Shown: in pieces, positions 1 through 64,000 of the stretch
How the letters are laid out: every line of letters begins with the position of its first letter
Position numbering within the stretch: position 1 is the first letter of the stretch
Origin: Brenneria salicis ATCC 15712 = DSM 30166
Lineage (GTDB): Bacteria > Pseudomonadota > Gammaproteobacteria > Enterobacterales > Enterobacteriaceae
Length of the DNA stretch: 64,000 nt
Assembly (NCBI RefSeq): GCF_003315515.1
Contig: NZ_QNRY01000011.1
Coordinates: 1-64,000 of the forward strand
Direction: 5' to 3'
The notes under the pieces: model-generated
Seen by the model: only the letters and a program-made list of their open reading frames with translations
The model's database searches: none
What the model was told of the DNA's origin: nothing
Made by a program: the position numbers and the translations under genes

Positions 1-20
1 TGAATGCTATGATCGGCATA

Positions 21-85
21 ACTCAGTCCGGTTGGTGATTTGTTTTGATTTGGCGATTGATCAGATCGCTCAAACCGGATTGAGT
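21..85. repeat. imperfect 13-bp inverted repeat
   Basis: Positions 21-33 (ACTCAGTCCGGTT) and 73-85 (AACCGGATTGAGT) are complementary at 12 of 13 bases, with an AT-rich 39-base interior that itself contains a CGAT/ATCG pair. It lies just past the end of the kup remnant. It could be a stem-loop, a transcription terminator without a T-run, or an end of a small mobile element. Nothing in the sequence decides between these. Confidence 0.4.
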
Positions 86-118
86 TCCCTTCAGTGATCT
101 ACTATTAGGCGCAGTTAT

Positions 119-405
119 TTAGCCGAAATAATTAAGAATCAGGGAGGGCATCGCTAAAAATAACCATACTATTCTGATCGGAGCCTTACCCAGATGCTAC
201 ATGTCGGCATAAAGCGCTTCCGCACCGGTGACGGCAACAATAACCATGCCTAATGCGGCAAAGGGGAGTGTTTTGTGCTGAACAAAGCACGCCAGTGCAA
301 CCGCAGGGTTCAGTGCTTTCAACACGCCGGCATTCATCACGATCCCTCTCTGCCTAGGGCAACCAGGGTAATAAACCACACCAGCATGACAGGTCCGAAT
401 ATCCG
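119..405 (-). pseudogene. kup: Remnant of Kup-type potassium transporter
   Basis: Minus-strand translation gives two pieces in different frames that together read like the middle of Kup. The upstream piece contains RIFGPVMLVWFITLVALG. The downstream piece contains VLKALNPAV, then AVTGAEALYADM, then a TAG stop at 197-199, and continues in the same frame as HLGKAPIRI and MPSLILNYFG up to a TAA at 119-121. Kup proteins carry FGP.M..WF, LNP.WA, GEALYADMGHFG and LNYFGQGA in this order, so family and order are clear. One frameshift (between about 340 and 380) and two in-frame stops make it non-functional. The Kup family is a low-affinity K+ uptake system of over 600 residues; only about 95 codons remain. 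It begins about 10 bases beyond the kdpE stop, so part of a second potassium transporter gene has decayed beside the high-affinity one. Confidence 0.8.
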
Positions 406-415
406 GCTGACTAAA

Positions 416-1084
416 TCACTGTACGAATCGGTATCCAACGCCATTCTCTGTAATAAAATGCGCTGGCTGTGCTGGTTGTGCTTCCAGTTTCTGACGCAGA
501 TGGCCCATATAAATGCGCAGATACTGGCTATTGTCCGTTTTAGGTCCCCAGACATGCTTCAAAATCTGTGCTTGCGTTAGCACTTTCCCGGGATTGCCCG
601 CTAACAGGGCAAGTAAGCGGAATTCAGTCGGCGTCAGGTGGATATGTTCGCCGGAGCGTGTCACGGTATGCGCGTTGAGGTTGACGGTAACATCGCCAAA
701 AGTGACTACCTGCTCCTTCTCATGTTCACCACGCCGGAGCGCGACGCGTACTCTTGCCTGTAGTTCCCCGATGCCAAATGGTTTGCAAAGGAAATCGTCA
801 GCACCCAAATCTAATGCTTCGATTTTATCCTCTTCGCCCGAGCGTGCGGAAAGCACGATCACGGGATTATCACTCCACTGTCGAAATTCCCGGATGAACG
901 AAATGCCATTGCCGTCGGGCAGTCCCAGATCGAGAATCACCAGATCGGGCTGCCTGGCCGCCGCGGTGCTTAAGCCCCTGGCCAGCGTATCCGCTTCATA
1001 TACCTTGATCTCATCACTCTCCAGCGCAGTACGCAGAAATCTGCAAATTTGCTTTTCGTCATCGATAATCAGTATGTTCTTCAC
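416..1084 (-). CDS. kdpE: KdpE response regulator of potassium uptake
   Basis: This 222-residue OmpR-family response regulator is the transcription activator of the kdp operon. The receiver domain (about 1-115) has the acidic pair D8-D9 and the phospho-acceptor D52 in DLVILDLGLPDGNG. A winged-helix DNA-binding domain follows, with the typical LTPTEFRLLALL and RIYMGHLRQKLE segments. Length agrees with E. coli KdpE (225). Its ATG overlaps the kdpD stop by 4 bases, so the two are translationally coupled. KdpD phosphorylates KdpE under low potassium or osmotic stress, and phospho-KdpE drives kdpFABC. No defect is seen. Confidence 0.97.
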   Translation of the reverse strand: MKNILIIDDEKQICRFLRTALESDEIKVYEADTLARGLSTAAARQPDLVILDLGLPDGNGISFIREFRQWSDNPVIVLSARSGEEDKIEALDLGADDFLCKPFGIGELQARVRVALRRGEHEKEQVVTFGDVTVNLNAHTVTRSGEHIHLTPTEFRLLALLAGNPGKVLTQAQILKHVWGPKTDNSQYLRIYMGHLRQKLEAQPAQPAHFITENGVGYRFVQ

Positions 1085-3771
1085 AGGTTCTCCTCCAGAT
1101 TTTCCGCTAACAGCGGCACTGGTGGCAAAGGGAGGATAAGGGTAAAACAGGCACCGTTCTCAGGACGATTGGTTGCTTTAATTTCACCATGATGCATCGC
1201 TACAATAGCGCGACAGATAGCCAATCCCATCCCGACGCCTGGGATAGCCGACTCCTCACGTCCTCGAATGAATTTTTCAAAAATCTGCTGCTCCTTGCCA
1301 GGCGGGATACCTGGTCCATTATCCCAGACGTCGATCCTTATTTTTCCGGGCAGTAGGTGAGCTTTTATGCCAATTGTCGACTTATTGCCCGCATATTTCA
1401 GCGCATTTTCCAGCAAGTTGACAAAAACGCGTTCAAGCAGAGGCCCGTCGGCTTGAAGCAGCACCATCTCTTTAGGCAAATCCAGTTGAACGCTATGCGT
1501 AGACAGGATGGTTTCCAGCGACTTCAGCGCACTCCCCACAACCTCCTCAAGCGAAACCCAGTCCGTTTTCAGACGAAAACCATCAGATTCAATGCGCGCC
1601 ATGTCCAGCATATTATTCACTAAGCTAATGGTGCTCAGCGTTTGCTGACGCATCTCATTTGCCTGTTGTACATATTTCGATCCTTCTTCCGACAAATCCA
1701 GCATCAGTATCTCGGCCTGGCCGAAAAGCACCGTCAGGGGAGTGCGCAGATCATGGGACAAGGCTGAAAGCAGTGAATTTCTGAGTTCTTCACGCTCTGC
1801 CGCCAGACGTGATTGCTGTTCTCGCCGGGTGAGTTCAAGCCGCTCAAGGGCACCGGAAATGATGACCAGGAAGGTATCCAGCAAACGCTGTTGCTCAGGG
1901 ATCATCAGATGGCGCAGATTACTGGGCTCAATGACTAACAGCCCGAGCGTCCGCCCGGATGAAGCCAGCGGGAGAATCTTATAAGGTACGCCCGGCAACG
2001 TATCCGTACCAGCGCCGGCAACCTGCCCTTTATCGAAGCTCCATTTGATAATAGCGGGATCCGGCATCGTATTCAGCCTTCGCTCCGACGGCGCGACCAG
2101 GACGCCTTGTTTATCGGGAAGCCAGATTTCGCAACGGGCAAGCAACGCGGCGCTGACAACCTGCTGGCAAATTTGGGTGACGTCTGCCGGAAGAAGCGCC
2201 CGGCTTAATCCATCGGCCAGTTCATAAAGATAACGGGCGCGCTGTTCCCTGTGCCTGGCGACTCTGGCTTGATAGCGCACCCCCGCGGTCATATTGCCAG
2301 TGATCACGCCTACCGCCAACATAACCGAAAAAGTCACCAGATACTGTGCATCCATCACGGCGAAAGAGCCTGCCGGCGCCACAAAAAACAGATCAAACGC
2401 AATAATGTTAAGCACTGCGGCCACGACTGACGGAAGGCGGCCAAAACCAATCGCGATCAACACCACGCCCAACAAATAGATCATCACCAGATTAATCAGT
2501 GAAAAACCAGGCAGCAGGCATTTGCATACCAGCGTAATCAACATACACAGCGCGGCTGCCGCCAGACAACCGCGTAATTTCTGACGCCATTTTTCAGTTG
2601 AAACGCGCGAAGCAGCGACTCGCCCGCTACTGATCTCAGGCATGTCGTCGAGTGCCACAATCACCAGATCCAAATCCGGTCCGAGACGGCTCAAACGGCT
2701 GGCGAAACGATGAGAAAAACGCCAGCGGCGTTGCGGCGGGCGCCCCACAATAATTTTGCCCAAATTATGCTCCCGCGCATAACGCAACACGGCTTCCGCT
2801 TCATTAGGGTCTGACAAGGTAGCGGTAACAGCGCCCATATTCTGTGCCAGTTGCAGCGTTCGCAGAATAGCCCGGCGCCGAGTCTCCCCTTGCCGGTGCA
2901 GCGTTGGGGTTTCTACCGTCACGGCATGCCACTCGCTACCGAGTTTAGCCGCCAGCCGCGCCGCAATACGGACCAGTTTTTCACTGCCGGTGTTAGCGCC
3001 GATGCATAACAGAATCGCATCACGGGTATGCCAAACTTTCTCTTCACGCCCACGGGCGTCACGCCAGGCCCGCATCTGATCGTCAACTCGATCAGCCGTG
3101 CGGCGTAGGGCCAGTTCCCGTAAGGCAAATAAGTTGCCTTTACGGAAAAAATTCTCAATCGCGCGTTCTGCGCGATCTCCCACATAAACTTTCCCTTCCT
3201 TAAGCCGCTGACGCAGATCATCCGGCGGTAAATCCACCAAAACAACTTCCGATGCAGAGTCAAAAAAGGGATCGGGCACCGTTTCCCGCACACGAATACC
3301 CGTCACGCCACTGACGACATCATTCAAGCTTTCGAGATGTTGGACATTCACCGTGGTCAGAACATCAATGCCGGCATCAAGCAATTCATCAATATCCTGC
3401 CAGCGTTTGGGATGGAGGGAGCCCCGCGTATTCGAATGGGCAAGCTCATCCATCAGAATAACGGCGGGACGCCGCGCCAGCGCAGCATCCAGATCAAACT
3501 CCTGATAACGGTTGTGCCCGGTAGCTCGCCGAGGCAGGATTTCCAATCCCTCGAGCAAAGCAGCGGTTTCCTGGCGGCCGTGGGTTTCCACCACGCCGAC
3601 CAGCACATCCAGGCCTTGCGCACGCAAGCGGCGCGCCTCCTGAAGCATGGCCCAGGTTTTGCCTACCCCCGCACAGGCGCCAAAAAATATTTTCAGTTTA
3701 CCGCGCCCGTCGTTATCCGTCTGCGCCAGCAGTGCGTCTGGGTCCGGGCGCTGAGGCTCTTCCGTCATCAT
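1081..3771 (-). CDS. kdpD: KdpD sensor histidine kinase
   Basis: This 896-residue membrane sensor kinase is paired with KdpE. The cytoplasmic N-terminal KdpD domain has a Walker A-type motif GACAGVGKT at residues 31-39. It is followed by a Usp-like domain, four closely spaced membrane segments in the middle (about 400-500), a GAF-like region, and the kinase core with H-box SALSHDLRTPL, N-box NLLENALKYAG and G-boxes DNGPGIP and GVGMGLAI. Length matches E. coli KdpD (894). The ATG is preceded by AAGGA and lies 6 bases after the kdpC stop. Two adjacent ATG codons are possible starts; the first is used here. Confidence 0.97.
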   Translation of the reverse strand: MMTEEPQRPDPDALLAQTDNDGRGKLKIFFGACAGVGKTWAMLQEARRLRAQGLDVLVGVVETHGRQETAALLEGLEILPRRATGHNRYQEFDLDAALARRPAVILMDELAHSNTRGSLHPKRWQDIDELLDAGIDVLTTVNVQHLESLNDVVSGVTGIRVRETVPDPFFDSASEVVLVDLPPDDLRQRLKEGKVYVGDRAERAIENFFRKGNLFALRELALRRTADRVDDQMRAWRDARGREEKVWHTRDAILLCIGANTGSEKLVRIAARLAAKLGSEWHAVTVETPTLHRQGETRRRAILRTLQLAQNMGAVTATLSDPNEAEAVLRYAREHNLGKIIVGRPPQRRWRFSHRFASRLSRLGPDLDLVIVALDDMPEISSGRVAASRVSTEKWRQKLRGCLAAAALCMLITLVCKCLLPGFSLINLVMIYLLGVVLIAIGFGRLPSVVAAVLNIIAFDLFFVAPAGSFAVMDAQYLVTFSVMLAVGVITGNMTAGVRYQARVARHREQRARYLYELADGLSRALLPADVTQICQQVVSAALLARCEIWLPDKQGVLVAPSERRLNTMPDPAIIKWSFDKGQVAGAGTDTLPGVPYKILPLASSGRTLGLLVIEPSNLRHLMIPEQQRLLDTFLVIISGALERLELTRREQQSRLAAEREELRNSLLSALSHDLRTPLTVLFGQAEILMLDLSEEGSKYVQQANEMRQQTLSTISLVNNMLDMARIESDGFRLKTDWVSLEEVVGSALKSLETILSTHSVQLDLPKEMVLLQADGPLLERVFVNLLENALKYAGNKSTIGIKAHLLPGKIRIDVWDNGPGIPPGKEQQIFEKFIRGREESAIPGVGMGLAICRAIVAMHHGEIKATNRPENGACFTLILPLPPVPLLAENLEENL

Positions 3772-3777
3772 AATTCC

Positions 3778-4353
3778 TTAACGCTGTTGCAATGCATCCA
3801 GCGCCATATTCAGTTTCAGCACGTTTACGACGGGTTCACCGATAAAATACAGCAACGGATGAACAGTATTTTCATCAACCAGACGACGGACGTCCTCCTC
3901 CGGCAAATGGCGGGCCTGCGCTACACGTGGCACTTGCCACTCAGCGGCAGCCGGGTGAATGTTCGGATCCAGTCCACTGGCCGATGCGGTGACCAATTCA
4001 ACCGGCACCGTCTCGTTCGCCTGCGGATTCGCTTTGCGCAATTTAGCCACACGTTGCTTGATCGCATCGTCCTGAGTCGGATTGCTGACCGCAAGGTTGC
4101 TGCCCGAAGACGCCATCGGGTTATAAGGTGTTTCCGCCGTAGCGGAGGGGCGCCCCTGAAAATAATCTGGACGAGTGAAGTTCTGACCAATCAAGGTCGA
4201 TCCCACCACCCGATCGCCTTGCTGCGCCAATGATCCTGTTGCCGCACCAGAAAACCACCATTGCGACAGGCCGGTTGTCAACAGCGGGTACCCTACGCCG
4301 GTGATCAACGTCAACAGGATAAACAAAGAAATTGCGGGACGTAACAGATTCAT
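3778..4353 (-). CDS. kdpC: KdpC subunit of K+-transporting ATPase
   Basis: This 191-residue subunit of the KdpFABC potassium pump has one N-terminal membrane helix (about 7-29) followed by a periplasmic domain. Conserved segments include [27 protein letters not shown] and VNVLKLN. KdpC is thought to assist potassium loading of KdpA. The start is the ATG at 4353 with GAGGAG upstream. A TTG five codons earlier would overlap kdpB and gives no conserved residues, so it was not used. Confidence 0.96.
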
Positions 4354-4364
4354 TTTCTGTCTCC

Positions 4365-6413
4365 TCAACCCAGACCCAGAAGAGTCAATATGACATCAAT
4401 CAGTTTGATGCCGATAAATGGAACCACAAGCCCGCCCACACCGTAGATCCAGAGATTACGGCGTAACAGAGAAGCAGCGGACATCGGCCGGTAGCTCACT
4501 CCTTTCAGCGCCAACGGGATTAAGAGAACAATAATCAGCGCGTTGAAAATAACCGCGGACATGATTGCCGACGTTGGAGAGTGCAACCCCATGATATTAA
4601 GCATATTAAGCTGAGGATAAGTCACGGCGAAGGCCGCCGGGATAATCGCAAAATATTTCGCCACATCGTTGGCGATGCTGAATGTAGTGAGTGAGCCACG
4701 GGTCATCAGCATCTGTTTACCGATATGAACGACTTCCAGCAGCTTGGTGGGGTTGGAGTCAAGATCGACCATATTGCCCGCTTCCTTTGCCGCCTGCGTA
4801 CCCGAGTTCATCGCCACGGCTACGTCCGCCTGCGCCAGGGCCGGCGCATCATTAGTGCCGTCACCGGTCATCGCGACCATTCGCCCTTCGCTTTGATACT
4901 GGCGGATCAGCGCTAGTTTAGCTTCAGGCGTAGCCTCAGACAGGAAATCGTCAACACCCGCTTCCGCAGCAATGGCTGCGGCCGTTAATGGGTTATCGCC
5001 CGTCACCATCACGGTTTTGATCCCCATTTTACGCAACTCGGCGAAGCGTTCCTTGATGCCGCCTTTGATGATATCTTTCAGTTCCACGACGCCCATCACC
5101 GCACTGTCTTCGGCCACGACCAGGGGCGTTCCCCCTTTGCGCGCCACACTCTCTACCAGTTCCTCCACATCCTGCGGGAACCGGCCGCCATTGCTTTCAA
5201 CGTGTCGGCGGATTGCATCGGCCGCACCTTTTCGCAGCATTTTCTGGCCGATATTTACGCCGCTCATCCGCGTCTGGGCAGAGAAAGGAATAAAGGTGGC
5301 GTCCAGGCTCTGCAAATCCCGTTCACGCAGATTGAACCGGGTTTTGGCAAGTATCACGATGCTACGCCCTTCCGGTGTTTCATCCGCCAGCGAAGCCAAT
5401 TGCGCCGCATTCGCCAGGGCATCTTCCTTCACCCCTTTGGCGGGAAGAAACTGGCTGGCCTGCCGGTTTCCTAACGTAATGGTGCCTGTTTTATCCATCA
5501 GCAGAACATCTACATCGCCTGCCGCCTCAACCGCACGTCCACTGGTCGCTATCACATTCGCGCCCAGCATACGGCTCATGCCGGCGATACCGATGGCGGA
5601 CAATAACGCGCCGATCGTTGTCGGGATCAGGCATACCAAAAGTGCCACCAGCACCGTTACGCTGACCGGAGCGCCGCCCCAGGCGGAAAACGGGTATAGG
5701 GTCGCCGTGGCCAACAGGAAAACGATAGTCAGCGAAATCAGCAAAATGGTCAGCGCCACTTCGTTAGGCGTTTTACGACGTTGGGCACTTTCTACCATCG
5801 CAATCATACGATCGAGAAAGGTCTCTCCCGGATTAACGCTGCACTGAATCACCAACCAATCGGACAGAATACGCGTCCCGCCGGTGACAGAAGCAAAATC
5901 GCCGCCGGACTCGCGAATAACAGGGGCGGATTCGCCAGTGATGGCGCTTTCATCCACAGAAGCCCCGCCGACCAGAACCTCGCCGTCACAAGGGATAATA
6001 TCGCCCGCTTCCACCAAGACGAAATCCCCTTTACGCAGGCTGTCCGCCGCAACTTTTTTCTGTTCCGCATCATGCGCGGCTTCATACAGTTTTTTAGCCC
6101 AACTGGTGCGTTTGATACCTTTAAGACTCTCCGCCTGCGCTTTGCTGCGTCCTTCCGCCAGTGCTTCGGCATAGTTGGCGAATAAAACCGTAAACCACAA
6201 CCATACGCTGATCGCCACGGTAAAACCGATCTGGTGATCTGCGTGGTTCGGCGCTATCGCGATTGCGATCACCGTGGTCAGAATACTGCCCAGATATACG
6301 ATAAACATCACCGGATTACGATACTGAATCCGGGGGTCGAGCTTCCTGAAAGACTCGACGAACGCGGCACGCCACATGGCTTTGCGCTGTCGAGAAGGCA
6401 ATTGATGTCCCAT
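4365..6413 (-). CDS. kdpB: KdpB catalytic subunit of K+-transporting ATPase
   Basis: This P-type ATPase subunit (682 residues, the same length as the E. coli protein) hydrolyses ATP to power potassium import through KdpA. The actuator motif ITGESAP, the phosphorylation motif DKTGTIT, the nucleotide-domain stretch [11 protein letters not shown] and the hinge motif [14 protein letters not shown] are all present, with membrane segments at both ends. The ATG at 6413, preceded by GGAG, is chosen. A TTG 18 bases upstream is also in frame. The gene lies between kdpA and kdpC with short spacers. Confidence 0.97.
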
Positions 6414-6431
6414 ACAAGAATTCTCCGGCAA

Positions 6432-8117
6432 TTAGTGACCCAGTAATTGCAAATGTTCAACAATGGGCCCAAGGGCCAGTGACGGAATGAAGGTCAGCGC
6501 CCCCACCAACCAAACAGTACCGATGATCAGCCCGACAAACAGGGTGCCGTGAGTCGGCAAAGTGCCTGGACTCGCCGGTTGAGTTTTTCTTGACGCCAGC
6601 GATCCTGCAATAACCATCAGCGGAATGAACGGCGCGAAGCGACCCATTAACATGGCCGCGCCCAGCAACAGATTCCAGAAAGGGGTGTTGGCGGACAGAC
6701 CGGCGAACGCGCTGCCATTGTTATTCGCCGCAGAAGAAACCGCATACAGCACTTCGCTGAAACCATGCGCGCCTGGATTGAGCATTCCTGCACGACCGGC
6801 TTCGGACATCATCGCCAGCGCCGTGCCCAGCAGCACCAGGCAGGGAGTTATTAAGATATAAATCGCCGCCATCTTCATTTCCGGCACTCCGATTTTCTTA
6901 CCGAGGTATTCGGGGGTCCGGCCGATCATCAACCCGGCGATAAATACCGCCAGCAGCACATTCATCAACATGCCGTACAACCCTGAACCAACGCCGCCGA
7001 ACACCACTTCACCCAGTTGTATCAACCACATAGGGATCATGCCGCCCAACGACGTAAAGGAGTCATGCATGGCGTTTACCGCTCCGCAAGAGGCAGCGGT
7101 GGTAATGACGGCAAACAGGCTGGAATTGAGAATGCCGAACCGGCTTTCTTTTCCTTCCCAGTTCATCGCGCTGTCGGCGCCGGATGCCAGCAGATGCGAA
7201 TTCCCCTTCACTTCGGCCATCATCACCAATGTGACCGCCAACACGAACATCAAAGACATCGCCCAAAGAATGGTTTTACCCTGACGACGATCGCCCACCG
7301 TCTCACCAAAGGTAAAACACAGAGCCGCCGGGATAATTAATATCGCCAGCATTTGAACGAAGTTGGTCAACGCTGTCGGGTTTTCAAACGGGTGCGCGGA
7401 GTTAGCGTTAAATAAGCCGCCTCCATTGGTTCCGAGCATCTTGATAGCTTCTTGCGAGGCCACCGGTCCCATAGGTAGTGTTTGCTGAACGCCTTCAAGC
7501 GTGGTGACGGTCAAATACGGGCTGAAGTTCTGTATCGCACCCTGGCTAACCAAAAACAGCGCCATAATGAACGACAACGGCAACAGGACGAACAGCGTAA
7601 TACGCACCAGATCCCGCCATGCATTGCCCAGGTTATCCGTCGTATGGCGGGCAAAACCACGGAACAGTGCAAATAGCACCGCAATCCCGGTCGCCGCTGA
7701 CAAAAAGTTCTGTACGGCAAGGCCGATCATTTGGCTGAAATAGCTCATGGTGGATTCACCGGCATACGACTGCCAGTTAGTGTTACTTACGAAACTGATT
7801 GCGGTATTCAATGCCAAATGCCAGGACAGCCCGCCGAACCCCTGCGGATTCAAGGGCAAAATTCCCTGCATTATCAAAATAGCGAACAAAAAAATCACGC
7901 CGAGCAGGTTGAACAACAAGATAGCGTACAGATATTGACGCCAACACATTTCCCCCTCTGAAACCCCACACAGACGCCATATCCAACGCTCAACACCCGC
8001 CATCGCGGGTAATGAACAATCCTGCGCCATCGTTGTCATCCACCGCCCCAGCGGTTGGGCCAGCACAAGCAAAACCACCATAAAGGTGGCCAGCAATAAA
8101 AACGCTTCGGCTGCCAT
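6432..8117 (-). CDS. kdpA: KdpA potassium-binding subunit
   Basis: KdpA is the channel-like subunit (561 residues) that selects and moves K+. It is a polytopic membrane protein with the repeated filter loops of the superfamily of K+ transporters, for example [28 protein letters not shown] and [10 protein letters not shown]. The start is the ATG at 8117, preceded by GGAGGA. It shares one base with the kdpF stop (TGATG). A longer in-frame reading to 8222 adds 35 residues that overlap kdpF and are unlike the family, so it was rejected. Confidence 0.97.
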
Positions 8118-8206
8118 CAGAGTTCCTCCGCCCGGAAAAGGGCATAAAACAGATAGGCCAGTAACAAAAACACCAGCGCGATGCCAGCTATCAACCCTAT
8201 GTTCAC
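8117..8206 (-). CDS. kdpF: KdpF small membrane subunit
   Basis: This 29-codon gene starts at GTG (8206-8204), preceded by GGAG at 8217-8214, and ends at a TGA that overlaps the kdpA ATG by one base. The product begins [13 protein letters not shown] and ends YALFRAEEL: a single hydrophobic helix with a charged C-terminus. E. coli KdpF is also 29 residues and occupies the same place before kdpA. It stabilises the KdpABC complex in the membrane. Its small size keeps it out of ordinary ORF lists. Confidence 0.9.
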
Positions 8207-8241
8207 AGCAATTCTCCAACATATTGAGTGTTGATAAATCT

Positions 8242-8270
8242 TAGATAAATAAAAATAAAAATGTCGTCAA
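8242..8270 (-). promoter_or_regulatory. candidate kdpFABCDE promoter
   Basis: On the minus strand TTGACG (8270-8265) is followed after 17 bases by TATCTA (8247-8242), about 36 bases before the kdpF GTG. The spacer is a T-rich run. KdpE sites in E. coli are T-rich, which is suggestive only. The upstream stretch to 8523 is otherwise AT-rich and without a gene. Position and spacing fit a sigma-70 promoter, but the -10 match is poor. Confidence 0.35.
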
Positions 8271-8523
8271 TTTCCCTTCTGCACATATATAAAAAATATA
8301 AAAATAGAGTGATAGAGATGATGTTTTACCTGACGGCGTATCTTAAATGACGGGAAAAAACAGCGGGAATGCCGGTTTCTCGAACAAAACCGGCAATAAG
8401 CTCCAAGCTGCGAATAGCCCAAATCAATGGCGATGATAAAAAAAGATGAGGCGGGTTATTTAAATATCACAGTAAAAAACTCATGTTGTATTATTCCCCT
8501 CTGTCATGAAGTTAATGTCAGCG

Positions 8524-8748
8524 TTAATTATTGGCGATAATGCACGAAGTATACGACGGGCCTTCAGTAATAATCGTTCCGTCATAATGGTTGAAGGATA
8601 TCTGATGAATTTCTTGTTTGCCTCCTTTATTACCGTTGTTACAAAGCCTTTCAACAATGCCACGCAAGACTTCAGGGTGTGTGAAATGATACTGCGCGGC
8701 CACTCGGCCAACCTCATCTTTTGCGCCGCTGTGAAAATACCCTCTGCC
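8524..8748 (-). other. unrecognised open frame, possible gene remnant
   Basis: A 74-codon stop-to-stop frame with protein-like composition reads ...AAQYHFTHPEVLRGIVERL... and ends ...SCIIANN. It has no ATG; TTG and GTG codons occur inside. I do not recognise the family. Overlapping frames on both strands are also open, and neither has a convincing ribosome site. It may be a fragment left by deletion between the kdp operon and the accessory region. Confidence 0.25.
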
Positions 8749-8752
8749 CTAA

Positions 8753-9043
8753 AGACACAGGAGACATGGCCTGACTGGTGGCACTGCGCCAACCACAATC
8801 CTAATCCGTGCCCTGATATTCATCGCTGATGAAAACATCGCTCAGATAAGCGAATTTGTCAAAGTCCGTAATGATATGGGCAAAACCGACCTGACGGTTG
8901 CGCCGACCGTGACGGAACACGCCGGAAAAAATACTATTTTTATCGACATTTCGACATTTCGACATTTCGACATTTCGACATTTCGACAGTTTGTCTGTCT
9001 ATGCCTTGGGCCCAGTAGGAGCGGGGCAGAAAACTATGAATAA
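8753..9043 (+). other. unrecognised open frame containing an 8-bp repeat tract
   Basis: This 96-codon frame runs from a TAA at 8750 to a TAA at 9041. The first part has protein-like composition (TTILIRALIFIADENI, then VKVRNDMGKTDLTVAP). The frame then runs through the tandem repeat at 8943-8990, which gives a DISTFRHF-type repeat in translation. The only internal ATG is at 8876, without a clear ribosome site. The product is not recognised. It may be the tail of a lost gene whose downstream part was overwritten by repeat expansion. Confidence 0.25.
8943..8990. repeat. tandem 8-bp repeat, TCGACATT x5 plus one variant
   Basis: Five perfect head-to-tail copies of TCGACATT (8943-8982) are followed by a sixth, TCGACAGT (8983-8990). 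The unit is not a multiple of three, so a change in copy number would shift any reading frame crossing it. There are no spacers, so it is not a CRISPR array. Confidence 0.95.
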
Positions 9044-9388
9044 ACACAGTATTTAGCTCATTTAAATCCTTGCTAATTCGGAAATCGGGAACGGTGCCAG
9101 CGATGAATATTCCCGTTATCTCGCTTGCTTAAATATTCCCACGCTCAGGCATAATATTTAAATATCATACTCTTGATTAGAGTTGTTATCAATTTAACCC
9201 ATATAAATATAAAAATCCTGTCATTTTATAAATTTCATATATGTTCCACTTCCGTAACCCGCTTCTCAATGTTATCTGGTTTTGCGCTTTTGCCAGTACT
9301 GAAAAAAAGAAAGAGATAGCCCAAAATCCAGTAAGATTCTCAGTCATTCATCATTAAAGTCGGAGATTATATTAGTTTCAAAACTGGG
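9044..9388. other. AT-rich intergenic stretch, no gene seen
   Basis: This 345-base stretch is AT-rich, with short stop-riddled frames on both strands. I see no RNA gene, terminator or recognisable protein fragment in it. Confidence 0.5.
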
Positions 9389-9827
9389 GTGTTAAGTTTT
9401 TCATATATTAAAAATCAGATGACCCATGTTGATATCTATTATATTAGTCTGAGAAATGAGGATATCAAAAACAACCCTCCCGCCGGCGCCGTGATTAAGA
9501 GTTCGGAAATATCTCATTTCCTGTATGGGGTACACGATAAAATAAAAAACGCCGATTATCTTTTTATCTCAGGTGCTGCGCAGAGAACAGGAACCTGAAC
9601 AACATAATCTGATATCGGTTAAGGATGGCGTCGTTCATCCGAAGCAGGTAATGGCGGTTATTCAAAAGGTGGGGATTGAAGAGTACGGTAGGAAAGACGG
9701 CTATCGGTATTATAGGCGATGTTCCATGCTGATGAATAATGATATCAGCACGGCTGTCAGTTATCAGTTATCGGCTATTTGGCTGATAATGAACGACGAT
9801 GCGTACAACATGTGTCGGCAAGATTAA
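9389..9827 (+). pseudogene. unrecognised gene, apparently split by a frameshift
   Basis: Two overlapping plus-strand frames look like halves of one protein. The first (9389-9598) contains AGAVIKSSEISHFLYGVHDK and IKNADYLFIS. The second (9573-9827) contains EQEPEQHNLISVKDG, VHPKQVMAVIQKVGIEEY and GYRYYRR. Joining them near 9573 by a one-base shift would give about 145 residues. The family is not recognised and the first start (TTG or GTG class) has no strong ribosome site. It could also be two small ORFs. From the stop to 10055 there is only a 7-bp stem-loop (9835-9853, AAGCAAC/GTTGCTT) and a GGCGAATTCGCC palindrome at 9916-9927. Confidence 0.3.
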
Positions 9828-10055
9828 GCTGGTTAAGCAACCCGCCGTTGCTTGATCGGATCAATACCATCAAGTCACTTTAGGGATTAGACCCGTTCTG
9901 AATAATTCGAATTGCGGCGAATTCGCCGGGAACGAATTCGGCGATCCAACAACGGGGCTGCGATGAGCAACAGGATGTCTCCTATCCATCACCAGGCTTT
10001 ACCAAACTGTTCACGGGATGGGTAACACGGTTGCGAAGGCATTGCCAAAACGCTA

Positions 10056-11006
10056 TCAATCAGCCAGGGCGATGACACGATCGTTCTCGCCCGGTTGACA
10101 TCCCGCCGCAATGGGAGACCAGCCGTGGCTAACGACAACGCGCCGTCCGTCATGACAAATTTCAAGGCGTTCGCTGCCAGGTAGTTGCGCCTGAATGAAG
10201 GTTTCGACGGTTTCCGGCAAGCTGATTTTCAGCCGCATGGCCTCACGGTCTGCCTTGGGATGATCGTCCAGATGCAACAACGGCACAAACGTCGATGCCA
10301 ACATCATCCAACGCGAGGGAATCGCAACGGGTTCAGGCGTATAGCGCGCCTGACGAAGCCAATCTTGCGCGCGCCCGCGCAAGTTTTCGCCATCGGCAAG
10401 GTTTCCCCACGCCACGGCGAGCAACTCCATGACCCACTGGTTACAGTTCTGATAGTCCAGACCAAAGGCATAGGCGTTGGCGCTGTAATCCGCCGCCAGC
10501 AATCGTAAGGCAAGCCGCGAGTCGAGCGCCGCTGAACGCAACTTTCGCGCCGCCTCCGCAGGGAGCTTGACTACCGAGATATAACCGAGCGATGCATTTT
10601 CAGTTCCCATCGCGAACCCGGCAAGCCCCTGATCGTAGATACGCGGCCGCCCTTCATCACAGGCGTAATAGAGTTGGCGCGCGGTCCATCGCCCATTTTC
10701 GCCACGCAAGGCAACCGCGGCATGTGAATAGCGGATATTAAAACGCGAGAGGTCAAGACCAGAACGGCTAATCAACACTGCATCCCCGTCGGTCGCGGCG
10801 AGTTCTTCGTCCACGACGGCGGCGAAACGCAGCAGCCTATCCTGCTGACCCGCGGAAAACTGCTGCGGGCGGTCACAAAAATCTGAACCCGCCGAAGTGG
10901 GGGACGATGATATGGGGGACGATGATGTGGCAGGAAGCTTCGCGCACCCCGTGGCTAGCATGACGACGGCCAGCACCCATGCGAACGGGCAGCCCTTCCT
11001 CATCAC
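10056..11006 (-). CDS. DUF2145-family lipoprotein
   Basis: This 316-residue exported protein has a lipoprotein signal ending in LATGC at residues 17-21, so Cys21 should be lipidated. The mature part has the DUF2145 pattern: FCDRPQQFSAGQQDRLLRFA, then ISRSGLDLSRFNIRYSHAAVA, QLYYACDEGRPRIYDQGL and YQNCNQWVMELLA. The conserved His, Cys and Asn residues recall papain-like or NlpC-type folds, but no activity is established and none is claimed. It overlaps the upstream exported-protein gene by 4 bases (ATGA), so the two form an operon. It is richer in G+C than the flanking fragments, which fits acquisition. Confidence 0.8.
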   Translation of the reverse strand: MMRKGCPFAWVLAVVMLATGCAKLPATSSSPISSSPTSAGSDFCDRPQQFSAGQQDRLLRFAAVVDEELAATDGDAVLISRSGLDLSRFNIRYSHAAVALRGENGRWTARQLYYACDEGRPRIYDQGLAGFAMGTENASLGYISVVKLPAEAARKLRSAALDSRLALRLLAADYSANAYAFGLDYQNCNQWVMELLAVAWGNLADGENLRGRAQDWLRQARYTPEPVAIPSRWMMLASTFVPLLHLDDHPKADREAMRLKISLPETVETFIQAQLPGSERLEICHDGRRVVVSHGWSPIAAGCQPGENDRVIALAD

Positions 11007-11467
11007 TGAGTAACGGCGCGTGCGGCGAGATCGTCGTGCCAGTTGTCGGCAAGCACTAGGTAAAAAGCTTCCCGCGTATCGCCACGAGCGAATTCCAGAC
11101 CGTAGACTCTCTGCTGAGCGAGCACCATGTCGCCGGCCTCCAAGCCTTGCTTGTCGAGAACCGCCAACGGCAGATCGAGCACGAGGCTACGCCGTGTATC
11201 ATCGCCTTGCAGGGTGACACGGCGAAATCCGGTGCGGTTAGGCGCGTCAGCAACATCAATGATGCGGTAATTGCCGCCCGCCGTCTTTTCATTATCCTTT
11301 GAACTGTCGCTCGATCCGCTTAACGAATCCGATACGCTCCCGCTGGATGCCGATCCTGCGCTGGAGGCCGATGAAGCGGATGACGCAAAGATTTCAGCCT
11401 GTGCGTGGAACGAAGCGCCGATGGCCGCCATCAGGCAGACATGACGAAAAATCGTTAGAAAGGCCAT
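11003..11467 (-). CDS. exported Ser-rich hypothetical protein
   Basis: This 154-residue protein has a signal peptide (about 1-24, ending HAQA) followed by a low-complexity Ser/Ala stretch (about 27-60). A compact C-terminal domain follows with GNYRIIDVADAPNRTGFRRV and a segment ending YLVLADNWHDDL. The family is not recognised beyond its pairing with DUF2145. Start ATG 11467 is preceded by AAGGAA. It is first gene of a two-gene operon whose upstream region holds the operator at 11672. It is probably periplasmic, and a joint function with the lipoprotein is inferred from the 4-base overlap only. Confidence 0.7.
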   Translation of the reverse strand: MAFLTIFRHVCLMAAIGASFHAQAEIFASSASSASSAGSASSGSVSDSLSGSSDSSKDNEKTAGGNYRIIDVADAPNRTGFRRVTLQGDDTRRSLVLDLPLAVLDKQGLEAGDMVLAQQRVYGLEFARGDTREAFYLVLADNWHDDLAARAVTQ

Positions 11468-11671
11468 ATTGGTTCCTTAAGTAAAGCAAACATTGACTAC
11501 GTTGTTCTTGACAAGAAAGCGTCGCGGTTCAATGCCGACATCTCTCTTTTAACGCTACCGCGGCAACGGCTATTCCGGCTTGAGATTCGTGCCGCGCACC
11601 GTGGGATCGATATGGTTTGGCCCGTATCTGATGCGCGGACGATTTTGCCGGGATAACAACATATTTCTTAA

Positions 11672-11685
11672 TGACCGATCGTTCA
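11672..11685. promoter_or_regulatory. candidate TetR operator, copy 1
   Basis: TGACCGATCGTTCA is an imperfect palindrome around CGATCG. With flanks (AATGA...TCATT, 11670-11687) it is an 18-bp near-palindrome with a single mismatched position in each arm. A 17-base stretch (TGACCGATCGTTCATTA) is repeated exactly at 12876-12892. It lies between the tetR stop and the start of the minus-strand exported-protein operon, about 205 bases upstream of that start. The rest of 11468-11828 shows no gene. Confidence 0.65.
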
Positions 11686-11828
11686 TTAGTACTCTACTAT
11701 TGAATGAACAGACAGTAAATACCCGGTTCGACAATATAGGCGCGCTTTTCGCGGCAGACCCGGAGGCCCAAGCCAAAAGAGACCGTTTGGCCACGCCGGA
11801 CAGGAGGCGGATACTATACGGACTGCGG

Positions 11829-12485
11829 CTATTCGTCAGGGCGTAGCAACAAGGTCAACAGCTTGCGGTGCGTCTCTTTGACGGCCTGCACCTCTCTCTG
11901 CGCCTTCTCCTTGTCCATCACCATCTGAGCTACCGCCGAATAGACGACGGGGGCCATCACAACGCTGAAGTTTTCGGTCAACGGACTGGGCTTTACCACA
12001 CCGGCCGCCACGTACCCATCGATAAGCGCCTGGCGATCTTTGCGTCCCTGCATGTTTCCGGCCCCCCATTTTGCGAGTAGGTGCGGCACACGATGCCCTT
12101 CAGTGATGAGAAGCCGGGCAATCGCAATCGTATCGTCGGTCAGTCCACCGTAGGCAAAATCAATAAGACGCTCGACAAGTTCGTCAGCATTTTCCACATC
12201 CCGCAACAGGTTCCAGTTGCTTTCCGAGCGGCTCATCAATTGCTCAAGGAGCGTCTCGAATATATCGTCCTTGCTGGCGAAATGGACATAAACGTTGGCC
12301 TTAGATATACCCGCTCGGCAGGCAATCCTGGAAATGCTGGCGGCGGTAAAGCCCAAGGCGTTGAATTCGGTCAGGGCCGCATCGAGAATCTGTCGGCGCC
12401 GAACTTCAAGAGGCAAACGCGTTCTTTTCTTTTTTTTGTTGGGATCAACCTCGGGCAGGGAGGCTGATGGATTTTTTTTCTTCAT
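11829..12485 (-). CDS. TetR-family transcriptional regulator
   Basis: This 218-residue regulator opens with a Lys-rich leader (MKKKNPSASLPEVDPNKKKK). It is followed by the TetR helix-turn-helix: RRRQILDAALTEFNALGF, ASISRIACRAGISKANVYVHF and ASKDDIFETLLEQL. The remainder is the variable ligand and dimer domain. ATG 12485 is chosen; a GTG at 12515 would add ten residues and cannot be excluded. It sits between two outward-reading units: the exported-protein/DUF2145 pair downstream on the same strand, and the MlaA-like gene on the opposite strand. Each has the same operator-like sequence upstream, so this protein is the likely repressor of both. The ligand is unknown. Confidence 0.9.
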   Translation of the reverse strand: MKKKNPSASLPEVDPNKKKKRTRLPLEVRRRQILDAALTEFNALGFTAASISRIACRAGISKANVYVHFASKDDIFETLLEQLMSRSESNWNLLRDVENADELVERLIDFAYGGLTDDTIAIARLLITEGHRVPHLLAKWGAGNMQGRKDRQALIDGYVAAGVVKPSPLTENFSVVMAPVVYSAVAQMVMDKEKAQREVQAVKETHRKLLTLLLRPDE

Positions 12486-12875
12486 ACTGCCAATGTCATA
12501 TGAGCGTCGGATCACAAGGCCTGCGCGCAGCCCCCGTACACGACCGGCGGAATTAACGGGGCCAGGAGGGAAGCGTTTCCCTCGCTTTGGCGTCGTTCAA
12601 GGCTGTAAGCATCAAAGCGAATACAATGCCGCATGCCACTCGCCGCAAATCGTTCGATCACTTCCGGCAAGGCGCCATCACTGGGCGCATATTGGCTAGC
12701 CGCCCTCGTGTTCAGGAGTGAATGGGCGCAGCCCTGGTTCGTCAGAGTTTAAAACACGAGGTCGTCAAACGCTCTCTTTTATTATTACCGCCCTCCTGGA
12801 CCGGAGCAACCGACCACTCCGCGCTCTCCAACGGGGCTGATACTGAAGTGGTTTAAACCGGCAAAAAAACATTAC
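12486..12875. other. intergenic region upstream of tetR
   Basis: No gene is supported here. The tetR promoter should lie in it, but no copy of the operator sequence was seen next to the tetR start. A 9-bp inverted repeat, CCTCGTGTT (12704-12712) and AACACGAGG (12753-12761), is present with a 40-base interior and no known role. Confidence 0.5.
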
Positions 12876-12889
12876 TGACCGATCGTTCA
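12876..12889. promoter_or_regulatory. candidate TetR operator, copy 2
   Basis: This is an exact second copy of TGACCGATCGTTCA, and identity continues for three more bases to 12892. It lies about 195 bases upstream of the MlaA-like start and is directly followed by TATGATATAAAT, which could supply a -10 element. Binding here would block that promoter. Confidence 0.65.
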
Positions 12890-13082
12890 TTATGATATAA
12901 ATCGCTTACCGCCCCACAACTCAAGCCAGTCAAGGGAAAATACGGCAGCGCATTTGCTCCTTCAGACTTCGGCATACATAGCGGGGGCCATGCAGCGGAA
13001 TGGGGGCAAATCCGGCCGCCGGACTGCTTGATGAAAATTACGGCTTGACCAACGGCCTTCTTCACAAGAAAGGAATACATCT

Positions 13083-13979
13083 ATGAATGCATGCCGCCTC
13101 ATCCTGCTTACCCTGATTGTGCTGGTTACCAGCGCCTGCGCCGGTGATAACGTGCAACAGAAGGCCGACGCTTCAAGTTCCCCTACGCCGATTGCCGCTG
13201 ATCGGGCCGCTGAGTCTTCAGCCTCCACGTCGGAAGCCGCTCGCGCAACGGGGATAGCGGGTTCCGCCAGAACCGGGACGGCTGCGGAGCCAGTCACACC
13301 GCCGTCTGCTGGCGATGCGCAAACCGTTCCCCTGACGTCGGCCAACGACGCGGTTTCGCCCGGCACGGAAGGATCCGCGCGCGATCCGTGGGAGGGATTC
13401 AACCGTCGGATGCACGGCGTCAACAATGGCATCGACAAATACGTGACTCGTCCCCTGGCGATCACCTATGAGAAGATCACGCCAGAATCGGTGCAATCAA
13501 GCGTGACGCGGTTCTTCAAGAACCTGGGCGAACCGACAACGGCCGTCAACCACACCTTGCAAGGAAGACCGGGGCAGGGCGCACAATCATTGGGGCGCTT
13601 TGTCGTCAACTCGACTATCGGGATCGGCGGCCTGTTCGATCCGGCGTCCCACATCGGCTTATCCAGGCAATCCAGTGAGGACTTTGGGCAAACGCTTGCC
13701 ACATGGGGCTGGCGCGATTCCCGTTATCTCGTGATGCCTTTACTCGGCCCACGTACCGTCCGCGACACCGTGAGCATGGTCGGTGACCAACCTCTGTCTC
13801 CCATCGGCTACGTGGAAAACAGCGGAGTGGCATACACGCTGCAAGTCATGAAACTGGTGGATGGGCGAGCGCGCGCGCTCCCCATGGACGAAGCCCGCGA
13901 ACAGGCGGAAGACGAATATGTGCTGGTGCGTGACGCCTGGATGCAGCGGCGTGACCGTCAGATAGATCAGGATCTGTGA
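13083..13979 (+). CDS. MlaA/VacJ-family outer-membrane lipoprotein paralogue
   Basis: This 298-residue lipoprotein has a signal with lipobox TSAC (Cys19). A long Ser/Ala/Thr-rich linker (about 20-95) is followed by the MlaA domain: DPWEGFNRRMHGVNNGID, the segment GEPTTAVNHTLQGRPGQG, GRFVVNSTIGIGGLFDPA, DFGQTLATWGW and YLVMPLLGPRTVRDT. MlaA sits in the outer membrane and removes mislocalised phospholipid by passing it to MlaC and the MlaFEDB importer. Here no mlaBCDEF gene is nearby, and the linker makes it longer than the usual 250 residues. It is therefore more likely an acquired paralogue than the housekeeping gene. ATG is preceded by AAGGAA. It diverges from tetR and carries an operator copy upstream. 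Confidence 0.88.
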   Translation: MNACRLILLTLIVLVTSACAGDNVQQKADASSSPTPIAADRAAESSASTSEAARATGIAGSARTGTAAEPVTPPSAGDAQTVPLTSANDAVSPGTEGSARDPWEGFNRRMHGVNNGIDKYVTRPLAITYEKITPESVQSSVTRFFKNLGEPTTAVNHTLQGRPGQGAQSLGRFVVNSTIGIGGLFDPASHIGLSRQSSEDFGQTLATWGWRDSRYLVMPLLGPRTVRDTVSMVGDQPLSPIGYVENSGVAYTLQVMKLVDGRARALPMDEAREQAEDEYVLVRDAWMQRRDRQIDQDL

Positions 13980-14033
13980 TAAAAACCGGACTGAGAGGTT
14001 AAACGGCCACAGTGGTCGGCATCTTTCGCCAGA

Positions 14034-14255
14034 TTAATTAACGACGTGATCCGCCAACTCGCCGATAGGTAAGATGTCGTCCTTTAGTCGTAATAGAAAG
14101 TTGAAGCAGATTTTCAGGCAGGGCAGCGCCTGAAAGACCTGCGCCACCAATGGCATAAACGCTGCATCTTTATCGGATGCGGACACTTCATGGTGTGCGA
14201 AGGTTTTCAGTAATTTCCGGCGTTGAATAATATACTGCGCGATTATTTCAAATGA
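14034..14255 (-). other. unrecognised open frame, possible C-terminal gene fragment
   Basis: A 73-codon frame with protein-like composition reads ...RRKLLKTFAHHEVSASDKDA..., MPLVAQVFQALPCLK, and ends ...GELADHVVN. There is no ATG before codon 34 and no ribosome site. It lies just downstream, on the same strand, of the SnoaL-like lipoprotein gene. Family not recognised. Confidence 0.3.
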
Positions 14256-14300
14256 TTATCCAGCGTTATTGCCGTGGCGACAATAACGCTTGTCCGTACA

Positions 14301-14804
14301 TTAAAACATGCCGTTCTGGTTGGCGCTGGTTTGTGGCACGGGCTGCACTACATCCCAATGTTCTACAATCTTCCCGTTGTCAACGCGCAGGATATCGACA
14401 ACGGCATTTCCGGTATCCTGCGGACCGTTTTTGGCGAAAACATGCAGATAGACCAGATTGCCGTCGGTCGCGGTGCGAATGATGCGGCTTTCGGCATGCG
14501 GATAACTTGCATAATAGTCCCGGAGCGCGGTTACAAGCGCTTCCCGTCCTGTCGCGATGAACGGATTGTGCTGGATGTAATCTTCGCTCAGATATTGATA
14601 CGCCAGATCCACATTGTGGTTAATTAAAACGGCGGTATAAAACTCAATCACCAGCGCCCGGTTTTTTTCTTCCTGCACCAGCTTTCTTTGACTGGTTTGT
14701 GTTAACTCCGTCGCTGCGGGTGACGGCGCTTGCCTCTGGGAACAGGCAGACAGCGACATCGTCAGGCAGAACGCACCAGCAATAACAATAAATCGTGGTT
14801 TCAT
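14301..14804 (-). CDS. SnoaL-like (NTF2-fold) lipoprotein
   Basis: This 167-residue exported protein begins MKPRFIVIAGAFCLTMSLSAC, giving a lipobox at Cys21. The mature domain fits the SnoaL/NTF2-like group: ALVIEFYTAVLINHNVDLAY, LSEDYIQHNPFIATGREAL, NLVYLHVFAK and GKIVEHWDVVQPVP. Relatives are predicted small-molecule binding or isomerase proteins; the substrate here is unknown. ATG 14804 is chosen for its GGAGAG ribosome site and immediate signal peptide. The longer reading to 14900 adds 32 residues before the signal and was rejected. Confidence 0.82.
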   Translation of the reverse strand: MKPRFIVIAGAFCLTMSLSACSQRQAPSPAATELTQTSQRKLVQEEKNRALVIEFYTAVLINHNVDLAYQYLSEDYIQHNPFIATGREALVTALRDYYASYPHAESRIIRTATDGNLVYLHVFAKNGPQDTGNAVVDILRVDNGKIVEHWDVVQPVPQTSANQNGMF

Positions 14805-14889
14805 CTTGTTCGCTCTCCGGTTCGACAAAATATCGGCTTTCCGACCGGCATCATACCAGTTTTGTCGCCAATCCCGCCGTATAAATAGT

Positions 14890-15060
14890 ATGAGTTCCAA
14901 TATTCAGCGATTTGTTATTAAATGCGCTGTAGATAATGTTAAAAGTAATGCTGTCGCAATGAGAAGTGGATTCACTTTCGAAGGCGCTTTACGAAATGCT
15001 GAGATACGGAATCGAATTTCCCATTATCCAAGTTTATACTCAAAACTAATAGGCTATTAA
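14890..15060 (+). pseudogene. C-terminal fragment of GNAT acetyltransferase (RimJ/RimL type)
   Basis: The 56 residues contain RFVIKCAVDNVKSNAVAMRS, then GFTFEGALRNAEIRN and HYPSLYSKLIG. This matches the last third of RimL-like N-acetyltransferases, where a DN..S..VA...GF..EG.LR pattern closes the acetyl-CoA site. The N-terminal two thirds, including the pyrophosphate loop, are missing. The sequence upstream is the promoter region of the divergent lipoprotein gene. It is AT-richer than the TetR cassette, so it is probably a relic. Confidence 0.75.
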
Positions 15061-15227
15061 TGACCCTTCAGCTATGGATGTTAATTTCGATATGGTTTGG
15101 CGATATTGATTTTGTTACTTGATATAGGTTAGCAATATAACAGGCAGGGTTTATAGTTCAACGCCTTTAGCCACTCATTTACACGCAGACTAAATATCTT
15201 CGCTATTAAATTTTTCTGCAATTATTT

Positions 15228-16237
15228 TTATTCCGATAAATATTGTCCCATAATGGATATCTGATCGTTATAAAAATCAATAGTTAATGTTGCGCCCACA
15301 GGCAAAGTAAGCATCGGATGTGTATGACAGCAATCGAAACCATCAACTATGGGGATTTGTTGCTCACCCAAAACCTCTGTCAATACATCATAGGGTTTCC
15401 GTCCACTTCCTGAGCAATCAAAAAGTTCATGTTTACCAAGGAGAATTGCACTTACTTTTTGGAAAATACCATTCAGTTTCAACATGGAAAATGAACGTTC
15501 AACAGTCGCTATGTCCTTCATGCTATCTTCAATAAACAAAATGTCGCCGGGCATTATTTCCGGCATCCATTCGCTTCCCTAAGATTACCCCCGATAACAC
15601 GGCCTTTTATCAGCCCCTGGCCTATAAAACGGCAGTTATTCTTGTATAGCGTTTTAGGGCGAACAGGTTTTATGTCATCCCAGTTAAGACGCTCGTCAGT
15701 CCATTTACTGAGAAGTTTGTAAGTGTAGTTACCCTTTTTTCGCCTGGTGAGTATATCAATAAAGCATTCATAGGTTGAGTCAACAAGGGGGGGGAATTCC
15801 CCGAAGGAAGGAACCAGCGCTGGGCCATAAAATGTGATCAATCCCGTTTTGGCATAAATACCTGCAAGCAGCGCGGTTGTATCCGAATATCCAATTATCA
15901 CTTTGGGATCCCCGATGAGAGCGTCATAGTCCAGAAAAGGTAGCAGAGAATTGCTATTATTTCCCCCTATCGTCGACATCACACAACGAACTTTCGGGTC
16001 ACGGACAAGTTCATTAAACTCATGTGCTCTCTCAGCAATAGTGCCTGACCGATAAAAATCAGACTTGCCGGTCAAATTGCCTGCTTTAAGTAGAAACCCT
16101 TTATCCTCCAGGAATTTTTTCCCACGGCTAAAGCGATTTGGGGCCGTTGTTGTTACCGGATCTGATGAGGAGAAAAAACCAATCGTATCTCCGACAATCA
16201 GAGGTTTTGCTAAAAGTGGAGTGCTTAATTTGGCCAT
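15228..16237 (-). pseudogene. MccF-like S66 serine peptidase, broken by internal deletion
   Basis: The family (LD-carboxypeptidase/MccF, S66) cleaves muropeptides or, in MccF, inactivates the antibiotic microcin C. The first part (16237-15554) carries PLIVGDTIGFFSSSDPVT, the GGNNSNSLLPFLD segment around the nucleophile region, GYSDTTALLAGIYAKTG and FYGPALVPSFGEFP, and ends at GRVIGGNL. The second part, in another frame, resumes at GSEWMPEIMPGDILFIEDS and continues through ERSFSMLKLNGIF to the HTHPMLTLPVGA C-terminus. Between GGNL and GSEW the family has about seven more residues. About 20 bases (2 modulo 3) are therefore missing at 15575-15583, shifting the frame. The S66 Glu and His triad members lie after the break, so the truncated product should be inactive. 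Immunity-type function is inferred from sequence resemblance. Confidence 0.8.
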
Positions 16238-16492
16238 CTGGAATCCTTGCCTTTATAGACGATCAGAAGAACGGTATGAATGTCCTCACAGACGAATCCG
16301 CAGAATGTTTTATTGTTTCGACATGAAGCTTAGCCAACAAATTCGCAGACGGGGAATCATATTCCGCAAATGGTACCGGAAGCAATAATCGACCCTATAT
16401 TGCCCCTGGGGGGTGAGTAATCTTTTGGGAAGTGAATAATGTATTCCACTATTATTTATTTGATTATTTATTTGATGGAATAGTTACCTAAG
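16238..16492. other. intergenic region between mccF-like pseudogene and nrdF
   Basis: This stretch is AT-rich, especially 16430-16490, and has no supported gene. It should hold the promoter of the mccF-like pseudogene near its low end. Confidence 0.4.
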
Positions 16493-16518
16493 CCCCTGAA
16501 TCAGCGATGATTCAGGGG
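16493..16518 (-). terminator. terminator of the nrdHIEF operon
   Basis: A perfect 11-bp stem (CCCCTGAATCA at 16493-16503, TGATTCAGGGG at 16508-16518) closes on a GCGA loop, 24 bases beyond the nrdF stop. The T-rich tail is better on the plus strand than on the minus strand, so efficiency is uncertain. Confidence 0.6.
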
Positions 16519-16541
16519 TTTGTCGTTTCAGGGCGGTTACC

Positions 16542-17528
<987 letters not shown>

Positions 17529-19679
17529 TTATAGCGCGCAGGACACACAGCCCTGAACCTCTGTACCTTCCAACGCCATCTGTCGTATACGAATGTAATA
17601 GATGGTTTTGATCCCCTTGGTCCAGGCATAGATTTGCGCTTTATTGATATCCCGCGTGGTGGCCGTATCACGGAAGAACAAGGTCAGCGACAATCCCTGA
17701 TCGACGTGCTGAGTCGCGGCGGCATAGGTATCAATAATCTTCTGCGGACCAATTTCGTAGGCATCCTGGTAATACTCCAGGTTGTCATTGGTCATATAAG
17801 GGGCAGGGTAGTAAACCCGTCCGATTTTGCCTTCTTTGCGAATCTCAATACGCGACACAATCGGGTGAATGCTGGATGTGGAATGATTGATGTAAGAGAT
17901 CGAGCCTGTCGGCGGCACGGCCTGTAAATTTTGGTTATAAATACCATAGGTCATGACCGATTCGCGCAAGTCCGCCCAATCCTGCTGATTGGGAAGCGTG
18001 ATCCCGGCCTGAGAAAACAGCGCCTGTACCCGTTCTGTGGCGGGCAGCCAGCTTTGCTCAATGTATTTGTTAAAATATTCGCCGCAAGCATACTTCGAGT
18101 TTTCAAAGCCTTTGAAGCGCTGGCCGCGCTCTATCGCCAACTGATTCGATGCCCGCAGCGCGTGGTAGGCCACGGTATAAAAATAGATATTGGTGAAATC
18201 AATGCCTTCCTCAGAACCGTAAAAAATACGTTCCTTGGCCAGATAGCCGTGCAGGTTCATCTGGCCGAGGCCAATGGCATGAGATTCGTCATTGCCTTTT
18301 TCGATTGAAGGTACGCAGCGGATGTGACTCATATCGGAAACGGCGGTCAGCGCGCGAATAGCCATTTCCACCGTTAACCCGAAGTCAGGCGATGACATTG
18401 CTTTGGCGATATTCAGCGAGCCGAGATTGCAGGAGATATCCTTGCCGACATAATGATAGCCAAGATCCTCGTCGTACACGCTGGCGTCATTCACCTGCAA
18501 AATTTCAGAACACAGGTTGCTCATATTGATGCGCCCCTCAATCGGGTTCGCCCGGTTTACCGTATCCTCAAACATCATGTAGGGATAGCCGGATTCAAAC
18601 TGGATCTCGGCAAGGATCTGAAAGAATTCTCTCGCTTTGATATGTGACTTGCGGATGCGCTTGTCATTCACCATCTCATGATACTTTTCACTGATGCTGA
18701 TTTCCGACAGTGGAACGCCATACACCTGTTCGACATCGTAGGGTGAAAACAGGTACATCACCTGATTCTCTTTCGCCAGTTGGAAGGTGATATCGGGTAT
18801 GACCACGCCCAGAGACAGCGTTTTAATACGGATTTTTTCATCGGCATTTTCGCGTTTGGTATCCAGAAAACGCAGAATATCGGGATGATGCGCGTTGAGA
18901 TATACCGCGCCGGCGCCCTGACGCGCGCCCAACTGGTTAGCATAGGAGAAGGCGTCTTCCAGCATTTTCATCACCGGAATAATGCCGGACGACTGATTTT
19001 CGATGCGTTTGATCGGCGCGCCGGTTTCACGGATGTTGGTGAGCATGAAAGCGACGCCGCCTCCACGTTTGGAAAGCTGAAGCGCTGAGTTAACCGCGCG
19101 ACCGATGGATTCCATATTGTCTTCAATGCGCAGCAGAAAACAGGAAACCAGTTCGCCACGTTGCTTTTTTCCGCAATTCAGAAACGTAGGCGTGGCGGGC
19201 TGGAACCGACCGCTGATGATTTCGTCCACCAGTGCGCTGGCAAGTGTGGCGTCACCCGCGGCAAGGGTCAGCGCGACCATGCAGACGCGATCTTCATAGC
19301 GTTCTAGATAACGTTTGCCGTCAAAGGTTTTAAGGGTGTAGCCAGTGTAATATTTAAAAGCGCCCAGGAACGTTTGAAAGCGAAACTTATGACGGTATGC
19401 TTGCTGGAAAAGACTTTTAATAAAACTGAAGGCGTATTGATCCAGAACCTGCGCTTCGTAATAGCCTTCCTCAACCAGATAGCGCAGTTTTTCCTCCAGA
19501 TTATGGAAGAACACCGTGTTTTGATTCACATGTTGCAGGAAATAGCGCCGTGCGGCCAGTTTGTCCTGTTCGAACTGGATGTGTCCCTCTGCGTCGTAGA
19601 GGTTCAGCATGGCGTTGAGAGAATGGTAGTCCAGCTCCGTGTTGGCTGGTTTCGTGATCACGGATTCTGTTGTTGCCAA
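17529..19679 (-). CDS. nrdE: NrdE, class Ib ribonucleotide reductase large subunit
   Basis: This 716-residue catalytic subunit reduces ribonucleoside diphosphates. Family features include [17 protein letters not shown] with an active-site Cys, [18 protein letters not shown], the radical Cys region SNLCSEILQ and the tail CVSCAL, whose Cys pair exchanges with NrdH. The start codon overlaps the end of nrdI by 22 bases. No ATP-cone is present, as expected for class Ib. Confidence 0.97.
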
Positions 19680-20065
19680 AATTCAGTTACTCCCTTACGC
19701 ACATTTGCAACGTCTTCCGCGGTGCCAAGTAGCTCGAAGCGATACAGGTAAGGCACCTGACACTTCTGCGCGATAATGTCACCCGAGAGGCAGTACGCTG
19801 CGCCGAAGTTCATATTGCCTGCGGCAATGACGCCTCGCAGGTAATCACGATTTTGTCGTTCGTTCAGAAAATGGATCACCTGACGGGGTACGGCGCCTTT
19901 GCTGCTGCCGCCGCCATAGCTGGGCACCACCAGAATATAAGGCTGCTCCACTTTCAGGGTGGGAAGCCCGGTCGCGATGGGGATTCGCAGGGCGGGTAAC
20001 CCAACCCTGCTAATGAAGCGATGGGTGTTTTCCGACTGGCTGGAAAAATAGACCAGTGGGTTCAT
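19658..20065 (-). CDS. nrdI: NrdI flavodoxin-like activator
   Basis: This 135-residue flavoprotein supplies the oxidant for assembling the Mn-tyrosyl cofactor of NrdF. It opens with [14 protein letters not shown], the FMN phosphate-binding loop. It also has the loop [20 protein letters not shown] and [18 protein letters not shown]. Length matches E. coli NrdI (136). It lies 9 bases after nrdH and overlaps nrdE. Confidence 0.96.
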
Positions 20066-20074
20066 CGCGCCCCC

Positions 20075-20314
20075 TTATTGCAACCGCTGCGAGGCGTGAA
20101 GCGTACTGATTTTGTCCGGGCGGAAGCCGCTCCAGTGATCGTCAGCCGTCATGACAACCGGTATTTGCTGATAACCTAATGCTCTAACCTGCTGTAACGC
20201 CTGCGCATCTTCCGTTAAGTCCACCAGTTGATAGTCAATTCCCTGTTTATCCAGCGCACGGCATGTCGCATTGCATTGAACACAATCTGGTTTGGTGAAA
20301 ATAGTAATACGCAT
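20075..20314 (-). CDS. nrdH: NrdH glutaredoxin-like protein
   Basis: This 79-residue redoxin donates electrons to NrdE. The active site is CVQC (C11, C14) in FTKPDCVQCNATCRAL, and the C-terminal WSGFRPDKI segment is typical of NrdH. It is the first gene of the operon. Confidence 0.96.
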   Translation of the reverse strand: MRITIFTKPDCVQCNATCRALDKQGIDYQLVDLTEDAQALQQVRALGYQQIPVVMTADDHWSGFRPDKISTLHASQRLQ

Positions 20315-20432
20315 GATTCTTATTTACCCTTTGGCGTGAAAGAAGTTTATCGGAGCGGCTGGCCTGGCGGGTAGTGTTCCCGGACCGATCCACGAAGCAA
20401 CCATCATTAGTGATGAGGCTACGCTTTGAATA

Positions 20433-20473
20433 CTAGATGTAGTTGTTTTGAATTTCAACCATACAATATATAG
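20433..20473 (-). promoter_or_regulatory. tandem NrdR boxes upstream of nrdH
   Basis: Two palindromic sites read on the minus strand as CTATATATTG (20473-20464) and CTACATCTAG (20442-20433). They resemble the NrdR box consensus acaCwAtATaTwGtgt, and the second departs at two core positions. Their start-to-start distance is exactly 31 bases, the three-helical-turn spacing known for NrdR box pairs. They lie about 120 bases upstream of nrdH. NrdR is the ATP/dATP-sensing repressor of nrd operons. Confidence 0.8.
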
Positions 20474-20585
20474 GATTTATGTGTGAGCTAATACAACAGG
20501 TCGCCAACCCGGATGGCGCAAGGCGAAAAGGGAAAAACCGTCATTTTCAAGAAAGCGTGGCGAGGGTAATGTCTTGAGGATAAAA

Positions 20586-20605
20586 AAGGGAGCATCGGCT
20601 CCCTT
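20586..20605 (-). terminator. rho-independent terminator after speD
   Basis: On the minus strand AAGGGAGC, loop CGAT and GCTCCCTT are followed by TTTTA, 11 bases beyond the speD stop. Stem and T-run are both good. Confidence 0.85.
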
Positions 20606-20615
20606 CAACATGACA

Positions 20616-21410
20616 TCACAATTTCGGCAGGTTCCTGCCGTAATAGATCTCCTGCATCTCATGATACAGCAGGTCAGTAATTCTCTTGCGTTCCGCATTG
20701 CTCAACGCGTCGGGACGGACATTGAACAGGTAATGTTGCAGATCGAAATCTTTCAGTAACATCTTGGTATGAAAAATATTTTCCTGATAAACATTAACGT
20801 CCATCAACTGATACAGCGATTTCATGTCTTCTGACATGAAGTTCTGAATCGAATTGATCTGGTGGTCGATGAAATGTTTCACGCCATTGATATCACGGGT
20901 AAAGCCTCGCACACGATAGTCAATGGTCACAATATCGGATTCTAGCTGGTGAATCAGATAGTTAAGTGCTTTTAAAGGGGAGATGACGCCACAGGTTGAC
21001 ACTTCAATGTCGGCGCGAAAAGTACATAATCCGCCTTCGGGGTGGCTTTCCGGGTAGGTATGCACGCAAATATGGCTTTTGTCCAGATGCGCGACCACGG
21101 CGTTCGGCAAAGGCCCCGGATGTTCGGAATTATCGACATCCCGTGGATCCATCGGCTCTTCGCTGACCAGAATGGTTACGCTGGCGCCTTGTGGTTCATA
21201 GTCCTGACGGGCGATGTTAAGAATATTGGCCCCGATGATCGAGCAGGTTTCACTCAGGATTTCGGTTAAGCGATTAGCGTTATACTGTTCATCAATGTAG
21301 GCGATATAACCCGCGCGGTCATCGGCTGTTTTGGCGTAACAGATATCGTAGATACAAAAACTCAGGCTTTTGGTCAGATTGTTAAAGCCGTGTAGTTTCA
21401 GCTTGTGCAA
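20616..21410 (-). CDS. speD: SpeD, S-adenosylmethionine decarboxylase proenzyme
   Basis: This 264-residue proenzyme self-cleaves at Lys111-Ser112 in [17 protein letters not shown], creating the pyruvoyl group that decarboxylates SAM. The product donates aminopropyl groups for spermidine. Length equals the E. coli enzyme. It lies 40 bases after speE in the usual speED operon. Confidence 0.97.
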
Positions 21411-21450
21411 TTTAAGTCACCCCCTTGTTGATTGGTTGCTGTGAGAATTG

Positions 21451-22311
21451 TTATGAACCGGATAATGCATTTAATAAATATTGCGGCAGCGCGAAGCTTC
21501 CCACATGCACCTCTGGATTGTAATAGCGACAGTCAATGCCGGAAGCCGCGAAGCGTTGACGCAACGTTTCCGCGTTAAGCAGGCGCAACGCCGCATGATT
21601 ACTAGCCCAGGCAAAAGTCATGATGCCGCCATAGTAGGTCGGTATCGCTGCCTGATAAAAACTGACGTCACTGAAATAATGGCTCAGTTTTCGGTGGCTG
21701 TTGACGGCTTCATCCTGTTGTAGGAAACAGACGCCGTTCTGGGCGACAAAAATCCCGCCGTCATTCAGGCAACGCGCGCATCCCTGATAAAAATCCGAGG
21801 TAAACAGGCTTTCACCCGGCCCGATGGGATCGGTGCAGTCGGAAATGATGACGTCAAATTTCTCGGCGCATTGATTAACGAAGTTCACGCCATCATCAAT
21901 GACCAGATGGAAACGGGGATCGTCATAAGCGCTGGCATGATGATTGGGCAAATATTGCCGACAGAAGGCGACTACGCCGGCGTCGATTTCCACCATGGTG
22001 ATATGTTCGACGCCGCGGTGCCGACTAACTTCACGCAGCATCCCGCCGTCGCCGCCGCCGATGATCAGCACTCGTTTGGCGTTGCCATGAGCCAGCAACG
22101 GAACATGAGTCAGCATTTCGTGGTAGATGAATTCATCACGCTCGGTGGTCTGCACCACGCCATCAAGCGCCATGACGCGGCCCAATGCTGCATTTTCAAA
22201 AATAATCAGATCCTGATGATCGGTTTTTTGGTGATACAGCACCCGGTCGATGGAAAAATACTGACCAAAGTTGGCATGTAAGGTTTCATACCAAGTTTCT
22301 TTCTGGGACAT
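21451..22311 (-). CDS. speE: SpeE, spermidine synthase
   Basis: This 286-residue aminopropyltransferase makes spermidine from putrescine and decarboxylated SAM. Motifs are the N-terminal WYETLH and [20 protein letters not shown], the cofactor site [15 protein letters not shown], and the catalytic [16 protein letters not shown]. First gene of speED. Confidence 0.97.
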
Positions 22312-22418
22312 GTTAGGGCTTCCTCCGCGATAACAGCCATGAAAATTGGCGCGCCATCATAGCTAACTCTTGCGCCGCTTGCACGGTCAAATTTCAGTCA
22401 GCACGGAGGATGGGGGAA

Positions 22419-22766
22419 TTATTGCGCGTAGGCAAGCAATCCGAGTGAATTACGCGCCAGCGATTGGCATTTTTTAGGTGTCGCGATCGCAATATTACTC
22501 AGGTCACGGTAGCTGTCTTCACCCAAGGCGGTCATGTTGTAGGTATTGTAATTGCTGAGATCCCAGCGATTTTGCTGCGCGAATGCCACCAGCGTCCGAC
22601 GAATCTGCTCATTGGGCAGATCCTGATAGCCGCAATTGTTCTTCAGATAAACGAAAATCGCGGTCAGATCCGCAAGATCTTCCGCTTCAAATTCGTTTAG
22701 TGCTTTGCTGGCGGAGGAGAAGCTCATCAGACTTAGCAAGAGCATCGCCAGCGCAGAGTTTTTCAT
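22419..22766 (-). CDS. yacC: YacC family exported protein
   Basis: This small exported protein (115 residues) has a signal peptide (about 1-22, ending SKALN). The mature part matches enterobacterial YacC: EAEDLADLTAIFVYLKNNCG, RRTLVAFAQQNRWDLSNY and ALGEDSYRDLSNIAIATPKK. Function is unknown. Its place upstream of speE is conserved in enterobacteria. The multicopper oxidase gene cueO, next to it in E. coli, is absent. Confidence 0.93.
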   Translation of the reverse strand: MKNSALAMLLLSLMSFSSASKALNEFEAEDLADLTAIFVYLKNNCGYQDLPNEQIRRTLVAFAQQNRWDLSNYNTYNMTALGEDSYRDLSNIAIATPKKCQSLARNSLGLLAYAQ

Positions 22767-23048
22767 GGTTGAACCTGTTTCATATATCGTCAGATGACGT
22801 TATCACAGATATTGCCTCTGGTTCCAAGCTTTCTTGTCGCGGGCGCACGGCGGCACGGGTAATAAAACCGGACAATATCAGGCGAGAAGCGGGCTGAAAA
22901 GCGAACGATAACGGCGTTGGGGTTCAGGCAAGCGCTTTTTTCAGGTTAATTGTGCGATTACAGGCTATTTATCGTTGATTGACGCCATGACGTCGGCGTC
23001 AGGCTCTGTTATTAATAATAATGGTCTAACTAATATAGTTTGTACTTT

Positions 23049-24701
23049 ATGATCTCCGGTTTCTGGCGCGTCAGTAGTTGGTTGTTGGCGGGACTGTTGC
23101 TGCTTCCTTTAGCAACGGTTTTCGTTCAGGCTTTTTTTATGACGGGCATCCTGTCCGACCCTCAGTGGGCCGTCGCCAGCGACGTTGAAAATTTCTCACG
23201 GAAATTGCTTGCCGAAGGTCGCGCATTCACCCAGCTATGGCGGAGCGGACTGCCGGTATATCTGCTCAATTCGGCGGTGCTGGTGACGGGCACGGTGCTG
23301 CTCAGTTTGCTGATTGGTTTGCCAGCGGCCTGGTTGATGGCGATGTACCGTTTTCCCGGCCAGCGTATTTTGGGTTGGGCGCTTTGTTTGCCCTTGGCGA
23401 TGCCCGCTTTCCTGCTTGCCTACCTTTATGCCGATATCGCCGCGCCTTTGCAGACCCTGATTGGACTGTCCGGTTCTGTGGCCGTGCCGTGCGGCGCATG
23501 CGTTGTCCTGGCGCTGGCGCTGTACCCTTATATTTATCTGTTGGTGCGCCACGCATTGGCAAAACAACCGGCCAGCCTGATTCATTCGGCCCGCATGCTT
23601 AAGCTTTCCCATGCGCAAGTAATAAAGCGGGTTTGTCTGCCCATCGCCCGACCAGCGATGGTGACGGGGGCGATACTGGTGGCGGTAGAGGCCTTCGGCG
23701 ACTACGGCGCGGCATCTTATCTGGCGCTCCCTACACTGACGACCGCTGTGCTGGATATCTGGCAGCAGCAGGGCGATCTGGGCGCGGCGGCGCGTATTGC
23801 GGTAATCATCCTGCCTTTTATTTTCTTATTGATGTATCTGGCGCATGTCTGGCGGCGGAAAAACCAGATCTACCAGGCGCGTTTGCAGGCGGAACCGCTT
23901 GTCCCGCCCAGATTGCGCGGCTGGCGCAGCGGATTGGCGCAGTTCTACTGTTGGAGCCTTGTCTGTCTGGCATTCATTTTTCCACTCTTGCGGCTGGCGT
24001 GGGGGGCGATGGGGCAGGTTATGCCGGGTTGGGATCAGGTATTTCTGCTTGCTATCGGCAACAGCGTACTGATTTCTACCGTGGCCACTGCGTTGATTAC
24101 GCTTATGGCGATATCATTTGTGTTTTATACCCGCACTGTGGGCCCATCGGCGAATCAACTTCCTATGCGGCTGATAGGCCTGAGCCTTGCGATCCCCGGC
24201 GCAGTGTTGGCGGTGGGATGGTTTATCCCTCTGGTTTGGATTGGTCATGGTCTTGGACAACTGGCGCAGCGTATGACGTTATCCGGGCCGGAAATGTGGG
24301 TATCAGGATCGTTATTTATCCTGATGCTGGTATACAGCGCCAAATTTGCCCGCCTGATGCTGGATGGTCTGGAATACCGGATGGCGACGATCCCGCTATC
24401 GCTGGATCGCGCCTGTCTGGTGCTTAAATGCTCTGCCCGCGAGCGCTGGTCGCGGGTGCATCTTCCTTTACTGAGGCGCGCTCTGCTGGTTGGCGCGCTG
24501 CTGGTTTTCACCGAAAGTATGAAAGAACTGAATGTTTCTTTGCTGTTGCGTCCATTGCATCTTGAAATGCTGGCAACCTATGTTTTCCGGTTGACGTCAG
24601 GGGAGCCGGCGACATCGCTGGCTTTGCCTGCATTGGTCCTGGTGCTGGTGGGAATGGTTCCTGTGGTTGGCTTGATCCGGGTTTTAAATATCAAAGGGTA
24701 A
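23049..24701 (+). CDS. iron-type ABC transporter permease, fused two-domain (AfuB/FbpB family)
   Basis: This 550-residue inner-membrane protein has two BPD-transporter permease domains. Each has an EAA loop: AEAFGDYGAASYL-type in the first half (ARMLKLSHAQVIKRVCLPI follows the cytoplasmic loop) and RACLVLKCSARERWSRVHLP in the second. About twelve hydrophobic segments are visible. Relatives import ferric iron delivered by a periplasmic binding protein. ATG 23049 is chosen over a TTG three codons earlier. The ATPase gene follows after 4 bases. No substrate-binding protein gene is next to it: upstream lies the divergent yacC, and hpt follows. Substrate is therefore inferred. Confidence 0.85.
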   Translation: MISGFWRVSSWLLAGLLLLPLATVFVQAFFMTGILSDPQWAVASDVENFSRKLLAEGRAFTQLWRSGLPVYLLNSAVLVTGTVLLSLLIGLPAAWLMAMYRFPGQRILGWALCLPLAMPAFLLAYLYADIAAPLQTLIGLSGSVAVPCGACVVLALALYPYIYLLVRHALAKQPASLIHSARMLKLSHAQVIKRVCLPIARPAMVTGAILVAVEAFGDYGAASYLALPTLTTAVLDIWQQQGDLGAAARIAVIILPFIFLLMYLAHVWRRKNQIYQARLQAEPLVPPRLRGWRSGLAQFYCWSLVCLAFIFPLLRLAWGAMGQVMPGWDQVFLLAIGNSVLISTVATALITLMAISFVFYTRTVGPSANQLPMRLIGLSLAIPGAVLAVGWFIPLVWIGHGLGQLAQRMTLSGPEMWVSGSLFILMLVYSAKFARLMLDGLEYRMATIPLSLDRACLVLKCSARERWSRVHLPLLRRALLVGALLVFTESMKELNVSLLLRPLHLEMLATYVFRLTSGEPATSLALPALVLVLVGMVPVVGLIRVLNIKG

Positions 24702-24705
24702 TAAC

Positions 24706-25764
24706 ATGGTAACGTCGGTGGATATGCTCAGTGTGAAGTCATTACGCTGTGGCCTGAGTCTGGAAAACGTGACGTTTGCTGTCCGGGCTGATGAAACCAT
24801 CTGCTTGCTGGGCAGAAATGACAGCGGTAAAACGACGCTGCTCCACGCTATCGCCGGCTTGTTGCCGATCGAACAGGGCGAGATTCTCTTTGACGGACAA
24901 CCCATCAGTACCCCTCAGCAGATGTTGCCGCCGGAGCAACGTCAGATTGGCATGCTTTTTCAGGATTATGCCTTGTTTCCTCATTTGACTGTCGAAGGCA
25001 ATGTGGCGTTTGGTTTATATGGTCAGGCGGCCAGCGACGTAGCGCGTATCGGCGGGGAGATGCTGACGCTGTTGAAGCTTGATGAGGTGGCGTCCCGCTA
25101 TCCGCATGAATTGTCAAACGAACAGCAGCAGCGTTTGTCTCTGGCGCGGGCGCTGGCTTGCGACCCCAAATTACTGTTGCTGGACGAACCTTTCGCCGGA
25201 CTGGATAGCCAGTGCCGTTATCAGCTGATAACCGAATTGCGGCAGATATTGAAACAGCGGCATATCGCGGCTATTTTTGCGACGCATAGCCGGGAAGAGG
25301 CGTTTGCCTGCGCCGATCATCTCATCTTGCTGGAGGCGGGTAAAATTGTTCAGCAAGGTTATCCGTATGAACTTTATCACCGCCCCGTCAGTCGGTTTGT
25401 AGCGGATTTTCTGGGTAATACGAATTATCTGCCTGTGAAGATCCAAAGCGATCATCAATGGCAGAGTGTGTTAGGCGATCACCATGCCAATCATCGGCTG
25501 AATCAACCGATTGATTCGCAATGCGACTGGATGGTGCGTCCTCTGGACGTCGCGCTGGCGCTGGACCCGGACGGCAGCGCGCAAATTGAGGATCGGCTTT
25601 TTACCGGCACATCCAATCTCTATAAGGTGAGCCTGGGCGAACTGATCATTCTGGTGCAGACCAGCAACTGGTTTGAGCCGGGGCAGAATGTGCGTCTGAG
25701 CATTAAGACCGAGCAGCCGGTGCTCTTTCCGGCGCTTACGACGCCTTCGCCGGCAGATCAATAA
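24706..25764 (+). CDS. ABC transporter ATP-binding protein (AfuC/FbpC-like) with atypical signature motif
   Basis: This 352-residue ATPase is paired with the preceding permease. Walker A is GRNDSGKTT (residues about 36-44), the Q-loop lies in GMLFQDYALFPHLT, Walker B and D-loop are LLLLDEPFAGLD, and the H-loop is FATHSREEA. The C-terminal part is a TOBE-like domain. The signature that is normally LSGGQ reads LSNEQ (in HELSNEQQQRLSLARALA), replacing both glycines. In related ATPases those glycines contact the ATP gamma-phosphate of the partner subunit, so activity may be altered or lost. Confidence 0.88.
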   Translation: MVTSVDMLSVKSLRCGLSLENVTFAVRADETICLLGRNDSGKTTLLHAIAGLLPIEQGEILFDGQPISTPQQMLPPEQRQIGMLFQDYALFPHLTVEGNVAFGLYGQAASDVARIGGEMLTLLKLDEVASRYPHELSNEQQQRLSLARALACDPKLLLLDEPFAGLDSQCRYQLITELRQILKQRHIAAIFATHSREEAFACADHLILLEAGKIVQQGYPYELYHRPVSRFVADFLGNTNYLPVKIQSDHQWQSVLGDHHANHRLNQPIDSQCDWMVRPLDVALALDPDGSAQIEDRLFTGTSNLYKVSLGELIILVQTSNWFEPGQNVRLSIKTEQPVLFPALTTPSPADQ

Positions 25765-25975
25765 ATGGCTGACCGGGCAGCGGTGCAGTCACCCGATAAC
25801 TGATTTTGTAATCAGGCATGTTCATCAACGCGCCTTAACCGGAAGGATGGGGCTGGCCGGTGGTTTCTGGTATACTTCGCGCCCTTGGGCGCAATTTGCC
25901 TGCGCTGGCGACCGTTCAGCATAAGGGGCATCATCGTCTTTGCCGATGATACTGCATTCTTTTATTCAAAGAGTT

Positions 25976-26518
25976 ATGAGTATGATGAAACATACCGTAG
26001 AAGTCATGATTCCTGAACAGGAAGTGATGGATCGCGTTAACGAGTTAGGCCGACAAATCAGCGATCACTATCGTGGCAGCGGCAGTGATATGGTGTTGGT
26101 CGGCTTGCTGCGTGGTTCATTTATCTTTATGGCGGATCTATGCCGGGCTATTGATGTTGCGCACGAAGTCGATTTCATGACGGCATCCAGCTATGGCAGC
26201 GGTATGAATACCACTCGCGATGTGAAAATCCTCAAGGATCTGGACGAAGATATTCGCGGTAAGGACGTGTTGATCGTCGAAGATATTATCGATTCCGGCA
26301 ATACCTTGAGCAGAGTGCGTGAAATTCTGCAATTGCGTGAACCTAAATCGCTGGCGATATGTACCCTGCTGAATAAACCGGAACGTCGGGAAGTGGAGGT
26401 GAACGTCGAATGGGTCGGGTTCGCTATTCCTGACGAGTTCGTGGTGGGATATGGCATCGACTATGCTCAGCACTATCGCCATTTACCCTATATCGGAAAA
26501 GTGGTTCCTCAAGCATAA
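25976..26518 (+). CDS. hpt: hypoxanthine phosphoribosyltransferase
   Basis: This 180-residue purine salvage enzyme converts hypoxanthine (and guanine less well) to the nucleotide with PRPP. The PRPP-binding signature [14 protein letters not shown], the flexible loop [10 protein letters not shown] and [18 protein letters not shown] are present. ATG 25976 is used; ATG codons at 25982 and 25985 are alternatives and an upstream in-frame ATG at 25940 is too early for the family. Confidence 0.96.
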
Positions 26519-26529
26519 GCGAGGCGGTG

Positions 26530-26556
26530 AATTGACGCCCGTTGCAGGCGTCAATT
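26530..26556. terminator. hairpin between convergent hpt and can
   Basis: AATTGACGCC (26530-26539) pairs perfectly with GGCGTCAATT (26547-26556) over a 7-base loop. It sits in the 46-base gap between two converging genes, so it probably terminates both. There is no long T-run on either side. Confidence 0.55.
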
Positions 26557-26564
26557 GGCATCAA

Positions 26565-27206
26565 TCAGGGCAGGGAAGAAATGGCGCGACGGTAGCGTTG
26601 TTCCAGCGTCTCCCTGTTGGTGGCGGTAACCTCCAGATCGCGCAATCGGCCATCCTGAATACCGTAAACCCAGCCGTGGATCATGATTTTTTGTCCGCGT
26701 TTCCAGGCTGACTGCATCACGGTGGAGTGACCGAGGTTATAAACCTGCTCAACGACATTGATCTCGCACAGCGTATTCAACCGCTGTTCGGGAGGCAGTT
26801 CTCCCAGCAGCGAACTATGCTTGTACCACAGATCGCGGATATGCAGCAGCCAGTTGTTGATTAAGCCCAGTTCCGGGTTTTCAACTGCCGCCTGCACGCC
26901 GCCACAACCGTAATGACCGCAAATAATGATGTGTTCGACTTCCAGCACTTCGACCGCGTATTGCACGACAGACAGGCAGTTGAGGTCTGTGTGAATAACC
27001 AGGTTGGCGACGTTACGGTGAACAAACAGTTCTCCTGGCGCGAGGCTGGTCAGGCTTTCCGCAGGTACGCGACTATCCGAGCATCCAATCCACAAGAAAC
27101 GAGGTCGTTGCGCCTGCGCCAGCCGTTCAAAATAACCAGGATCTTCTTCCACCATCGTTTTTGACCAGCGTTGGTTATTCGCGATGAGTGCTTCAATTTC
27201 TTTCAT
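26565..27206 (-). CDS. can: beta-class carbonic anhydrase Can
   Basis: This 213-residue zinc enzyme interconverts CO2 and bicarbonate for carboxylation reactions. Zinc ligands lie in [10 protein letters not shown] (Cys and Asp) and [11 protein letters not shown] (His and Cys). The dimer segment [12 protein letters not shown] is typical. Convergent with hpt and divergent from yadG, as in E. coli. Confidence 0.96.
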
Positions 27207-27333
27207 GAAAGTAAATGACCTGTGACAGACAAGAAACAGTAGAGGTAATATAAGGCAACATTCGTCGTTTGAAAAACGATAGTTTTAAAATTGAAACTGT
27301 AGAACTCACTGATAATAAGGCAATCCATTTCTT

Positions 27334-28257
27334 ATGATATATGCACTGGAACTGGCGCAATTAACCAAAACCTACTCAGGGGGCGTCAACGCATTGCGCG
27401 GCATCGACCTACAGGTTGAAGCAGGCGATTTTTATGCTCTGCTGGGGCCGAATGGCGCAGGCAAATCCACCACTATCGGGATTATTAGCTCATTAGTGAA
27501 TAAAACCGCCGGCAAGGTACGGGTGTTTGGTTATGATCTGGATCGGGACGTGGTTAACGCCAAGCGTCAACTGGGGTTAGTGCCGCAGGAATTCAACTTC
27601 AACCAGTTTGAAACCGTATTGCAGATAGTGGTGAGTCAGGCGGGCTATTACGGCGTAAAACGCGGTGAAGCGATGCTGAGGGCGGAGAAATACCTCAGGC
27701 AATTGGATTTGTGGGACAAGCGTAATGAAAAATCCCGCATGCTCTCCGGCGGGATGAAACGCCGTCTGATGATCGCCCGCGCATTGATGCATGAACCTAA
27801 GCTGTTGATTCTGGATGAACCCACCGCTGGTGTGGATATTGAACTGCGCCGTTCCATGTGGGGCTTTCTCAAAGAGCTCAATGCGCAGGGCACCACGATC
27901 ATTCTGACCACCCATTATCTGGAAGAAGCCGAAATGTTGTGCCGCAACATCGGCATTATCCAGCATGGCGAACTGGTGGAAAACACCTCGATGCGTCATC
28001 TGCTCTCCAAACTGAAATCTGAAACATTTATTTTTGATCTGGCCGCCAAAAGCCCGTTACCTCAGCTTGAAGGCTATCCGTTCCGGTTGGTGGATACTTC
28101 GACGCTTGAGGTGGAAGTGATGCGGGAACAGGGCATGAATGGGCTGTTCAGCCAGTTGAGCGCGCAGGGGATACAGGTACTGAGTATGCGTAACAAAGCA
28201 AACCGGCTGGAGGAGTTGTTTGTCTCGCTGGTTAACGGTAATGGAGAAAAAGCATGA
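27334..28257 (+). CDS. yadG: ABC transporter ATP-binding protein YadG
   Basis: This 307-residue ATPase has Walker A GPNGAGKST, signature LSGGMKRR, Walker B LLILDEPTAGVD and H-loop TTHYLEEAE. It overlaps yadH by 4 bases. YadGH is an uncharacterised exporter-type ABC pair of the drug/polysaccharide class; the substrate is unknown. Confidence 0.95.
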   Translation: MIYALELAQLTKTYSGGVNALRGIDLQVEAGDFYALLGPNGAGKSTTIGIISSLVNKTAGKVRVFGYDLDRDVVNAKRQLGLVPQEFNFNQFETVLQIVVSQAGYYGVKRGEAMLRAEKYLRQLDLWDKRNEKSRMLSGGMKRRLMIARALMHEPKLLILDEPTAGVDIELRRSMWGFLKELNAQGTTIILTTHYLEEAEMLCRNIGIIQHGELVENTSMRHLLSKLKSETFIFDLAAKSPLPQLEGYPFRLVDTSTLEVEVMREQGMNGLFSQLSAQGIQVLSMRNKANRLEELFVSLVNGNGEKA

Positions 28258-29024
28258 TGCAGTTGTATTGGGTGGCGTTACAGAGTATCTGGGTGAAAGA
28301 AGTCCACCGTTTTAGCCGTATCTGGATACAGACGCTGGTGCCGCCGGTTATCACCATGACGCTGTATTTTATTATTTTCGGCAATCTGATTGGTTCGCGT
28401 ATTGGTGAGATGCATGGTTTTGATTATATGCAGTTCATCGTACCCGGCTTGATCATGATGTCGGTGATCACCAATTCTTACGCCAATGTCGCTTCTTCAT
28501 TTTTTAGTGCGAAATTTCAACGCAATATCGAGGAACTGCTGGTCGCGCCGGTGCCGACCCATGTGGTCATCGCCGGCTATGTCGGCGGCGGCGTGGCGCG
28601 CGGCGTATGTGTCGGTATGTTGGTGACCGTGGTATCGCTGTTTTTTGTTCCACTTCAGGTTCATGCCTGGTGGATCATTGTGCTGACGCTATTACTGACG
28701 GCGGTGCTGTTCTCGCTGGCCGGACTGCTGAATGCGGTATTCGCCACCACCTTTGATGATATCAGCCTGATCCCGACCTTCGTGCTGACGCCGCTCACCT
28801 ATCTTGGCGGGGTATTTTATTCACTGACGCTGTTGCCACCCTTCTGGCAGGCGGTGTCGAAGCTTAATCCGTTAGTGTATATGATAAGCGGGTTCCGCTA
28901 TGGCTTCCTGGGGATTCATGATGTCCCGCTGGTTTTTACCATGACGGTGCTGCTCGGCTTTATCCTGGCGTTTTATCTGCTGGCGTGGTGGTTGATCGAG
29001 CGTGGGCGCGGGCTACGTACCTGA
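28254..29024 (+). CDS. yadH: ABC-2 type permease YadH
   Basis: This 256-residue inner-membrane permease has six hydrophobic segments and ABC-2 features such as VPGLIMMSVITNSYANVASS and the PLTYLGGVFYSLTLLP loop. It is coupled to yadG by overlap. Substrate unknown. Confidence 0.95.
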   Translation: MMQLYWVALQSIWVKEVHRFSRIWIQTLVPPVITMTLYFIIFGNLIGSRIGEMHGFDYMQFIVPGLIMMSVITNSYANVASSFFSAKFQRNIEELLVAPVPTHVVIAGYVGGGVARGVCVGMLVTVVSLFFVPLQVHAWWIIVLTLLLTAVLFSLAGLLNAVFATTFDDISLIPTFVLTPLTYLGGVFYSLTLLPPFWQAVSKLNPLVYMISGFRYGFLGIHDVPLVFTMTVLLGFILAFYLLAWWLIERGRGLRT

Positions 29025-29038
29025 TACATGATAGTGGG

Positions 29039-29063
29039 AAGGCGGTGATAGCACCGCCTTTTT
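29039..29063. terminator. bidirectional terminator between yadH and panD
   Basis: AAGGCGGTG (29039-29047) pairs with CACCGCCTT (29052-29060) over an ATAG loop, followed by TTT on the plus strand. It lies between two convergent genes. Confidence 0.75.
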
Positions 29064-29068
29064 CACCC

Positions 29069-29449
29069 TCAGGCAACCTGAACCGGAATGGCTTTGGCCT
29101 GACGTTGCAGTTCATTATCGCCAGTGAAATAGGCGACGTTGGGACGATGCTCTCGTGCTTGCTCATCGGACATCTGCACATAAGAACAGATGATCAGTTT
29201 GTCGCCCACGCAGGCGCAGCGTGCCGCCGCGCCATTGACGGAAATAATTCGCGAACCTCTCTCGCCCGCGATGGCGTAGGTCGAAAAACGCTGACCATTG
29301 TCCACGTTATAGATATCAATCGCTTCATATTCCAGAATGCCCGCGGCATCCATAAAATCCTGATCGATGGCGCAAGAGCCTTCATAGTGCAAATCTGCCT
29401 GGGTGACTTTCACCCGGTGCAATTTGCCTTGCAGCATGGTACGTATCAT
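29069..29449 (-). CDS. panD: aspartate 1-decarboxylase PanD
   Basis: This 126-residue pyruvoyl enzyme makes beta-alanine for pantothenate. Self-cleavage occurs between Gly24 and Ser25 in HYEGSCAID. The ATG at 29449 (MIRTMLQGK) gives exactly the E. coli length; a GTG or similar start 21 bases earlier was rejected. The three pan genes lie together, panD being last. Confidence 0.95.
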
Positions 29450-29466
29450 CGCTTTGTTACCTCGGT

Positions 29467-30327
29467 TCACACAGTCAAATCAACTTGCTGGTTATCAATC
29501 AATCGCGCTTTGCCTAACCAGGCGGCCATCAGAACAACCGCGCGAGCGCTGGCCGCGGTCAGCGGCTGTAATGTATCGGCATCACGAATAAACAGTTCAT
29601 CCGGGGTAAAACCGGCCTGTCGAAGTTGTTCTTCGGCCTGACCCAGCAGCGCATCAATCTGCCGCTCGCCCTGCGACAACTGTTCAACCACGCCAGCCAT
29701 CACCTTATGCAAGCGCGGGGCGATTTTGCGTTCTTCCGGGCTGAGATAGCCGTTACGCGAACTCAGCGCCAATCCGTCTTTCGCCCGCACAATCGGTACG
29801 CCGACAATGGCGATGTCATAGCCCATATCGCGGACTAACTGACGGATCAGCAACAACTGCTGATAATCTTTTTCGCCGAAGCAGGCTACATCCGGTTGCG
29901 CCATATTGAACAGTTTGCTGACGATGGTGGCGACGCCGCGAAAATGACCGGGACGACTGGCGCCTTCCAACATAGCGGACAGTCCCGGCACGTCGACGAA
30001 GGTTTGCGCTTCCAACCCATTCGGATATATCACGTCCGGGCTGGGGGCGAAAACCAAATCGACGCTTTTACGATTCAGTTTCTCGCAATCCTCCTGCAAT
30101 GTGCGGGGATAATGCGCCAGATCATCCTGTCGTTCAAACTGCATGGGATTGACGAAAATACTGACGATCACGATATCGGCCCGCGCTCTGGCTTCATCCA
30201 CCAATGTCAGATGCCCGTCGTGCAAATTCCCCATCGTGGGCACCAGCGCAATACGTTTCCCCTCTTGACGCCAGCGACGAATTTCGCGGCGCAGCAGCAG
30301 AGGGGTTTCAATAATCAACACACCCAC
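29467..30327 (-). CDS. panC: pantothenate synthetase PanC
   Basis: This 286-residue ligase joins pantoate and beta-alanine with ATP. It has the [14 protein letters not shown] nucleotide motif (HxGH), [21 protein letters not shown] and the KMSKS-like SSRNGYLSP. Located 24 bases after panB. Confidence 0.97.
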
Positions 30328-30351
30328 ACTCCTTAATGAGAACAGCCGGTG

Positions 30352-31146
30352 TTAATGGAAAGAATGTTCTTCAGCCGGATAACTCCCTTGTTCCACCTCT
30401 TGCACATAGAGGCGTGCGGCAGCGCGAATATCGCCGCTTTGCGCCAGAAAGTCTTTGGCGAATTTAGGGGTTTTCTCACCGGTAATGCCCAGGGCGTCAT
30501 GCATGACCAGAACCTGTCCATCGGTGACATTGCCGGCGCCGATGCCGATGACCGGAATCGCAAGGGCTTCGGTGACGCGTTGCGCCAGCGCGACCGGCAC
30601 ACACTCCAGCACCAGTAGCTGGGCGCCGGCCTGCTCCAGCGCGAGTGCATCCTCCAGGAGTTGATTGGCCGTCGCTTCGTCGCGCCCCTGAATTTTGTAA
30701 CCGCCGAAAATATTAATCGACTGCGGCGTCAGACCAAGGTGTCCGCATACGGGAACAGCGCGTTCGGTCAGCATTTTCACGGTCGGCGCCAGCCAGCTTC
30801 CGCCTTCCAGTTTGACCATATTGGCGCCGGCGCGCATCAATTCTGCGGCCTGGCTAAAGGCTTGTTCCGGCGTGGCGTAACTCATGAACGGCAGATCTGC
30901 GAGCACCAGCGCCAAAGGCGCGCCGCGGCGAACGCAATGCGTGTGATAGACAATATCGCTAACGGTAACGGGCAGCGTGGAATCGTGTCCCTGTAATGCC
31001 ATGCCCAGAGAATCGCCAATCAGCATCACCTTGATCCCCTGTTCAAAGAACAGGCGAGAGAAGCTGGCGTCGTAAGCGGTGATCGAAGCGAATTTCCGCT
31101 TTTCTTGTTTCCATTGGTGCAAATGGGAGATGGTCGTCGGTTTCAT
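30352..31146 (-). CDS. panB: ketopantoate hydroxymethyltransferase PanB
   Basis: This 264-residue enzyme transfers a hydroxymethyl group to ketoisovalerate in the first committed pantothenate step. Features are the N-terminal [12 protein letters not shown], the metal-site [27 protein letters not shown] and VIGIGAG. First of panBCD. Confidence 0.97.
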
Positions 31147-31280
31147 GACAGCCTTCCTAAGTCAATAGGGCGAAGAATGAAAGGCGATCATTCTAATGGA
31201 AGCGGACGTGCAGGGATATACCCTTATCCTGCAAGTTTCTGTTGTCAATCGAAAACAACCGCTCATGGGGGCGGCGCGAG

Positions 31281-31778
31281 TTATGGGTGGTTATCGTCAT
31301 CCCAGTACGTCAGGCCGTTGCGATCGACGCGGGCCAGGCGATGAGCAAGTGATTCACCATCCGGGAACACCAGATCAGGCGCGATCTCGGCCAGCGGATA
31401 CAGCATGAACTCGCGATTTTTCATATCGTAATGAGGAACCGTCAGACGGGCCGTATCAATCACTACGTCGCCAAACAGCAGAATATCCAGATCCAGCGTG
31501 CGTGGCCCCCAACGGTGCGCCTTGCGCTCACGCCCCTGCTCAAGCTCAATCGCCTGCGTATGGTCGAGCAACTGTACGGCGCTCAGATCGGTTTCCAGCG
31601 CCACGACCGCATTAAGATAATCCGGCTGATCCTGCGGACCAAGCGGGCGACTGCGGTAAAATGAGGAACATATGCTCACGCGGGTGAGCGGCACAGTATC
31701 CAGCGCGGTCAACGCGGCGCGCACTTGTTGTAACGGCTGGGCCAGATTGCTGCCCAGCGCCACAAAAACGCGCGTCAT
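31281..31778 (-). CDS. folK: HPPK, 6-hydroxymethyl-dihydropterin pyrophosphokinase
   Basis: This 165-residue folate pathway kinase begins [12 protein letters not shown]. It has [21 protein letters not shown] and the metal/ATP motif [16 protein letters not shown]. The ATG overlaps the pcnB stop by 4 bases. Confidence 0.96.
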
Positions 31779-33190
31779 CCGGCGTTTTCCCTGCGTATTG
31801 CCGCTGGCTTGCGTGGTCGGCGGGGGCGAGAGCGACGGTGCGGCATCGGGCCGTCATCCAATGATTTCAGCATATTTTGCTGTAGCGGCGGCGCGGCAAC
31901 CTGAAACTCCCCCCACCATGCGGCCAGACGCAGCAATTCCTGATGGTTTTCTATTTCAGCGCGCAAGCAAAGCAGATCATAAGCCGCATGGAATTTCGGA
32001 TGTTCCATCAGCTTATACGCCCGTTTCCCCTGACGGCGCGACAGGCGCAACTGCAATTGCCAGATATCGCGCACTAAAGAGGTAATACGTTTAGGAATAG
32101 CCAGTGAACGGCACTGTTCATCCAGCACATCGTTCATTGCCAGCGAGAAGGCATCGAAATACGCCAGTCCGCTTTCCTGCGCCAGCTTTTGCACATGTTC
32201 GATCAGCGGATACCACAACATGGCGGCGAACAGAAACGCCGGGTTAACACGCATATTGTTTTGCAGACGCTGGTCGGTATTTTTAAGAACCTGCTCCACC
32301 ATCCGCTCCAGCGTGGTATCGCCCGCTTCGGTAAAGTGGCGGCTAATCAACGGGAATAGCGGCTGGAATAACTGATATTCGCACAGCATTTTGTAGGTTG
32401 GGTAGCCGTAACCGGTTTGCAGCAGCTTCAGCGACTCTTCGAACATCCGGGCGGCGGGAATATCATGCAACAAGGCCGCCAGACGCGGGATCGGTTGGGC
32501 GGTTTCCGGGCTAATGGTCATACCCAGTTTGGCGGCAAAACGCACGGCGCGCAGCATGCGCACCGGATCTTCACGGTAGCGGGTTTCAGGGTCGCCAATC
32601 ATGCGAATGATCCCCTGACGCAGGTCATTCAACCCATTGGTGTAGTCACGAACAGTGAAGTCGGAAATCGTGTAATACAGGCTGTTGATGGAAAAATCAC
32701 GACGCTGGGCATCTTCCTCAATCGAGCCAAAAATATTATCGCGTAACAGCATGCCGCTCTGCGCTTGCTGGGCGGAATTCTTGACTTCCTGCTGCTCCTG
32801 ATGCTGGTCGTGATGACCGCGGAACGTCGCGACCTCAATCACTTCAGGCCCGAACATCACGTGAGCCAGACGGAAACGGCGACCGACCAAACGGCAGTTG
32901 CGAAATAGCTTACGCACCTGTTCGGGGGTCGCATTGGTGGTGATATCAAAATCTTTCGGCTTTTTGCCCAGCAGCAGGTCGCGAACGCCGCCGCCGACCA
33001 GATAAGCCTCGTAGCCCGCTTTGTTCAGACGATAAAGTACTTTCAGCGCATTATCGCTGATATCACTGCGTGAAATATTATGCTGGTCACGCGGGATTAC
33101 CGTCAGATGCTGACGCGGTTCCTGGTGCTCGACCGTTTCGTTCTCACGATTCAGTACTTTACGGCAAAAATTAGCGACTCGGGTAAAGAT
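31775..33190 (-). CDS. pcnB: poly(A) polymerase I, non-AUG start
   Basis: This enzyme adds poly(A) tails that mark RNA for decay. Translation from 33190 gives about 471 residues beginning [13 protein letters not shown], which matches E. coli PcnB (MFTRVANFC). The nucleotidyltransferase motif [10 protein letters not shown] and the acidic pair KPKDFDI follow. Later come [12 protein letters not shown] and [17 protein letters not shown], and a basic Arg/Pro-rich tail. No ATG, GTG or TTG lies in frame upstream of the catalytic core. The codon at the E. coli start position is ATC (33190-33188), preceded by ATT (33193-33191), with GAGGTG just before. E. coli pcnB is known to start at AUU, which keeps expression low, so either codon may start here. 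The first ATG (32917) would delete the active site. Confidence 0.93.
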
Positions 33191-33276
33191 AATACACCTC
33201 GATAGTGATGGATAAATAAAGGCACAACCGAAAAATAGCGGCTAATCATAGCTCACCAAACCCTCTTTGAGAATAA

Positions 33277-34167
33277 TCATGTGACTGTCGAGCGGTTTAT
33301 TGCCGCCTCGGTCGGGATTTTATCCAGCGACCAGTGCGCGATCGACCACTCAAGCAGCGCCGCAAGTGTTAAGTCCTGCCAGCTTTCCGGCAATGGCTGG
33401 TGCAGAAATTGCAACGCGGCGACAATAATCGGCCTGGGGTCGCTTGCCGGCAACGTGGGGGCATGGTTTTGTTTGGAGAGCTTTTGTCCTGCGTGATTCA
33501 GCACCAGCGGCAAGTGAATGTAATTGGGCGACTGATAAGCCAAATAATGGTAGAGCGAAATTTGTCGTACCGTCGGTTCAATCAGATCGGCGCCGCGCAC
33601 GATTTCCGTGATCCCTTGCTGATGATCATCAACGACTACCGCCAGATTATAGGCAAACAGCCCGTCCCGGCGGTGGATAATAAAATCTTCTTCCGCCAGG
33701 GCGCGATCAGCATGAATCTCACCGCGCAGGCGGTCATGAAAATGGAGAACCGGGGTGGTTTGCCGTAAGCGCAGCGCGGCCTGCTGCGCCGGGCGGTCAA
33801 GATCACGGCAATGGCCGTCATAGCGCCCGCCCAGTTGCTGAATGCGGCGGCGGGGACAGGTGCAATAGTAGCTCAATCCGGCTTGGTGAAGTCGATGAAG
33901 CGCGTCAAGGTAGAGCGTATGGCGTTGTGATTGATAGACAACGTCGCCGTCCCAATACAGGCCGTAATGTTCGAGTTGGGAGAGAATACGGGATGACGCG
34001 CCGGGAACTTCACGGGGAGGGTCGATATCTTCAATACGCACCAGCCAGCGTCCGCGTTGAGCGCGAGCCTGAAGATAACTGCCTAGCGCGGCAATCAGCG
34101 AACCAAAATGCAGGTCGCCGGAAGGCGAGGGGGCAAAGCGCCCAACGTAATCTGTTGTTCCAGGCAT
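33277..34167 (-). CDS. gluQ: glutamyl-Q tRNA(Asp) synthetase
   Basis: This 296-residue paralogue of the GluRS catalytic core glutamylates queuosine in the anticodon of tRNA(Asp). It has [16 protein letters not shown] (HIGH-like), a zinc segment with [11 protein letters not shown] and GHCRD, and the KLSKQ motif. There is no anticodon-binding domain, as expected. It lies downstream of dksA with a hairpin between them. Confidence 0.96.
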
Positions 34168-34185
34168 AAGGACATAAATGATAAA

Positions 34186-34220
34186 GCCTACCCTGCGCGG
34201 ATTTATATCGCAGGGCAGGC
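34186..34220 (-). terminator. hairpin between dksA and gluQ
   Basis: GCCTaCCCTGCG (34186-34197) pairs with CGCAGGGcAGGC (34209-34220), a 12-position stem with one mismatch. In Shigella and E. coli a terminator at this place limits read-through from dksA into gluQ, and this hairpin fits that role. The T-run on the minus strand is short. Confidence 0.65.
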
Positions 34221-34238
34221 ATTTTGCATGGCGGATGG

Positions 34239-34694
34239 TTATCCGGCCATTTGCTTTTCGCGTATTTCCGCCAGTGTTTTGCAGTCAATACACAGATCAG
34301 CGGTGGGACGCGCTTCCAGACGGCGGATACCGATTTCCACGCCACAGGAATCACAGAAACCAAAGTCTTCATCTTCGATTTTTTGCAATGTTTTGGCGAT
34401 CTTCTTGATGAGCTTACGCTCACGGTCGCGATTGCGCAGTTCGAGGCTGAATTCTTCTTCTTGTGCCGCACGGTCAACGGGATCAGGGAAATTCGCGGCT
34501 TCATCACGCATATGCGATACAGTACGATCCACTTCATCCCTGAGTTGGTTGCGCCATGCTTCAAGAATACACTTGAAATGAGCGAGTTGAACAACGTTCA
34601 TATACTCTTCGCCCGGCTTCTCCTGATACGGCTCTACTCCGGCAATTGCGAGAATGCTCAGAGAAGATGTCTTACGGTTTTGCCCTTCTTGCAT
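34239..34694 (-). CDS. dksA: DksA, RNA polymerase-binding transcription factor
   Basis: This 151-residue factor acts with ppGpp on RNA polymerase secondary channel. The coiled coil carries the tip [11 protein letters not shown]. The zinc finger is [14 protein letters not shown] with CIDC downstream. Length matches E. coli exactly from ATG 34694 ([11 protein letters not shown]). An in-frame extension to 34766 was rejected. Confidence 0.97.
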
Positions 34695-35033
34695 GTTGCT
34701 TCTCCTACATAACACGACACGCACCATACCCTGCTTAGTTGAAGTTAATGCGTTGCCGGTCACCATAAAGGGTTGGCTTCTTTAACTTACCTGAATTACT
34801 TATTTTGATAAGTTATTCAGAATGCCTTTATTTGTTGCCAGGCCGTCACTTCAATCACTCTGGGTATATCGATCCCCTAAGGGGAAAAAACAGGCCGCTA
34901 TAAATAGCAGATGGAGATTAGGTTGGCAATGATTCCTGACACCGGCCTGATAAAGTGTTAGGAACAACCAATTATCATCAGATGATAAACAACGTGTTAG
35001 CGTGTTATCGCCATGTTCACTTTATTTATCTAC
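34695..35033. other. dksA-sfsA intergenic region
   Basis: The 339-base gap between two same-strand genes holds the dksA promoter region. A GATGATAA-type AT-rich stretch with short repeats lies near 34970-34990. I see no ORF or clear operator. Confidence 0.5.
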
Positions 35034-35735
35034 TTATAATAACGGCAACTTGTGCGTAATCCTGATGCCATCAGGAGATAACGTGGAGGCATAACATAGA
35101 ATTTCAACCCCTTGCTGTTGTGCTGCCATTAATAATTCCGCATAACGCGGGTCAATATGCCGTGCGGGAGAAACCTGCGCGATCCCGGAGTGCAGCACGG
35201 CAAAAAACAGAACGGCGCGTTCACCGTGGGTCACGATCTGTTGCAGTTCACGCAGATGCTTCTGCCCCCGCAGGGTGACCGCATCAGGAAAGTAACCCCG
35301 TCCATGTTGCAATAATGTAACGGACTTAACCTCAATATAGCAGTTAATCTTGTCTTCCGCCTGTAACAGCAGATCAATACGGCTATTTTCCGCACCATAT
35401 TTCACTTCGTTCTTTACGGTGGTGTAGCCCGTCAGTTCGGCGATCCGATTTTCCGCCAGGGCTTCATGCAATAATGTGTTGGCGCGCACTGTATTGACAC
35501 AAATCCAGTCGTTATGTTGCGTTTGCGTTAGTTCCCAACTGTGCGGATATTTGCGTTTCGGATTCGCGGATGTCGAATACCAGACGGTGTCGCCCGGCGT
35601 CGCACACCCCGTCATCGCCCCGGTGTTGGCGCAGTGCAGTGTGAATGTTTCGCCCTGCGGCGTGACCACATCGGCGAGAAAGCGTTTGTAGCGTTTAATC
35701 AGTCTGGCTGGTTGCAAGCGTGGCGTGAATTGCAT
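35034..35735 (-). CDS. sfsA: SfsA, sugar fermentation stimulation protein family
   Basis: This 233-residue protein has an N-terminal OB-like part ([24 protein letters not shown]) and a nuclease-like C-terminal part with [11 protein letters not shown] and [10 protein letters not shown]. The family is DNA-binding with a predicted nuclease fold; its role is poorly defined. It lies 7 bases after thpR. Confidence 0.95.
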
Positions 35736-35742
35736 GGGTATC

Positions 35743-36285
35743 CTATTGTAAGCGTGGTTTGGTCAGCGGCCAGCTAGCCACTGTCTGATAGCGAGTTCTG
35801 CCGCTCTCAAACAGCGATTGATAAAGCGAGAAATGATCCATCGTTACCGACCAACTGAAATCGGCAAGCGGTAAGGTCACCGGTCTGGTCGCGCCGCGCA
35901 GCAGGATAATATGAGGATGGAAGGGCTGGGACGTTTGATGGCAGCCATTGCGGGCCGCCTGCGAGCGTAGCAATCCGGCCAGTTGCAGCAGGCCGTGCGA
36001 TGCCTGTCGGCATCCGATCCAGACCACGCCGGGGCGCGGCCATTGTCCGGCGTCATTCAGGTTGACGGCAAATTCAGGCTGACTGATGCGTCCCGCCAGC
36101 GTGCGCAGCGCCTGTTCTTTCTGTTCGCTCACCTCGCCCAGAAAAGCCAACGTCAGGTGAAGGTTGGCGGCGGCCACCGGACGACCGGTTTCAGGCGGGA
36201 AATGTTCAGCGCGCCAGCGAATAATATCCTGCCGGATTTCTTCGGGTAGCGTTAAGGCAAAAAACAACCGGCGGGCGACAGGCAT
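35743..36285 (-). CDS. thpR: RNA 2',3'-cyclic phosphodiesterase ThpR
   Basis: This 180-residue 2H-phosphoesterase has the two HxTx-type motifs, HLTLAFLG and HPHIILLRG. It opens or closes 2',5' RNA linkages in vitro (formerly LigT). Start is ATG 36285 ([11 protein letters not shown]); an earlier in-frame start at 36303 is possible. Confidence 0.93.
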
Positions 36286-36368
36286 CTCTATCTCTCTTCT
36301 CATCCGATGCGACTTTCATTCGATGCTACAATGCCAGCCGCTGAAAGTTAACCTTTACGGAGAGTTCT

Positions 36369-38828
36369 GTGATTTTACCGCCCGTCAGCGCCGTATTAAA
36401 TGATGTCGTCTCGGCGCTGCATACTTCGCCTCAGGTGTTGCTTAATGCGCCTACCGGCGCCGGGAAATCCACCTGGCTGCCGCTGCAACTGCTGCAACAG
36501 GGTAATCTGCACGGACGGATTATCATGCTCGAACCCCGCCGATTGGCGGCGAAAAGCGTGGCCTGGCGGCTGGCTCAGCAATTGGGCGAAGAGCCGGGGC
36601 GGACGGTGGGTTACCGGATGCGGGCGGAAAGTCGGGTTAGCGCCGCGACGCGTCTGGAAGTGGTCACCGAAGGGATATTGACGCGTCTATTGCAGCAGGA
36701 TGCCGAGTTGCAGGGCGTCGCGCTGGTGATCCTGGATGAGTTTCACGAGCGTAGTTTGCAAGCTGATCTGGCGCTGGCGTTATTGTTGGATGTGCAGCAA
36801 GGACTGCGTGAGGATCTGAAACTGCTGATCATGTCCGCCACGCTGGATAATACGCGGCTTTCCGCGCTATTGCCGTCATCGGCGTGCATTGTATCCGCGG
36901 GGCGCAGTTATCCGGTCGAGCGTCATTATATGCCGCTGAACAGTCAGGAGCGGCTGGAGGAGGGCGTCGCCCGTCAGGTCAGGCGTCTTATGGCGGAGCA
37001 GGCCGGTTCGCTGCTGCTATTTTTACCCGGCGTGGCCGAAATTAAACGCGTGCAGGCGCTGTTGGAAAACAGCATAACGGATGAGGTGGATTTGTGTCCG
37101 TTGTACGGCGCGCTGACGTTGGCGGAACAGCAAAAAGCGATCCTGCCGTCGGCGACGGGGCGCCGTAAAGTGGTGCTGGCGACCAATATTGCGGAAACCA
37201 GCCTGACCATCGAAGGCATTTGTCTGGTTATTGATTGCGGTCTGGAGCGGGTGGCGCGTTTCGACGTGAAAAGCGGCTTAACCCGATTGGTCACGCAGCG
37301 CATCAGCCAGGCATCCATGACGCAGCGCGCCGGACGCGCCGGGCGTCTGAGTCCGGGGATTTGCTGGCATCTCTGTTCGCGTGAGCAGGCTGAGCGCGCG
37401 GCGGCGCAAAGCGATGCCGAAATACTTAATAGCGATCTGAGCAGTTTCTGGCTGGATTTATTGCAGTGGGGTTGTACGGATACGGCGCAGCTTACGTGGC
37501 TGGATACGCCGCCGCCTGCCACCTTGCAATCAGCCCGGGATTTGCTGAGCCGGTTGAAAATTACCGATCAGCAGGATCGGCTGACTGCCGCAGGACGCAA
37601 GATCGCCGCGCTGGGTTGCGATGTCAGGCTGGCAACCATGCTCTTCGCCGCCGCCGGACATCGCATTGATGTACAAAGCGACGATGTGCTGACGACCGCG
37701 GGGTGTCTGGCGGCGATCCTTGAGGAGCCGCCGCGCGGCGGATCGATTAATCTGCTGGACTGGCTGCATCGGCCATTGCCGCACTGGATACGGCGCGGAC
37801 AGCAACTAACGCGCCGTCTGGCGCCGGTATCCAGTCGTATCGATAGCGCGTGGGCCGCCTGGTTGCTGGCACAGACTTTTGCCGATCGCATTGCCCGGCG
37901 GCGCGGTCAGGATGGCCGCTATCAACTGGCTGGCGGCATCGGGGCGATGATGGCGGACGATGATGCGCTGTCTGGCGCGGATTGGCTGTTGGCGCCCGCG
38001 CTATTGCATAACAGTCACTCAGCGGATGCGCACATCCTGCTGGCGTTGCCCCTGGAGATCGACCAACTGGCGCGGCAGTTGCCGATGTTGGTCAGCGAGC
38101 ATAATGTCGTGCAGTGGGACGAGGAAAAAGGCACGTTGCGCGCCAGCAAACGCAGTCAGATTGGTCACCTGATATTACAGACGCGTCCATTGACGAAACC
38201 GTCTGATGAAGAGCTACACCTGGCGATGTTGGGCTGGTTGCGGGAACACGGGTTGGCGGCGTTAAACTGGCAACCGGCGGCGGCGCAGTTGCGCGCCCGC
38301 TTGCAATGCGCCCGGCAATGGTTGCCGGAAGTTGACTGGCCGCGGGTGGATGAGGAAACATTGCTGGCCACGCTGGAATCCTGGTTGCTGCCATCTTTAG
38401 CCGGTGTGCGTGATTTGCGCGGCTTACGGCAGGTGGATCTGAGCGACGCGTTGCTGCGGTTGCTGGACTGGCCTTTGCGTCAGCGGCTGGATAGTGCGCT
38501 GCCGAGCCATTACACTGTGCCCGGCGGCAGCCGTTTGCCCATCGCCTATGATGAAGATAAACCGCCGGTGCTGTCGGTACGGCTACAGGAAATGTTTGGC
38601 GAACGGCAAAGCCCGCGGCTGGCGGAAGGACGGGTGGCGCTGGTGTTGGCGCTCTTATCGCCGGCCCAACGTCCATTGCAGATTACGCGTGATTTGGCGG
38701 CCTTCTGGCAAGGCGCTTACCGTGAAGTGCAAAAAGAGATGAAAGGGCGTTATCCGAAACATGTGTGGCCCGACGACCCGGCAAATACAGCGCCGACCAG
38801 ACGCACCAGGAAATATCAGAATCAATAA
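36369..38828 (+). CDS. hrpB: ATP-dependent helicase HrpB
   Basis: This 819-residue DEAH-type helicase starts at GTG 36369. Motifs are I (APTGAGKST), II (DEFH), III (SATLD), V (TNIAETSLTIEG) and VI (QRAGRAGR). The C-terminal HrpB domain ends YPKHVWPDDPANTAPTRR. Its physiological substrate is unknown. Divergent from thpR as in E. coli. Confidence 0.96.
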   Translation: MILPPVSAVLNDVVSALHTSPQVLLNAPTGAGKSTWLPLQLLQQGNLHGRIIMLEPRRLAAKSVAWRLAQQLGEEPGRTVGYRMRAESRVSAATRLEVVTEGILTRLLQQDAELQGVALVILDEFHERSLQADLALALLLDVQQGLREDLKLLIMSATLDNTRLSALLPSSACIVSAGRSYPVERHYMPLNSQERLEEGVARQVRRLMAEQAGSLLLFLPGVAEIKRVQALLENSITDEVDLCPLYGALTLAEQQKAILPSATGRRKVVLATNIAETSLTIEGICLVIDCGLERVARFDVKSGLTRLVTQRISQASMTQRAGRAGRLSPGICWHLCSREQAERAAAQSDAEILNSDLSSFWLDLLQWGCTDTAQLTWLDTPPPATLQSARDLLSRLKITDQQDRLTAAGRKIAALGCDVRLATMLFAAAGHRIDVQSDDVLTTAGCLAAILEEPPRGGSINLLDWLHRPLPHWIRRGQQLTRRLAPVSSRIDSAWAAWLLAQTFADRIARRRGQDGRYQLAGGIGAMMADDDALSGADWLLAPALLHNSHSADAHILLALPLEIDQLARQLPMLVSEHNVVQWDEEKGTLRASKRSQIGHLILQTRPLTKPSDEELHLAMLGWLREHGLAALNWQPAAAQLRARLQCARQWLPEVDWPRVDEETLLATLESWLLPSLAGVRDLRGLRQVDLSDALLRLLDWPLRQRLDSALPSHYTVPGGSRLPIAYDEDKPPVLSVRLQEMFGERQSPRLAEGRVALVLALLSPAQRPLQITRDLAAFWQGAYREVQKEMKGRYPKHVWPDDPANTAPTRRTRKYQNQ

Positions 38829-38930
38829 TTTCAGACGTTTCCGCTTCCTTGATATGTACGGCGGAAACAGAGTAGACGGCTTGAGCGCAGCGCAGGTGGC
38901 CGTTAACAACCTGATGGAGAAGCAACAGTA

Positions 38931-41405
38931 ATGTCTCGGGATGATCGCGAACCTATCGGGCGCAAAGGAAGGGCGTCAGGACGAAAACCTACACGCAGGC
39001 AGGCGATACGGCGTCACAGGGACGATGACTATGATGATGATTATGAAGATGATCAGGATGATTTTAACGACGATGACCGCTATGACGATGAGGATTCGAT
39101 GACGCAGAAACCGCGTAAGAAACGGCGCTGGCTGGGACTGTTTATCAAACTGTCTCTGGTCTTTGCGGTCGTGTTGGCGATTTATGGCGTGTACCTCGAC
39201 AGTCAGATCCATAGCCGTATCGAAGGCAAGGTATGGCAACTGCCGGCGGCGGTATATGGCCGGATGGTTAACCTTGAACCGGGCATGTCTTACAACCAGA
39301 AAGAGATGATTAGTCTGCTGGAAGGCATGCAGTATCGTCAGGTCAGCCGCATCACCAGACCGGGAGAGTTTAGCGTTCGCGGCAACAGCATTGAAATGCT
39401 GCGGCGTCCGTTTGATTTCCCGGACAGTAAAGAAGGGCAGATCCGCGCACGTCTGACGTTTAACAATGATCGTCTGGCGCAGATCCAGAATCTGGATAAC
39501 CAGCGTAATTTCGGTTTCTTCCGCCTCGATCCGAAGCTGATCACCATGATGCAGTCGCCGAATGGCGAGCAACGTCTGTTTGTGCCGCGTTCTGGTTTCC
39601 CCGATCTGCTGGTCGATACGCTTATCGCGACCGAAGACCGCCACTTCTACGAACATGATGGGATCAGTTTGTATTCGATCGGGCGGGCGTTTCTGGCGAA
39701 TATTACCGCCGGACGCGCGGTACAGGGGGGAAGCACCCTGACGCAGCAGTTGGTGAAAAACCTGTTCCTGACCAATGAGCGTTCTTTGTGGCGTAAAGCC
39801 AACGAAGCGTATATGGCGTTGATCATGGATTATCGCTACAGCAAAGATCGCATTCTGGAACTGTATCTGAACGAAGTGTATCTCGGTCAGAGCGGCAGCG
39901 ACCAGATCCGCGGTTTCCCATTGGCTAGCCTGTATTACTTTGGTCGTCCGGTTAATGAACTGAGTCTGGATCAACAGGCGTTGCTGGTGGGCATGGTAAA
40001 AGGCGCGTCGCTGTATAATCCGTGGCGTAATCCCAGGATCACGCTGGAACGACGTAATCTGGTATTGCGTTTATTGCAAAATCAACAGGTTATCGACGCC
40101 GATCTCTACAATATGTTGAGCGCTCGCCCGCTGGGTGTGCAACCCAAAGGGGGCGTTATCAGTCCGCAGCCTGCTTTTATGCAAGTCGTGCGGCAGGAGT
40201 TGCAGCAACGGCTGGGCGATAAGGTTAACGATCTGTCGGGCGTAAAAATCTTTACCACGCTTGATCCCGTCTCACAGGATGCGGCGGAAAAAGCAGTGGA
40301 AGAGGGGATCCCCGCGTTGCGGGCCGCGAGGGGAGTGAACGATCTGGAATCGGCTATGGTGATTGTCGACCGCTTCAGTGGTGAGATCCGCGCCATGGTC
40401 GGCGGTTCGCAGACGCAATATGCCGGATTCAACCGTGCATTGCAGGCGCGCCGACCCGTCGGTTCTCTGGCGAAGCCGCCAACCTACCTCACGGCGTTAA
40501 GCCAGCCCGATGTTTATCGTCTGAACACCTGGCTGGCGGATGAACCGCTCTCGCTCAGGCAACCCAACGGGCAATTGTGGCAGCCGAAAAACTATGATCG
40601 TGAATTCAGGGGCCGCGTGATGCTGGTTGATGCGCTGGCAAACTCCCTGAATGTGCCGACGGTGAATCTGGGCATGGCCGTTGGTCTGGATCAGGTTACC
40701 GCAACGCTGAAACGGTTGGGTATCCCTGATAACGTCATTCAGCCTGTACCGGCAATGTTGCTGGGAGCCATCAGTCTGACGCCAATGGAAGTGGCACAGG
40801 AATATCAGACGATTGCCAGCGGCGGCAATCGTGCGCCGTTGTCGGCGTTGCGCTCGGTGATTGCGGAAGATGGCGCGGTGTTGTATCAGAGCTTCCCGCA
40901 GGCGGAACGCGCGGTTCCGGCGCAAGCGGCTTATCTGACGCTATACGGTATGCAGCAGGTGGTGGCGCGCGGGACATCCCGTTCGCTGGCGGTGAAATTC
41001 CCCAATTATCATCTGGCGGCGAAAACCGGTACGACCAACGATCTGCGTGATAGCTGGTTTGCCGGGGTGGACGGCAAAGAAGTGGCGATCAGTTGGGTGG
41101 GGCGCGATAACAACGGCCCGGCAAAACTGACGGGCGCCAACGGCGCGCTGACCATTTATCGCCGCTATCTGGAAAATCAAACGCCGTTGCCGCTGATGCT
41201 GACGCCGCCGGAAGGGATCGCGACCATGACGATTGATGCCAGCGGCAATTTTGTCTGCAATGGCAGCAGCGCCGGACGAACGCTGCCGGTCTGGACGGAT
41301 AATCCGCAATCGCTGTGTCAGGTCGCTCAGCAACAGGCCCCGCAGCAAGAGCAGCAGAGCGGCGAGGGCGTGGCCGACTGGATCCGGGAAATGTTTGGTC
41401 AGTAA
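38931..41405 (+). CDS. mrcB: PBP1b, bifunctional peptidoglycan synthase
   Basis: This 824-residue cell-wall synthase has a basic and very acidic cytoplasmic N-terminus (Asp/Glu tract about 30-58) and one membrane helix (about 67-87). The UB2H domain comes next. The glycosyltransferase domain contains [12 protein letters not shown] and [12 protein letters not shown]. The transpeptidase domain contains the nucleophile motif GSLAKP and KTGTTND. The Gln-rich tail precedes the end. It cross-links peptidoglycan with its activator LpoB. Confidence 0.97.
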
Positions 41406-41693
41406 TACGTTATTTCCCCCGATATTCCTGTTTTTGCCACAACCGAGGGAGAGGGATGAGGCAACAGCTTATCTCCCTGCGGCAAAGGAACCACGCGGCG
41501 CCGCCTTTGCCAGAGGCCCACGGATGGGCTATGTGGCGGGTGCGGCCAACGCGCCTGCAATGGGAAGTATGACGGGGATATACCGTTATCAGTAAAAATT
41601 GTGGCTAAGAGACAGGGAATTTTCTTACGCACGCTTAAATCCTCGTGCGGTAAATATCTTGCGGAGACAATCCCGTTAAGCCTATTATGCAAC
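41406..41693. other. gap where fhuA lies in E. coli
   Basis: In E. coli the ferrichrome receptor gene fhuA separates mrcB from fhuC. Here only about 370 bases intervene and no receptor sequence, intact or decayed, is recognised. Short frames are stop-riddled. Confidence 0.6.
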
Positions 41694-41712
41694 CTTTATA
41701 TTAATCATTATC
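41694..41712. promoter_or_regulatory. candidate Fur box upstream of fhuC
   Basis: CTTTATATTAATCATTATC matches 14 of 19 positions of the Fur consensus GATAATGATAATCATTATC, including an unbroken right half. It lies 64 bases before the fhuC start, where an iron-regulated promoter is expected. Confidence 0.7.
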
Positions 41713-41775
41713 GTTTCTCTTTGGCCTGATGCCGGTTAATCATTCCCCTTGATTTTCATTGAACACCAAAACGTT

Positions 41776-42573
41776 ATGCAAAATCGTAATAGATTGCCAG
41801 ATGCCACATTCACACTGGATGCGGTAAGTTTTTCCATCACCGGTCGTACATTACTGCATCCGTTGTCGCTGACATTTCCGGTCGGTAAAGTCTGTGGTTT
41901 GATTGGACACAATGGCTCAGGGAAATCCACGCTGTTGAAAATTCTTGGTCGCCACCAGTCCGCCAGCGGCGGCAACGTGCTGCTGGGTGAGCAATCCGCG
42001 GCAAACTGGGACAGCAAATCCTTTGCCCGACAGGTTGCCTATCTGCCCCAGCAGTTGCCGGCGGCGGATGGCATGACGGTGCGTGAACTGGTCGCGATAG
42101 GGCGTTATCCCTGGCATGGCGCGCTGGGGCGTTTCGGGCGTGCCGATCGGGAAAAAGTGGACGAAGCGATCATGCTGGTGGGGCTGAGCGCGTTCGCCCA
42201 TCGGCTGGTGGACAGCTTATCCGGCGGCGAGCGACAACGCGCTTGGCTGGCGATGACGGTGGCGCAGGATAGCCGCTGCCTGTTGTTGGATGAACCCACT
42301 TCGGCGCTGGATATCGCCCACCAGGTCGAGGTGCTGGCGCTCATTCAACGTATGAGCCGGGAACGGGGGCTGACGGTGATTGCCGTTTTGCATGACATCA
42401 ATATGGCGGCCCGTTACTGTGATTATCTGGTGGCGTTGCGCCGTGGGGAAATGATTGCGCAAGGTGAACCGGCTGCGTTGATGCAAAGCGACGTGCTGGA
42501 GAGTATCTACGGCATCCCGATGGGAATATTGCCTCATCCCGGCGGCGGCGCGCCGGTAAGTTATGTTTGCTGA
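41776..42573 (+). CDS. fhuC: FhuC, ferric hydroxamate ABC transporter ATPase
   Basis: This 265-residue ATPase powers import of ferrichrome-type siderophores. Walker A GHNGSGKST, signature LSGGERQR, Walker B LLLDEPTSALD and H-loop VLHDINMAA are intact. ATG 41776 gives the E. coli length; an in-frame reading from 41749 was rejected. fhuD starts 3 bases after its stop. Confidence 0.96.
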   Translation: MQNRNRLPDATFTLDAVSFSITGRTLLHPLSLTFPVGKVCGLIGHNGSGKSTLLKILGRHQSASGGNVLLGEQSAANWDSKSFARQVAYLPQQLPAADGMTVRELVAIGRYPWHGALGRFGRADREKVDEAIMLVGLSAFAHRLVDSLSGGERQRAWLAMTVAQDSRCLLLDEPTSALDIAHQVEVLALIQRMSRERGLTVIAVLHDINMAARYCDYLVALRRGEMIAQGEPAALMQSDVLESIYGIPMGILPHPGGGAPVSYVC

Positions 42574-42575
42574 CC

Positions 42576-43496
42576 ATGACTGAATTACTTCTTCCCGCAG
42601 CGTTGCCGGATCACCAGCGACGCCGTCTATTGACCGCCTTGTTGCTGTCTCCCCTGATATATTCCTCAACCAGTTATGGCGCGGCGTATCCCGATCTTGA
42701 ACGGATAGTCGCGCTTGAATGGCTGCCGGCAGAGCTACTGATGGCGCTGGGGATCACGCCGCTGGCGATAGCGGATAAACCGAACTATCGCTTGTGGGTG
42801 AGTGAACCGGCCCTCCCGGAGCGGGTGATTGACGTCGGGTTGCGTACCGAACCCAATCTGGAACAACTGACTTTACTGAAACCCTCGCTTATTCTGTATT
42901 CGGAAGGCTATGGCCCTTCGGTCCAAAAGATGACCCGTATCTCACCCATTCTGGGGTTCGGGTTTAGTGACAATAATGGTAAACCGCTGACGGTCGCCAG
43001 AACATCGCTGGTGAAACTAGCCGCTACGCTGGGTATCCCTGACGCGGCGGAACAACATTTAGCGCGGCTTGCACAATTCATGCGCCAGTCGGCCATCAGG
43101 CTGCAACCTTATACCCAACGCCCGCTATTACTATTATCGCTGTTGGATGAGCGTCATGTCTTGGTGATGGGTAAAAACAGTTTGTTTCAGGAAGTGATGG
43201 ATGATATTGGCATCGAAAACGCCTGGCAGGGCGAAACCAATTTCTGGGGCAGCGCGGTGGTGGGGATTGAACGTCTGGCGGAAATTGATCATGCGCATGC
43301 GCTCTGTTTCGATCATGGCAACAGCGCGTTGATCGCGCAGGTGGCGCGCAGTCCGCTGTGGCAGGCGATGCCGTTTATCCGCGAACAGCGTTGGCAACGA
43401 GTGCCTGCGGTCTGGTTGTATGGCGGCACGCTGTCGGCCATGCGATTCGCTCAGGTTCTGGCGCAGGCGCTGGAGGCGCGGGGTGATCGCGGTTAA
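42576..43496 (+). CDS. fhuD: FhuD, periplasmic ferric hydroxamate-binding protein
   Basis: This 306-residue binding protein has a signal peptide with a twin-arginine-like HQRRRLLTALLL start. The domain includes RIVALEWLPAELLMALGITP, the WVSEPALPERVIDVGLRTEPN stretch and CFDHGN. ATG 42576 was preferred to a TTG three codons earlier. It overlaps the fhuB start. Confidence 0.95.
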   Translation: MTELLLPAALPDHQRRRLLTALLLSPLIYSSTSYGAAYPDLERIVALEWLPAELLMALGITPLAIADKPNYRLWVSEPALPERVIDVGLRTEPNLEQLTLLKPSLILYSEGYGPSVQKMTRISPILGFGFSDNNGKPLTVARTSLVKLAATLGIPDAAEQHLARLAQFMRQSAIRLQPYTQRPLLLLSLLDERHVLVMGKNSLFQEVMDDIGIENAWQGETNFWGSAVVGIERLAEIDHAHALCFDHGNSALIAQVARSPLWQAMPFIREQRWQRVPAVWLYGGTLSAMRFAQVLAQALEARGDRG

Positions 43497-45472
43497 AAAA
43501 CAGGCGTTGTCCATCCTGCTGATCGGCCTGTTGCTGGCGATAGCGCTGAGTCTGGGCGCGTACAATTTACAGCGTCAATTGCCTGTGGCGCTATGGCTGC
43601 AAGGATTCTGGCAGCCGAATAACGACGATATTCGTCAATTACTGTTTCACTATAGTTTGCTGCCGCGCATGGTGCTTGCCCTGCTGGTCGGCGCGGGTCT
43701 GGGGTTATGCGGCGTCTTATTCCAGCAGGTGCTGCGTAATCCGCTGGCGGAACCGTCGACGCTTGGGATTGCGTCCGGGGCGCAACTGGGCATTACGGTG
43801 GTGACGCTGTGGTCGGTGCCGGGGGGAATGGCGATTCAGCAGATCGCGGCGATGATCGGCGCATTAACGGTGGGCGCGCTGGTGTTTGGCGTCGCCTGGG
43901 GAAAACGGCTTTCGCCGGTCACCCTGATCCTGGCCGGGCTGGTGCTGAGTTTTTACTGCGGGGCGGTGAACCAGTTATTCGCGCTGTTTCACCATGAACA
44001 ACTGCAAAATTTGTTTCTGTGGAGCAGCGGCGCATTGAATCAGCAGGACTGGCGCAATGTGCAGTTTGTGCTGCCGCGCCAGCTGATCTGCTTTTGTTTG
44101 TCGTTGCTGCTGCTGCGGCCGCTGACCCTGCTTGGGCTGGATGACGGCGTGGCGCGTAATCTGGGGCTTGGGCTGTCGCTGGCGCGGTTGAGCGCACTGG
44201 GGGTGGCGATTTTCCTGAGCGCAATTAGTGAATGCGGTGGGGATTATCGGTTTCATCGGCCTGTTCGCGCCGCTGCTGGCTAAAATGCTGGGGGCCAGAC
44301 GTCTGTGGCATCGCCTCTGGCTGGCGCCGTTACTGGGCGCGTTGCTGTTGGTCGTCGCCGATCAGGGGGTGATCTGGCTGACGTCTGTCTGGCGCGAGGT
44401 GCCGACGGGCGCGGCCACCGCATTGCTGGGCGCGCCGTTATTACTGTGGCTGCTGCCACGCTTACGCAGTCATGGCTCTCCTGCGCTAATGGATCATGCC
44501 GGGGCGTCCGTCGTCGAACGTCGCCAGTGGGGATGGTGGCTGGCGTTGGGCGGCGTAGTGCTGGTGGCGATAACGCTGGTCGCCTTGCTGCTGGGGAAAA
44601 ATGCGCAAGGGTGGCACTGGAGCGGCGGCGAACTGTTTACGGAACTGTTGCCGTGGCGCTGGCCGCGTATTCTGGCGGCATTGGCGGCGGGGATGATGCT
44701 GGCGGTGGCGGGGACATTGATACAGAAACTGACGGGTAATCCAATGGGCAGCCCGGAAGTGCTGGGGATCAGTTCGGGCGCGTCATTTGGCGTGATTATC
44801 CTGCTGTTTTTTGTCCCCGGTAACGCCTTTGTCTGGTTGCTGCCGGCAGGCAGCGCGGGTACGGCGTTAACGCTGTTGATCATGGTGGCGGTGGCCGGAC
44901 AAGGCGGGTTTTCCACACAGCGCATGCTGCTGGCCGGGATAGCCCTGAGCATGGCTTTCACCACGGTGATCTCGCTGCTGCTGGCCAGTGGCGATCCGCG
45001 CATGGGCAACGTACTGACCTGGTTATCAGGTTCGACCTATGGGGTGGAAGCGGCTGATGCGCTGAGGACCGCCGCGATTGCCGGCGTGTTGTTGCTGGTG
45101 GTGCCGCTTTGTCAGCGCTGGTTGCGCATTCTGCCATTGGGGACGACGACGGCACGCGCGTTGGGCGTGGCCGTCACCCCGGTTCGTCTGTTGGTGCTGT
45201 TGCTGGCCGCGATCCTCACCGCGATGTCAACGCTGTTGGTGGGGCCAATGAGCTTCGTCGGCCTGATGGCGCCGCACCTGGCGCGTATGATGGGATTTAG
45301 CCGCGTCATGCCGCAGCTTTGTTGTTCCGCGTTACTGGGCGGCGGATTGATGGTGATGGCCGATTGGTGCGGCAGAATGGTGATGTTCCCGTATCAAATT
45401 CCGGCTGGATTGCTGGCGACGTTTATTGGCGCGCCTTACTTTGTTTATCTGCTGCGTAAGCAGGCAAAATAA
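43483..45472 (+). pseudogene. fhuB: FhuB permease, disrupted by a frameshift
   Basis: FhuB is a single polypeptide of about 660 residues with two fused permease halves. The first half runs from GTG 43483 (VKKQALSILL) through VLFQQVLRNPLAEPSTLGIA to GVAIFLSA. The next part, NAVGIIGFIGLFAPLLAKML, is in another frame, and the second half continues to the normal end (IPAGLLATFIGAPYFVYLLR). The family has two residues between FLSA and VNAVG, six bases; here only four (ATTA, 44224-44227) are present. This is a two-base deletion or its equivalent. As written neither half is complete. A second product could start at GTG 44228, but a split FhuB is not the family norm. A sequencing error is possible. 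Confidence 0.85.
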
Positions 45473-45473
45473 G

Positions 45474-46064
45474 TTATGGGGCGAGATTGATCGCTTCCAC
45501 CAGCATCCAGAGGGCGGTGATCACCAGCGACAATCCCATCACGCCGTTGAACAACCGCAGTTTTCTGGGATCCTGAAGGTGCTTGCCGATGCGATCGCCA
45601 AGCGCCGCCCATAGCAGAATGCACGGCAGATTCAGCGCCATAAAGCCGATCATGACGGTTAAAACACCGCTGTTGGCCGCATAGAGCAGCGCCACGTTGC
45701 TGGACATCAGCCAGGCTTTGGGGTTGACCGCCTGGAATAACGCGCCTTGAAGCAGGGTGAGCGGCTTACTTTTTCCATTCAGTTCCAGCGCGGACACACG
45801 CGCAATTTTCCACGACAGCCATAGCAGATAGGCACACCCCACCACGGTGAGCGGTACTCTTACCGCGCTCATTCCACTAAGCAACAGCTCCAGCGCCATC
45901 CCCATCAGCGCCGTTTGCAACGCGCAGCCGATCAGAACGCCCAATAACATTGGCAGTGTACGCCGTATGCCGAAGTTGACCCCGGAGGTCGCCAGCAGCA
46001 GATTGTTGGGGCCGGGGGTTATCGACATTACCGTGACATAGCTGAAGAAAGAGGGATCAAGCAT
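45474..46064 (-). CDS. LysE/RhtB-family amino acid exporter
   Basis: This 196-residue inner-membrane exporter starts at ATG 46064 (MLDPSFFSYV). It has the LysE features ITPGPNNLLLATSGVNFG and QAVNPKAWLMSS, with about six hydrophobic segments. The substrate is not predictable from sequence. It ends one base from the fhuB stop (convergent) and is divergent from the MocR-type regulator. This LysE/MocR pair is not in the E. coli fhuB-hemL interval. Confidence 0.9.
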   Translation of the reverse strand: MLDPSFFSYVTVMSITPGPNNLLLATSGVNFGIRRTLPMLLGVLIGCALQTALMGMALELLLSGMSAVRVPLTVVGCAYLLWLSWKIARVSALELNGKSKPLTLLQGALFQAVNPKAWLMSSNVALLYAANSGVLTVMIGFMALNLPCILLWAALGDRIGKHLQDPRKLRLFNGVMGLSLVITALWMLVEAINLAP

Positions 46065-46203
46065 GGTGCGTTCCTTTTGACGCTGAGTAAGAACACCATC
46101 ATAAAAGGGAAGAAGGGAATGGTAACAGATACACAAAAAGATTATTGTAATGAGTACAGATGCTATGAATGATTAATTGTACCCATCGGTTGGCGAGGTA
46201 ATT

Positions 46204-47664
46204 GTGTCCATTATCGATCCGCAGGAAAGCACGCTTTATCAACAGTTGGCGGAAACCTTCGCCACGGCGATCCATCACGGAACCTGGCAGCCGGGAAGCC
46301 GTCTACCGGCTATCCGTCGCGTAGCGGGATCGCATCAGGTCAGCGTCAATACTGTGCTTAATGCCTGGCGCATTCTCGAAGATCGCGGTTTGATCGAAGC
46401 GCGTCCGCAATCCGGCTATTTTGTGCGCGGACGGTTGCCGTCGTTGACGAAAGCGCCGCGGCATCGTGCTCAGGTCATCATTCCGGGTAGTGAAAAACTG
46501 GATCTGATCGATACGGTTTTCGCCGCGCAGAATCATCCCGATTACCTCAATATTTCTCTCGCCTGTCCACAAAACAGCGATTTTTATCCCAGCGCGAAGA
46601 TCAGCCGCATTACCGCTTCGCTTCTGCGCCGTCATCCCGATATCATTGGCCGCTATGCCTTACCGCCGGGAAGTGAGCGGCTGCGTCGTGAAGTGGCGCG
46701 GCGGGCGATGGACTCAGGCATCGCGTTGAGCGGCGAGGATGTCACCGTCACTCACGGCTGCATGGAGGCGCTTCAGTTGGCATTACGGGCGGTGACGCAA
46801 CCGGGGGACTGCGTGGGGCTGGAAACGCCGACCTATTTTTATCTGTTTCCATTGCTGGCCAGTCTGGGACTGAAAACAGTGGAAATTCCGACCGATCCGC
46901 AGCGTGGGCTATCATTGGATGCGCTGGAGATGCTGCTTTCGGAACGACGGCTTCAGGCGATCATCGCCATGCCGAATGTACAAAATCCGCTGGGTTGCAG
47001 CATGACGCTGGCGGATAAAAAGCGACTGGCGAAATTGGTGAACGACTATCAGGTTCCGCTGATAGAAGACGGTTTGTATGGCGAGCTACAGTTTAGCTGG
47101 CCGCTTTCCCCAGCGGTCAAGGCGTTCGATCGCGACGGGTGGGTGATTTACTGTTCGAGCTTCACCAAGACCCTGGCCCCCGATTTTCGTATCGGCTGGA
47201 TGGCGGCGGGCCGCTTCAGTGCGATGATAGCGCGGCTGAAAGCCGTGTCGTCAATGGCGGAGTCCGCGCTGTTGTCGGAGACGCTGGCGCAATTTCTGCA
47301 ATCCGGCGGCTACGATCACCATCTGCGCACGTTGCGCCGTCGCTATGCCGCCCAGTTGGATGAGGCCCGTGGGCTGATTGTCCGCCATTTTCCGCAAGGC
47401 ACCCGCGCCACCCAGCCGCAAGGCGGTTTTGTCTTCTGGCTGGAAATGCCTGGCGAGGTGGATGGCGTGGCGCTGTTTCATCGTCTGTTGCAGGAAAAGA
47501 TCTGCGTGACGCCCGGCGCGCTTTACACCTTGAGCGACCGCTGCCAACACGCCATTCGTCTCTCCTGTTGTTATCCTTTTGATGAGCGTTACCGGTATGC
47601 GCTTAAACGGGCGGGGGCGCTGGCTTGCGAAATGAGCGGCATTGCGCCCCCGGACGAAAACTAA
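46204..47664 (+). CDS. MocR-type GntR/aminotransferase regulator
   Basis: This 486-residue regulator fuses an N-terminal GntR winged helix (about 10-75: LYQQLAETFATAIHHG, then RLPAIRRVAGSHQVSVNTV) to a fold-type I aminotransferase domain. The PLP-binding lysine is in SSFTKTLAPDFRIGW and the pocket includes THGCMEAL and NVQNPLG. GTG 46204, preceded by GAGG, is chosen. A TTG nine codons upstream is also open. MocR proteins sense amino-acid-like ligands and often control a divergent transporter, here the LysE-type gene across a 139-base gap. Confidence 0.9.
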   Translation: MSIIDPQESTLYQQLAETFATAIHHGTWQPGSRLPAIRRVAGSHQVSVNTVLNAWRILEDRGLIEARPQSGYFVRGRLPSLTKAPRHRAQVIIPGSEKLDLIDTVFAAQNHPDYLNISLACPQNSDFYPSAKISRITASLLRRHPDIIGRYALPPGSERLRREVARRAMDSGIALSGEDVTVTHGCMEALQLALRAVTQPGDCVGLETPTYFYLFPLLASLGLKTVEIPTDPQRGLSLDALEMLLSERRLQAIIAMPNVQNPLGCSMTLADKKRLAKLVNDYQVPLIEDGLYGELQFSWPLSPAVKAFDRDGWVIYCSSFTKTLAPDFRIGWMAAGRFSAMIARLKAVSSMAESALLSETLAQFLQSGGYDHHLRTLRRRYAAQLDEARGLIVRHFPQGTRATQPQGGFVFWLEMPGEVDGVALFHRLLQEKICVTPGALYTLSDRCQHAIRLSCCYPFDERYRYALKRAGALACEMSGIAPPDEN

Positions 47665-47803
47665 GGCGGCGTTTTACGGCGTGCCGTTCGTCCCCAGATC
47701 AGTCACAATATAGGCGGGTTCAACTATTTTGGCGATAATCGAGATCTTTACATCGGTTGTGGCGCCAACTGAATGACGCCGTTAGAAATCAGGTCGCCTT
47801 ACT

Positions 47804-49084
47804 TTACAAACGCGCAAAGCAACGTTGCGCCGCTTCGATCGTGCGTTCAATATCCTGTTGGCTGTGAGCCAGCGACATAAACCCGGCTTCGAAGGCGGAA
47901 GGGGCCAGATAGACGCCTTGTTCCAACATCATATGGAAGAAGCGCTTGAAGCGTTCCACGTCACACTGCATCACATCCTGATAGCAGGTCACGCTGTCGG
48001 CATCGGTAAAGAACAGACCAAACATCCCACCCGCCTGATTGACTGCCAGCGGAATATGTTCCGCTTTGGCGGCGGACAGCAGCCCTTCGGCAAGCTGTCG
48101 CGTCAGTTCCGTCAGTTTCTGATGGACGCCGGGTTTCGCCACTTCCGTCAGGCAGGCAAAACCCGCGGCCATCGCAATCGGGTTGCCGGAGAGCGTACCG
48201 GCCTGATACACCGGGCCGACCGGCGCCAGCGCCTGCATGACTTCTCGTTTGCCGCCGAAGGCGCCAACCGGCATGCCGCCGCCGATAATTTTACCCAGAC
48301 AGGTTAAATCGGGCTGAACGCCATAGTGAGCTTGCGCGCCCGCCAGCGCCACACGAAAACCGGTCATCACTTCATCAATGATGAACAGTGCGCCGAATTC
48401 GTCACACAACGCGCGCAACCCCGGCAGGAATTCCGGCAACGGCGGCACGCAGTTCATATTGCCCGCCACCGGTTCGACAATAATCGCGGCGATGTCTTGC
48501 GGGTATTGCTCGAACGCGGCGCGCACCGAGGATAAGTCATTATAGGTGCAGGTCAGCGTGTGGCGGGCGAAGTCGGCGGGTACGCCGGGCGAGTTGGGCT
48601 GTCCCAGCGTCAGGGCGCCTGAACCGGCTTTGACCAGCAGACCATCGGCATGACCGTGATAGCATCCTTCAAACTTGATGATTTTATCGCGCCCGGTATA
48701 GCCGCGGGCCAGACGAATGGCGCTCATGGTGGCTTCCGTCCCGGAGTTCACCATGCGCACCATCTCCATGCCGGGCATCAGCGATGTCACCAGCCGGGCC
48801 ATTTGCACTTCGATTTCCGTCGGCGCGCCGAAGCTTAATCCGTGCTCCGCCGCCGCGATCACCGCCTGACGAATGGCCGGGTGGTTATGTCCCAGCACCA
48901 TCGGCCCCCAGGAGCCGACGTAATCGATATAGCATTGACCATCCGCGTCATAAAGGTAGGCGCCGTCCGCCCGTTCGATAAACAGCGGCACGCCGCCGAC
49001 GCCGTTGAACGCGCGTACCGGCGAGTTGACGCCGCCCGGAATAAGTTGCTGTGCCGCGGCATACAGACTTTCAGATTTGTTCAT
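47804..49084 (-). CDS. hemL: glutamate-1-semialdehyde 2,1-aminomutase HemL
   Basis: This 426-residue PLP enzyme makes 5-aminolevulinate for heme. Features are [15 protein letters not shown], the [17 protein letters not shown] segment, [10 protein letters not shown] and the lysine motif [18 protein letters not shown]. Monocistronic. The 269-base gap to erpA holds both divergent promoters. Confidence 0.97.
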
Positions 49085-49353
49085 TAAGTGATCCTGACGT
49101 TGTGATTATCATGGAAAGTAAGGCCATTCTAATCAACTGCCCACGGTTATGAAATCGTTGTACTGGCCCGCTGTTCAAAACATAACGTGCCATCGCCAAT
49201 GAGATCACTGGCTGTGACGCAGGCGCCGTTGCATAATAGGACGATTAATTCAGCGGCCAGTGTCAAATCTTGAACGTTTTCGTTTACTGCCGGATAATAA
49301 GTCTATGAGTGCGGGCGTATCACCTGATAAGCCCTGAGTTGGGAGTAAAAAAG

Positions 49354-49698
49354 ATGAGCGACGATATAGCATTGCCACTGCAATTTACCGATGCGGCAGC
49401 CATCAAGGTGAAAAACCTGATTGCCGATGAAGAGAATCCTGATCTGAAACTTCGGGTTTATATTACGGGTGGCGGTTGCAGCGGCTTCCAATACGGTTTT
49501 ACCTTTGATGATCAAATCAACGAAGGCGACATGACCATTGAAAAGCAAGGCGTGGCTTTGGTGGTCGATCCGATGAGTCTGCAATATCTGGTGGGTGGTT
49601 CGGTGGACTACACGGAAGGGTTGGAAGGTTCGCGTTTTATCGTCACCAACCCGAATGCCAAAACCACTTGCGGTTGTGGCTCTTCTTTCAGTATCTGA
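49354..49698 (+). CDS. erpA: ErpA, A-type iron-sulfur carrier
   Basis: This 114-residue Fe-S carrier delivers clusters to apoproteins such as those of isoprenoid synthesis. Cluster cysteines are in [11 protein letters not shown] and [14 protein letters not shown] 49354 gives the E. coli length; an upstream in-frame start at 49309 was rejected. Confidence 0.97.
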
Positions 49699-49720
49699 TA
49701 AGTCATTTCGTCGGTTGAAA

Positions 49721-49757
49721 AACCCGTGCGGCCATCGTCGGCGCACGGGTTTTTTTA
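49721..49757. terminator. bidirectional terminator between erpA and btuF
   Basis: AACCCGTGCG (49721-49730) pairs with CGCACGGGTT (49742-49751), flanked by AAAA on the left and a T-run on the right, so it works for both convergent genes. Confidence 0.85.
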
Positions 49758-49770
49758 CGCGTGGGATGGG

Positions 49771-50586
49771 CTAATAGCGCGATAGTTGCCGGCAGATCTG
49801 TTGGGCCGCCAGCAGTAAACGTGGCCCGCTGCGATTAAACCAATCTTCATTCACCGCGATCACCGGAACAGCGAGTTGCGGTGTCCAGAACGCCTGCGTA
49901 TTGGCAATGGCGGAGGCTGAACCGCTGATGATAATGGCCTGCGGCGCACGCCGTAAGACCTGCTCCCGGCTGACCTGCGGCCAGGGCACCGGGCTGTCGC
50001 TAAAAATATTCCGCGCGCCGCACAGTGACACGATCTGGCTTTGCAGGGTGTCTTTCGACGAGGTAAAAAGTGGTTGCGAGCCAAATTGTATAAAGACGCG
50101 CAACGGCGGGCGCGTTTTGCCGACGTAGCGTTGCCGTAAATCCGTTATTTGCCGGCGAAGCGCGGCAGCGGCTTTTTCTGCCTGATCAGGATGATCGCTG
50201 TATGCCGCCAATTGTTGCAGCGCGGCGGGAATAGCGTCCAGTGTTTTGGGATCGAGATAAACGATGGGAATGCCGAAATTGGCCAGTTGTTCCAGCGGCC
50301 TTTGCGCGTTGCCTTCACGCCAGACCAGAATGAGATCAGGCTTGAGCGCCAGGATCCGCTCCAAATTAATCCCCTGCCAGGATGCTACTCGCTCCAGTTT
50401 TTTCGCCGCTGGCGGATAATACGACCAGGCGCTGACCGCGATCAATTGCTCGCCCATGCCCGCCGCATAAGCGAGTTCGGTGGCATGGGGCGCCAGGCTG
50501 ATCACGCGTTCTGGCGCGGCGTTTGCCGTCGCCAGTAGTGAAAAAAGCAGCGCACCCAGCAGGCGTCGCGTCCATGACTGCCTCAT
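49771..50586 (-). CDS. btuF: BtuF, vitamin B12-binding periplasmic protein
   Basis: This 271-residue protein has a signal peptide (about 1-23) followed by [20 protein letters not shown] and the [13 protein letters not shown] lobe connection. It passes cobalamin to BtuCD. It ends near the erpA terminator and starts 2 bases after mtnN. The yadS gene between erpA and btuF in E. coli is absent. Confidence 0.94.
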
Positions 50587-50588
50587 GA

Positions 50589-51287
50589 TTAACGCTTAGC
50601 CAACGCCTGCAACATGGTTTCCACCATTCGGGTAGATTGCTCGGCGGCCACCGCCAGGAACGCGTCGAAACTGAGGTGCGATTCCTGATCGGCCACGTCG
50701 GAAATGGCTCGCACGACGACAAAAGGAACACCAAACTGATGGCAGACATGCGCCACCGCAGTGGCTTCCATTTCTACCGCGATAGCCTGAGGAAACGTGT
50801 TGCGGATACGCGCCAGCGGTTCAGCGCCGTTGATAAAGGCATCGCCGCTGACCACCAAACCGCGCACGGCATTGAGTTGCAGCCGGGCAATCGCCTCCTG
50901 CGCCAGCGTGATCAAACGCTCGTCGGCGATGAACGCCGCCGGACAGCCCGCCATCTGACCGGGTTCATAGCCAAACGCGGTCACATCGGCATCGTGATAG
51001 CGCACCTCATCGGAAACCACAATATCGCCGACGTTCAAGGTGGAGGCGAGTCTGCCGGCGGAACCGGTATTAATCACCACATCCGGCTGGCAATGCTCCA
51101 GCAACAAGGTGGCGCCCAACGCGGCGGACACTTTGCCAATCCCGGATTTCAGTAATGCGACTTCCACACCATTTAACTGTCCGCTGTAGATTTCACATCC
51201 GGCGCGCTGCAAGGTCTGCCGATTTTCGATGCGATCGCGCAGCAGCGTCACTTCTTGTTCCATTGCGCCAATAATGCCGACTTTCAT
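50589..51287 (-). CDS. mtnN: MTA/SAH nucleosidase MtnN
   Basis: This 232-residue nucleosidase cleaves methylthioadenosine and S-adenosylhomocysteine, products of spermidine synthesis and methylation. E12, the family sequence VVSGDAFI and the catalytic Asp in [11 protein letters not shown] are present, with [12 protein letters not shown] binding ribose. The segment normally NTGSAGGLA reads NTGSAGRLA (Arg79), next to Ser76. ATG 51287 is chosen over an in-frame start at 51320. Confidence 0.95.
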
Positions 51288-51406
51288 AAAGATCCCCACA
51301 AATTTTGTTATAAATAGCACGAGTATAGTGTCAGCTAGTCTATCATGGCTGACAAGCGTAAATGGAGCGTGTGAACTGACGTTAGCGGTGTTACATGGAG
51401 AATCGT

Positions 51407-52915
51407 ATGTCTGATATCGATTTTACGAAGAAGATAAGCTTCCAGCGGCCCTTTAGCGCCGAGATTACAGCCGAGGATGAATATGCCGTCGTTCGTCAGT
51501 TTGAAAGCGATCGCGGACGCATCATCAATTCTGCGGCGATCCGCCGCCTTCAGCAAAAAACGCAGGTCTTTCCGCTGGAGCGCAATGCCGCGGTGCGCTC
51601 ACGTCTGACTCACTCTATGGAAGTGCAACAGGTAGGACGTTATATCGTTAAAGAGCTCATCCACCGCCTGAAAGAAACGGACCGACTCAAGGAACTGGGA
51701 TTGGAAAACCGGCAAACCCCGTTTGAAAGCATGGTGGAAATGGCGTGCCTGATGCATGACATCGGCAATCCGCCGTTCGGTCATTTTGGCGAATCCGCGA
51801 TTAATAACTGGTTCTGCCGGTTAATGGATATTGACTTTCTTGGCGACGAGGCAAGTCAAGAAGACCGCTGTCGGGTCGATTTCCTCCGAATGCAGGATGA
51901 CGGGTTTAATGAATTGCGCGGCAGAATTCGTCAGGATTTAAGTCATTTTGAAGGCAATGCGCAGGCTATCCGCTTGGTGCATACTTTGCTCAAGCTGAAT
52001 CTGACCTACGGTCAGGTCGGTTGCATTCTGAAATATACCCGTCCTGCCTACTGGTGCGAGAAAATCCCCGCCGAATACGATTATCTGATGAAAAAGCCGG
52101 GTTATTATCTGGCGGAGGAAGCGTTCGTCACCCGTTTGCGCGACGAGTTATCGATGGGCGAATTTCATCGTTATCCGCTGACTTACATCATGGAAGCGGC
52201 GGACGATATCTCTTACTGCATTGCCGATTTAGAAGACGCGGTAGAAAAAGATATTCTCACCATTGAACAACTCCACGATCACCTGCGTGACGCCTGGGGG
52301 GAGGTGAAGAACGGCGATCTGTTCGCCAAAACCGTCGGCAAGGCGTATGAGGGCCGAGAACGTCAACCGTGGCGCAGCGTTAACGATCAGTTTTTTATGA
52401 ACCTGCGGGTCAATACCGTCGCCCGAATGGTGCCGCATGCTTCACAACGCTTTATCGATAATTTACCGGCGATTTATGCCGGGTCATTTAATCATGCGTT
52501 GCTGGAAGATGGCAGTCCGCAGAATCGCCTGCTGAAAGTATTCAAAAATGTTGCGCTGAAGCATGTGTTTAATCACTACGAAGTGGAGCAGCTTGAACTC
52601 CAGGGATATCGGGTTATCCGTGGGCTGCTGGATATTTATAGCCCGTTGCTTGAGATGTCATACCGGGATTTCAGCCAGTTGGTGAAAGAAGATAGTCATA
52701 AGCACTATCCTATTGAAACCCGGCTGTACCATAAATTATCCAGTAAGCACTGTCTGGCTTACCGTGAAGCGGTGGATAAGTTGCACGGTCTGTCCGTCAA
52801 AGAGCAGGAGATCCGCGAATATTATTATCGCGCCCGTTTGATTCAGGACTACATCAGCGGCATGACCGATTTATATGCATATGATGAGTATCGGAAATTG
52901 ATGGCGGCGGAATAA
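51407..52915 (+). CDS. dgt: dGTP triphosphohydrolase Dgt
   Basis: This 502-residue HD-domain enzyme hydrolyses dGTP to deoxyguanosine and triphosphate. The metal motif comprises RLTHSMEV (His), [13 protein letters not shown] (HD) and EAADDISYC (Asp). ATG 51407 is preceded by GGAG; an ATG 12 bases earlier lies within that site. Length is close to E. coli Dgt (505). Confidence 0.96.
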
Positions 52916-52968
52916 GGTTTTTTGTAAAGCGGGTCAATACTTTCTTACGCTTCAACCTCTTCCCAATC

Positions 52969-52996
52969 TGAACGGTATTGGTCCATATTTATCTCA
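52969..52996 (+). promoter_or_regulatory. weak candidate sigma-E promoter of degP
   Basis: TGAACGG (52969-52975), a 16-base spacer and TCTCA (52992-52996) resemble the GGAACTT/TCAAA-type promoter that drives degP in E. coli. The match is partial and this is mostly inferred from position. Confidence 0.3.
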
Positions 52997-53060
52997 TACA
53001 ACATGACCGTGGCGTGTGGGCCGCAAGACTTGCCTGTTGATAAATATGAGACCTATCCCT

Positions 53061-54503
53061 ATGAAAAGAAAATCATTGGTTCTAAGCGCGCTGACCTTAA
53101 GCCTGGCGATGGCCATCGTGCCTGTCGCGTCGAATGCGGCTGAGTCAGTTTCCTCATCTTCCTTGCCTGCCAGCGGACAGCTTCCCAGCCTGGCGCCGAT
53201 GTTGGAAAAAGTGATGCCTTCCGTCGTCAGTATCTTTGTGGAAGGGCATACCAATGTCGATCAAGCGCGTGTTCCGTCACAGCTTCAGCCTTTCTTTGGC
53301 AAGGATTCACCGTTCTGTCAGGAAGGTTCGCCATTCCAGCAATCACCCATGTGTCAAGGTGACGACGACGATGAAGGGCAACCCTCCAAACAACAGAACT
53401 TTCAGGCGCTAGGCGCCGGGGTGGTAATCAATGCGCAAAAAGGCTATGTGGTCACCAATAACCATGTCGTTGACGATGCGGATAAAATTCAGGTCAGGCT
53501 CAGTGATGGACGTAAATATGATGCCAAAGTCATCGGCAAAGATCCGCGTTCGGATATTGCGTTGGTGCAGTTAAAAGATTTTAAAAACCTGACCGCCATC
53601 AAACTGGCCGATTCAGATCAGTTACGCGTCGGGGATTATACCGTGGCGATCGGAAACCCCTATGGATTGGGGGAAACGGCAACCTCCGGCATTGTGTCTG
53701 CGTTGGGGCGCAGCGGACTGAATATTGAAAACTATGAAAACTTTATTCAGACCGATGCGGCGATCAACCGGGGAAATTCCGGCGGCGCGTTGGTGAATCT
53801 CAACGGTGAGTTGATCGGCCTGAATACGGCGATCCTGGCGCCGGACGGCGGCAACATCGGGATCGGTTTTGCCATTCCCAGCAATATGGTGAAAAGTCTG
53901 GTCGAGCAGATCGTCGAATTCGGTGAGGTAAGACGAGGCGAGTTGGGGATAACCGGAACGGAATTGAATTCGGAACTGGCGCAGGCCATGAAAGTGGATG
54001 CGCAGCGCGGCGCGTTTGTCAGTCAGGTTCAACCGAAATCCGCAGCGGCGGCGGCGGGTATCAAAGCCGGCGACGTGATTGTTTCGTTAAACGGCAAAGC
54101 AATCAGCAGCTTCGCGGCGTTGCGCGCTCAGGTCGGTTCGTTACCGGTCGGCAGCAAGATTGCGCTGGGGCTGTTGCGCTACGGAAAACCGTTGACGGTC
54201 GAAGTGACGCTTCAGCAAAGCAGCCAGACTCAGGTGGCGTCTGGTAACCTCTATACGGGGATTGAAGGCGCTGAATTAAGCAACACGGAATTGGATGGTC
54301 AGAAGGGCGTCAAGGTTGATAATGTCAAGGTAGGCTCGGCTGCTGAGAAAATTGGTCTGAAAAAGGACGACATTATCTTCGGCGTCAATCAGCAGCCGGT
54401 GCGGAATATTGGCGAGTTGCGTAAAATTCTCGACAGCAAACCTGCGGTGCTGGCGCTGAACATTCGGCGTGGCGAAAGCGATATCTATTTGTTAACTCAG
54501 TAA
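53061..54503 (+). CDS. degP: DegP periplasmic serine protease/chaperone
   Basis: This 480-residue HtrA protease has a signal peptide (MKRKSLVLSALTLSLAMAIV..., cut near NAA). The LA loop contains a Cys pair (PFCQEG, PMCQGD). The triad is His in TNNHVVDD, Asp in DPRSDIALVQL and Ser in NRGNSGGALVN. Two PDZ domains follow. It degrades misfolded envelope proteins. ATG 53061 is used; in-frame ATG codons at 53016 and 53046 would precede the signal. Confidence 0.97.
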   Translation: MKRKSLVLSALTLSLAMAIVPVASNAAESVSSSSLPASGQLPSLAPMLEKVMPSVVSIFVEGHTNVDQARVPSQLQPFFGKDSPFCQEGSPFQQSPMCQGDDDDEGQPSKQQNFQALGAGVVINAQKGYVVTNNHVVDDADKIQVRLSDGRKYDAKVIGKDPRSDIALVQLKDFKNLTAIKLADSDQLRVGDYTVAIGNPYGLGETATSGIVSALGRSGLNIENYENFIQTDAAINRGNSGGALVNLNGELIGLNTAILAPDGGNIGIGFAIPSNMVKSLVEQIVEFGEVRRGELGITGTELNSELAQAMKVDAQRGAFVSQVQPKSAAAAAGIKAGDVIVSLNGKAISSFAALRAQVGSLPVGSKIALGLLRYGKPLTVEVTLQQSSQTQVASGNLYTGIEGAELSNTELDGQKGVKVDNVKVGSAAEKIGLKKDDIIFGVNQQPVRNIGELRKILDSKPAVLALNIRRGESDIYLLTQ

Positions 54504-54515
54504 TTTATCTCTAAC

Positions 54516-54537
54516 GCCGGGTGCTGCCGCACCCGGC
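54516..54537 (+). terminator. terminator after degP
   Basis: GCCGGGTGC (54516-54524) pairs with GCACCCGGC (54529-54537) over a TGCC loop, 13 bases after the stop. The following T-run is short (TGACGCCTTTT). Confidence 0.65.
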
Positions 54538-54677
54538 TGACGCCTTTTCCCGCCACATTTTGTGAGTTCTTCCACAGTTCCAAACGAATTCCCGGTTCTT
54601 TGTTAATTTGCACAATGTGCAGCGCCGCACGTAACGTTATGCTGGTGCAATTGTCAGTGTTGCTGTCCGAGGTGGAA

Positions 54678-55835
54678 ATGGCGTCGTATCAGCTTAATGC
54701 TAGGATGGCGCAGGATATCGTTGCGCGGACCATGCAGATTATTGATAGTAATATCAATGTGATGGATGATCGCGGCAAAATCATTGGCAGCGGCGATCAG
54801 GAGCGGTTAGGTGAATTGCACGAGGGGGCGCTGCTGGCGTTATCTCAGGGACGGGTCGTGGATATTGATGATGCGGTGGCGCGTCATTTACATGGCGTGC
54901 GCCCCGGCATTAATCTGCCGCTGCGTATTGATGGCGAAATTGTGGGCGTTATCGGTCTGACCGGGAATCCCGCCCAGTTGCGGCAATACGGCGAACTGGT
55001 ATGCATGACCGCTGAAATGATGCTGGAACAGGCCAGGCTGCTGCATATACTGGCGCAGGATAGCCGCCTGCGCGAAGAACTGGTTTTGAACCTGATTCGC
55101 ACCGATGAGCTATCGCCCGCCTTGATGGAGTGGGCGCAGCGTCTGGGGATCGATCTGAATAAGCCACGGGTCGTGGCCGTGCTGGAGGTCGATAGCGGGC
55201 AACTCGGGGTAGACAGCGCGATGGCGGAGTTGCAGCAGCTACAGACGCTGCTGACCACGCCTGAACGCGATAACCTGATCGCCATTGTGTCCCTGACCGA
55301 AATGGTGGTGCTGAAACCCGCCTTGAACAGTCATGGGCGTTGGGATGCGGAAGAACATCGCCGTCGGGTTGACCATTTGCTGTCCCGAATGGCGGAAAGC
55401 AGTCGTCTGCGGATCCGTCTGGCGCTGGGGAACTATTTTCCCGGCGCGGGCAGTATCGCCCGCTCTTATCGTACCGCCCGAACCACCATGAGCGTCGGCA
55501 AGCAGCGTATGCCGTCACAGCGTTGTTATTTCTATCAGGATCTGATGCTGCCGGTATTGCTGGATAGTTTGCGCGGCGGCTGGCAGGCGAATGAACTGGT
55601 ACGTCCCCTGACCAAACTAAAGGCGATGGATGGCAACGGATTGTTGCGCCGGACGCTGGGCGCCTGGTTTCGTAATAATGTCCAGCCCGGCGCGACCGCC
55701 AAAACGCTGTTTATCCACCGCAATACGCTTGAGTACCGTCTTAATCGCATTTCTGAACTTACCGGGCTGGATCTGGGGAATTTCGACGATCGTCTGTTGT
55801 TATATGTTGCACTGCAACTTGACGAAGAAGACTAA
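54678..55835 (+). CDS. cdaR: CdaR, sugar-diacid utilisation regulator
   Basis: This 385-residue activator of glucarate/galactarate/glycerate genes has an N-terminal diacid sensor (MAQDIVARTMQIIDSNINVM and GELHEGALLALSQGRVVDID). A C-terminal PucR-type helix-turn-helix follows (LFIHRNTLEYRLNRISELTGL). ATG 54678 follows GAGGTGGAA and gives the E. coli length. Confidence 0.95.
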   Translation: MASYQLNARMAQDIVARTMQIIDSNINVMDDRGKIIGSGDQERLGELHEGALLALSQGRVVDIDDAVARHLHGVRPGINLPLRIDGEIVGVIGLTGNPAQLRQYGELVCMTAEMMLEQARLLHILAQDSRLREELVLNLIRTDELSPALMEWAQRLGIDLNKPRVVAVLEVDSGQLGVDSAMAELQQLQTLLTTPERDNLIAIVSLTEMVVLKPALNSHGRWDAEEHRRRVDHLLSRMAESSRLRIRLALGNYFPGAGSIARSYRTARTTMSVGKQRMPSQRCYFYQDLMLPVLLDSLRGGWQANELVRPLTKLKAMDGNGLLRRTLGAWFRNNVQPGATAKTLFIHRNTLEYRLNRISELTGLDLGNFDDRLLLYVALQLDEED

Positions 55836-55865
55836 GTCCGCAGGGGACTAAATACGCAGAGAATG

Positions 55866-55986
55866 ACGCCGCTGGTTGCGATCCTTAAAAGGGAAGCCGC
55901 GGCGTTCGTTCTGGACGATGATTGACTTAGATTGAAAACTATTACATAACCATTAACAATATAACGCGATAGCATAAATTATCGCG
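55866..55986. promoter_or_regulatory. cdaR-sbp intergenic signals: weak hairpin, promoter, palindrome
   Basis: Three elements lie in the 345-base gap. ACGCCGC (55866-55872) and GCGGCGT (55899-55905) could form a weak cdaR terminator. TTGACT (55922-55927) with a 17-base spacer and CATAAC (55945-55950) is a candidate promoter for sbp. CGCGATA (55965-55971) and TATCGCG (55980-55986) form a 7-bp palindrome just downstream of that promoter, a possible regulator site. CysB would be the expected regulator, but no CysB motif is certain. Confidence 0.4.
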
Positions 55987-56180
55987 AAACAGTATTTTTG
56001 CCACTTTCCCATATCCTCTATTGTCACTTCCATATTGTCAGTCTGATAGCCGTGTCGATTAAGCGCGTAAATCAGCCATGCTCATCGTTATTTATACATT
56101 TGCCTGATTCGCTACGTAACGAATAACCCGATGCGCCGGGCAGGTCGATAGGTGCTTGCAAATTCCAGGGAGTGATAACC

Positions 56181-57191
56181 ATGTCAATACGTCGTCTGGG
56201 GCTTTCCGTTGCTGCGGCAGCGCTGTTGTTTTCCGGCGTGGCGTCTGCTGCGACGGAATTATTGAATGTTTCCTACGATCCCACGCGAGAGCTTTATCAA
56301 CAATATAACGCGGCTTTCAGCCAGCACTGGAAAGCGACGACGGGCGAAGCTATTTCCATCAGGAATTCCCACGGCGGGTCGGGCAAACAGGCGCGTTCGG
56401 TTATCGACGGCCTTCAGGCGGATGTGGTGACGTTGGCGCTGGCAGGCGATATTGATGCGCTTAATCTGAATCGGCAACTCATCGATCCGAACTGGCAGGC
56501 GCGTCTGCCGGAAAACAGCACGCCGTATACCTCCACCATCGTTTTCCTGGTGAGAAAGGGCAATCCGAAACAGATTAAGGACTGGGGCGATCTGGTGAAG
56601 CCGGGCGTTGAAGTCATTACGCCAAACCCGAAAACCTCCGGCGGAGCGCGCTGGAATTTCCTGGCGGCCTGGGCTTACGCCAAAGCGCAACCCGGCGGCA
56701 ACGATGAAAGCGCGCTGAAGTTCGTGACGGAGTTGTACCGTCATGCGCCCGTTCTGGACACAGGCGCCCGCGGTTCAACCATCAGCTTTGTTCAGCGTCA
56801 GTTAGGCGATGTGCTTCTGGCGTGGGAAAACGAAGCCTACCTCTCTTTGCAAGAACAGGGCGGCGATCAGCTTGAGATTGTGACGCCATCCCTGTCCATT
56901 CTGGCCGAGCCGCCGGTTGCGGTGGTGGACAACGTGGTAGAGCGCAAAGGGACGCGCAAACAGGCGGAAGCCTATCTGCAATACCTGTACAGCGATGAGG
57001 CGCAGCGGATTATCGGTAAAAACTTTTACCGTCCGCGCAACGCTAAGATTGCCGAAGAATTTAAAGATCAGTTTGCGCCGGTGAAACTGGTAACGATCGA
57101 CAAAGACTTTGGCGGCTGGAAAGCCGCACAGGACACCTTTTTTAACGATGGCGGCGTATTCGACAAAATCTTCCAGAAAATTAATAAGTAA
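56181..57191 (+). CDS. sbp: Sbp-type sulfate/thiosulfate-binding protein
   Basis: This 336-residue periplasmic protein has a signal peptide (cut near ASA) followed by [36 protein letters not shown] and [16 protein letters not shown]. This is closer to E. coli Sbp than to CysP. Here it leads directly into cysTWA, so it is probably the main binding protein for this importer. ATG 56181 is used; a GTG three codons earlier is possible. Confidence 0.93.
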
Positions 57192-57299
57192 GTAATGGGT
57201 TTCCGCTGTTGGTAAGCCGCTGTGTATCGCAGCGGCTTTGATTTGTCGGCAACAGTTTGATTCGCCGGAATCATTGAGTACGACTATTGAAGGCACCGT

Positions 57300-58112
57300 A
57301 TGTCACACCGTAGCTCCCCGGTAATGCCCGGTTTCGGATTAACTTTGGGCTTCAGCTTGAGTTATTTAGGCTTGATTGTCCTTATTCCCTTGGCAGGGAT
57401 GTTTATTTATGCAAGCCAGTTAACGCTGGCGCAATTTTGGGATCTAATCACCAGCCGACAGGTGCTTTTCTCCCTGCGACTCTCCTTTGGCACCGCGCTG
57501 GCGGCGGCGTTTATCAATGGCATCTTGGGAACGCTGCTGGCATGGGTATTGGTTCGTTATACTTTTCCGGGGCGAAAAATCATCGATGCAATGATCGACA
57601 TGCCGTTTGCGTTGCCCACCGCGGTCGCCGGGATCGCATTAACGGCGTTGTATGCCCCGAACGGGCTGATTGGTTCGCTGTTTCCTTTCAAGATCGCCTA
57701 TACCGGCATCGGGATTACGCTGGCGTTGATTTTCGTCACCCTGCCTTTTGTGGTGCGCACGCTGCAACCCGTTCTGGCGGATATTCCGCAGGAAGTGGAA
57801 GAAGCGGCGGCCTGTCTTGGCGCCCGGCCAATACAGGTGTTTCGCCATGTTCTGGTTCCCACGCTGTTGCCAGCCTGGTTGACCGGCTTTGCGCTGGCCT
57901 TCGCGCGCGGGGTGGGGGAATACGGTTCGGTGGTGTTTATCGCGGGCAATATTCCGTTTAAAACCGAAATTCTGCCGCTGTTGATCGTCTCTAAACTCGA
58001 TCAGTATGACTATAAAGGCGCAACCGGGATTGGCGTGTTTATGCTGCTGGTTTCTTTCATTATGTTGCTGCTGATTAATTTATTGCAGCGCCGTATTCAA
58101 CCGAAGCTGTAA
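57300..58112 (+). CDS. cysT: CysT (CysU) sulfate/thiosulfate permease
   Basis: This 270-residue membrane permease has six hydrophobic segments and the EAA loop [20 protein letters not shown]. It pairs with CysW. The 12-base gap to cysW indicates one operon. Confidence 0.96.
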
Positions 58113-58123
58113 GGCGGACTGTC

Positions 58124-59005
58124 ATGGAACAGGTTATTTCTTCTCAAGGCCGTCTACAGCAAGCAAAAAAACAGCCGGCGACGTATTACGTGCTGGTCGC
58201 GCTGGCGTGGATCGTATTTTTCCTGATCCTGGTGTTACCGTTGCTGATGGTGGTGACGCAAGGTCTGGATAACGGCATTGGGGCATTCTGGGACGCCATT
58301 TCTGAACCTGATGCGGTTTCAGCACTGAAGCTGACCTTGCTGGCAACGGCGATTTCCGTGCCGTTGAATGTGGTTTTCGGGCTGGCGACCGCGTGGTGTG
58401 TGACCAAATTTGAATTCCGCGGCAAGAGTCTGCTGCTGGCGCTGATCGACTTGCCGTTCTCTGTTTCACCCGTGGTGGCCGGGCTGGTCTACGTGCTGCT
58501 ATTCGGGGCGCAAAGCAAGCTCTATCCCTTTCTGACGGCGCATAATCTGGAGGTGGTGTATGCGGTGCCGGGCATTGTGCTGGCGACCATTTTCGTCACC
58601 TTGCCTTATGTGGCGCGTGAACTGATCCCATTGATGGAACAGCAAGGCTCGCAGGAAGAGGAAGCGGCGCGATTGCTGGGCGCCAACGGCTGGCAGATGT
58701 TCTGGCACATTACGCTGCCGAATGTGAAGTGGGCGCTTATCTACGGCGTGGTGTTGTGCACCGCCAGAGCGATGGGGGAGTTTGGCGCGGTCTCCGTTAT
58801 CTCCGGTCATATTCGCGGGCTGACCAATACGCTGCCCCTGCATATAGAGATCCTTTATAACGAATATAACATTGTCGCGGCGTTCAGCGTCGCCATCCTG
58901 CTGCTGGCGATGTCGCTGGTGATGCTGTTGCTGCGCCAGTGGAGCGAAAGCAGGTTAACGAGGCAATTACAGAAACAACAGGAGTTGACCAAAAATGAGC
59001 ATTGA
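58124..59005 (+). CDS. cysW: CysW sulfate/thiosulfate permease
   Basis: This 293-residue permease has the EAA loop [20 protein letters not shown] and [11 protein letters not shown]. It overlaps cysA by 11 bases. Confidence 0.96.
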
Positions 59006-59987
59006 GATCCGCAATATTAATAAACAATTTGGTCAGTTCCGGGCGCTGAACGACATCAATCTGGCGATTCAAAGCGGTGAACTGGTGGCGCTGCTGGGGC
59101 CGTCGGGGTGTGGTAAAACCACGTTGTTGCGCATTATCGCCGGTCTGGAACAACCGGACAGCGGCAGCATCATCTTCCACGGTGAAGACGTCTCTATTCA
59201 TGATGTGCGCAAACGTAATGTCGGGTTCGTGTTTCAGCATTATGCGCTGTTCCGGCATATGACGGTATTCGACAACGTAGCGTTCGGCCTGCGCATGAAG
59301 CCGAAAAACATTCGGCCCGCAAAGCGTGAAATCGAACAGAAAGTTCACGAATTACTGAATCTGGTGCAGTTGGACTGGCTGGCGGATCGGTATCCCGAAC
59401 AGCTTTCCGGCGGCCAGCGCCAGCGGATTGCGCTGGCGCGCGCGTTGATTGTCGAACCCAGTATTTTGTTGCTGGATGAACCTTTTGGCGCGCTGGATGC
59501 CAAGGTGCGGAAAGAGTTGCGTCGCTGGTTGTCTCAGTTGCATGAAAATATCAATCTGACATCGGTGTTTGTCACCCACGATCAGGAAGAAGCGATGGAA
59601 GTCGCCGATCGTATTGTGCTCATGAACAAAGGCGTCATTGAACAGATTGGCACCCCGGATGAAGTCTACAATCGTCCGGCCAGCGAGTTCGTTTATCACT
59701 TTCTGGGCGACAGTAACCGGCTGAAAATCGCCCAGACCGATGAAACCATCTTGTTCCGTCCGCATGAAGTCGCGTTGTCTGCTCAGGCGCAGGAAGGCTA
59801 TCAGCCGGTGGTCGTCAGGGATATCAGGCCGCTGGGCGCATTGACGCGCTTGTCGCTGAAACTTGCCGATGAACAGGAACTTATCGAAGCGGAAGTGGCG
59901 AAAGATGATCTCAGCCTACACGGTTTGCAAAAAGGGGATGTGATTCAGTTCAAACCCAAACGTTATAACCACGATTGGGAGATTTAA
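58995..59987 (+). CDS. cysA: CysA sulfate/thiosulfate ATPase
   Basis: This 330-residue ATPase has Walker [10 protein letters not shown], signature LSGGQRQR, Walker [12 protein letters not shown] and H-loop [10 protein letters not shown]. It is about 35 residues shorter than E. coli CysA, in the C-terminal regulatory domain, but ends naturally. Last gene of sbp-cysTWA. Confidence 0.95.
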
Positions 59988-60053
59988 ATTCCCGCCTAAA
60001 CGCTGGCAGTATCGCTGTTGACCTTCTCTTCAATTCAGCGCGTCGGAATAATG

Positions 60054-60089
60054 ACCGCCGGTTTCCATCAAATCATGGGAACCGGCGGT
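60054..60089. terminator. bidirectional terminator between cysA and cobalt permease gene
   Basis: ACCGCCGGTTTCC (60054-60066) pairs with GGGAACCGGCGGT (60077-60089) with one wobble, over a 10-base loop, followed by TTTTG on the plus strand. It separates the two convergent operons. Confidence 0.8.
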
Positions 60090-60101
60090 TTTGCGCCGTT
60101 T

Positions 60102-60779
60102 TTATGCGGCTTGATAAAGCCGTTTCTCAACCAGCGCGCTGCCTTGCAGACGGTTTGCCGCTTTCGCGACGCTCAGGACGGCCAGATCCACCAGCGGTTC
60201 AACGATGATGACCATCATATAAGCGCCGCCAAACGACAGTACGGAAGAAATGTTCCCGGCGGTGAAGCCCTGACCGTAGAACGCCCAGAACGCCACCCAG
60301 GTGACGATACCGGCCTGATAGGTGCTCGACAGCGCCAGCGCCTGACGATAGGTCAGTTCGACATATGGGGTATCTGGCCGAATGACGCGTTTAGCCAGCG
60401 CGGAGAGCGCAAACAGCGGTACCAGCAGCGTGGTGACGTTCATGCCGTATTGCGGCAGATCGAAAGGGGAGAAGAACAGGCCCTGAGTCAACAATCCCAA
60501 CGCCAAACCGATGGCCGCAGGCGCGGCGCCGAACAGCAGGAACAGCGTCGATCCGAGAATAAGGTGTACCTCGGAAACGCCGACCGGATGGTGGGGCAAC
60601 ACCTGAAAGAAACTGAAAACCAGCAGCGTGCAGGCAAGGGAGCGCGACGCCAGCGACAGCAAGCCACGATCACGCGTCGCCGACAGCGCCTGCTTGAGGG
60701 TATAGGTTCCGATGCCCGCCGCCGAGAGATAACTCAGCCAGATTTTACTGTTTTCAACAACGCCTGGTTCAATATGCAT
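60102..60779 (-). CDS. CbiM-like cobalt permease of the nitrile hydratase operon
   Basis: This 225-residue polytopic membrane protein starts MHIEPG. The N-terminal Met-His matches CbiM S-components, where these residues bind Co2+. The segment HHPVGVSEVHLILGSTLFLL gives a likely further histidine. No cbiN, cbiQ or cbiO gene lies beside it, so it would act alone or use energising subunits coded elsewhere. It lies downstream of the nitrile hydratase genes with AAGGAG before its ATG. Cobalt is the expected metal of this CTLCSC-type enzyme, so supply of cobalt is the likely job. Confidence 0.8.
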   Translation of the reverse strand: MHIEPGVVENSKIWLSYLSAAGIGTYTLKQALSATRDRGLLSLASRSLACTLLVFSFFQVLPHHPVGVSEVHLILGSTLFLLFGAAPAAIGLALGLLTQGLFFSPFDLPQYGMNVTTLLVPLFALSALAKRVIRPDTPYVELTYRQALALSSTYQAGIVTWVAFWAFYGQGFTAGNISSVLSFGGAYMMVIIVEPLVDLAVLSVAKAANRLQGSALVEKRLYQAA

Positions 60780-60863
60780 TGATAACTCCTTTGCCGTCCT
60801 GATTGACGGCGTTGAATGTCATTGCTGCGCCAGACATTCAGGAGACGTCTGGCGCTGCGCTTT

Positions 60864-61301
60864 TTAGCCGCTGAAAGCCGGACTGACGGCCACCGGCGCC
60901 CGCTGCGGCGAGTGGTGATGATCATGATGGTGCGCCGGCGGACAGTCGGCGTGCGCCAGCAACACGGGTTGGCCATGCGGGGTATTGAGATAAGCCTGTC
61001 GCCATGCCTGCGCCCGCTGCGAGATGTCATCTGCGCCGGTGAGTCCGAGAGAAGCCATCATCTTTTCCATCGCGGCGGCCCACTGACGGTAGTAGGCGTC
61101 ATTCACGCTTTCCCCCGGCATGGCCGGCGCCGCCTTGATCTCTTCGCTGAATATCTGCACCCACTCGCGCCAGGTGAAACATCCCGCCTGATGCAGATGA
61201 ACCGTCAGTGAGAAAATCTGCGCCTGCCACGGCTTGTCGAACACCGGGCCTTCTTCGTCCCGCGGCAAGTCAATCGCCTCATAATTGAGTTGCGTCGCCA
61301 T
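60864..61301 (-). CDS. nitrile hydratase accessory (activator) protein with His-rich tail
   Basis: This 145-residue protein belongs to the P14K/NhlE-like activator group, which resembles the N-terminal part of the beta subunit and helps load cobalt into alpha. The diagnostic stretch is VFDKPWQAQIFSLTVHLHQ, then FTWREWVQIFSEEI. The C-terminus adds HADCPPAHHHDHHHSPQ, a likely metal-binding tail. It lies 2 bases after nthB with its ribosome site inside the end of that gene. Confidence 0.85.
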   Translation of the reverse strand: MATQLNYEAIDLPRDEEGPVFDKPWQAQIFSLTVHLHQAGCFTWREWVQIFSEEIKAAPAMPGESVNDAYYRQWAAAMEKMMASLGLTGADDISQRAQAWRQAYLNTPHGQPVLLAHADCPPAHHHDHHHSPQRAPVAVSPAFSG

Positions 61302-61303
61302 GT

Positions 61304-61957
61304 TTATGCCTCCTCCAGATAGTCATCCCACAGATCGATATAGACTTTGTCCGGGCGCGTTTCACCCCACAGTTCCTCGGCGGTGAAACTCACGCTGTAG
61401 ACATGCTGCGGGTGTTCGCCCAGACCATGCGCCATGGTGTCCGGCGTGGCGAAAACGCCGTGGTCGATCTCGATCGTGCCGACTTTACCGCGCACATAAC
61501 GCGGCAGACGGGTATGGGTGGTCGGATTGATATTCTTCGCGCGAACCTGATCGCCTGCCTTGAAATGGGCGGCCACGTCGTGGGCGACGCGGGCGGAGGC
61601 GCCGGTCTTAACCACCAGCGACACCATGTCATTGGTCAGCACCGATGGGGAGGGTATATTTGTAACCGCTTTAACCCTGCCCTGAAGTTCGGCGGCGGAG
61701 ATCACGCCCTTTTCGCACAACAGCGTCTCTATCGCATGCAACCAGTGCTCGTAATAGCTGGCGAGCAGGTAATGGGCGGGTTCCATTCGCTCCATGGCGT
61801 GGCGGAACTCATCCACATTGAAATGCCCACCGGCGAAGAGCGCCGGGAACAGCGAGAACATCTTGCGCTCCCAGTCATGGCGGAAGTAGGGTTCATTCTC
61901 TTCGGCGAGGATCGGGCCGTGGCCGTGCATGCCGCCAAGATCGTGTATTCCGTTCAT
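61304..61957 (-). CDS. nthB: nitrile hydratase beta subunit
   Basis: This 217-residue subunit begins MNGIHDLGGMHGHGPI. The middle has a segment ending AAHFKAGDQVRAKN and the end KVYIDLWDDYLEEA, typical of beta chains. It pairs with alpha to form the active site. ATG is preceded by GAGGAG, 17 bases after nthA. Confidence 0.95.
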   Translation of the reverse strand: MNGIHDLGGMHGHGPILAEENEPYFRHDWERKMFSLFPALFAGGHFNVDEFRHAMERMEPAHYLLASYYEHWLHAIETLLCEKGVISAAELQGRVKAVTNIPSPSVLTNDMVSLVVKTGASARVAHDVAAHFKAGDQVRAKNINPTTHTRLPRYVRGKVGTIEIDHGVFATPDTMAHGLGEHPQHVYSVSFTAEELWGETRPDKVYIDLWDDYLEEA

Positions 61958-61974
61958 GCGTTGCTCCTCATCTG

Positions 61975-62587
61975 TTATGCCGCGTTAGCGGGGGTAAGGG
62001 GAAGACCGGTGCCGATCATGGAATCCCTGGTGACGAGTTCGGCCAGTTGCTCCTCGCTCCAACCATCGGTTCCCGCCGGGCGCTCCGGCAGCACCAGATA
62101 ACGCAACTCGGCGCTGCTGTCCCAGACGCGAATCTCTTTGTCCGCGGGGATCGCCAGCCCGAATTCCGCCAGAACGCTGCGCGGTTCGATCACGATCCGT
62201 GACCGGTAAGGCGCGGATTTGTACCAGACCGGCGGCAGACCCAGCGTCGGCCAGGGGTAGCAGGAGCATAATGTACAAACCGTCACGTTATGCACCTGAG
62301 GCGTATTCTCCACCACCAGCATGTCTTCTCCCTGAACGCCGGAAACCCAGTTCGGCGATGGCCGCAGTGGCGTTTTCCAGCAGCCGCTGTTTGTATTGCG
62401 CATCGGCCCAGGCTTTGGCGACGACTTGCGCGCCGTTGCGCGGTCCGATTTTATTTTCGTAAGTGTCTATCAACGTGTCGAGGGCGGCGGGGTCAATCAG
62501 CCCCTTCTCGCGCAACAGCGATTCCAGCGCCTTGACGCGCAGTTCGATATCCGCAGGCGGTTCAGTGTGATCGTGCTCATGGCTCAT
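61975..62587 (-). pseudogene. nthA: nitrile hydratase alpha subunit, frameshifted as written
   Basis: The alpha subunit binds the metal and hydrates nitriles to amides. The first 85 residues ([11 protein letters not shown]... to AIAELGF) read from ATG 62587, preceded by AAGGAG. The rest resumes in another frame at [18 protein letters not shown], with the metal motif [11 protein letters not shown] (the Thr form typical of cobalt enzymes), and runs to 61975. At 62341 a single base stands where three belong, so two bases are missing (or one is extra). As written the protein ends soon after residue 85 and lacks the metal site. Everything else is intact, so a recent mutation or sequencing error is likely. 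Confidence 0.87.
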
Positions 62588-62613
62588 ATCAGGCTCCTTA
62601 CAGTCTCAGTGGG

Positions 62614-64000
62614 TTAGCATTTTTGCCAGTCATAATCCGCTTCGAGCGCGGCGGCGGCCTGGTAAATGGTGCTTTCGGCATAATGACGGCCAACCAGCAT
62701 CAGTCCTACCGGCAAACCATCAACCAGCCCGCAGGGAACGGACATGGCCGGGTGGCCGGTAATATCCTGCGGCGCGGTGTTGCCGATCATCTCAAACGCG
62801 CGCGTGATGTACTCGGTGATGGAGCAGCCTGGCTCTGGAAGCGGCTGAGCGGTGATCGGCACCGTGGGCATGACCAATAGATCATAACGGGACAAGGCAT
62901 CGTCATAGCCGGCGCGCGCTTTGCGCGCCAGATTCTGGGCTTTGGCATAGTAGCGGCCCTGGAAGTGTTCCAGTCCGTACTGACCGACGAACATACACAC
63001 CTTGAGCGAGGCGGCAAGGGCATCGGCGCGGTTTCGCCAGTCGGCGTGCTTATCCAGCAAGGCGACATCATATTGGCCCTTCCAGTTAAAGCCCATACCG
63101 TTGCCATGCATCATCTGCGCGGTCAATCCCTCGCAGCCGATAGGCGACCAGAGCGCGCCCGCCAGCGTGTGTTCAGGAACGGAAACCTCTTCGACCACCG
63201 CGCCCAGGCTTTCCAGACGTGCGATGGCTTCACGTACCTTGTCGCTGACTCTGGGATCCAGATTGCCCAGTTGGAAGCCTTCGCTTAGGATACCGATTTT
63301 CAGCCCCTTGACGCCGCGGCTCAGCGCATCGCTGTAGGTTTCGACCGGCGGCGCATACTGGCGCGGATCCAGTCCGTCCGCACCGGCCAGCACTTCCAGC
63401 ATCAGGGCGTTGTCGCGCACATTGCGGGTGATGGGGCCAACGTGGTCGATGGTGGCTTCAATCGGCATGACGCCGGTGTAAGGCACCAGACCGTGAGTCG
63501 GTTTCAAACCATAGATGCCGCATAAGGCGGAAGGAATGCGGATGGAGCCGCCCTGATCGGCGCCAATCGCCATCTCCGCTTCCCTGGCGGCGACCAGTGC
63601 CGCGCTGCCGGAGGACGAGCCGCCCGCCGCATAGCCGTGGCGATGCGGGTTGTGTACGGGCGCGGGATCGGAGGTATGGCTGCCGCCGGACAGACAGAAA
63701 TGTTCGCTGGTCGCTTTACCGAGAATGGTGGCGCCGGCGTCCAGCAGGCGAGTGACCACGGTGGCGTCGAAAGTCGGAACAAACCCTTCGAGCGTTGATG
63801 AACCGTTCATCATCGGCACGTTGGCCAGAGACACGTTGTCCTTGAGAACCACGGTACGCCCGGCCAGTTTTCCCTCCGCCGCGCCTTTCACCTCGGCCTT
63901 ATAGTACCAGGCGTTATAGCGGTTTTCGTCGCCGCTCGGCTGATAGCCCGCCGTGCGCGGATAACGCACCTCCGGCACGTCGTCGGGCAGTGAGTCGATC
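62614..64000 (-). CDS. amidase of nitrile hydratase operon, cut by window edge
   Basis: This amidase-signature enzyme converts the amide made by nitrile hydratase to a carboxylic acid and ammonia. The Lys-Ser-Ser triad lies in [27 protein letters not shown] and [12 protein letters not shown]. The frame stays open to 64000, reading ...[15 protein letters not shown]..., so the true start is outside the window and about 50-60 residues are missing. It ends 26 bases before nthA. Confidence 0.92.

Follow-up and report, generated by a model that had tools for sequence, protein, structure and literature searches.

Twin palindromic repeats beside a TetR-family gene flanked by two envelope gene units in Brenneria salicis: a candidate mobile regulon

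A cassette of four genes within a 64,000-nt stretch of the Brenneria salicis genome (the window) is probably a horizontally moved regulon, in which a TetR-family protein would repress two envelope gene units until it is released by a ligand. Its parts are of known kinds, and the combination was not found in print. Pfam matches and ORF coordinates agree with the preliminary description in placing the TetR gene between an exported protein/DUF2145 unit and an MlaA gene. The features are as follows.

10056..11006, minus strand: DUF2145 protein, 316 aa (PF09916, E 1e-51)
11003..11467, minus strand: small exported protein, 154 aa, without a Pfam family
11669..11688, no strand: putative operator A, TAATGACCGATCGTTCATTA, 201 bp upstream of the start codon of the exported/DUF2145 unit
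11829..12515, minus strand: TetR-family regulator (PF00440, E 1.8e-13, above the cut-off)
12873..12892, no strand: putative operator B, TACTGACCGATCGTTCATTA, 190 bp upstream of the mlaA start codon
13083..13979, plus strand: accessory MlaA, 298 aa (PF04333, E 5.4e-69, full-length MlaA domain)

The genes for the small exported protein and the DUF2145 protein overlap by 4 bp, and the TetR reading frame, which encodes an N-terminal helix-turn-helix, likely starts at the ATG at 12485. By eye, neither other mla genes nor efflux genes were recognised among the ORFs of positions 7000-17500. PADLOC matched none of the 4 proteins, so a defence system was set aside, and no structured RNA was matched in the window by Rfam at the gathering threshold.

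The 17-bp sequence TGACCGATCGTTCATTA, reported earlier as lying before each outer unit, occurs exactly at 11672 and 12876, and the imperfect palindrome ascribed to it is real: palindromic symmetry holds at 18/20 positions of the 20-bp unit A and at 16/20 of unit B. The 17-mer is part of a 21-bp repeat (20/21 identity), and the two 20-bp units are alike at 19/20 positions. Allowing up to 2 mismatches, the 17-mer was found only at 11672 and 12876 in the 3.9-Mb genome, the third match being site A on the other strand. When the cassette was dinucleotide-shuffled 500 times, no shuffle held an exact 17-bp repeat, and 2000 shuffles of the intergenic pair never gave a 17-mer common to both regions. 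The window as a whole holds 8 exact 17-bp repeats, and such repeats were present in 5 of its 20 shuffles; because they are not rare in 64 kb, it is the place of the repeat in the cassette, not its mere existence, that serves as evidence. Consensus scanning revealed no sigma-70 promoter at either putative operator, and leaders of 190-201 bp are long; both points count against our favoured explanation. Raw matches to the operator pattern were also seen in 16 viral stretches.

The same four genes, with both 20-mers unchanged, were found in one of the eight congeners searched (G008, L075), making two carriers among nine genomes of the genus, the source genome included. The aligned block spans 4112 bp at 81% DNA identity (window positions 10056 to 14040). 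Within it, identity falls to 65-66% in intergenic DNA; alignment of the flanking DNA reaches just 35-41%. Fully conserved 20-bp intergenic windows numbered 13 of 407 and 23 of 618, so that the operators are not alone in being conserved. Retention of the genes and the 20-mers despite diverged intergenic DNA and unrelated flanks argues that the block moved as a unit. The preliminary description had staked its proposal on co-occurrence elsewhere, and another species does have the gene set, although carriers are rare: a TetR-based search (E 1e-22, scoring up to 7 candidates in each genome) did not find the set in a sample of 393 further genomes from the order. Spread by plasmids was set aside: plasmid records yielded one match to cassette DNA, which covered 13% of the cassette and lay within mlaA, and E. 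coli genomes yielded none. A phage origin was considered and set aside, with no DUF2145 relative found in viral contigs.

Relatives of the regulator point to the same type of site. The TetR of Pseudomonas marginalis is 76% identical to that of the cassette, and two matching sites precede the MipA/OmpV gene there, starting 134 and 101 bp upstream. With a matrix derived solely from the sites in the window and in P. marginalis, variant sites were identified upstream of the genes of two distant TetRs with 37-38% identity, TAACGAACGATTGGTCGTTA in Verticiella at -72 and TAACGACCGGTGGGTCGTTA in G722 at -65, each scoring 0/300 in shuffles. A third distant relative (G224, L104) has a weak site (5/300 shuffles), which two of ten control regions equalled or bettered (2 and 5 of 300). 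Except for this weak case, the palindromic site accompanies this TetR and its relatives across species. The TetRs of the window, G008 and P. marginalis share the helix stretch SKANVY, whereas the distant TetRs have SKAG or TKAG. Since the repeat is conserved with the four genes in the congener and similar sites lie beside TetR relatives, it is very probably the operator of this TetR, and its sequence is known precisely enough for binding to be assayed directly. The distant TetR genes adjoin OEP/RND genes in Verticiella and OEP/HlyD/ABC genes in G722; a regulator lineage seen beside efflux pumps faces envelope genes here. The membrane-active compound proposed earlier as the signal would fit this efflux context.

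The accessory MlaA is probably a lipoprotein, judging by an N-terminal VTSAC-AG read by eye. It has an approximately 75-residue Ser/Thr/Ala-rich linker ahead of the MlaA domain, and its residues 92-291 match solved MlaA chains. All nine genomes of the genus encode an MlaA 33-35% identical to that of the cassette, with a second match only in the two cassette carriers; by this comparison, the cassette adds a second and divergent MlaA to the native protein. It has the MlaA domain in common, at full length, with MlaA (VacJ) of the Mla asymmetry system, but differs from it in being an extra copy, in having a long linker at its N-terminus and in standing where no further mla gene was recognised by eye. 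Among the loci of relatives with readable genes, an RND or MMPL gene was near in four of five and not in the remaining one. Regulation of Mla genes is known for the chromosomal system, as with RamA and mlaFEDCB in Klebsiella (PMC11792452). No TetR regulator of MlaA was named in the titles of publications among the matches listed, and no literature was found that treats MipA/OmpV together with a TetR repressor and efflux.

The DUF2145 protein is likewise a probable lipoprotein from its N-terminal LATGC-AK, read by eye. An excerpt of PMC10318531 classes DUF2145 as papain-like, with serine in place of cysteine, and the fold assignment used here rests on that source; an AlphaFold model made from the sequence alone had a mean pLDDT of 36 and gave no usable fold. 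Consistently with this class, an alignment of 16 members revealed one invariant His and one column that holds Cys in 9 members and Ser in the other 7, the window protein having Cys (QNCNQW). These columns may represent active-site positions, with the Cys/Ser column as nucleophile, which suggests that the DUF2145 nucleophile is not always serine. The small exported protein has a signal peptide by eye (AQA/E) and a Ser-rich segment, and is 88% identical to its counterpart in the congener and 45% to that in Mitsuaria. Going by gene order, its gene is a recurrent neighbour of DUF2145 genes. In the Salmonella STM0539-family (DUF7765)/DUF2145 pair, a small protein also directly precedes DUF2145, as in the cassette; the Salmonella DUF2145, however, has Ser where that of the window has Cys, and the small protein of the window is without a family match. 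Homology of the latter to STM0539 was not established, the local match being only suggestive (weak profile comparison over 31 columns, probability 11%, E 0.0026).

In the regulon that we favour, a TetR dimer would most likely occupy both 20-bp palindromes, silencing both envelope units, until it is released by a small ligand of lipophilic or aromatic character; a plant phenolic or an antimicrobial may fill this role. Derepression would yield an extra MlaA, which would clear misplaced outer-leaflet phospholipids, presumably feeding the host Mla machinery, together with the exported partner protein and the papain-like DUF2145 lipoprotein, which may alter an envelope component attached through an amide or ester bond. 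We put forward only tentatively the broader view of a mobile outer-membrane adaptation cassette, in which an efflux-linked repressor lineage was rewired by operator multiplication to control outer-membrane composition, inducing an accessory MlaA and a cysteine-type DUF2145 protein as envelope hydrolase or acyl-transfer enzyme. If true, an additional MlaA gained by lateral transfer and switched by a ligand would mean that outer-membrane lipid asymmetry can be inducible and accessory as well. For the uncharacterised DUF2145 family, the block supplies a regulator, a gene that recurs as its neighbour, and a setting open to tests.

That the two units co-operate is a conjecture, and a rather unlikely though serious alternative is that the operators are real while the units are functionally unrelated, sharing merely a common regulator module with no joint envelope role. 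Mitsuaria has the exported/DUF2145 pair without an annotated TetR or MlaA in 17 kb (in an incomplete gene table) and without an MlaA match by tblastn, the nearest MlaA of Variovorax lies behind an RND gene, and the P. marginalis TetR faces a MipA gene, not MlaA; because these arrangements differ, the parts have independent histories. Against this, two genomes whose flanks are unrelated have each kept the four genes and both sites as a set. The earlier prediction that one regulator switches on both units holds as regards the twin putative operators, which are well supported by comparison with the second species and with three further genomes in which relatives of the TetR have other neighbours, whereas "switching on" presupposes a repressor. 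That the TetR is instead an activator or dual regulator acting at upstream activating sites is improbable: the sites are nearly equidistant from the start codons and overlap no consensus promoter, as such a role would have it, but they lie nearer in P. marginalis and the two distant relatives, as for repressor operators, and activators form a minority of the TetR family. Despite the commonness of 17-bp repeats in the window, chance or a duplicated piece of DNA is a very improbable source of the repeat, given the shuffles, its confinement to two places in the genome and the occurrence of the motif next to related TetRs in three further genomes.

The preferred reading, a repressor of two envelope units, resembles known TetR systems in part. 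By sequence, the best solved-structure match of the cassette TetR is an AefR (3cdl, E 8.7e-11, residues 37-153 only); in P. fluorescens, according to PMC11915855, AefR represses mexEF-oprN. The TetR_N domain is common to AefR-type efflux repressors and the cassette protein, whose distant relatives adjoin efflux genes, but the cassette has no efflux genes and has two separate targets encoding exported proteins. We rejected AefR orthology, as the similarity is not full-length (37-153), TetR_C_7 is below the cut-off and no efflux gene was recognised nearby. The TetR-family protein TTHB023/PfmR of Thermus thermophilus binds CTGACCGATCGGTCAG at about 2 nM, as stated in excerpts of PMC7022988; the inner 14 bp of that sequence differ by one base from TGACCGATCGTTCA of the cassette. 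The Thermus sites lie, per the same excerpts, in promoters of fatty-acid genes, whereas the cassette palindrome has TAA/TTA arms and other targets. The string GACCGATCGGTC was also found in the published literature, including the excerpted text of PMC7022988.

All four genes that the preliminary description had placed in this block are present at their positions:

10056-11006, minus strand: DUF2145 gene, leftmost gene of the cassette
11003-11467, minus strand: small exported gene, overlapping the DUF2145 gene by 4 bp
11829-12515, minus strand: tetR, the cassette regulator
13083-13979, plus strand: mlaA, rightmost gene of the cassette

TetR probably begins at the ATG at 12485, which corresponds to the start of its counterparts in the congener G008 and in Pseudomonas marginalis. 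Read by eye, the small exported protein has a cleavable signal, and the DUF2145 and MlaA proteins carry lipobox-like ends in which the cysteine is followed by alanine. This residue specifies outer-membrane sorting under the +2 rule, making both proteins putative outer-membrane lipoproteins as far as these by-eye readings go.

The 17-mer reported before both outer units (the exported/DUF2145 unit and mlaA) recurs exactly, at 11672 and 12876. It sits inside a 21-bp repeat matching at 20/21 positions, and the natural repeat unit is 20 bp:

11669-11688: predicted operator A, before the exported/DUF2145 unit, TAATGACCGATCGTTCATTA, palindromic at 18/20 positions
12873-12892: predicted operator B, before mlaA, TACTGACCGATCGTTCATTA, palindromic at 16/20 positions

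Operators A and B lie 201 and 190 bp, respectively, from the start codons of their units. An exact 17-bp repeat appeared in 0/500 shuffles of the cassette, and a 17-mer common to both intergenic regions in 0/2000 shuffles of these regions; at the scale of the 64-kb window, such exact repeats arise by chance (5/20 shuffles). No third place for the 17-mer was found in the genome with up to 2 mismatches allowed, hence no close copy near the tetR start, and autoregulation of tetR through this motif is thus improbable.

Assignment of the repeat to the cassette TetR draws on sites beside related regulators. The P. marginalis TetR (76% identical, 217 residues) is accompanied by a pair of sites before a MipA/OmpV gene, TACTGACCGATCGTTCGGTA and TAATGACCGATCGGTCGTTA, with 33 bp between them; an integrase gene lies beyond the MipA/OmpV gene. 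Among 298 genomes of its genus, itself included, only P. marginalis and G224 (41%) matched at E 1e-25. A matrix built from the two window and two P. marginalis sites was scanned over 250 bp of upstream sequence at each of three distant tetR genes. It recovered TAACGAACGATTGGTCGTTA at -72 in Verticiella (TetR 37% identical) and TAACGACCGGTGGGTCGTTA at -65 in G722 (38%), each equalled in 0/300 shuffles, with scores of 24.5 and 21.1 versus at most 8.9 across ten controls, taken from the DNA preceding other TetR genes. G224 (41%) yielded a weak site only (5/300 shuffles), which was left uncounted since two controls reached 2/300 and 5/300. OEP and RND genes follow tetR in Verticiella; OEP, HlyD, and ABC genes lie beside it in G722, and an OEP gene follows it in G224. 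The three close TetRs have the helix stretch SKANVY in common, with SKAG or TKAG in the distant ones, and the Thermus TetR-family protein TTHB023/PfmR is described as binding CTGACCGATCGGTCAG at ~2 nM (PMC7022988). From these like sites, their gene neighbors, the helix stretch, and the PfmR site, we conclude that the repeat is very probably the operator of the cassette TetR, and that a regulator lineage found beside efflux genes now faces envelope genes.

A search for the same gene set elsewhere, proposed in the preliminary description, found it in G008 with both operators. Gene order and orientation are as in the window, and both 20-mers are unchanged; an extra 3-mismatch match 34 bp from the G008 operator A may be due to chance. 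DNA identity is 82-90% in the cassette genes, 65-66% in the intergenic regions (gaps counted), and 35-41%, i.e., unrelated, in the flanks. Further 20-bp intergenic windows are fully conserved (13/407 and 23/618), so site conservation alone is weak evidence; the weight rests on conservation of both predefined sites. G008 was also the sole other strong match (89%) in a TetR search of 59 genomes (runner-up, E 3e-12), and the DUF2145 gene occurs in 2/9 genus genomes, the present one and G008.

The block is rare. With at most 6-7 candidates scored per genome, the TetR query matched 0/393 other genomes of the order sample (E 1e-22) and 1/368 of the class sample (1e-25; a distant relative, 38%), and the DUF2145 query matched 2/368 of the latter (1e-25; 32-33%). 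The block is also most likely mobile cargo, as suggested by its unrelated flanks, its neighborhood in G008, its GC contrast, and a lack of congener matches. The match to G008 spans window positions 10056 to 14040, and the only other one between the window's first 30 kb and the 20 kb holding the block in G008 is 119 bp (window 5-122). At the G008 locus (L075), a TraC-type conjugation gene (8419-11112, minus strand) lies ~2.8 kb from the cassette. In the window, GC is 0.50-0.62 in the GC-rich stretch that contains the cassette, 0.36-0.47 in the immediate flanks, and 0.49-0.57 in kdpA, further left. Left of 16484, no match at E 1e-10 was found to the 7-17 kb beyond nrdF in five congeners.

An MlaA 33-35% identical to the cassette copy is present in 9/9 genus genomes, and a second MlaA match only in the two cassette carriers. 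The nearest relative found outside the genus (58%) lies directly behind an RND gene on a Variovorax megaplasmid. Cassette MlaA matches occur in 67 plasmid records. Five further ones were inspected, of which one carried no annotation; an RND or MMPL gene was near MlaA in 3/4 annotated loci and absent nearby in the fourth.

DUF2145 occurs in 13/369 class genomes, the window's own included, and in 0/14 control genomes. A short same-strand gene with a by-eye export signal lies directly upstream in 9/11 further class-sample loci and likewise in 3/3 plasmid loci inspected (5 found). The passages on DUF2145 in PMC10318531 treat it as papain-like, with a conserved serine replacing cysteine. Whereas those passages mention only serine, the 16 members aligned here have Cys (9/16) or Ser (7/16) at the column we infer to be the nucleophile, together with one invariant His. 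Cys-type members are those of the window, its near-copy in G008, Mitsuaria, and six with QNCT. The cassette protein would thus have a Cys-His pair; a low-confidence structure model (mean pLDDT 36) did not confirm the papain-like fold.

Each cassette part is of a known kind; the literature searched, which covered few subscription journals, yielded no account of an accessory MlaA paired under TetR control with a DUF2145 pair, or of the mobility of this combination. Most likely, a TetR dimer would repress both outer units until a lipophilic or aromatic ligand lifts repression, and the predicted output would combine a change in how the outer membrane handles phospholipids with an exported papain-like activity. 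Among solved structures, AefR is closest in sequence to the cassette TetR, and it is described as sensing flavonoids in P. fluorescens (PMC11915855); this and the efflux context lead us to favor a plant phenolic or antimicrobial as the putative ligand.

The cassette adjoins a SnoaL-like protein gene (14301-14900, minus strand; lipobox-like signal by eye) that has no match in the 20 kb around the block copy in G008. Beyond it, an LD-carboxypeptidase (S66) at 15228-16237 (minus strand) is probably a broken gene, its N- and C-terminal domains lying separately in two overlapping reading frames. Between kdpA and the cassette, where genes are sparse, lies a perfect tandem array (8943-8988; 5.8 copies of TCGACATT). 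The KdpA gene itself (6432-8222, minus strand) has a match in 4/9 genus genomes at E 1e-100, and three other genus copies are just 66-67% identical to it; this low identity and limited occurrence suggest that it may also have been acquired.
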